DNA of 20,321 nucleotides, from NCBI GenBank assembly GCA_002396065.1, contig DGWE01000082.1, positions 1 through 20,321 on the forward strand. Reading direction: 5' to 3'. The stretch is from Eubacteriaceae bacterium UBA4266. GTDB lineage: Bacteria; Bacillota; Clostridia; Eubacteriales; Eubacteriaceae. The notes under the pieces are model-generated. The model was given only the letters and a program-made list of their open reading frames with translations. It ran no database searches and was not told where the DNA came from. Shown one piece after another: positions 1 through 20,321 of the stretch; position 1 is the stretch's first letter, and every line of letters begins with the position of its first letter. Both the position numbers and the translations under genes were made by a program.

Positions 1-659
1 GTGATTTTGCCGGAGGTGAAAATCATCAGCGCGACGCAGACCACGGCCAAAAGGGTCAGCGGCAGCGAGGTGACGAGCATCGAGATGAAGACGGCGACGA
101 TGGAGATCAGCGCCGAGAAGGACATCGGAATCGCGATGGACAGCATCTGACGCAGGGTGTCGGTGTCGTTGGTGAACCGGGACATGATGTCGCCGTAGGC
201 GTGGGTGTCGAAGTATTTAATCGGCAGATCCTGCATCTTCGTGAACATTTCGTCGCGGATATCCTTCTGGATGCCTTGGGAAATGGTGACCATGATCCGG
301 TTGTAGAGCAGGTTGCACACCGCCCCGACCGCGAACACGACGCCCATCACGATGACCGTGTGGAGCAGCGGTGCGAAGTTCGGGTGGGACTGCTTCAGCA
401 TCGGGGTGATGAAGTCGTCGACGACGTTGCCGATGAACAGCGACGATAAGGCACCGACGATGGACGAGACGATGATGAAGATGACCACCGCGGTGAACCG
501 GAAGCGGTAATTGCGGCCGATGTAGGCCAAAAGCCGTCTGATGGTGGCGCCGTCGATGGCGTCCGCGCGGGAGGGCGCCGCCTTCGGGATCGGGTGATCC
601 ATGCGGTTGCCTTGTTCGTCAACGAAGTGACCGTCCTTGAATTTACGCTTCTTCGCCAT
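1..659 (-). CDS. ABC exporter half-transporter, N-terminal membrane domain (3' end outside window)
   Basis: About 219 codons are visible, starting MAKKRKFKDGHFVDEQG; the reading frame stays open to the left edge, so the ATPase domain is missing. After a hydrophilic leader of roughly 45 residues come hydrophobic segments (about residues 56-78, 98-118 and 180-215) and the cytoplasmic-loop motif GDIMSRFTNDTDTLRQ, typical of type-I ABC exporter membrane domains. The start lies inside the end of the upstream exporter gene, with a 17-base overlap, and the ribosome site AAAGGAGG is in that gene's tail, so the two are probably translationally coupled. Since the upstream half has a degenerate ATPase site, this half should carry the canonical catalytic residues; that is a prediction, as its nucleotide-binding domain is not visible. 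Likely role: drug, lipid or peptide export as a heterodimer; the substrate cannot be told. Confidence 0.9.
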   Translation of the reverse strand, partial: MAKKRKFKDGHFVDEQGNRMDHPIPKAAPSRADAIDGATIRRLLAYIGRNYRFRFTAVVIFIIVSSIVGALSSLFIGNVVDDFITPMLKQSHPNFAPLLHTVIVMGVVFAVGAVCNLLYNRIMVTISQGIQKDIRDEMFTKMQDLPIKYFDTHAYGDIMSRFTNDTDTLRQMLSIAIPMSFSALISIVAVFISMLVTSLPLTLLAVVCVALMIFTSGKI

Positions 660-2391
660 TGACTTGGCCTCCTTTCATTTGCATCTGGGTGTCGTAGACC
701 TCGCGGTAGATGTCGTTGCGCGCGATGAGTTCGGCGCTGGTGCCGACGTCGGCCACGCGTCCGCCGTCCATGACGATAATCCGGTCTGCGTCCTCGATTG
801 AGGAAATCCGCTGGGCGATGATCAACGTCGTCGTCCCCGGGATGATTTCCTTCAGACCCTGGCGGATCTTCGCGTCGGTCTTCGTGTCGACGGCCGAGGT
901 GGAGTCGTCGAGAATCAGAATCTTCGGCTTGGCCAGCACCGCGCGGGCGATACAGAGCCGCTGCTTCTGGCCGCCGGAGACGTTGGAGCCGCCCTGCTCG
1001 ATCATCGTGTTCAGCCCGTCGGGCATTTCCTTGATAAATTCGTCGGCGCAGGCGACCTCACAGGCGCGCCACAGCTCGGCGTCCGAAGCGTCGGGGTCGC
1101 CCCAGCGCAGGTTGTCGGCGATGGTGCCGGCGAAGAGCACATTCTTCTGCAGCACCATACTGACCTGGTCGCGCAGCACTTCCATGTCGATTTTTTTCAC
1201 GTCGACGCCGCCGACGTAGACGGTGCCGGTGGTCGCGTCGTAGAGGCGCGGGATCAGCTGCACCAGCGACGATTTCGCCGAGCCGGTGCCGCCGATGATG
1301 CCGATGGTTTCGCCGGATTTGATCGAGAGGTTGACGTCCATCAGCGAGAGCTTGTTCGGGTCGTCGGCGTAGGAGAAACTGACGTTGTCGAAAACAATCG
1401 AGCCGTCTGTGACGTTTTTGATCGGATCCGGCGCGTTGGTCAGCGAGCTTTCGGTGTTGAGCACTTCGACGATACGTTCGCCAGACGCCTGAGCGATGGT
1501 GAGCATCGTGAAAATCATCGACAGCATCATCAGGCTCATCAAAATCATCATGACGTAGGTGATTAGACTGGTGAGCTCGCCGGTGGTCAGGCTGCCGGCC
1601 ACGATGAATTTCGCACCGAGCCAGGCGATGATGATCATGCACGCGTACATGACCGCCTGCATCAGCGGGCTGTTGAGGGCCATCAGCTTTTCAGCCTTGC
1701 TGAAGGTGGTGTAGACGTCGCCGGAAATGCCGCGGAATTTGTCGATTTCGTGGTCCTTGCGGACGTAGGATTTGACGACGCGGATGCCGCGCAGATTTTC
1801 CTGCACGACGGTGTTGAGCTTGTCGTAAATTTTAAAGACCTTGCGGAACAGCGGGTGGGCGAATTTGATAATCAGCCCGAGGCCCACCGCCATGATCGGA
1901 ATCGCGATCAGAAAATAGACCGCCAGCTGGGCGTTGATCATCAGGCTCATAATCAGTGCGAAAATGAGCATCAGCGGCGCCCGGAAGGCGATGCGGATCA
2001 GCAGCATGTAGGCCATCTGAACGTTGGTGATGTCGGTGGTCATTCGGGTGACCAGACTCCCGGTGGAGAAGTCGTCGATGTTTTTAAACGAGAAAGTCTG
2101 GATTTTTTCGTAAATGTCATGGCGCAGGTTCTTCGCCAAGCCCGTCGAGGCGGTCGCACAGAATTTCCCGGCCAGCGCACCGAAGCTGAGGGACAGGCAC
2201 GCGGCCGCGAGCATGATGAGCCCGTAGAACCAGGTGGCGCGCATGTCGCCGCGGTTGAGCCCTTCGTCGATCAGGCGCGCCATCAACAACGGAATGATGA
2301 TTTCCATGACGACCTCGAGGGTCACAAAAAGCGGGGAGAGCATCGATTCGCGTTTGTACTCGCGGATACTCTCCGACAATTTTTTGATCAT
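643..2391 (-). CDS. Heterodimeric ABC exporter, half-transporter with degenerate ATPase site
   Basis: A 582-residue fused membrane and ATPase half-transporter. The membrane domain covers about residues 15-305 and the nucleotide-binding domain about 330-570. Walker A is GGTGSAKS (367-374), with Ala where Gly is usual; the Q-loop Gln is at 415; the signature VSGGQ is at 471-475; Walker B ILILDD ends in Asp496 where the catalytic Glu normally sits; and the switch His is replaced by Gln527 (IIAQRIS). Asp for Glu plus Gln for His is the established pattern of the non-hydrolysing site in heterodimeric exporters such as TM287/288 or BmrCD. It is first in a two-gene operon, overlapping the next gene by 17 bases, and divergent from a MarR gene that probably controls it. 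The start ATG has CTTAAGAAGGAGGCAATT-type upstream sequence with a clear GGAGG. Substrate unknown; multidrug export is the usual assignment. Confidence 0.93.
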   Translation of the reverse strand: MIKKLSESIREYKRESMLSPLFVTLEVVMEIIIPLLMARLIDEGLNRGDMRATWFYGLIMLAAACLSLSFGALAGKFCATASTGLAKNLRHDIYEKIQTFSFKNIDDFSTGSLVTRMTTDITNVQMAYMLLIRIAFRAPLMLIFALIMSLMINAQLAVYFLIAIPIMAVGLGLIIKFAHPLFRKVFKIYDKLNTVVQENLRGIRVVKSYVRKDHEIDKFRGISGDVYTTFSKAEKLMALNSPLMQAVMYACMIIIAWLGAKFIVAGSLTTGELTSLITYVMMILMSLMMLSMIFTMLTIAQASGERIVEVLNTESSLTNAPDPIKNVTDGSIVFDNVSFSYADDPNKLSLMDVNLSIKSGETIGIIGGTGSAKSSLVQLIPRLYDATTGTVYVGGVDVKKIDMEVLRDQVSMVLQKNVLFAGTIADNLRWGDPDASDAELWRACEVACADEFIKEMPDGLNTMIEQGGSNVSGGQKQRLCIARAVLAKPKILILDDSTSAVDTKTDAKIRQGLKEIIPGTTTLIIAQRISSIEDADRIIVMDGGRVADVGTSAELIARNDIYREVYDTQMQMKGGQVNGEEA

Positions 2392-2432
2392 AATTGCCTC
2401 CTTCTTAATGATTAACTTTGCTTAGTCTTTCT

Positions 2433-2438
2433 ATTATA
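2433..2438 (-). promoter_or_regulatory. -10 element of the ABC exporter operon
   Basis: A perfect TATAAT on the minus strand lies about 42 bases upstream of the exporter start codon. No good -35 hexamer is found at 16-19 bases, so activity may be weak or regulated. It sits inside a near-palindrome, TATTATAACAATAATA (2432-2447). Confidence 0.4.
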
Positions 2439-2486
2439 ACAATAATAAAGGTGAAAAGATGATAAAAAGCGGATTAAAAAGAGGTT

Positions 2487-2501
2487 AAAATGTTACATTT
2501 T
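2487..2501. promoter_or_regulatory. Perfect palindrome, candidate MarR operator
   Basis: AAAATGTTACATTTT is a perfect inverted repeat with 7-base arms around one central base. It lies in the divergent intergenic region between the exporter operon and the MarR gene, upstream of the marR -35 and about 50 bases upstream of the exporter -10. MarR proteins bind short palindromes in such positions; binding here is inferred. Confidence 0.45.
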
Positions 2502-2529
2502 CCTGTAATTATTTTTATGTGTCCCACAC

Positions 2530-2558
2530 TTGATTTAATGGGTTAAAAGGTTTATTAT
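2530..2558 (+). promoter_or_regulatory. Sigma-A promoter for the MarR gene
   Basis: TTGATT (2530-2535), a 17-base spacer and TATTAT (2553-2558). The expected start point is near 2565, giving a leader of about 40 bases. Confidence 0.6.
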
Positions 2559-2603
2559 TTAAACAGACTTGTAAATATGTAATGCTTGAAAACAGGGGGA
2601 AAT

Positions 2604-3104
2604 ATGGACGCAGTTGACGAAACGAAAGGCTTCGGACCGGAATTTATCAAACTGGTACTGACGCTGAATAAAGGGAGCATCACCCAGTATTTGAGAGAAA
2701 AGGCGGAATTGATGGAGCTGCGCTACGGTGAGTTCATCGCCTTTCTTCAGATTTTGCGGGCGGATGAGGAAGGCAGGAAAACGACGGTATCCTCCCTCAG
2801 CCGAGCCAATCACTGCACCAAATCCAACATGTCGCAGATTGTGCGGGTGCTGGAGGAAAAAGACTACGTGGGACGCGTGCCGAGCCAAAGGGACCGCCGC
2901 ACCGTTTTTCTCGAAATGACGCCACACGCCAGAGACGCGATACTGAAGCACCGGCTGTTTCTCGATACGCCCCTCAACGAAGCGGCCAAACGCATGGGAC
3001 CGGAGAAATCGGGCCAGCTCATCACCCTGCTTTGGGAGCTGTGGCGCACGATGGAGCAGATCGCGGAAGAAAAAGAAGAAACCGGCCATACAACAAACAC
3101 CTGA
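2604..3104 (+). CDS. MarR-family winged-helix transcriptional regulator
   Basis: A 166-residue protein. The start is ATG at 2604, preceded by AGGGGG at 7-bases' distance, rather than the in-frame TTG 18 bases upstream, which has no ribosome site. A helical N-terminal dimerisation part (1-55) is followed by a winged helix-turn-helix: SLSRANHCTKSNMSQIVRVL (64-83) supplies the helix-turn-helix and SQRDRRTVFLEMT (94-106) the wing, with the Asp-Arg-Arg typical of MarR proteins; C-terminal helices (110-155) complete the dimer interface. It is transcribed away from the ABC exporter operon and shares its 212-base regulatory region, so repression of the exporter and itself, relieved by a small toxic ligand, is the likely job. 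The ligand is not predictable. The stop codon lies within the left arm of its own terminator. Confidence 0.9.
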   Translation: MDAVDETKGFGPEFIKLVLTLNKGSITQYLREKAELMELRYGEFIAFLQILRADEEGRKTTVSSLSRANHCTKSNMSQIVRVLEEKDYVGRVPSQRDRRTVFLEMTPHARDAILKHRLFLDTPLNEAAKRMGPEKSGQLITLLWELWRTMEQIAEEKEETGHTTNT

Positions 3105-3131
3105 TTCTGACGAACCAGGTGTTATTTTTTT
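3096..3131 (+). terminator. Intrinsic terminator of the MarR gene
   Basis: AACACCTG (3096-3103) pairs with CAGGTGTT (3116-3123), 8 base pairs with a 12-base loop, then A and seven T. The left arm contains the gene's TGA stop. Confidence 0.85.
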
Positions 3132-3146
3132 GCTGAAAGAGTTGAT

Positions 3147-3953
3147 TTAAACCGTCGGGTTCAGGTCAGTGTCGGCGACTGCAATGAACCGTTCGATGTG
3201 GGCGTAATCGGTCACGTCCATGTCCAGCGGCGTGACGACAACGTAGTTGTGGTTGACCGCGTAGTCGTCGTAGCTCAAATCCTCGTCGTTGTTGCCGTGG
3301 TTCGGCGCGACCTTCATGTCGAAGTACATCGTGCTGCCGTCTTCGCCCTGAGTCTTCGCGAAGGAATTGGCGTAATTGTGGCGCCGGCCCATTCGGGAGA
3401 CGATGGTGCCCTTGATGTCGGCGTCGGGGCAGTTGGGCGTGTTGATCGAGAGGATGTAGTCGCGGTTGTCCGGCTGATTGACGAACCAGCGGGCGGCCTT
3501 CAGGGCGTATTTCGCCGAGTAGGTGTAGTCGTAGCGGCTGCCGCCGTTTAGCGACATGGCGATCACGGGGACGCCGTTAAAATAGGCGGCCGACGACGCG
3601 CCGATCGTCCCCGAGTGGAGGATGTCGTAGGCGACGTTGGAGCCGTGGTTGATGCCGGTGACGACGAGGTCGGGGCGGGTGTCGGGATCAGTCAGGATCG
3701 CCTCGAGGGCGACGGAAACCGAGTCGTAGGGCGTGCCGAAGACGCGGTAGCCCTTTTGAAGCGCCGGATCGTCCGGCTCAAAGGGTTCGGCGTGGACTTT
3801 CAGCTGTCCGCGCACCGCCTTGGAATGGGATTTGGCAGATTGGGGATCTGCCGGCGCGGCGACGACGATTTCGCCGAGCTTTTTCATCTCGGCGGCCAGG
3901 GCGTGAATGCCCGGCGCGTCGAAGCCGTCATCGTTGGAAAGTAATATTCTCAT
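3147..3953 (-). CDS. surE: 5'/3'-nucleotidase SurE
   Basis: A 268-residue SurE-family metal-dependent phosphatase that removes phosphate from nucleoside monophosphates (some members also act on short polyphosphate). It begins MRILLSNDDGFDAPGI; Asp8 and Asp9, Ser39 and Asn102 (in GINHGSN, 100-106) match the family's metal-binding residues, and GTPYDSV (73-79) and SGTIGAS (114-120) are the usual nucleotide-pocket motifs. The ATG at 3953 has AAAGGA about 9 bases upstream and gives the conserved N-terminus; a start 12 codons further upstream would add an atypical leader. It follows the amidase gene by 66 bases on the same strand with no evident terminator between them, so it may be the last gene of that cluster. 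The length is slightly above the usual 250, from insertions in the C-terminal dimerisation part. The enzyme is cytoplasmic. Confidence 0.95.
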   Translation of the reverse strand: MRILLSNDDGFDAPGIHALAAEMKKLGEIVVAAPADPQSAKSHSKAVRGQLKVHAEPFEPDDPALQKGYRVFGTPYDSVSVALEAILTDPDTRPDLVVTGINHGSNVAYDILHSGTIGASSAAYFNGVPVIAMSLNGGSRYDYTYSAKYALKAARWFVNQPDNRDYILSINTPNCPDADIKGTIVSRMGRRHNYANSFAKTQGEDGSTMYFDMKVAPNHGNNDEDLSYDDYAVNHNYVVVTPLDMDVTDYAHIERFIAVADTDLNPTV

Positions 3954-4019
3954 AATTAAGTCCTTTCTGGTCCAATGGGAGCCATGCAAAAGTCAAAGGC
4001 TGACAGCGCATGGATCGTT

Positions 4020-4844
4020 TCAGTTCGCGAAAAACTGGTCGATGCCGTTCGCGATGCCCTGCACCATTTTGGTCTGGTAGGCGTCGGTCTGCATCAGTTT
4101 GTCCTCGGTCGGGTTGGTCATGTAGCCGACCTCGATGAGGGTCGTCGGTACCTTCGCCCAGTTGTTGCCGGTCAGGTCGTCGCGCTCGACGACGCCCTCG
4201 CTCTTGGCGCCGGTGGCGGTGCAGTAAGCCTTGATCAGGCAGTCCGATAGCCTACGGGACTGGCTGTAGGTGGCGGCGGTGTAGGGATTGTGCGCCGTGA
4301 TGTTAATGGTCATCGCGCCGGTGGGCGTGCTGCTTTCGGCGGCGTTGGCGTGCAGCCGGATAAAGGCGTCGGCGTTGTTGTCGTTGGCCACCTGCGCGCG
4401 CTCGACACAGGAATGGGCAGAGTTGCTGTCGGTACGGGTCAGCACGACCTTGTAGCCCCGTTTCTCGAGTTCGGGCTTGAGCTTGTTCGCGAGATTCAGC
4501 ATGAAGTCGTACTCGGTCACGCCGGTGGCGACGCCCTTGGTGCCGACCATATCCTTGGCCTTGGTTTCGCTGGCGCCTGGGCCTACCGGTTCACTGCCCG
4601 AGGGCATGACGGAGGAGTGGCCCGGATCGAGCACGACGGTCTTTTGATTGGCCGCCGGCTTCGTCTGAGTAGAGGTGTCGGTCTTTGATTGGGATGCGGT
4701 GCTGGTCTTGGACGCTGTCGTCGTCTTTTTCGAGGTGGACGTGGAGGCGGACGCATTTCGGGCGTGGACGTCGTAGAGGACGGCGCCGGCCGAGACGGCG
4801 ATGATGGCGATCATCACAACGATCAGAATGTTTTGGTGTTTCAT
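4020..4844 (-). CDS. N-acetylmuramoyl-L-alanine amidase (Amidase_3), membrane-anchored
   Basis: A 274-residue cell-wall hydrolase that cuts the bond between muramic acid and the peptide stem. Residues 5-24 form one membrane segment or uncleaved signal anchor; 28-68 is a Ser/Thr/Lys-rich, low-complexity linker; 69-272 is the zinc-dependent Amidase_3 domain. Zinc ligands are His76 (VLDPGH), Glu111 (TEYDF) and His165 (RLHAN), and the catalytic Glu238 lies in TLIEVGYMTNPTED, so the enzyme should be active. Similar domains occur in CwlD and LytC. The start ATG has GGGGGAT 10 bases upstream. It begins 15 bases after the stop of the zinc-ribbon/YARHG gene, so the two form an operon, and the amidase probably works just outside the membrane. 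No cell-wall-binding repeats are present. Confidence 0.93.
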   Translation of the reverse strand: MKHQNILIVVMIAIIAVSAGAVLYDVHARNASASTSTSKKTTTASKTSTASQSKTDTSTQTKPAANQKTVVLDPGHSSVMPSGSEPVGPGASETKAKDMVGTKGVATGVTEYDFMLNLANKLKPELEKRGYKVVLTRTDSNSAHSCVERAQVANDNNADAFIRLHANAAESSTPTGAMTINITAHNPYTAATYSQSRRLSDCLIKAYCTATGAKSEGVVERDDLTGNNWAKVPTTLIEVGYMTNPTEDKLMQTDAYQTKMVQGIANGIDQFFAN

Positions 4845-4859
4845 ACAGCAGATCCCCCG

Positions 4860-5567
4860 TTATTCCGGCGTGTAGCCGCCGCGGGCGTCCATCGCATTTT
4901 TAAGCAGCTCGACGTTGGCGCGCTCGATGTCCGACAATTCGTAGTTGTTGTCGAAATCGTCGGGATCGATCGTCCCGTTGTACCAGCTTTTGCTGTCAAA
5001 ATAGTTCTGCAGCTCGGCGGCTTTGAACCGGCGGCCTTCCCGGGCGTAAATTTCGTTGAGGGCGTAGTTGCATTCCTTGGCTGAAAAGCCGGAAATGTCG
5101 CTCGAGGACAGGTATTCGCTCGTCGAATCGGGCAGGATGTAGGTCCGGTTTATCCAATTTGACGACGAGGACGACGAATTGGATGAAGATGAGGACGAGG
5201 AAGAATTGCTGCTTTTATTTTTCGAGGAAGATGAGCCGCTGTCAGAGGATTCGGACTGGGTCGAGCCGGAGCTCGCGCTGGTTTGAGCGCTGCTCTTTCT
5301 GAACATCAGGAAATATAGTGCGGTGACGGCAACCGCGGCCGCGCAGACGATGGCGACGATGATGACCAGGGTATTGCTGGCCCCGGGCTGTTTTTCCCGC
5401 TTCACCGGCTGATCGTAGTAAGGGTCTTGGCTGTAATCGGTCAGGTCGTCGGTTTCAGCGCGCAGGTCGTCGTAATCCGCTGAGGTGTAATTCGGGTTCG
5501 GCGCGCCGCAGACCTGACAATAGGGCAGGTTCGGGTCCAAATTGGCGCCGCAGTGGTTGCATTTCAT
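4860..5567 (-). CDS. Zinc-ribbon, single-membrane-segment protein with extracellular YARHG domain
   Basis: A 235-residue protein of unknown function with clear modules. A cytoplasmic N-terminal zinc ribbon has Cys3, Cys6, Cys17 and Cys20 (CNHCGANL and CQVCGAP); an acidic Asp/Tyr-rich stretch (30-52) follows; one membrane helix spans about 65-89; a linker almost entirely of Ser, with some Asn and Lys, covers 92-137; and an extracellular domain (about 146-228) carries YAREGRRF (174-181), the signature of the YARHG domain (normally Y-A-R-H-G, here with Glu in place of His). YARHG domains occur on the outer face of bacterial membrane proteins, and a wall-related role has been suggested. The ATG has AAAGGAGG 7 bases upstream. 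It is first in the cluster before the amidase, so a role in sensing or holding the cell wall is plausible, but this is inference. Confidence 0.85.
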   Translation of the reverse strand: MKCNHCGANLDPNLPYCQVCGAPNPNYTSADYDDLRAETDDLTDYSQDPYYDQPVKREKQPGASNTLVIIVAIVCAAAVAVTALYFLMFRKSSAQTSASSGSTQSESSDSGSSSSKNKSSNSSSSSSSSNSSSSSSNWINRTYILPDSTSEYLSSSDISGFSAKECNYALNEIYAREGRRFKAAELQNYFDSKSWYNGTIDPDDFDNNYELSDIERANVELLKNAMDARGGYTPE

Positions 5568-5622
5568 AATGGCCTCCTTTTATCTCTCAATCGATTTATT
5601 CGAGCTTCAATCAGATAAATCA

Positions 5623-5631
5623 ATTATAGCA
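5623..5631 (-). promoter_or_regulatory. Extended -10 promoter for the YARHG-amidase(-surE) cluster
   Basis: On the minus strand TGCTATAAT forms a perfect -10 with the TG extension, about 56 bases upstream of the first start codon. No strong -35 is seen, which extended -10 promoters do not need. Confidence 0.55.
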
Positions 5632-5717
5632 TAGATTCAATGGCCATGGGTGAAAACGTATAAGGAAAAGCGCCGAAGCAAAAGAGGCCGCGCCGCCCAG
5701 CTCTGAGCCGCCCGAGC

Positions 5718-6464
5718 CTACTTTTTGGCTGGGAGCTCGGCGAGATCAGGCAGCTTGTCCGGCGAAATGTCGGAGAGAAAATCCTCGACGTAAATCATGT
5801 GTTCGAGCATGCGCTTGCGCGCGAGGGGCGAGTCCTTTGCGGCGATGGCGTCGGCAATGCGCCGATGCTGGAAACAGAGGGCGTCGCCTTCGTCCTTTTC
5901 CCGGGTAATGATCGCGACCCGGGCTTGGTAACGCACGGTTTCCAGCAGGGTCGTCGCAGCGGTCAGCGAATCGCGGATCAGGCAGTTGCCCGAGGCGGCG
6001 GCGATGGACTGGTGAAAGTCGTTGTCGAGATCGGCCGAGGTGTCGATATCTGGCGCGGCGTCCATCTGATCGGCAAGGTTCGTGAGATGCGCGATAAAAT
6101 CAGGCGAGGGGTCGGCGGCCGCGAGGCCAGTCGCTTCGATTTCGAGGCTCTGTCTGAAGTGGTGGATGTCGTAAAGGGAGCCGCCGCCGAGGTAGAAGGA
6201 GATGGTCATGGGCTGGAGCAGCGCCAAATCCATGCGGTCACTGATGAAATTGCCTTCACCCTGCCGGCTGACGACGAGACCGATCATTTCGAGGGCGCGG
6301 ATCGCTTCGCGGATGGTCGCCCGGGAGACGCCGAGGCTTTCAGCGAGCTGGCGTTCTGGGGCCAGCCGGTCGCCTGGACGCAGCTTTTTATTTTGGATGT
6401 CGTGCTGAATGCGGCGGATAACGGTTTGAAAAGCGCGGGATGCGTTTTGGTTTTTGGCGCTCAC
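5718..6464 (-). CDS. FadR-subfamily GntR regulator, candidate repressor of lactate genes
   Basis: A 248-residue regulator. The winged helix-turn-helix is at about 10-75, with the GntR hallmark PGDRLAPERQLAESLGVSRA (30-49) and IREAIRALEMIGLV; the FCD ligand domain covers about 95-232, with metal-site residues Asp147, His151 (DNDFH), His200 and His222. I chose GTG at 6464 because AGAAAGGAG lies 6 bases upstream and the promoter's start point falls near 6494; the in-frame ATG codons at 6509 and 6488 lie in or almost at the promoter start and lack ribosome sites. It is divergent from the lactate permease. LldR and LctA-type members respond to lactate or related hydroxy acids, and operators of the TGGT-N3-ACCA type fit FadR-group proteins. 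Two such sites occur in this window, at the permease and lactate dehydrogenase promoters. Lactate as the ligand is inference. Confidence 0.9.
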   Translation of the reverse strand: MSAKNQNASRAFQTVIRRIQHDIQNKKLRPGDRLAPERQLAESLGVSRATIREAIRALEMIGLVVSRQGEGNFISDRMDLALLQPMTISFYLGGGSLYDIHHFRQSLEIEATGLAAADPSPDFIAHLTNLADQMDAAPDIDTSADLDNDFHQSIAAASGNCLIRDSLTAATTLLETVRYQARVAIITREKDEGDALCFQHRRIADAIAAKDSPLARKRMLEHMIYVEDFLSDISPDKLPDLAELPAKK

Positions 6465-6500
6465 GGGTGTCTCCTTTCTCAAAATCATGTTGCTTCGTTT

Positions 6501-6529
6501 ATTATGCATTAAGCCTTATTTTAAATCAA
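6501..6529 (-). promoter_or_regulatory. Sigma-A promoter of the GntR regulator
   Basis: On the minus strand TTGATT (6529-6524), a 17-base spacer and CATAAT (6506-6501). The expected start near 6494 leaves a leader of about 30 bases before GTG 6464 and argues against the upstream ATG codons. Confidence 0.55.
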
Positions 6530-6599
6530 ATTGTAAATCATGATAGTGAATATTTTGTTCTGAAAAGATAGAAAATTTCTAATTTAGGTAATTTTAAGA

Positions 6600-6628
6600 T
6601 TGACAAATTGGTCAGACCACTATATACT
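6600..6628 (+). promoter_or_regulatory. Sigma-A promoter of the lactate permease
   Basis: TTGACA (6600-6605), a 17-base spacer and TATACT (6623-6628). The spacer contains the palindromic operator at 6609-6619, so a bound regulator would block RNA polymerase. Confidence 0.8.
6609..6619. promoter_or_regulatory. GntR/FadR-type operator, copy 1
   Basis: TGGTCAGACCA, a perfect palindrome with 5-base arms around a central A, lies between -35 and -10 of the permease promoter. The context AAATTGGTCAGACCACT is, apart from the central base, the reverse complement of the copy at the lactate dehydrogenase promoter (9823-9833). TGGT-N3-ACCA is the established core for FadR-subfamily proteins such as PdhR and LldR. 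Confidence 0.75.
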
Positions 6629-6683
6629 TAAAGTATCGGTATTCGTTTACAGGCGTTAAACTGCCGAGAAAAGGGGGAAAAAC

Positions 6684-8246
6684 ATGAATTTTGGTTTATT
6701 TTTACTGGCATTAATTCCGATCATCTGGTTGATCATTGCCCTCGCGGTGATGAAGATGCCAGGGTATTGGGCCTGTGTCATCGCACTGGTCATCGGCGCG
6801 GTGATTGCCATGGTCTCATTCGGAAGCTCCGGCTCCAATGTCGCAACGGCGGCGCTGGAAGGGGCACTCAACGCGTTGTGGCCGATCATATTGGTCATCA
6901 TCGCGGCACTGTTTACTTATAATATCACGCTGGAAACCGGCGCGATGGACAAAATCAAGGCGATGCTCGCGTCGGTCTCGACTGACCAGCGTGTCCTGCT
7001 TTTGATCATCGCTTGGGGATTCGGCAACTTCATGGAAGGGATGGCCGGCTTCGGTACGGCTGTCGCGATTCCGGCTTCGATCCTCGTCGGCCTCGGCTTT
7101 GATCCGATTCCGACCGTTGTGGCCTGCCTAGTCATCAACTCGACGCCGACCGCCTTCGGTTCCGTTGGGGTTCCGACGACGACCATGGCCGCCGTCACGG
7201 GCTTAAACGCCACAGCACTTTCCGCAAATGTCGCGCTGATCGAATGCTTGATTATGTTCATTTCACCGATTATCGCGATTATGATTCTCGGTAAAGGCGC
7301 AAAGGCCATGAAGGGCGTCTGGGGCATCACATTGGTCTCATCCCTCGCCTTCACACTGCCGTGCTTCATCGTCGGCCGTTTCGTCGGCGCAGAACTGCCG
7401 AACATCGTCGGTTCCATCGTCTGCATGGCTGTGACCATTTTGATGGCGCGTAAAATGCGTGACCGCGAAGTACCGGAAGAATACAGCACGATTCAACAGC
7501 AGGACGCCGAAGGTGTCAAAGAAAAACTCACCGTCGCGTCAGCGGTCAATGCGTGGCTGCCCTTCATCCTTATTTTCGTGATCTTGGTTGTGACCTCAAG
7601 CTTGGTACCATTCATCCACGATCCGCTTTCAAAGGTTGCTTCGGCTGTGACGATCTACAATGGTAAAGGCGCAGCGCCGCTAACCTTCACTTGGATCAAC
7701 ACGCCGGGTGTCTTGATCTTCATCGCGGCCATTATCGGCGGTTTAGCTCAGGGCGCCAGCGGCAGCACACTTGGCAGAGTTTTCGTCAAGACCGTGACCG
7801 GCAACTGGAAAACCATTGTGACGATCTGCTCGGTTTTGGCATTGGCTAAAATCATGACTCACTCCGGCATGACCGGCGAAATCGCGAGCGTTCTCGTCGC
7901 TGCAACTGGCACAGCCTTCCCGCTGATCTCACCGTTGATCGGGACCATCGGTGCCTTTGTTACCGGTTCTGGGACATCGACATCCGTCCTGTTCGGGGAT
8001 CTGCAGCGTCAGACGGCACAGGCTATCGGTGCGAACCCGGCATGGCTGTGCGCGGCCAACGAATTGGGCGCTGGCATCGGCAAGATGATCAGCCCGCAGG
8101 GCATCGCCATTGGGACATCCGCTGTCGCCTTGGCCGGCTCGGAAAGTGTCGTGCTGAGAAAGGTAGCGAAGTACTGCCTGCTCTTTGTGGTCCTCGCGGG
8201 AATTATCTGCTACTTCTTCCCGATGATTGGACTGGTGATTCATTAA
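6684..8246 (+). CDS. lctP: L-lactate permease (LctP/LldP family)
   Basis: A 520-residue polytopic membrane protein, almost wholly hydrophobic helices, of normal length for the lactate permease family, which imports lactate (and glycolate) with protons. Family-type stretches include NFMEGMAGFGTAVAIPASIL (about 112-131), the STPTAFGSVGVPTTTM segment (about 154-169), and near the end TGSGTSTSVLFGDLQ and ISPQGIAIGTSAV. The ATG has AAGGGGG 8 bases upstream. It has its own promoter with an operator in the spacer, is divergent from the GntR regulator, and ends in a very strong terminator, so it is a single-gene unit, separate from the dehydrogenase about 1.6 kb downstream. Glu codons are nearly all GAA, unlike the minus-strand housekeeping genes, which suggests high expression. 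Lactate is the most likely substrate given the neighbours; glycolate or another 2-hydroxy acid cannot be excluded. Confidence 0.93.
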   Translation: MNFGLFLLALIPIIWLIIALAVMKMPGYWACVIALVIGAVIAMVSFGSSGSNVATAALEGALNALWPIILVIIAALFTYNITLETGAMDKIKAMLASVSTDQRVLLLIIAWGFGNFMEGMAGFGTAVAIPASILVGLGFDPIPTVVACLVINSTPTAFGSVGVPTTTMAAVTGLNATALSANVALIECLIMFISPIIAIMILGKGAKAMKGVWGITLVSSLAFTLPCFIVGRFVGAELPNIVGSIVCMAVTILMARKMRDREVPEEYSTIQQQDAEGVKEKLTVASAVNAWLPFILIFVILVVTSSLVPFIHDPLSKVASAVTIYNGKGAAPLTFTWINTPGVLIFIAAIIGGLAQGASGSTLGRVFVKTVTGNWKTIVTICSVLALAKIMTHSGMTGEIASVLVAATGTAFPLISPLIGTIGAFVTGSGTSTSVLFGDLQRQTAQAIGANPAWLCAANELGAGIGKMISPQGIAIGTSAVALAGSESVVLRKVAKYCLLFVVLAGIICYFFPMIGLVIH

Positions 8247-8289
8247 AAGCGAAACCCATAGGGTTTGCCTAATATTACACCCATATGCA

Positions 8290-8333
8290 ATGATCCCCGC
8301 ATCAAGTCAAATTGATGCGGGGATCATTTTTTT
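8290..8333 (+). terminator. Intrinsic terminator of lctP
   Basis: ATGATCCCCGCATCAA (8290-8305) pairs perfectly with TTGATGCGGGGATCAT (8312-8327), a 16-base-pair stem with a 6-base loop, running into seven T (8327-8333). A smaller AAACCC/GGGTTT hairpin (8253-8266) lies just after the stop codon. Confidence 0.95.
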
Positions 8334-8336
8334 GCT

Positions 8337-8373
8337 AAAAAATGGGGGCGGACGATCGATCAGCCTGCCCCCA
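8337..8373 (-). terminator. Intrinsic terminator of the FprA gene
   Basis: On the minus strand TGGGGGC (8373-8367) pairs with GCCCCCA (8349-8343) around a 17-base loop, followed by six T (complement of the A-run 8337-8342). It is placed back to back with the lctP terminator. Confidence 0.75.
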
Positions 8374-8387
8374 AATTGAGCGTTTCC

Positions 8388-9608
8388 TTATTTGTTTTTC
8401 TTTTCGTAAATGTCGTCGGCGATGGCCTGGCCCAGGGCGATCAGGCTTTCGCGGGTTTCGTCGTTCACTGAGGATTTGACGGTGATAGTGTCGCCGAGAT
8501 AGGTGATATTGTCGAGCCCTTCCAATTCCTTTGCGATCAGAGAGCCGGATTTTGGCGCCCAGCTGCCGTTTTCAATGATCGAGATGGTGCGGTTCTGGAT
8601 GTGCAGGTTTTTCATGTCGTCGATCAGATTGTGAACCGTTGGGTAAATGCCGAGGTTGTAAGTCGGCGAGGCGATGACCAGATGGGAATATCTGAAAATC
8701 GAGGCAATGACGTAGGACGGGTGGGTCTTGGAGACGTCGAAGAAACGGACGCGCTTCACGCCGCGCTGCACGAGGGCGTTAGCGAGGATGTCCGCCGCCT
8801 GTTCGGTGTTGCCGTACATAGAGCCGCAGGCGATGACGACGCCGAGGTGTTCCGGTTCGTAACGGCTCCACAAATCGTATTTTTCAATGAAGCGGTCGAT
8901 GTCCTGACGCCAGATCACGCCGTGGAGCGGGCAGATCATTTTAATGTCGAGGCCCGAGGCTTTTTTCAGCAGCATCTGGACGTTCTTGCCGTATTTGCCG
9001 ACGATGTTGGTGTAATAGCGGCGGGCTTCGTTGAGCCAGGCGATTTCTTCAGCGCCGTTGATTTCGTCTTCGAACAAGACGCCGTCGAGGGTTTTGAAGG
9101 AGCCGAAGGCGTCAGCGGAGAACAGGGTGCCCGTTGTCGTGTCAAAGGAGACGAGGACTTCCGGCCAGTGCACCATCGGCGCGCCGATAAAGGTCAGCTC
9201 GTGCTTACCGAAGGAAACGGTGTCGCCGTTTTTGACGGTATCGACGCGGTCGGCGATGTGGTGGCCGAATTGTTCGAGGAAGGTTTTGGCCTTCGCGGAA
9301 CACAGCACCCGAGCGTTGGGGTAGCGCATCAGAATTTCGTCGAGGGTCGCGGCGTGGTCAGGTTCGGCGTGGTGAACGACGACGAAGTCGAGATCACGGC
9401 CGTCGAGGGCTGCTTCGACGTTTTCGAAGAACTGACGCCCGCAGGACCAGTCTACGGTGTCGAAGAGCACTGTCTTTTCATCTTTTAATAAGTAGGAATT
9501 GTAAGACACGCCTTCCGGCAGCGGATGGACGTTTTCAAAAAGCGTTAACCGTCTGTCGTTGACGCCGACGAAGGTTAAATCGTCATCAATTTTGCGAATA
9601 TTGTACAT
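8388..9608 (-). CDS. FprA-type flavodiiron protein (oxygen/NO reductase)
   Basis: A 406-residue A-type flavoprotein that reduces O2 to water (and often NO to N2O) in anaerobes. The N-terminal metallo-beta-lactamase-like domain (1-250) holds the diiron ligands His80, Glu82, Asp84 (HAEPDH), His147 (MVHWPE), Asp166 (SADAFG) and His229 (CPLHG); His85 follows as in the family. The C-terminal flavodoxin domain (256-402) has the FMN phosphate loop CGSMYGNTEQ (261-270) and the later ASPTYNLGIYP loop. Size and architecture are those of class A proteins without added rubredoxin domains, so electrons must come from a separate rubredoxin or F420-like donor. The ATG has TTGGAGG 7 bases upstream. It has its own promoter and terminator, on the opposite strand between the lactate permease and lactate dehydrogenase. 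It probably protects oxygen-sensitive flavin and iron-sulfur enzymes. Confidence 0.95.
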   Translation of the reverse strand: MYNIRKIDDDLTFVGVNDRRLTLFENVHPLPEGVSYNSYLLKDEKTVLFDTVDWSCGRQFFENVEAALDGRDLDFVVVHHAEPDHAATLDEILMRYPNARVLCSAKAKTFLEQFGHHIADRVDTVKNGDTVSFGKHELTFIGAPMVHWPEVLVSFDTTTGTLFSADAFGSFKTLDGVLFEDEINGAEEIAWLNEARRYYTNIVGKYGKNVQMLLKKASGLDIKMICPLHGVIWRQDIDRFIEKYDLWSRYEPEHLGVVIACGSMYGNTEQAADILANALVQRGVKRVRFFDVSKTHPSYVIASIFRYSHLVIASPTYNLGIYPTVHNLIDDMKNLHIQNRTISIIENGSWAPKSGSLIAKELEGLDNITYLGDTITVKSSVNDETRESLIALGQAIADDIYEKKNK

Positions 9609-9649
9609 AGTTGACCTCCAAATTTAATATCGTAAATCATTCCGCCCTT

Positions 9650-9658
9650 ATTTTATCA
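9650..9658 (-). promoter_or_regulatory. Extended -10 promoter of the FprA gene
   Basis: On the minus strand TGATAAAAT gives a TG-extended -10 about 42 bases upstream of the start codon. The -35 region is weak. Confidence 0.4.
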
Positions 9659-9785
9659 CGATTCACTAAATTTTTCTGGCCAAAAAGGAAAAAAGAGGAT
9701 ATAATATAGAAAAATCTTGTCACAAACGATTTCACCAAAAAGAGTAAGCTTTACAAAAATAATTGCATTTACTGTGTGGAATGGC

Positions 9786-9814
9786 TTGATTTTAGAACAG
9801 GTTTACATTATAAT
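9786..9814 (+). promoter_or_regulatory. Sigma-A promoter of the lactate dehydrogenase gene
   Basis: TTGATT (9786-9791), a 17-base spacer and a perfect TATAAT (9809-9814). The expected start is near 9821, at the edge of the operator, with a 90-base leader to the start codon. Confidence 0.8.
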
Positions 9815-9822
9815 AAAGGAAG

Positions 9823-9833
9823 TGGTCAGACCA
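9823..9833. promoter_or_regulatory. GntR/FadR-type operator, copy 2
   Basis: TGGTCAGACCA again, just downstream of the -10 and over the expected transcription start. The context AAGTGGTCAGACCAATTT matches copy 1 (6609-6619) read on the opposite strand over about 16 bases, so the identity extends beyond the core. Confidence 0.75.
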
Positions 9834-9910
9834 ATTTAAATGTGCCGGCCATGTGAATTTATTATGATTGATAAAAACGGTATTTGTGGAGAGTAAGAGG
9901 AGGAAGCTAA

Positions 9911-11347
9911 ATGAGCTATACGTACAATCCAGTCACCCCTGAAATTATCGAACAGATTAAAGAAGCGGCCAACGGCCACGTCATTTTAGGGGATGACATC
10001 AACGAAGATTTCGCCCATGACGAAATGCGCATCTACGGTCAGGAATACCCGGATGTCGTCGTTGAACCGAGAACGACCGAAGAAGTTGCGGCCGTTGTCA
10101 AAATCTGCAACGACAACAAAATCCCAGTTACCCCGTCAGGCGCACGTACCGCGTTAACCGGTGCCCCAGTTTCTGTCAAAAAAGGCGTCATGATTTCAAC
10201 CCTGAAGATGAACAAGATCCTCGGGTACGACGAAGAAAACCTGGTCGTCCGCATTCAGCCAGGCGTTCTGCTGAACGACCTCGCAGAAGATGCCCTGAAA
10301 CACGGCCTGATGTATCCACCAGATCCTGGTGAAAAATTCGCAACCGTCGGCGGCAACGTTTCGACTAACGCTGGTGGGATGCGCGCAGTTAAATACGGCT
10401 GCACCCGTGACTATGTCCGTTCACTGACCGTCGTTCTGCCGACTGGCGAAGTCGTCACAGAAGGCGCGACCGTCGCGAAGACAAGTTCCGGTTATTCATT
10501 GATGAACTTAATCGTCGGCGCAGAAGGGACCCTCGGGATTGTCACTGAAATGACGATGAAAGTCATCGTGGCTCCGCAGGCAACCATGTCGATGATCATT
10601 CCTTATCCGAGCATCGAAGAAGCGATCGGTGCTGTGCCGAAACTGTTCCAGGCTCACCTCGATCCGCAGGCCCTCGAATTTATGGAAAAAGACGTCACGA
10701 TGGCGACTCAGAAATCCCTCGAAAAAGACGTTTATCCGGCAGAAATGGACGGCGTTGAAGTTAAAGCTTACGTTCTGGCTACATTCGACGGCAACGACGA
10801 AGACGAATTGATGGACAAGATCGAAAAGGCATCAGAAGTTGTCCTCGAAGCCGGCGCACTCGACGTTCTGGTCGCCGATACCCCGAGACTGCTCGCAGAC
10901 GCATGGCAGATTCGTTCATCCCTGCTTGAAACCATCGAAGAAAGCACCAAGCTCCTCGACGAATGTGACGTCGTTGTGCCAATCACCAAGATTCCTGAAT
11001 TCTTGATCTACGCTAAATCCTTAGGCGAAGGCAAAGATTACGAAATCAAAGACTTCGGTCACGCTGGCGACGGCAACCTGCACATCTACCTGTGCTCCAA
11101 CGGCGACGACAAGGAAGCCTTCATGAAAGAATCCGATGAATTCATGACCAAGGTTTACGCAAAATGCGTCGAACTCGGCGGCTTGATCTCCGGTGAACAC
11201 GGCATCGGCATGGGCAAGATGAAATATTTGAAGAACATGGTCGGCGAAAAGAACATGGAACTCATGCGCGGCATCAAGAAAGTCTTCGACCCGAACATGA
11301 TCATGAACCCAGGCAAGGTTTGCTTCGATCCGGAAGCGGATGACTAA
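9911..11347 (+). CDS. lctD: FAD-linked lactate dehydrogenase (LctD/GlcD family)
   Basis: A 478-residue flavoprotein of the GlcD/LctD/D-lactate dehydrogenase family, oxidising lactate to pyruvate. The FAD-binding PCMH domain spans about 46-225 (VEPRTTEEVAAVV, PSGARTALTG at 75-84, GGNVSTNAGGMRAVKYGCTR at 147-166, VGAEGTLGIVTE); the C-terminal FAD-oxidase domain carries the active-site motifs FGHAGDGNLHI (382-392) and SGEHGIGMGK (427-436). In Acetobacterium woodii LctD works with EtfBC, coupling lactate oxidation by NAD to ferredoxin oxidation. Here no etf gene is adjacent, so an EtfAB encoded elsewhere is needed if the mechanism is the same. The ATG has AGGAGG 8 bases upstream. It is transcribed from a promoter with the same operator as the permease. 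Glu is nearly always GAA, which suggests high expression. A glycolate or other 2-hydroxyacid substrate is possible but less likely beside a lactate permease. Confidence 0.85.
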   Translation: MSYTYNPVTPEIIEQIKEAANGHVILGDDINEDFAHDEMRIYGQEYPDVVVEPRTTEEVAAVVKICNDNKIPVTPSGARTALTGAPVSVKKGVMISTLKMNKILGYDEENLVVRIQPGVLLNDLAEDALKHGLMYPPDPGEKFATVGGNVSTNAGGMRAVKYGCTRDYVRSLTVVLPTGEVVTEGATVAKTSSGYSLMNLIVGAEGTLGIVTEMTMKVIVAPQATMSMIIPYPSIEEAIGAVPKLFQAHLDPQALEFMEKDVTMATQKSLEKDVYPAEMDGVEVKAYVLATFDGNDEDELMDKIEKASEVVLEAGALDVLVADTPRLLADAWQIRSSLLETIEESTKLLDECDVVVPITKIPEFLIYAKSLGEGKDYEIKDFGHAGDGNLHIYLCSNGDDKEAFMKESDEFMTKVYAKCVELGGLISGEHGIGMGKMKYLKNMVGEKNMELMRGIKKVFDPNMIMNPGKVCFDPEADD

Positions 11348-11401
11348 ATATTATCTTTTTAAAGATAAATTTAATAATTTGACAAATATTTCACAGTTTA
11401 C

Positions 11402-11430
11402 TTTTCAACACGAAAATTCTGTGATATAAT
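11402..11430 (+). promoter_or_regulatory. Extended -10 promoter before the acyl-CoA dehydrogenase gene
   Basis: TTTTCA (11402-11407), a 17-base spacer and TATAAT (11425-11430) preceded by TGA, a TG-extended -10. The expected start near 11437 falls inside the left arm of the terminator hairpin that follows. An isolated TTGACA at 11379-11384 has no -10 at the right distance. Confidence 0.6.
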
Positions 11431-11432
11431 AT

Positions 11433-11480
11433 GTTCTGTTAATTCGGAACCTTCTCAATCCGGATTAACAGAACTTTTTT
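11433..11480 (+). terminator. Strong hairpin terminator in the lctD to acyl-CoA dehydrogenase gap
   Basis: GTTCTGTTAATTCGGA (11433-11448) pairs with TCCGGATTAACAGAAC (11459-11474), 16 pairs with one T-G wobble and a 10-base loop, then six T. It could end lctD transcripts. Because a promoter -10 ends only two bases before it, it could also work as an attenuator or 5' hairpin for the next gene. Confidence 0.85.
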
Positions 11481-11542
11481 ATAAATTTTGCGGAAAAATT
11501 TAAAAAGAGAAAATTTTGAAAGAGAAGAAGGGAAACTAAAAC

Positions 11543-12712
11543 ATGGCTTATCAAATTTCTGACCAGGCGAAGGACTTATTGAAAGACGTTCATGATTTCT
11601 GTGAAAGAGAAGTCATCGAACAGGCAAAGGATTACGACAGATCAGGCGAATTCCCAACCGAAATGTACGACAAGGCTAAGGAAATGGGCCTGAACATTTT
11701 GGAAGTTCCGACAGAATACGGCGGAATGGAAATCTCTGGCCCGGATGACAAAGAAGGGATGTCTCGTGTCGATATCGCTGCGCTTTTCGAAGAAATGGCA
11801 AGAGCAGATGCTGGCTTCGCAACCACAATCTCCGCTTCCGGTCTGGGTACTAAACCAGTCCTGATCGCCGGCAACGACGAACAGAAATCCCGCGTTTGCG
11901 ACATCCTCTGCAACGGCGGTTTCGGCGCATTCGCACTGACTGAACCTGGTGCAGGTTCTGACCCGGCAGCTGGCAAAACCACAGCTGTTAAAGACGGCGA
12001 TGACTACATCATCAACGGGACAAAATGCTTCATCACCAACGGCGGGATCGCAGATTTCTACTGCGTCACAGCCATGACTGATAAATCCAAGGGCACACAC
12101 CACGGCATGTCCATCTTCTTGGTTGAAAAGGGCACACCGGGTCTTTCAACTGGTAAAGAAGAAGACAAGATGGGGATCCGTCTGTCCAACACTGCAGAAG
12201 TTATCTTCGAAGACGTCCGCGTACCGAAGGAAAACCTCCTCGGCGCAGAAGGCGAAGGCTTCAAGATCGCAATGGAAACCCTCGACCAGGCACGTGCTTG
12301 GATGGGTGTTGTCTCCGTCGGTATCGCTCAGAGAGCAATGGACGAAGCGATCGCTTATTGTAAAGAACGTCAGCAGTTCGGCCGTTCAGTCCTGAAATTC
12401 CAGGCAATGCAGTTCAAAGTTGCCGATATGGCGATCAAGATCGAAGCAGCTCGTCAGCTCAACGCTTACGCACTGACATTGATGGATCAGGGCAAACGCT
12501 ACACCAAAGAAGCTGCGATGGCTAAATGCTTCGCTTCTGACGCTGCAATGGAAATCACCACTGAAGCGGTTCAGATGTTCGGCGGCTACGGCTACTGCCG
12601 TGAATATCCGGTTGAAAAACTGATGCGCGACGCTAAGATCTTCCAGATCTTCGAAGGAACCAACGAAATCCAGAGAATCGTCACCGCAAACAACACAATT
12701 GGCAGATTCTAA
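11543..12712 (+). CDS. Short-chain acyl-CoA dehydrogenase (butyryl-CoA dehydrogenase-like)
   Basis: A 389-residue FAD enzyme of the acyl-CoA dehydrogenase family. N-terminal helical domain (1-120), beta domain (about 125-225) with the FAD/substrate signature ALTEPGAGSDPAAG (131-144) and KCFITNGG (161-168), and C-terminal helical domain. The catalytic base is Glu371 in IFEGTNEIQRIV (369-380), the position used by short-chain (butyryl-CoA) enzymes. In anaerobes such enzymes, with EtfAB, reduce crotonyl-CoA or longer enoyl-CoAs in butyrate and caproate formation; the preference for chain length cannot be read here. The ATG is preceded by AAGGGA. It lies 195 bases after lctD, behind its own promoter and hairpin, and no crotonase, hydroxyacyl-CoA dehydrogenase or etf gene is adjacent. 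Glu codons are nearly all GAA, which fits high expression. Confidence 0.92.
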   Translation: MAYQISDQAKDLLKDVHDFCEREVIEQAKDYDRSGEFPTEMYDKAKEMGLNILEVPTEYGGMEISGPDDKEGMSRVDIAALFEEMARADAGFATTISASGLGTKPVLIAGNDEQKSRVCDILCNGGFGAFALTEPGAGSDPAAGKTTAVKDGDDYIINGTKCFITNGGIADFYCVTAMTDKSKGTHHGMSIFLVEKGTPGLSTGKEEDKMGIRLSNTAEVIFEDVRVPKENLLGAEGEGFKIAMETLDQARAWMGVVSVGIAQRAMDEAIAYCKERQQFGRSVLKFQAMQFKVADMAIKIEAARQLNAYALTLMDQGKRYTKEAAMAKCFASDAAMEITTEAVQMFGGYGYCREYPVEKLMRDAKIFQIFEGTNEIQRIVTANNTIGRF

Positions 12713-12733
12713 TTTATCCATATCGATCATTAG

Positions 12734-12761
12734 GAGTCGGTGCGCTGCACCGGCTCTTTTT
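12734..12761 (+). terminator. Intrinsic terminator of the acyl-CoA dehydrogenase gene
   Basis: GAGTCGGTGC (12734-12743), loop GCT, GCACCGGCTC (12747-12756) with one G-T pair, then five T. Confidence 0.9.
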
Positions 12762-12781
12762 GTTTTTATATTTTCCAAAAT

Positions 12782-12807
12782 AAAAAACCGAAGCGCGCGC
12801 TTCGGTT
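12782..12807 (-). terminator. Intrinsic terminator of the cupin gene
   Basis: AACCGAAGC and GCTTCGGTT form a perfect 9-base-pair stem around GCGC (12786-12807); on the minus strand it runs into a T-run (complement of the A-run 12782-12787). Confidence 0.85.
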
Positions 12808-12831
12808 GAATTTGCGATTTTCTGAAAAAGG

Positions 12832-13173
12832 TCAGTCGTTGTAGATCAGGGCCATGAAGACGAGATCCTCCTGGCCGTTGTTTTCCATGCTGTGCCACTG
12901 GCCAGGTTCAATCGTACAGATATCGCCGGCGTGGACGGTCGTTTTCGATTTGTCGTTGTCGATAAAGGTGCCTTCGCCCGACAAAATGTAGTAGGGCTCC
13001 GTTTCGTGGATGTGCTGGTGCCAGCCGATGGTCGATCCCGGCTGGAGCACCACCTTGGCGTACATTCTGCCGTGGCCGTAGAGCTTGTCTGCGCTGACGA
13101 TGTGGTAGCGGTAAGCCTTGCCGACGCCGCCGGCCATGTTTTCGACGACTTCGCGTATTTCGTGTTGAACCAT
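12832..13173 (-). CDS. Small single-domain cupin protein
   Basis: A 113-residue beta-barrel metal-binding protein. Cupin motif 1 is GWHQHIHETEPYYILSGEG (50-68), with His52, His54 and Glu59 as metal ligands; motif 2 is GDICTIEPGQWHSMEN (83-98), with His94 as the fourth ligand. Such lone cupins include enzymes, sugar or phenolic binders, and small detoxifying proteins; the substrate cannot be told. I chose ATG 13173 because a perfect AGGAGG lies 5 bases upstream; the ATG seven codons further upstream has no ribosome site and would place AGGAGG inside the coding region. It is divergent from the MATE transporter with a 190-base region between, so the two could share a signal. It converges on the acyl-CoA dehydrogenase gene and each has its own terminator. 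Confidence 0.88.
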   Translation of the reverse strand: MVQHEIREVVENMAGGVGKAYRYHIVSADKLYGHGRMYAKVVLQPGSTIGWHQHIHETEPYYILSGEGTFIDNDKSKTTVHAGDICTIEPGQWHSMENNGQEDLVFMALIYND

Positions 13174-13227
13174 TTGGACCTCCTGTGCCTGCATTGCAAA
13201 TGCCTTTTCTTTATTATTCTTCTTATT

Positions 13228-13256
13228 ATTATGACAGGTTTGGCTGCTTTTGACAA
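13228..13256 (-). promoter_or_regulatory. Sigma-A promoter of the cupin gene
   Basis: On the minus strand TTGTCA (13256-13251), a 17-base spacer and CATAAT (13233-13228) preceded by TGT, a TG extension. Confidence 0.6.
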
Positions 13257-13363
13257 CGGTGGCGTTTAGCAGAGCAGCGTGAGCAAATGCGTTTTCATTT
13301 CAGATCATTGTGGTATGTTGTACAATTATGAGTTTGTGTAAAGAAAAGAAGGAGGCGTTAAAG

Positions 13364-14737
13364 ATGGTAGAAAACCGGAAAGACGCACAGTACAATAAAA
13401 TGATGTACAGTCCGGTCCACAAGCTGATCGTCGCCCTGTCCATTCCGACGATCATTTCGATGATGGTCTCGAGCATCTATAACGCGGCGGACACCTATTT
13501 TGTGGGCCGCCTCGGGACGTCCGCGTCGGCGGCGACGGGCATCGTGTTCGGGCTGATGGCGGTGCTCCAGGCGGTGGGCTTCATGTGCGGCCACGGCTCG
13601 GGGTCGATCATCGCCCGGTACCTCGGACGCAAAAAAACGAGGGAAGCCAGCGTCGTCGTGTCGACCGGGCTCGCCCTCGTGGTGATTATGACCTTGGTGA
13701 TCACCGTCCTCGGCTTGATCTTTATCGACCCGCTGATGCGCCTCCTCGGCGCGACGCCGACGATTCTGCCCTACGCGCGGGTTTACGGGCGCTGCATTTT
13801 GGCGGCGGCGCCGTTTATCACGGCAAGTTTCTTGATGAACAACGTGCTGCGCTACGAGGGCCGGGCGGTTCTCGGAACGACGGGCCTTACCATCGGCGCG
13901 CTGCTCAACATCGCCGGCGACCCTTTCTTGATGTTTAAATGCCATTTGGGCATTTTCGGTGCGGGGCTGTCGACGGCGCTGTCCCAGATCATCGCCTTCG
14001 GGCTTCTGTTTTATTTTTTCCTGTCGGGGCGGACGACGACGCGGCTGTCGCTGCGTCTGGTGAAGCTCAAGGCGCCGGTGATTCTGGAGATTCTATCTGT
14101 GGGCATGCCGAGCCTCTGCCGTCAGGGGCTCAACACGGTGTCGACGCTGCTGTTGAACATCGCCGCCGCGGGATGGGGCGACGCGGCGATTTCGGCGATG
14201 AGCATCGTCAACCGCGTCACCTTTATGGTCTTCGCGGTGGTGATCGGCATCGGCCAGGGCCTCCAGCCGGTGGCGGGTTTTTCCTACGGGGCCAAGGCCT
14301 GGCAGCGGCTGAAGAGCGCCTTCGTGTTCACGGTCAGCTTGTCGGCCTGTGTCGCCCTGGCGCTGGCCCTTGCGGTCGGCTTGAACGCGCGGTACGTAGT
14401 TGGCCTCTTTATCGACGACCCGAAGGTCATCGCCATCGCTGCGCCGGCGCTGATTTACCAATGCGCGGCCCTGGTGGTCACGCCGCCCTTCACGATGACG
14501 AACATGACCTATCAGAGCGCCGGCATCGCCGGAAAGGCGACCTTCCTCGCCTTGCTGCGCAACGGGCTGTGCTTCATTCCGCTGATTTTGATTCTGCCCC
14601 GGACCATCGGGCTCCTCGGCGTGCAGATCGCCCAGCCGGTGTCGGACGTGCTGACCTTTGTCATCGCGCTGCCCTTTACCGTCGCGCTGCTGAGGACCTT
14701 GAACCGCCGAATCGGTGAGACGCAGGCAAAAAAATAA
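13364..14737 (+). CDS. MATE-family multidrug/toxin efflux transporter
   Basis: A 457-residue membrane protein with about 12 helices arranged as two repeats (roughly 12-210 and 225-445), typical of MATE antiporters, which expel cationic or other toxic compounds with Na+ or H+. Characteristic stretches are the N-terminal PVHKLIVALSIPTIISMMVS, IYNAADTYFVGRLG (about 38-51), GHGSGSIIARYLGRKK, and in the second half VVIGIGQGLQPVAGFSYGAK. The ATG at 13364 has AAGGAGG 9 bases upstream; an in-frame ATG 18 codons earlier has no ribosome site. It is GC-rich with GCC/GGC/GTC-type codons, unlike the GAA-rich lactate genes. It converges on prephenate dehydratase, with only four bases between the two stop codons. 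The substrate is not predictable. Confidence 0.92.
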   Translation: MVENRKDAQYNKMMYSPVHKLIVALSIPTIISMMVSSIYNAADTYFVGRLGTSASAATGIVFGLMAVLQAVGFMCGHGSGSIIARYLGRKKTREASVVVSTGLALVVIMTLVITVLGLIFIDPLMRLLGATPTILPYARVYGRCILAAAPFITASFLMNNVLRYEGRAVLGTTGLTIGALLNIAGDPFLMFKCHLGIFGAGLSTALSQIIAFGLLFYFFLSGRTTTRLSLRLVKLKAPVILEILSVGMPSLCRQGLNTVSTLLLNIAAAGWGDAAISAMSIVNRVTFMVFAVVIGIGQGLQPVAGFSYGAKAWQRLKSAFVFTVSLSACVALALALAVGLNARYVVGLFIDDPKVIAIAAPALIYQCAALVVTPPFTMTNMTYQSAGIAGKATFLALLRNGLCFIPLILILPRTIGLLGVQIAQPVSDVLTFVIALPFTVALLRTLNRRIGETQAKK

Positions 14738-14763
14738 GGCCTCATCCGTGAGGATAGAAGCCT
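14728..14763 (-). terminator. Weak terminator of the prephenate dehydratase gene
   Basis: On the minus strand an AGGC/GCCT outer stem and a CTCA/TGAG inner stem with a bulge run into TTATTTTTTT (complement of the A-run 14728-14734). It overlaps the 3' ends of both convergent genes. Confidence 0.45.
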
Positions 14764-15635
14764 AAAAATTCAAAGGAGCGGGTGTGCGCCATAACCTGTC
14801 CGATAATGGCGTCCAAATGATCTTCGTCGATGTCGCCGATGAAATCCATGAAGAATTGGTAATGCCACTGGCTCGCCGGAATGGGCCGGGACTCGATCTT
14901 CGAGAGATTGAGATGTTCGGCGTCGAAGATGCCGAGAAGGTGGTAAAGGGCGCCGGGCTCGTCCTTCAGCGTGAAGCGCAGCGAGATTTTGTTGCGCCCC
15001 GGGCGGTTTTCTGGCATTCGGGAGACGACGATGAACCGCGTCGTGTTGTTGTCCGCGCCGTTGATCGGCCCGGCGAGGACGTCCAGGTGGTGGATTTGGG
15101 CCGCGCGCCGGCTCGCAATGGCCGCCTTGGATTTGTCCCCGGCGTCGTGAACCATTTTTGCGGCGACGGCGGTGTTGTGGTAGGGCACAAGGGCCCATTC
15201 CGGGTATTTCGAGAGAAAATCCCGGGATTGGTAGAAGCCCTGCTCGTGGGAGTAGACGCTTTGAATGTCCGATATTTTGGCCCCGGGCACACCGAGGAGG
15301 CAGTGGTGCACCGGAATCAGCACCTCGCCGACGATCGACGCCTGGTAGCGGATGAGCAGGTCGTAGTTTTCGTTGATGGCGCCGGTGGTCGAGTTTTCGA
15401 TCGGCACGACCCCGTAGTCTGCGCCGCCGCCGGTGATCGTCTTGAACACGTCCCCGAAGCTTTTGTGGGGAATCAAGAGCCGGTCATCCCCGAAGAAGCG
15501 GATGCAGGCCTCCTCCGCGTACGAACCCTGGGTGCCGGAATAGGCGATGAGGCCGGCCGCGCGCGGCGCCCGCATCTGCCGCTTCATCTGCAGGTAGCGG
15601 GCCATCGACGATTGCTGTTCACCGGTGAATACCAT
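14742..15635 (-). CDS. pheA: Prephenate dehydratase, monofunctional with ACT domain
   Basis: A 297-residue enzyme converting prephenate to phenylpyruvate in phenylalanine synthesis. The dehydratase domain covers about 28-205, starting at IAYSGTQGSYAEEA, with VPIENSTTGAINENYDLL (77-94) and the catalytic TTRF (198-201, in NNTTRFIVV). The ACT regulatory domain (216-293) has GALYHLLGIF (228-237) and ESRP (248-251), the residues that bind phenylalanine for feedback inhibition. I chose ATG 15635 because AAAGGGAG lies 7 bases upstream; two earlier in-frame ATG codons lack a ribosome site and lie near the likely transcription start. About 27 residues precede the dehydratase domain, too few for a chorismate mutase domain. 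It stands alone, not in an aromatic-amino-acid operon. Confidence 0.95.
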   Translation of the reverse strand: MVFTGEQQSSMARYLQMKRQMRAPRAAGLIAYSGTQGSYAEEACIRFFGDDRLLIPHKSFGDVFKTITGGGADYGVVPIENSTTGAINENYDLLIRYQASIVGEVLIPVHHCLLGVPGAKISDIQSVYSHEQGFYQSRDFLSKYPEWALVPYHNTAVAAKMVHDAGDKSKAAIASRRAAQIHHLDVLAGPINGADNNTTRFIVVSRMPENRPGRNKISLRFTLKDEPGALYHLLGIFDAEHLNLSKIESRPIPASQWHYQFFMDFIGDIDEDHLDAIIGQVMAHTRSFEFLGFYPHG

Positions 15636-15669
15636 GATTGTCTCCCTTTCTGCTTTCATTGTGTTTTCA

Positions 15670-15678
15670 ATCATAACA
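15670..15678 (-). promoter_or_regulatory. Extended -10 promoter of pheA
   Basis: On the minus strand TGTTATGAT gives a TG-extended -10 about 35 bases upstream of the chosen ATG. The -35 is poor. The leader is too short for a T-box or leader peptide. Confidence 0.45.
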
Positions 15679-15961
15679 CAAAAGAGGAGAAAACTGGGCA
15701 GATAGTTTTCAGGGACCGCGCATCCTGCAAAATTTTATTTAAAATTAAGAAAGCGTTAAGCAATAAAAATGTGCCGGTTATTTCTCAAAATATGCAAAAA
15801 AATTCGTTTAGTTTCATTCATGAAACGCAGAAATTGGGGTTAAAATCGGCTGTAAATCAATATATAGGCGTTAAAAACCTGAAAAAAGCGGCAAAAATCC
15901 CATATAAAAATTTTAATAGTGTAATTATTTACAAATCAAATAATTTGCACAAATTTACAGC

Positions 15962-15990
15962 TTGACATCTGTTATTTCAATTGCTATAAT
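15962..15990 (+). promoter_or_regulatory. Consensus promoter P1 of veg
   Basis: Perfect TTGACA (15962-15967), a 17-base spacer and perfect TATAAT (15985-15990), also with the TGC extension, and an A/T-rich upstream stretch that could act as an UP element. It should be among the strongest promoters in the window. Confidence 0.9.
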
Positions 15991-15998
15991 ATCACACC

Positions 15999-16027
15999 TT
16001 TACTTTTCGATACTATCGTGCTATAAT
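15999..16027 (+). promoter_or_regulatory. Promoter P2 of veg
   Basis: TTTACT (15999-16004), a 17-base spacer and TATAAT (16022-16027), again preceded by TGC. It lies 37 bases after P1, forming a tandem pair. Confidence 0.75.
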
Positions 16028-16056
16028 GGTTACAACATACAAGCGAGGTGAAAAAG

Positions 16057-16344
16057 ATGCCGCAACGTATCCATGCGACTTTAAATGATGTCAAACGTGA
16101 AGTGGAATCTCACAAAGGAGATTTGATTAAACTTCAGGCCCATAAAAGCAAAAAGAAATTGTACCGGAAAATCGGCAGAATTGAAGGAATTTATCCGAGC
16201 ATTTTTACCGTGAAAGTTGAAAATCCGAGAAGTCATGTGCCGGAACGCCTGTCCTTTTCCTATTCCGACGTACTGACGCGCGCCGTCAGAATCGCGCTGA
16301 TTAAGGACGAAGCACAGGAAGCGGAAAAAGCCATGACCGCGTAA
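16057..16344 (+). CDS. veg: Veg family protein
   Basis: A 95-residue basic protein resembling Bacillus subtilis Veg. Shared features are the early Leu-Asn/Ser-Asp-Val/Ile-Lys motif (TLNDVKREVESHKGD), a basic middle (AHKSKKKLYRKIGRIEGIYP), the Tyr-Pro-Ser-Ile-Phe segment, and the closing ERLSFSYSDVLTRAVRI. The start is ATG 16057 with GAGGTG 8 bases upstream; the GTG three codons earlier is part of that ribosome site. In B. subtilis Veg is very strongly transcribed and has been linked to biofilm gene control; its biochemistry is unclear. Here, as there, the gene sits behind unusually strong promoters. Unlike Bacillus it is flanked by pheA and degV rather than ksgA and ispE. Confidence 0.88.
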   Translation: MPQRIHATLNDVKREVESHKGDLIKLQAHKSKKKLYRKIGRIEGIYPSIFTVKVENPRSHVPERLSFSYSDVLTRAVRIALIKDEAQEAEKAMTA

Positions 16345-16366
16345 CCGTCGATCGGTGAATCCAAGG

Positions 16367-16402
16367 CCATACAGCGCCGACGCTGTATGGTTTTATTTTT
16401 TT
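16367..16402 (+). terminator. Intrinsic terminator of veg
   Basis: CCATACAGCG (16367-16376), loop CCGA, CGCTGTATGG (16381-16390), perfect 10-base-pair stem, then TTTTA and seven T. Confidence 0.95.
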
Positions 16403-16424
16403 AAAAATACATAAGGAGGGGAAT

Positions 16425-17312
16425 ATGGCCTATACAATTGTGACGGATTCAGCGTGTAACCTGCCGGCGCAGCTGGTGCGCGAGTACGACATCCGGGTGA
16501 TTCCGCTGAAGCTGATTGTCGGACGCGAGCCGATGATTCTGGACAGCGAGCTGGCTGACGACGACGAAGCGCTGAGAGGCTGGAATCAGCGGCTCAGAGA
16601 AGGCGTCGACGTCCGCACGTCGCCGGCGAACGAGGCGGCCTGTGAGGCGGTATTTGAGAAAATCCTGGCTCACGGGGAGGATCTGCTTTACATCGGCTTT
16701 TCATCGCGCTTGTCGGACGTGTACGCGACGGCAAAGGCCGTGCTGTCGCGGCTCGAAAAAAAATACCCCGAACGCCGGATCTGTCTGTTCGATAGTCGGG
16801 CGGTCTCCTTTGGCGAAGGGCTTTTGGTGATGAAGGCGGCGGAAATGCAGGAAAAGGGCGCGACCCTGACCGAGGTGTTCGACCAGCTCAAGGACGACCG
16901 CAACTGTCTGCACCAATACTTCACCGTCCCCAATTTGAAGACGCTGGCGCGTTCCGGCCGGCTCAAGGGGCGGGTCCGTCTCGCGGGCAGCTTTGGGCGT
17001 CAGCCGCTGCTTTCAGTCGACGAGGACGGCGGCATCCACGCGAAGGCCTCGGCCCGGAGCGACAAGGGCATTATCGACGCGATCGTGAACCGCATGAGTC
17101 ACAAAATCGCCGACGCCGACGACCGTCCGGTGATGATCGCCCACACCGACTGCATTGAAAAGGCGCAGAACCTTTCGCGCAAAATCCGCGAGGTCATTCA
17201 CCCGAATCAGGTGCTGATCCACACCCTCGACCCGGTGATCGCCGCGCACATCGGCCCGGACGCCATCGGCGTGTTCTTTATCGGCGTCCCGAGGAAAAAA
17301 CGGGTGGTCTAA
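16425..17312 (+). CDS. DegV family fatty-acid-binding protein (FakB-like)
   Basis: A 295-residue cytoplasmic DegV/EDD-fold protein. These bind a fatty acid, and FakB members present it to the kinase FakA for phosphorylation. Typical motifs: TDSACNLP (7-14) at the N-terminus, VRTSPAN (62-68), GFSSRLSDVYATA (92-104), TVPNLKTLARSGRLKGR, and near the end HIGPDAIGVFFIG. The ATG has AAGGAGGGG 5 bases upstream. No FakA gene is adjacent, so whether it is a true FakB cannot be told. It follows the veg terminator by only 22 bases with no clear promoter, so it may depend on read-through from the strong veg promoters. Confidence 0.92.
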   Translation: MAYTIVTDSACNLPAQLVREYDIRVIPLKLIVGREPMILDSELADDDEALRGWNQRLREGVDVRTSPANEAACEAVFEKILAHGEDLLYIGFSSRLSDVYATAKAVLSRLEKKYPERRICLFDSRAVSFGEGLLVMKAAEMQEKGATLTEVFDQLKDDRNCLHQYFTVPNLKTLARSGRLKGRVRLAGSFGRQPLLSVDEDGGIHAKASARSDKGIIDAIVNRMSHKIADADDRPVMIAHTDCIEKAQNLSRKIREVIHPNQVLIHTLDPVIAAHIGPDAIGVFFIGVPRKKRVV

Positions 17313-17325
17313 ACCAATCGCAATT

Positions 17326-17354
17326 AAAAAGGCAGGCTTGGCGCCTGCCTTTTT
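17326..17354. terminator. Bidirectional terminator between degV and fbp
   Basis: AAAAAGGCAGGC (17326-17337) and GCCTGCCTTTTT (17343-17354) form a symmetrical stem with T-runs on both strands, so it can serve both convergent genes. Confidence 0.9.
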
Positions 17355-17368
17355 TAATGGCCGAAATA

Positions 17369-19351
17369 TTAAACTTTTTCTTTGATGAAGCCCTTGCGGT
17401 AAGCCGCGATGAGCATTTCGAGGTCGTAGATATTGTCTCGGAGGTCCTTGCCGATATCGGTGTCTGCAACGGTTTTTCTGCGGCTGTTGGTTTCGACGAT
17501 TTCCTTGGTCGATTTGATGTCGACGCCGTTGCGGATGGCCGCGTCGACGGATTCGAAGGGCTGATGAGAGATCAGCGTCATGCCGTAGGAATTGTAGGTC
17601 AGGGTGTAGCCGGCGATGCCGGTGGTCTTTTGATAGGCCTTCGCGAAGCCGCCGTCAATGCACAGCACCTTGCCGCCGGCGCGGATCGGCGATTCGCCGT
17701 TCTTCGCCTTGACCGGCGTGTGGCCGTTGATGATGTGCCCGTCCTTCGGGTCGAGGCCGAATTCAATCAAAATCTTGTCGGCGATTTCCTCGCTGTCGGC
17801 GATGAGCTTGTAGTAAGGCATTTTTTCTTCGTGGTGGGTTGTCTTGTCGTCGATGAAATAGCGTTCGAAGGTCGCCATCTTTTTCTTCCCGAAAAGTGGG
17901 GACTTCTTGTTGCACCAGAGGAACCACAGGAAGTCGTTGCGCGGCGGGTTTTCCCGAGCGTTGGAGAAATAGGCTTCCCGGGCGAGCTGGTCGAATTTGT
18001 CCATCAGCGCCTTGCCCGAGTAGTTGACGCCCTTGTAGGTGACGGTGTCAAATTCGCCGTCTTCGGTCAGCGGAACGATGGCGTGGTAGAGCAGGTTGTC
18101 GTTGTAGGTCAGGTACAGGCTGCCCTTGGCGTACATGAAGCGGATGTGGCGCTGCAGCTTTTCCGAATGGCGGAAGGAGTGGCACAGCAGGGACATCACG
18201 TGTTCTTCCTCGTCGGAGAGCTTCGACGGGTTTTTGGGGTCCAGGGTCGGGAAATTCGTGTCGTTGAGTGGATATTCCTTTCCCTCGACGGTGACCGTGC
18301 CCTTTTCCAGGTTGATGGCGCGCATCAGGCAGCGGTCTTCCATATGGTATTCTGGGCGGCGGTCAATGATTTGTTCCTCGACCTTGAATTGGATGATCGA
18401 GATGGCCTTGTGCATCTTCGAAATTAAATCGATGTCGATACTGGCGTTTTTGTCGGCGATGTTCTTCGGGTAGAAATCGGTGCAGGGGTCGTCGCCGTAG
18501 GTCTTCTGGGCGAAGGTCGCGAGCGGCAGCATGTTGATCCCGTAGCCGTTTTCGAGGACGCGGGTGTTGGCGTAGCGCATCGCAATACGGACGGCGCAGG
18601 CGATGCAGGCGCGGTTGCCGGCCGCGGCGCCCATCCAGAGGATATCGTGGTTGCCCCACTGTAAATCCATCGAGTGGTGGTGCATCAGCGTGTCCATCAC
18701 GTGGTGGGGGGCCGGGCCTCTGTCGAAGATGTCGCCGATGATGTGCAGGTGGTCAGTGGTCAGGCGCTTGATGACGGTGGAAATTTCTTCGATGAAGTGA
18801 TCGGCCATCCCGTACTCGACGATGCTGTGGATGATCGCGCGGTAATAATCCCGCTTGTTGTAGCGTTTTTCGTCTTCCTGAATCAATTCGTCCATGATGT
18901 ACCGGAAATCCTTCGGCAGGCTTTTTCTGACCTTAGAGCGGGTGTATTTGCCGGCCGACGCGCGGCACACCTTGACTAAGCGGTAGATCGTCAGCTCGTA
19001 CCAATTGGTCAGGTATTTGCCCTTCTTTTCCTGCTTGATCAGGTCGAGCTTCTGCTGCGGGTAGTAAATCAGCGGGATCAGCTCTTCCAAATCCTCGAGG
19101 GACACCGTGTTGCCGAGCTCTTCCATGACCTTGCGGCGGATGGCGCCCGAGCCGTTCTGGATGACGTGATTGAAGGCGAGGTCCTCTCCGTGGATATCCG
19201 TCAGGAAGTGCTCTGTCGCCTTCGGCAGGTTCAAAATCGCGCGCAGGTTGATGACTTCGCTGACCGCCGAGGTGATCGACGGGAAATCCTTGGAGAGCAG
19301 CTCCAGGTATTTCTTGTTTTTTCTCAGCTGGGTTTTCGTAAAGTTTTGCAT
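17369..19351 (-). CDS. fbp: Class III fructose-1,6-bisphosphatase
   Basis: A 660-residue gluconeogenic enzyme removing the 1-phosphate from fructose 1,6-bisphosphate; length and sequence are those of the Firmicutes-specific class III (B. subtilis Fbp). The calcineurin-like metallophosphatase motifs are TDIHGEDLAF (51-60), GDIFDRGPAPH (206-216), WGNHDILWMG (232-241) and, near the C-terminus, NGHTPVKAKNGESP and CIDGGFAKAY. All predicted metal ligands are present. The ATG has GAAAGGAAAG close upstream. It is a single gene with its own promoter and a shared terminator. Gluconeogenesis from lactate would need it, which fits the lactate genes in the window, but no physical or regulatory link is seen; no TGGTCAGACCA operator lies in its promoter. 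Confidence 0.97.
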   Translation of the reverse strand: MQNFTKTQLRKNKKYLELLSKDFPSITSAVSEVINLRAILNLPKATEHFLTDIHGEDLAFNHVIQNGSGAIRRKVMEELGNTVSLEDLEELIPLIYYPQQKLDLIKQEKKGKYLTNWYELTIYRLVKVCRASAGKYTRSKVRKSLPKDFRYIMDELIQEDEKRYNKRDYYRAIIHSIVEYGMADHFIEEISTVIKRLTTDHLHIIGDIFDRGPAPHHVMDTLMHHHSMDLQWGNHDILWMGAAAGNRACIACAVRIAMRYANTRVLENGYGINMLPLATFAQKTYGDDPCTDFYPKNIADKNASIDIDLISKMHKAISIIQFKVEEQIIDRRPEYHMEDRCLMRAINLEKGTVTVEGKEYPLNDTNFPTLDPKNPSKLSDEEEHVMSLLCHSFRHSEKLQRHIRFMYAKGSLYLTYNDNLLYHAIVPLTEDGEFDTVTYKGVNYSGKALMDKFDQLAREAYFSNARENPPRNDFLWFLWCNKKSPLFGKKKMATFERYFIDDKTTHHEEKMPYYKLIADSEEIADKILIEFGLDPKDGHIINGHTPVKAKNGESPIRAGGKVLCIDGGFAKAYQKTTGIAGYTLTYNSYGMTLISHQPFESVDAAIRNGVDIKSTKEIVETNSRRKTVADTDIGKDLRDNIYDLEMLIAAYRKGFIKEKV

Positions 19352-19409
19352 TTCTTTCCTTTCAATCGAAGCGCATAAAGCGCACTTGATTATGATTTTT
19401 GATATATTA

Positions 19410-19438
19410 AGTATACAACATAATGCCGATTAAGTAAA
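19410..19438 (-). promoter_or_regulatory. Sigma-A promoter of fbp
   Basis: On the minus strand TTTACT (19438-19433), a 17-base spacer and TATACT (19415-19410), giving a leader of about 50 bases. Confidence 0.55.
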
Positions 19439-19495
19439 ATAATTATACAATGATTTGGATAGAAAGACCTTAAAAACCACAGTGTAAGTCAGCAC

Positions 19496-19533
19496 AAAAA
19501 ATTTCAAAAAAAATTCACAAAAAATTAAAAAAA
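19496..19533 (+). promoter_or_regulatory. A-tract array upstream of the tRNA-Val promoter
   Basis: Four A-runs (19496-19501, 19506-19513, 19519-19524, 19527-19533), spaced about 9-12 bases centre to centre, end just before the -35. This fits a curved UP element for a strongly expressed stable RNA gene. Confidence 0.5.
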
Positions 19534-19536
19534 GGC

Positions 19537-19565
19537 TTTACAAAATGCGAATAGACCGCTATAAT
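19537..19565 (+). promoter_or_regulatory. Promoter of tRNA-Val
   Basis: TTTACA (19537-19542), a 17-base spacer and TATAAT (19560-19565), about 20 bases before the mature 5' end. Confidence 0.8.
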
Positions 19566-19584
19566 AATCAAGTAGTCGCGAGTT

Positions 19585-19660
19585 GATCCCTTAGCTCAGC
19601 TGGAAGAGCGCCACCTTGACGTGGTGGAGGTCACAGGTTCGAGCCCTGTAGGGATCACCA
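19585..19660 (+). tRNA. tRNA-Val (anticodon GAC)
   Basis: A 76-base cloverleaf: acceptor GATCCCT pairs with AGGGATC, then A and encoded CCA. The D arm is GCTC...GAGC; the anticodon stem CCACC/GGTGG has loop TTGACGT, whose bases 34-36 are GAC (reading Val codons GUC/GUU); the T arm ACAGG/CCTGT has TTCGAGC. The anticodon arm closely matches known bacterial tRNA-Val(GAC). It is a single-gene unit with its own promoter and terminator. Confidence 0.96.
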
Positions 19661-19672
19661 TTTGATCACAAC

Positions 19673-19702
19673 GCTCCGAAACTTTTGTTTCGGAGCTTTT
19701 TT
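19673..19702 (+). terminator. Intrinsic terminator of tRNA-Val
   Basis: GCTCCGAAAC (19673-19682), loop TTTT, GTTTCGGAGC (19687-19696), perfect 10-base-pair stem, then six T. Confidence 0.93.
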
Positions 19703-19729
19703 ATTGCCAAAAATCAGTCAGCGCCCAAT

Positions 19730-19753
19730 AAAAAACGGACCTTTCGGTCCGTT
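19730..19753 (-). terminator. Intrinsic terminator of uppP
   Basis: On the minus strand AACGGACC, GNRA loop GAAA, and GGTCCGTT form an 8-base-pair stem running into a T-run (complement of A-run 19730-19735). Confidence 0.9.
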
Positions 19754-19776
19754 GATTGTGTGCTTGATGATAAAGA

Positions 19777-20321
19777 TCAAACGAGGAATCCCACGGCGAG
19801 CACGATAATCCCGAGGACGATTCGGTACCAGCCGAAGGCCTTGAAATCGTGGGTTTTGATGTACTGCATCAGGAATTTGATGGCCAGCACCGAGACGACG
19901 AAGGAGACGATCATCCCGACAGCGAGGACCGCGCCCTGGTCGCCGGTGAAATGGTGGAAGTGGCGCAGCTTCAGCAGCGAGCCGCCGAACATCGCCGGGA
20001 TCGCCAGGAAGAACGTAAATTCTGCGGCCGAGGTGCGGGAGATCCCGATCATCAGCGCCCCGATGATCGTCGCGCCGGAGCGGGACGTGCCGGGGAAGAG
20101 GGCCGCGATCAGCTGGAAGATCCCGATGATGATCGCGTCCTTGTAGGTGAAATCGTCGACGCTGTAAACCCGGGCCTTTTTGGTCGCGTTGTGGTTTTCG
20201 ACGACGATGAACAGAATCCCGAATAGGATCAGCATCACGGCGATGGACGTCGGGTTGTAGAAATGGGCTTCGAAGAAATCGTCGAAGGGGCCGCCGATGA
20301 CCGCCGCCGGAATTGTCGCGA
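19777..20321 (-). CDS. uppP: Undecaprenyl-diphosphatase UppP (5' end outside window)
   Basis: The C-terminal roughly 180 residues of UppP/BacA, the membrane phosphatase that recycles undecaprenyl diphosphate to the monophosphate carrier for cell-wall synthesis and gives bacitracin resistance. The frame is open to the right edge; the visible part begins with ATIPAAVIGGPFDDFFEAHF, which aligns with the loop before the mid-protein helices, so the ATG-like codon at 20238 (a GTG) is internal and not the start. The diagnostic active-site motif PGTSRSGATI is present, followed by the AAEFTFFLAIPAMFGGSLLK stretch and three further hydrophobic helices. It ends normally, with a terminator 24 bases beyond the stop. 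The N-terminal catalytic Glu-rich motif lies outside the window. Confidence 0.95.
   Translation of the reverse strand, partial: ATIPAAVIGGPFDDFFEAHFYNPTSIAVMLILFGILFIVVENHNATKKARVYSVDDFTYKDAIIIGIFQLIAALFPGTSRSGATIIGALMIGISRTSAAEFTFFLAIPAMFGGSLLKLRHFHHFTGDQGAVLAVGMIVSFVVSVLAIKFLMQYIKTHDFKAFGWYRIVLGIIVLAVGFLV

Follow-up and report, generated by a model that had tools for sequence, protein, structure and literature searches.

Among the described lactate regulons, the closest to the locus presented here is that of Acetobacterium woodii, where LctA is reported to bind TGGT(CTG)ACCA and to repress lctBCDEF until lactate releases it (PMC12910521, 2026; LctA facts were drawn from this source and from PMC9600882). 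In Caproicibacterium lactatifermentans, a lactate-using chain elongator, an LldR site, TGGTNNNACCA, has been predicted in the interval from larA to lldP, and ldh shares the larA transcript; in that organism lldR is located downstream of a PTS operon, and a single site serves the divergent larA-ldh/lldP pair (PMC9600882). In Candidatus Pseudoramibacter fermentans, predicted to convert lactate to medium-chain fatty acids, a cluster comprises a regulator, lctP, a potential flavodoxin, LDH and an acyl-CoA dehydrogenase, with etfAB located away from the cluster, next to a gene for prephenate dehydrogenase; the account of this cluster gives its expression and, in the portion considered here, mentions neither operator nor regulon nor larA (PMC6974650). 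Finally, the lct clusters (Ldh, Bcd, Etf) described for Anaerobutyricum, Anaerostipes and Fusobacterium nucleatum link the lactate dehydrogenase gene to an acyl-CoA dehydrogenase gene (PMC8914356, PMC7702098, PMC12630350).

The DNA analysed here (the window, 20,321 nucleotides in full) belongs to a Pseudoramibacter assembly, G000, of 1.31 Mb and 65.9% completeness. It has the gene content of the Ca. P. fermentans cluster, and in the same assembly etfAB has the same prephenate dehydrogenase neighbour. With A. woodii it shares an FCD-GntR protein, an identical 11-bp operator (reported as TGGTCTGACCA there and TGGTCAGACCA here, i.e., on opposite strands) and, judging by the sites, lactate dehydrogenase, permease and racemase genes as targets (PMC12910521). 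A. woodii, however, is reported to have one operon and one operator, whereas three units and three operators are found here. With C. lactatifermentans the locus has in common an LldR-type site at lactate genes but, unlike there, the regulator adjoins lctP and the sites are three and separate.

Palindromes and genes of the lactate locus

The features of the locus are as follows.

5718–6464, minus strand: FCD-type GntR regulator, proposed lactate repressor of the LctA/LldR type (Pfam FCD 72 bits, GntR 65.8 bits)
6501–6529, minus strand: promoter-like site of the regulator, TTGATT-N17-CATAAT (9/12 consensus bases; palindrome absent)
6600–6628, plus strand: lctP promoter, TTGACA-N17-TATACT (11/12 consensus bases)
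6609–6619, no strand: predicted operator TGGTCAGACCA, within the lctP promoter spacer
6684–8246, plus strand: lctP, lactate permease (Pfam Lactate_perm 428.8 bits; NCBIfam lctP 402.9, cut-off 341.15)
8289–8328, plus strand: terminator-like hairpin downstream of lctP (17-pair stem, then a T run)
8388–9608, minus strand: flavodiiron-type gene (ODP beta-lactamase and flavodoxin-like) between the lactate units (Pfam ODP 80.4 bits)
9786–9814, plus strand: lctD promoter-like site, TTGATT-N17-TATAAT (10/12 consensus bases)
9823–9833, no strand: predicted operator TGGTCAGACCA, overlying the start site expected for lctD
9911–11347, plus strand: lctD (LctD2 clade), FAD-linked D-lactate dehydrogenase-like (best PDB match A. 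woodii LctD 7qh2_C, 424 bits)
11433–11474, plus strand: conserved hairpin, a terminator or leader structure, in the gap separating lctD from the acyl-CoA dehydrogenase gene (covarying stem, five genus genomes)
11543–12712, plus strand: acyl-CoA dehydrogenase gene, neighbour of lctD (Pfam Acyl-CoA_dh_1 169.4 bits)

An exact scan of the whole window retrieved the two palindromes named in the original prediction and no other copy. Read on opposite strands they are AGTGGTCTGACCAATTT and AGTGGTCAGACCAATTT, which share 16 of 17 bases and differ at the central base alone, so that the expected agreement of the flanks holds. The anticipated positions were also recovered: the lctP copy falls in the 17-bp spacer of the top promoter-like match found by a consensus scan of 5600–13300, and the lctD copy starts 8 bases downstream of the lctD -10 box. 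The regulator's own promoter-like site (6529–6501 on the minus strand), as had been said, lies 80 bases from the lctP palindrome and is free of it. Compared by eye, the palindrome-in-promoter layout at lctP recurs in all five genus genomes and, more generally, the position of the site relative to the promoter is constant across the genus while the flanks vary. Such positions, in the promoter spacer or beyond the -10 box, are suited to blocking; together with the report of the A. woodii protein as a repressor (PMC12910521), they leave very little probability to the regulator being an activator of these promoters, even if an FCD protein, CitO, is described as activating when citrate is present (PMC4746285).

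The protein adjoining the lctP site is indeed an FCD-type GntR regulator, with both domains above the Pfam cut-off. Its translation probably starts at GTG 6464, which is preceded by AAGGAG. The top NCBIfam match is LldR at 120.3 bits, under the cut-off of 311, which leaves it outside the E. coli LldR equivalog (NF007741), and identity with the A. woodii counterpart is about 41%. As for the neighbouring genes, the product of 8388–9608 also matches Flavodoxin_1 at 24.4 bits, slightly below the cut-off of 25, and a homologue adjoins lctD in the remaining four genus genomes. The acyl-CoA dehydrogenase is the sole match in the assembly at E 1e-40, and no operator of its own was found when the window was scanned with the 11-mer at 0 or 1 mismatch. 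Rfam returned over 6400–11700 a single match, under the gathering score.

In the LctD tree, the window protein groups with seven others in a clade apart from the A. woodii type (support 100/100), which places it outside LctBCD, the electron-bifurcating lactate dehydrogenase of A. woodii; both LctD types are present in three genomes (G032, G033 and G035). Nor are etfB/etfA found beside lctD in the window, as they would be in LctBCD: two etf pairs were found in the assembly on other contigs (C62 and C74), and etf loci carry no operator (best match 10 to 11 of 16 bases). The contrast originally drawn with the A. woodii lct operon stands as regards the separate units, but the comparison is not gene-for-gene because the window LctD sits in a different, well-supported clade. 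Compared by gene content, G032 and G035 have LctD2-ACAD-etf operons that resemble the Ldh-Bcd-Etf clusters; unlike those clusters, the window has no adjacent etf and a conserved hairpin parts lctD from the acyl-CoA dehydrogenase gene.

Occurrence of the site in the assembly and the genus

The exact 11-mer has three copies in the 1.31-Mb assembly, at lctP, at lctD and, 21 bases upstream, at larA, the lactate racemase gene (LarA profile 622.9 bits, cut-off 460). The regulon, originally given two members, therefore has at least three, larA having been overlooked. That the palindromes are a coincidence or a functionless short repeat might be argued from the looser searches, since in the window the 11-mer with 2 mismatches gives 5 matches against 3.85 expected, which is not significant, and TGGT-N3-ACCA shows no enrichment assembly-wide (11 places, with the reversed control giving 14). 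Each of the three exact genomic copies, however, stands at a lactate gene, the promoter-relative position is kept across the genus though the flanks differ, and the sites track the genes through the family. A chance repeat, rejected on site position, conservation and shuffles, is accordingly given almost no weight; it is on position and conservation that the significance of the sites rests.

With its flanks, the motif AATTGGTCNGACCAATT was found at up to 3 mismatches in 9 places of the assembly, against 2 for the control, and all 9 were inspected: 3 are the lactate sites, 5 lie within open frames (contigs C50, C18, C20, C87 and C106) and one, on C67, is close to a contig end and outside the listed open frames. 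Except the lactate sites, only one place has 2 mismatches or fewer, within a sulfhydrylase-like open frame (gene named by eye). No additional member was recognised among these 6 non-lactate places, and since the assembly is only 65.9% complete, regulon members may be missing from it. As a separate observation, TGGTATAACCA precedes a hybrid-cluster-protein-like gene (L011, named by eye) and lacks the C-N-G centre.

Exact sites at lctP, lctD and larA are present in four of the five genus genomes; in the fifth, G001, the core is exact at lctP and matches at 9/10 bases at lctD and 8/10 at larA. Within the five genomes, 14 of the 17 matches to AATTGGTCNGACCAATT with 2 mismatches or fewer stand at these three genes (two of them at lctP of G003). 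Besides G001 lctP and larA there are 33 three-mismatch matches, of which 14 were inspected: 12 lie within open frames that are 90 codons or longer, one between frames in G003 (L245) and one by a contig end (L244). The exact core without good flanks occurs in three further places, two within open frames (L230, L250) and the third between frames, upstream of a ThiC gene in G004 (L231). The TGGT-N3-ACCA operator motif of LctA and LldR (PMC9600882, PMC12910521) is thus found at lactate genes here and, judged by site presence alone, permease, lactate dehydrogenase and racemase would be under its joint control in four of the five genomes.

Site and regulator across the family

Stand-alone larA loci carry the site in 12 of 12 cases (8 to 10 of 10 bases) and LctD2 loci in 8 of 8. 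At the A. woodii-type lctD loci (n = 22) the best match is 8/10 bases, and no site was found before larA or lctD inside the family's Acetobacterium-type operons, a layout seen in one relative at locus L080. Dinucleotide shuffles reach 9/10 or better in 0.1–0.6% of upstream regions, and about 6% of them reach 8/10, the level of the degenerate G001 larA site. The bare core TGGTCNGACCA was counted 90 times against 122 for the reversed control in 19 genomes of genus g2, and 23 against 21 in five of g4; in these larger-genome members it is no more frequent than the control, so the core alone defines no regulon there. Across the family, an operator stays with each gene when the genes are apart or the dehydrogenase differs, and the regulon thus looks more constant than the operon.

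A real operator could also answer to another main regulator or signal: a different GntR protein of the FadR subfamily might act there, or the adjacent regulator might sense pyruvate or some other 2-hydroxy acid. Several members of that subfamily, including PdhR, GlcC and LldR, typically have TKGT/ACMA boxes in which GT and AC are 3 bases apart (PMC4494728), a first-look regulator search gave 6 candidates in the assembly, and PdhR is the second-best NCBIfam match of the window protein (94 bits). On the other hand, the regulator search yields no more than one protein per genome at E 1e-30, and the site lies upstream of this GntR/FCD orthologue in 28 of 30 family loci. Regulator and LctD moreover co-occur across 40 genomes (29 have both and 8 lack both, with one alone in 3, as read from the search results). 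As for the signal, the same 11-mer is the reported A. woodii LctA site, for which lactate is the reported signal (PMC12910521). A different main regulator or signal is hence considered unlikely. The DNA-recognition stretch is nearly invariant among the 30 orthologues, and in G022, whose LctD shows no difference from A. woodii 7qh2_C across 463 residues, the site is upstream of the regulator (L179).

A probable split lactate regulon and its possible extension

These results support the original reading of one lactate regulon held together by a shared operator, and the palindromes are very probably the operators of a split regulon of the LctA/LldR type. This reading is well supported because the lctP, lctD and larA copies match the lactate-repressor site reported for a relative. 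Binding by the window's regulator, repression and lactate as the signal are inferred by analogy with A. woodii LctA. The adjacent FCD-GntR protein would bind TGGTC-N-GACCA as a dimer, between -35 and -10 at lctP and directly downstream of -10 at lctD and larA, and in the absence of lactate would block RNA polymerase at each site; lactate, by binding to the FCD domain, would free the operator. Blocking at all three sites with release by lactate would lead LctP import, LarA racemisation and LctD oxidation to be induced together from three units. The kind of gene control is already known, and Pseudoramibacter is a well-supported new example of it.

In G001, near-perfect operators (15/16 bases) also lie upstream of a thiolase/enoyl-CoA hydratase/3-hydroxyacyl-CoA dehydrogenase operon (reverse beta-oxidation) and of a Lut-like DUF445/LUD/LUD-FeS-CCG operon. 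The thiolase loci of the other four genus genomes reach 11/16 at most, hence no site. We tentatively propose that the lactate repressor of G001 may have captured both operons as extra targets, lactate thereby inducing them with uptake, a possibility considered less likely than not.

If one operator is common to uptake, racemisation and oxidation, it would explain the co-induction of genes lying in separate units and would delimit a group of promoters that probably respond to lactate. Should the extension hold for G001, lactate would induce not only its own uptake but also a second lactate oxidase and chain elongation itself.

Proposed lactate operators in the window and in the assembly

Genes at the lactate locus:
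5718-6464, minus strand: GntR/FCD regulator
lctP: lactate permease
8388-9608, minus strand: flavodiiron-type protein
lctD: FAD-linked lactate dehydrogenase-like protein

Both exact copies of the 11-bp palindrome (hereafter, operator) proposed for the lctP and lctD promoters were found, at 6609-6619 and 9823-9833. The former falls within the lctP promoter TTGACA-N17-TATACT, in the spacer between -35 and -10 as predicted, and the first base of the latter lies 8 bases past the -10 of TTGATT-N17-TATAAT, at the expected start. The reported match of the flanks was also retrieved, with 16 of 17 bases identical around the operators when the copies are read on opposite strands. The gene separating the two units, described as an unrelated minus-strand gene, is indeed on the minus strand but may not be unrelated, since each of the four remaining genomes of the genus also has a homologue adjoining lctD. 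By kinship the organism belongs to Pseudoramibacter: the closest named relative of the regulator is from P. porci (88%). As for the start of the regulator, the listed ATG (6509) would fall within its own promoter-like site and a GTG at 6464 is preceded by AAGGAG; the latter is probably the start codon.

The genome-wide scan suggested by the original prediction was performed on the assembly (G000, 1.31 Mb, 65.9% complete) and a third exact 11-mer was found before a lactate racemase gene. TGGT-N3-ACCA palindromes number 11 versus 14 for the reversed motif searched as control, thus the loose pattern is not enriched; three of the 11 are TGGTCAGACCA. The third copy, on contig C59, lies 21 bases 5' of the ATG of the nickel-dependent lactate racemase (larA; profile score 622.9 bits, cut-off 460) and, by eye, 12 bases past TTGCAC-N17-TATACT. 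Compared with the flanked motif AATTGGTCNGACCAATT, the three lactate sites show 1, 1 and 2 mismatches, and the sole other match at up to 2 mismatches lies within a gene. Separately, TGGTATAACCA was observed upstream of a gene named by eye as hybrid-cluster-protein-like (L011, G000:C109:5860-5870).

Conservation in the genus and in the family

In four of the five Pseudoramibacter genomes, TTGGTCNGACCA marks exactly lctP, lctD and larA; in G001 the core is exact at lctP and imperfect at lctD (9/10) and larA (8/10). Matches to the 17-mer (operator plus flanks) with up to 2 mismatches fall at these three genes in 14 of 17 cases, two of them at lctP of G003, the others being at two further G001 operons (thiolase and LUD) and, once, inside a gene. 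For the exact core TGGTCNGACCA, 18 copies were counted, versus 3 of the reversed control; 13 of the 18 lie at lctP, lctD or larA, 2 at the extra G001 operons and 3 elsewhere. By eye, the operator keeps a constant position relative to -35 and -10 at lctP in all five genomes; at lctD and larA its position relative to -10 is likewise constant in the four with exact sites, though the surrounding bases vary.

Two side observations were made. G003 carries a second lctP site (L164; 9/10), 21 bases from the first. In G001, near-perfect operators precede a thiolase/enoyl-CoA hydratase/3-hydroxyacyl-CoA dehydrogenase operon and a DUF445/LUD/LUD-FeS-CCG operon (L125 5425-5441 and L126 6155-6171); the thiolase-operon site is not present in the other four genus genomes.

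Among 40 family genomes, the regulator (E 1e-30) was detected in 30 and LctD (E 1e-60) in 31, with both in 29 and neither in 8; related species are not independent samples, therefore these family fractions are not to be read as probabilities. Upstream of the regulator, at least 9/10 core bases were found in 28 of 30 loci (26 exact), the two loci without a site being one at a contig edge and one 34% relative. LctD2-type genes, the clade of the window LctD, have the site in 8/8 cases (7 exact, 1 with 9), whereas none of the 22 A. woodii-type lctD loci exceeds 8, a score attained by one of them within 250 bp and by six within 450 bp. Among shuffled upstream regions, 0.1 to 0.6% reach 9 and 5 to 9% reach 8. 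Thirty larA-like loci were examined, and all 12 lying apart from the lct operon carry the site (6 exact, 5 with 9, 1 with 8). Upstream sequence was present for 17 of the other 18: none exceeds 7 core bases within 250 bp, and farther out, at 260 to 292 bases, two score 8. According to our own reading, 13 of these 18 directly follow lctD and share its strand, the rest being two on fragmentary contigs, two distant homologues and one at a contig end. In the larger genomes of genera g2 (19 genomes) and g4 (5 genomes), the bare core is not commoner than the reversed control (90 versus 122 and 23 versus 21, respectively).

Dehydrogenase lineages and the hairpin downstream of lctD

The LctD of the window is not of the A. 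woodii type: in a 32-row tree, the window protein groups with 7 others, and 100/100 support separates this clade from the other 24 rows, A. woodii among them (midpoint root, with a long-branch warning for L073 above all, which falls near the window's clade, and also for L057). Both types are present in G032, G033 and G035; in two of these genomes, G032 and G035, the LctD2-type gene has its own operators, partly as pairs some 31 bases apart, and an acyl-CoA dehydrogenase gene and etf genes come after it. The operator is thus common to dehydrogenases of two lineages with a distant relationship (about 45% identity), and this favours continuity of the regulon over simple inheritance of one promoter. 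Operator pairs 31 to 32 bases apart, approximately three helical turns, were also seen before LctD2 or lct operons of G032, G033 and G035 (L050, L051, L052, L166; the second site at L050 is 8/10).

In Pseudoramibacter the acyl-CoA dehydrogenase gene still adjoins lctD, without etf, and a conserved hairpin lies in between. This 16-pair structure (within 11425-11482), directly 3' of the promoter-like TGTGATATAAT, is kept in 5/5 genus genomes; its CTTCTC loop is invariant, and 7 of its pairs differ on both sides. A T run follows in 4/5, and the complement of the loop, GAGAAG, appears again a short way ahead of the start of the next gene. Rfam gave no match at the hairpin, which is a candidate terminator, attenuator or leader element.

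Proposed control and relation to known systems

Judged by sequence, G022 is A. woodii; its LctD is identical to 7qh2_C over 463 residues. TGGTCAGACCA stands upstream of its regulator (L179). According to PMC12910521, A. woodii LctA binds TGGT(CTG)ACCA between lctA and lctBCDEF and represses, and lactate releases it; PMC9600882 takes TGGTNNNACCA as the motif of LldR in A. woodii, C. glutamicum and P. aeruginosa. By analogy, a regulator dimer on the operator would block polymerase at the lctP, lctD and larA promoters, and lactate would release it. Operator positions and orthology support this model, with binding, direction of control and ligand taken over from A. woodii. That the regulator would instead activate the lactate promoters seems highly improbable.

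Candidatus P. fermentans has the same cluster and, according to PMC6974650, its permease, LDH and acyl-CoA dehydrogenase genes are expressed above the 90th percentile. There, LDH correlates less with EtfA and EtfB (r2 0.77 and 0.65) than acyl-CoA dehydrogenase does (0.93 and 0.91), in agreement with an operator at lctD and none found at the etf loci. Among the matches listed, mostly from outside subscription journals, no title or opening of an abstract describes the regulon in Pseudoramibacter or Eubacterium limosum. The proposed regulon is of a kind already known; it is clean and testable, now counts a third member and shows a good evolutionary footprint.
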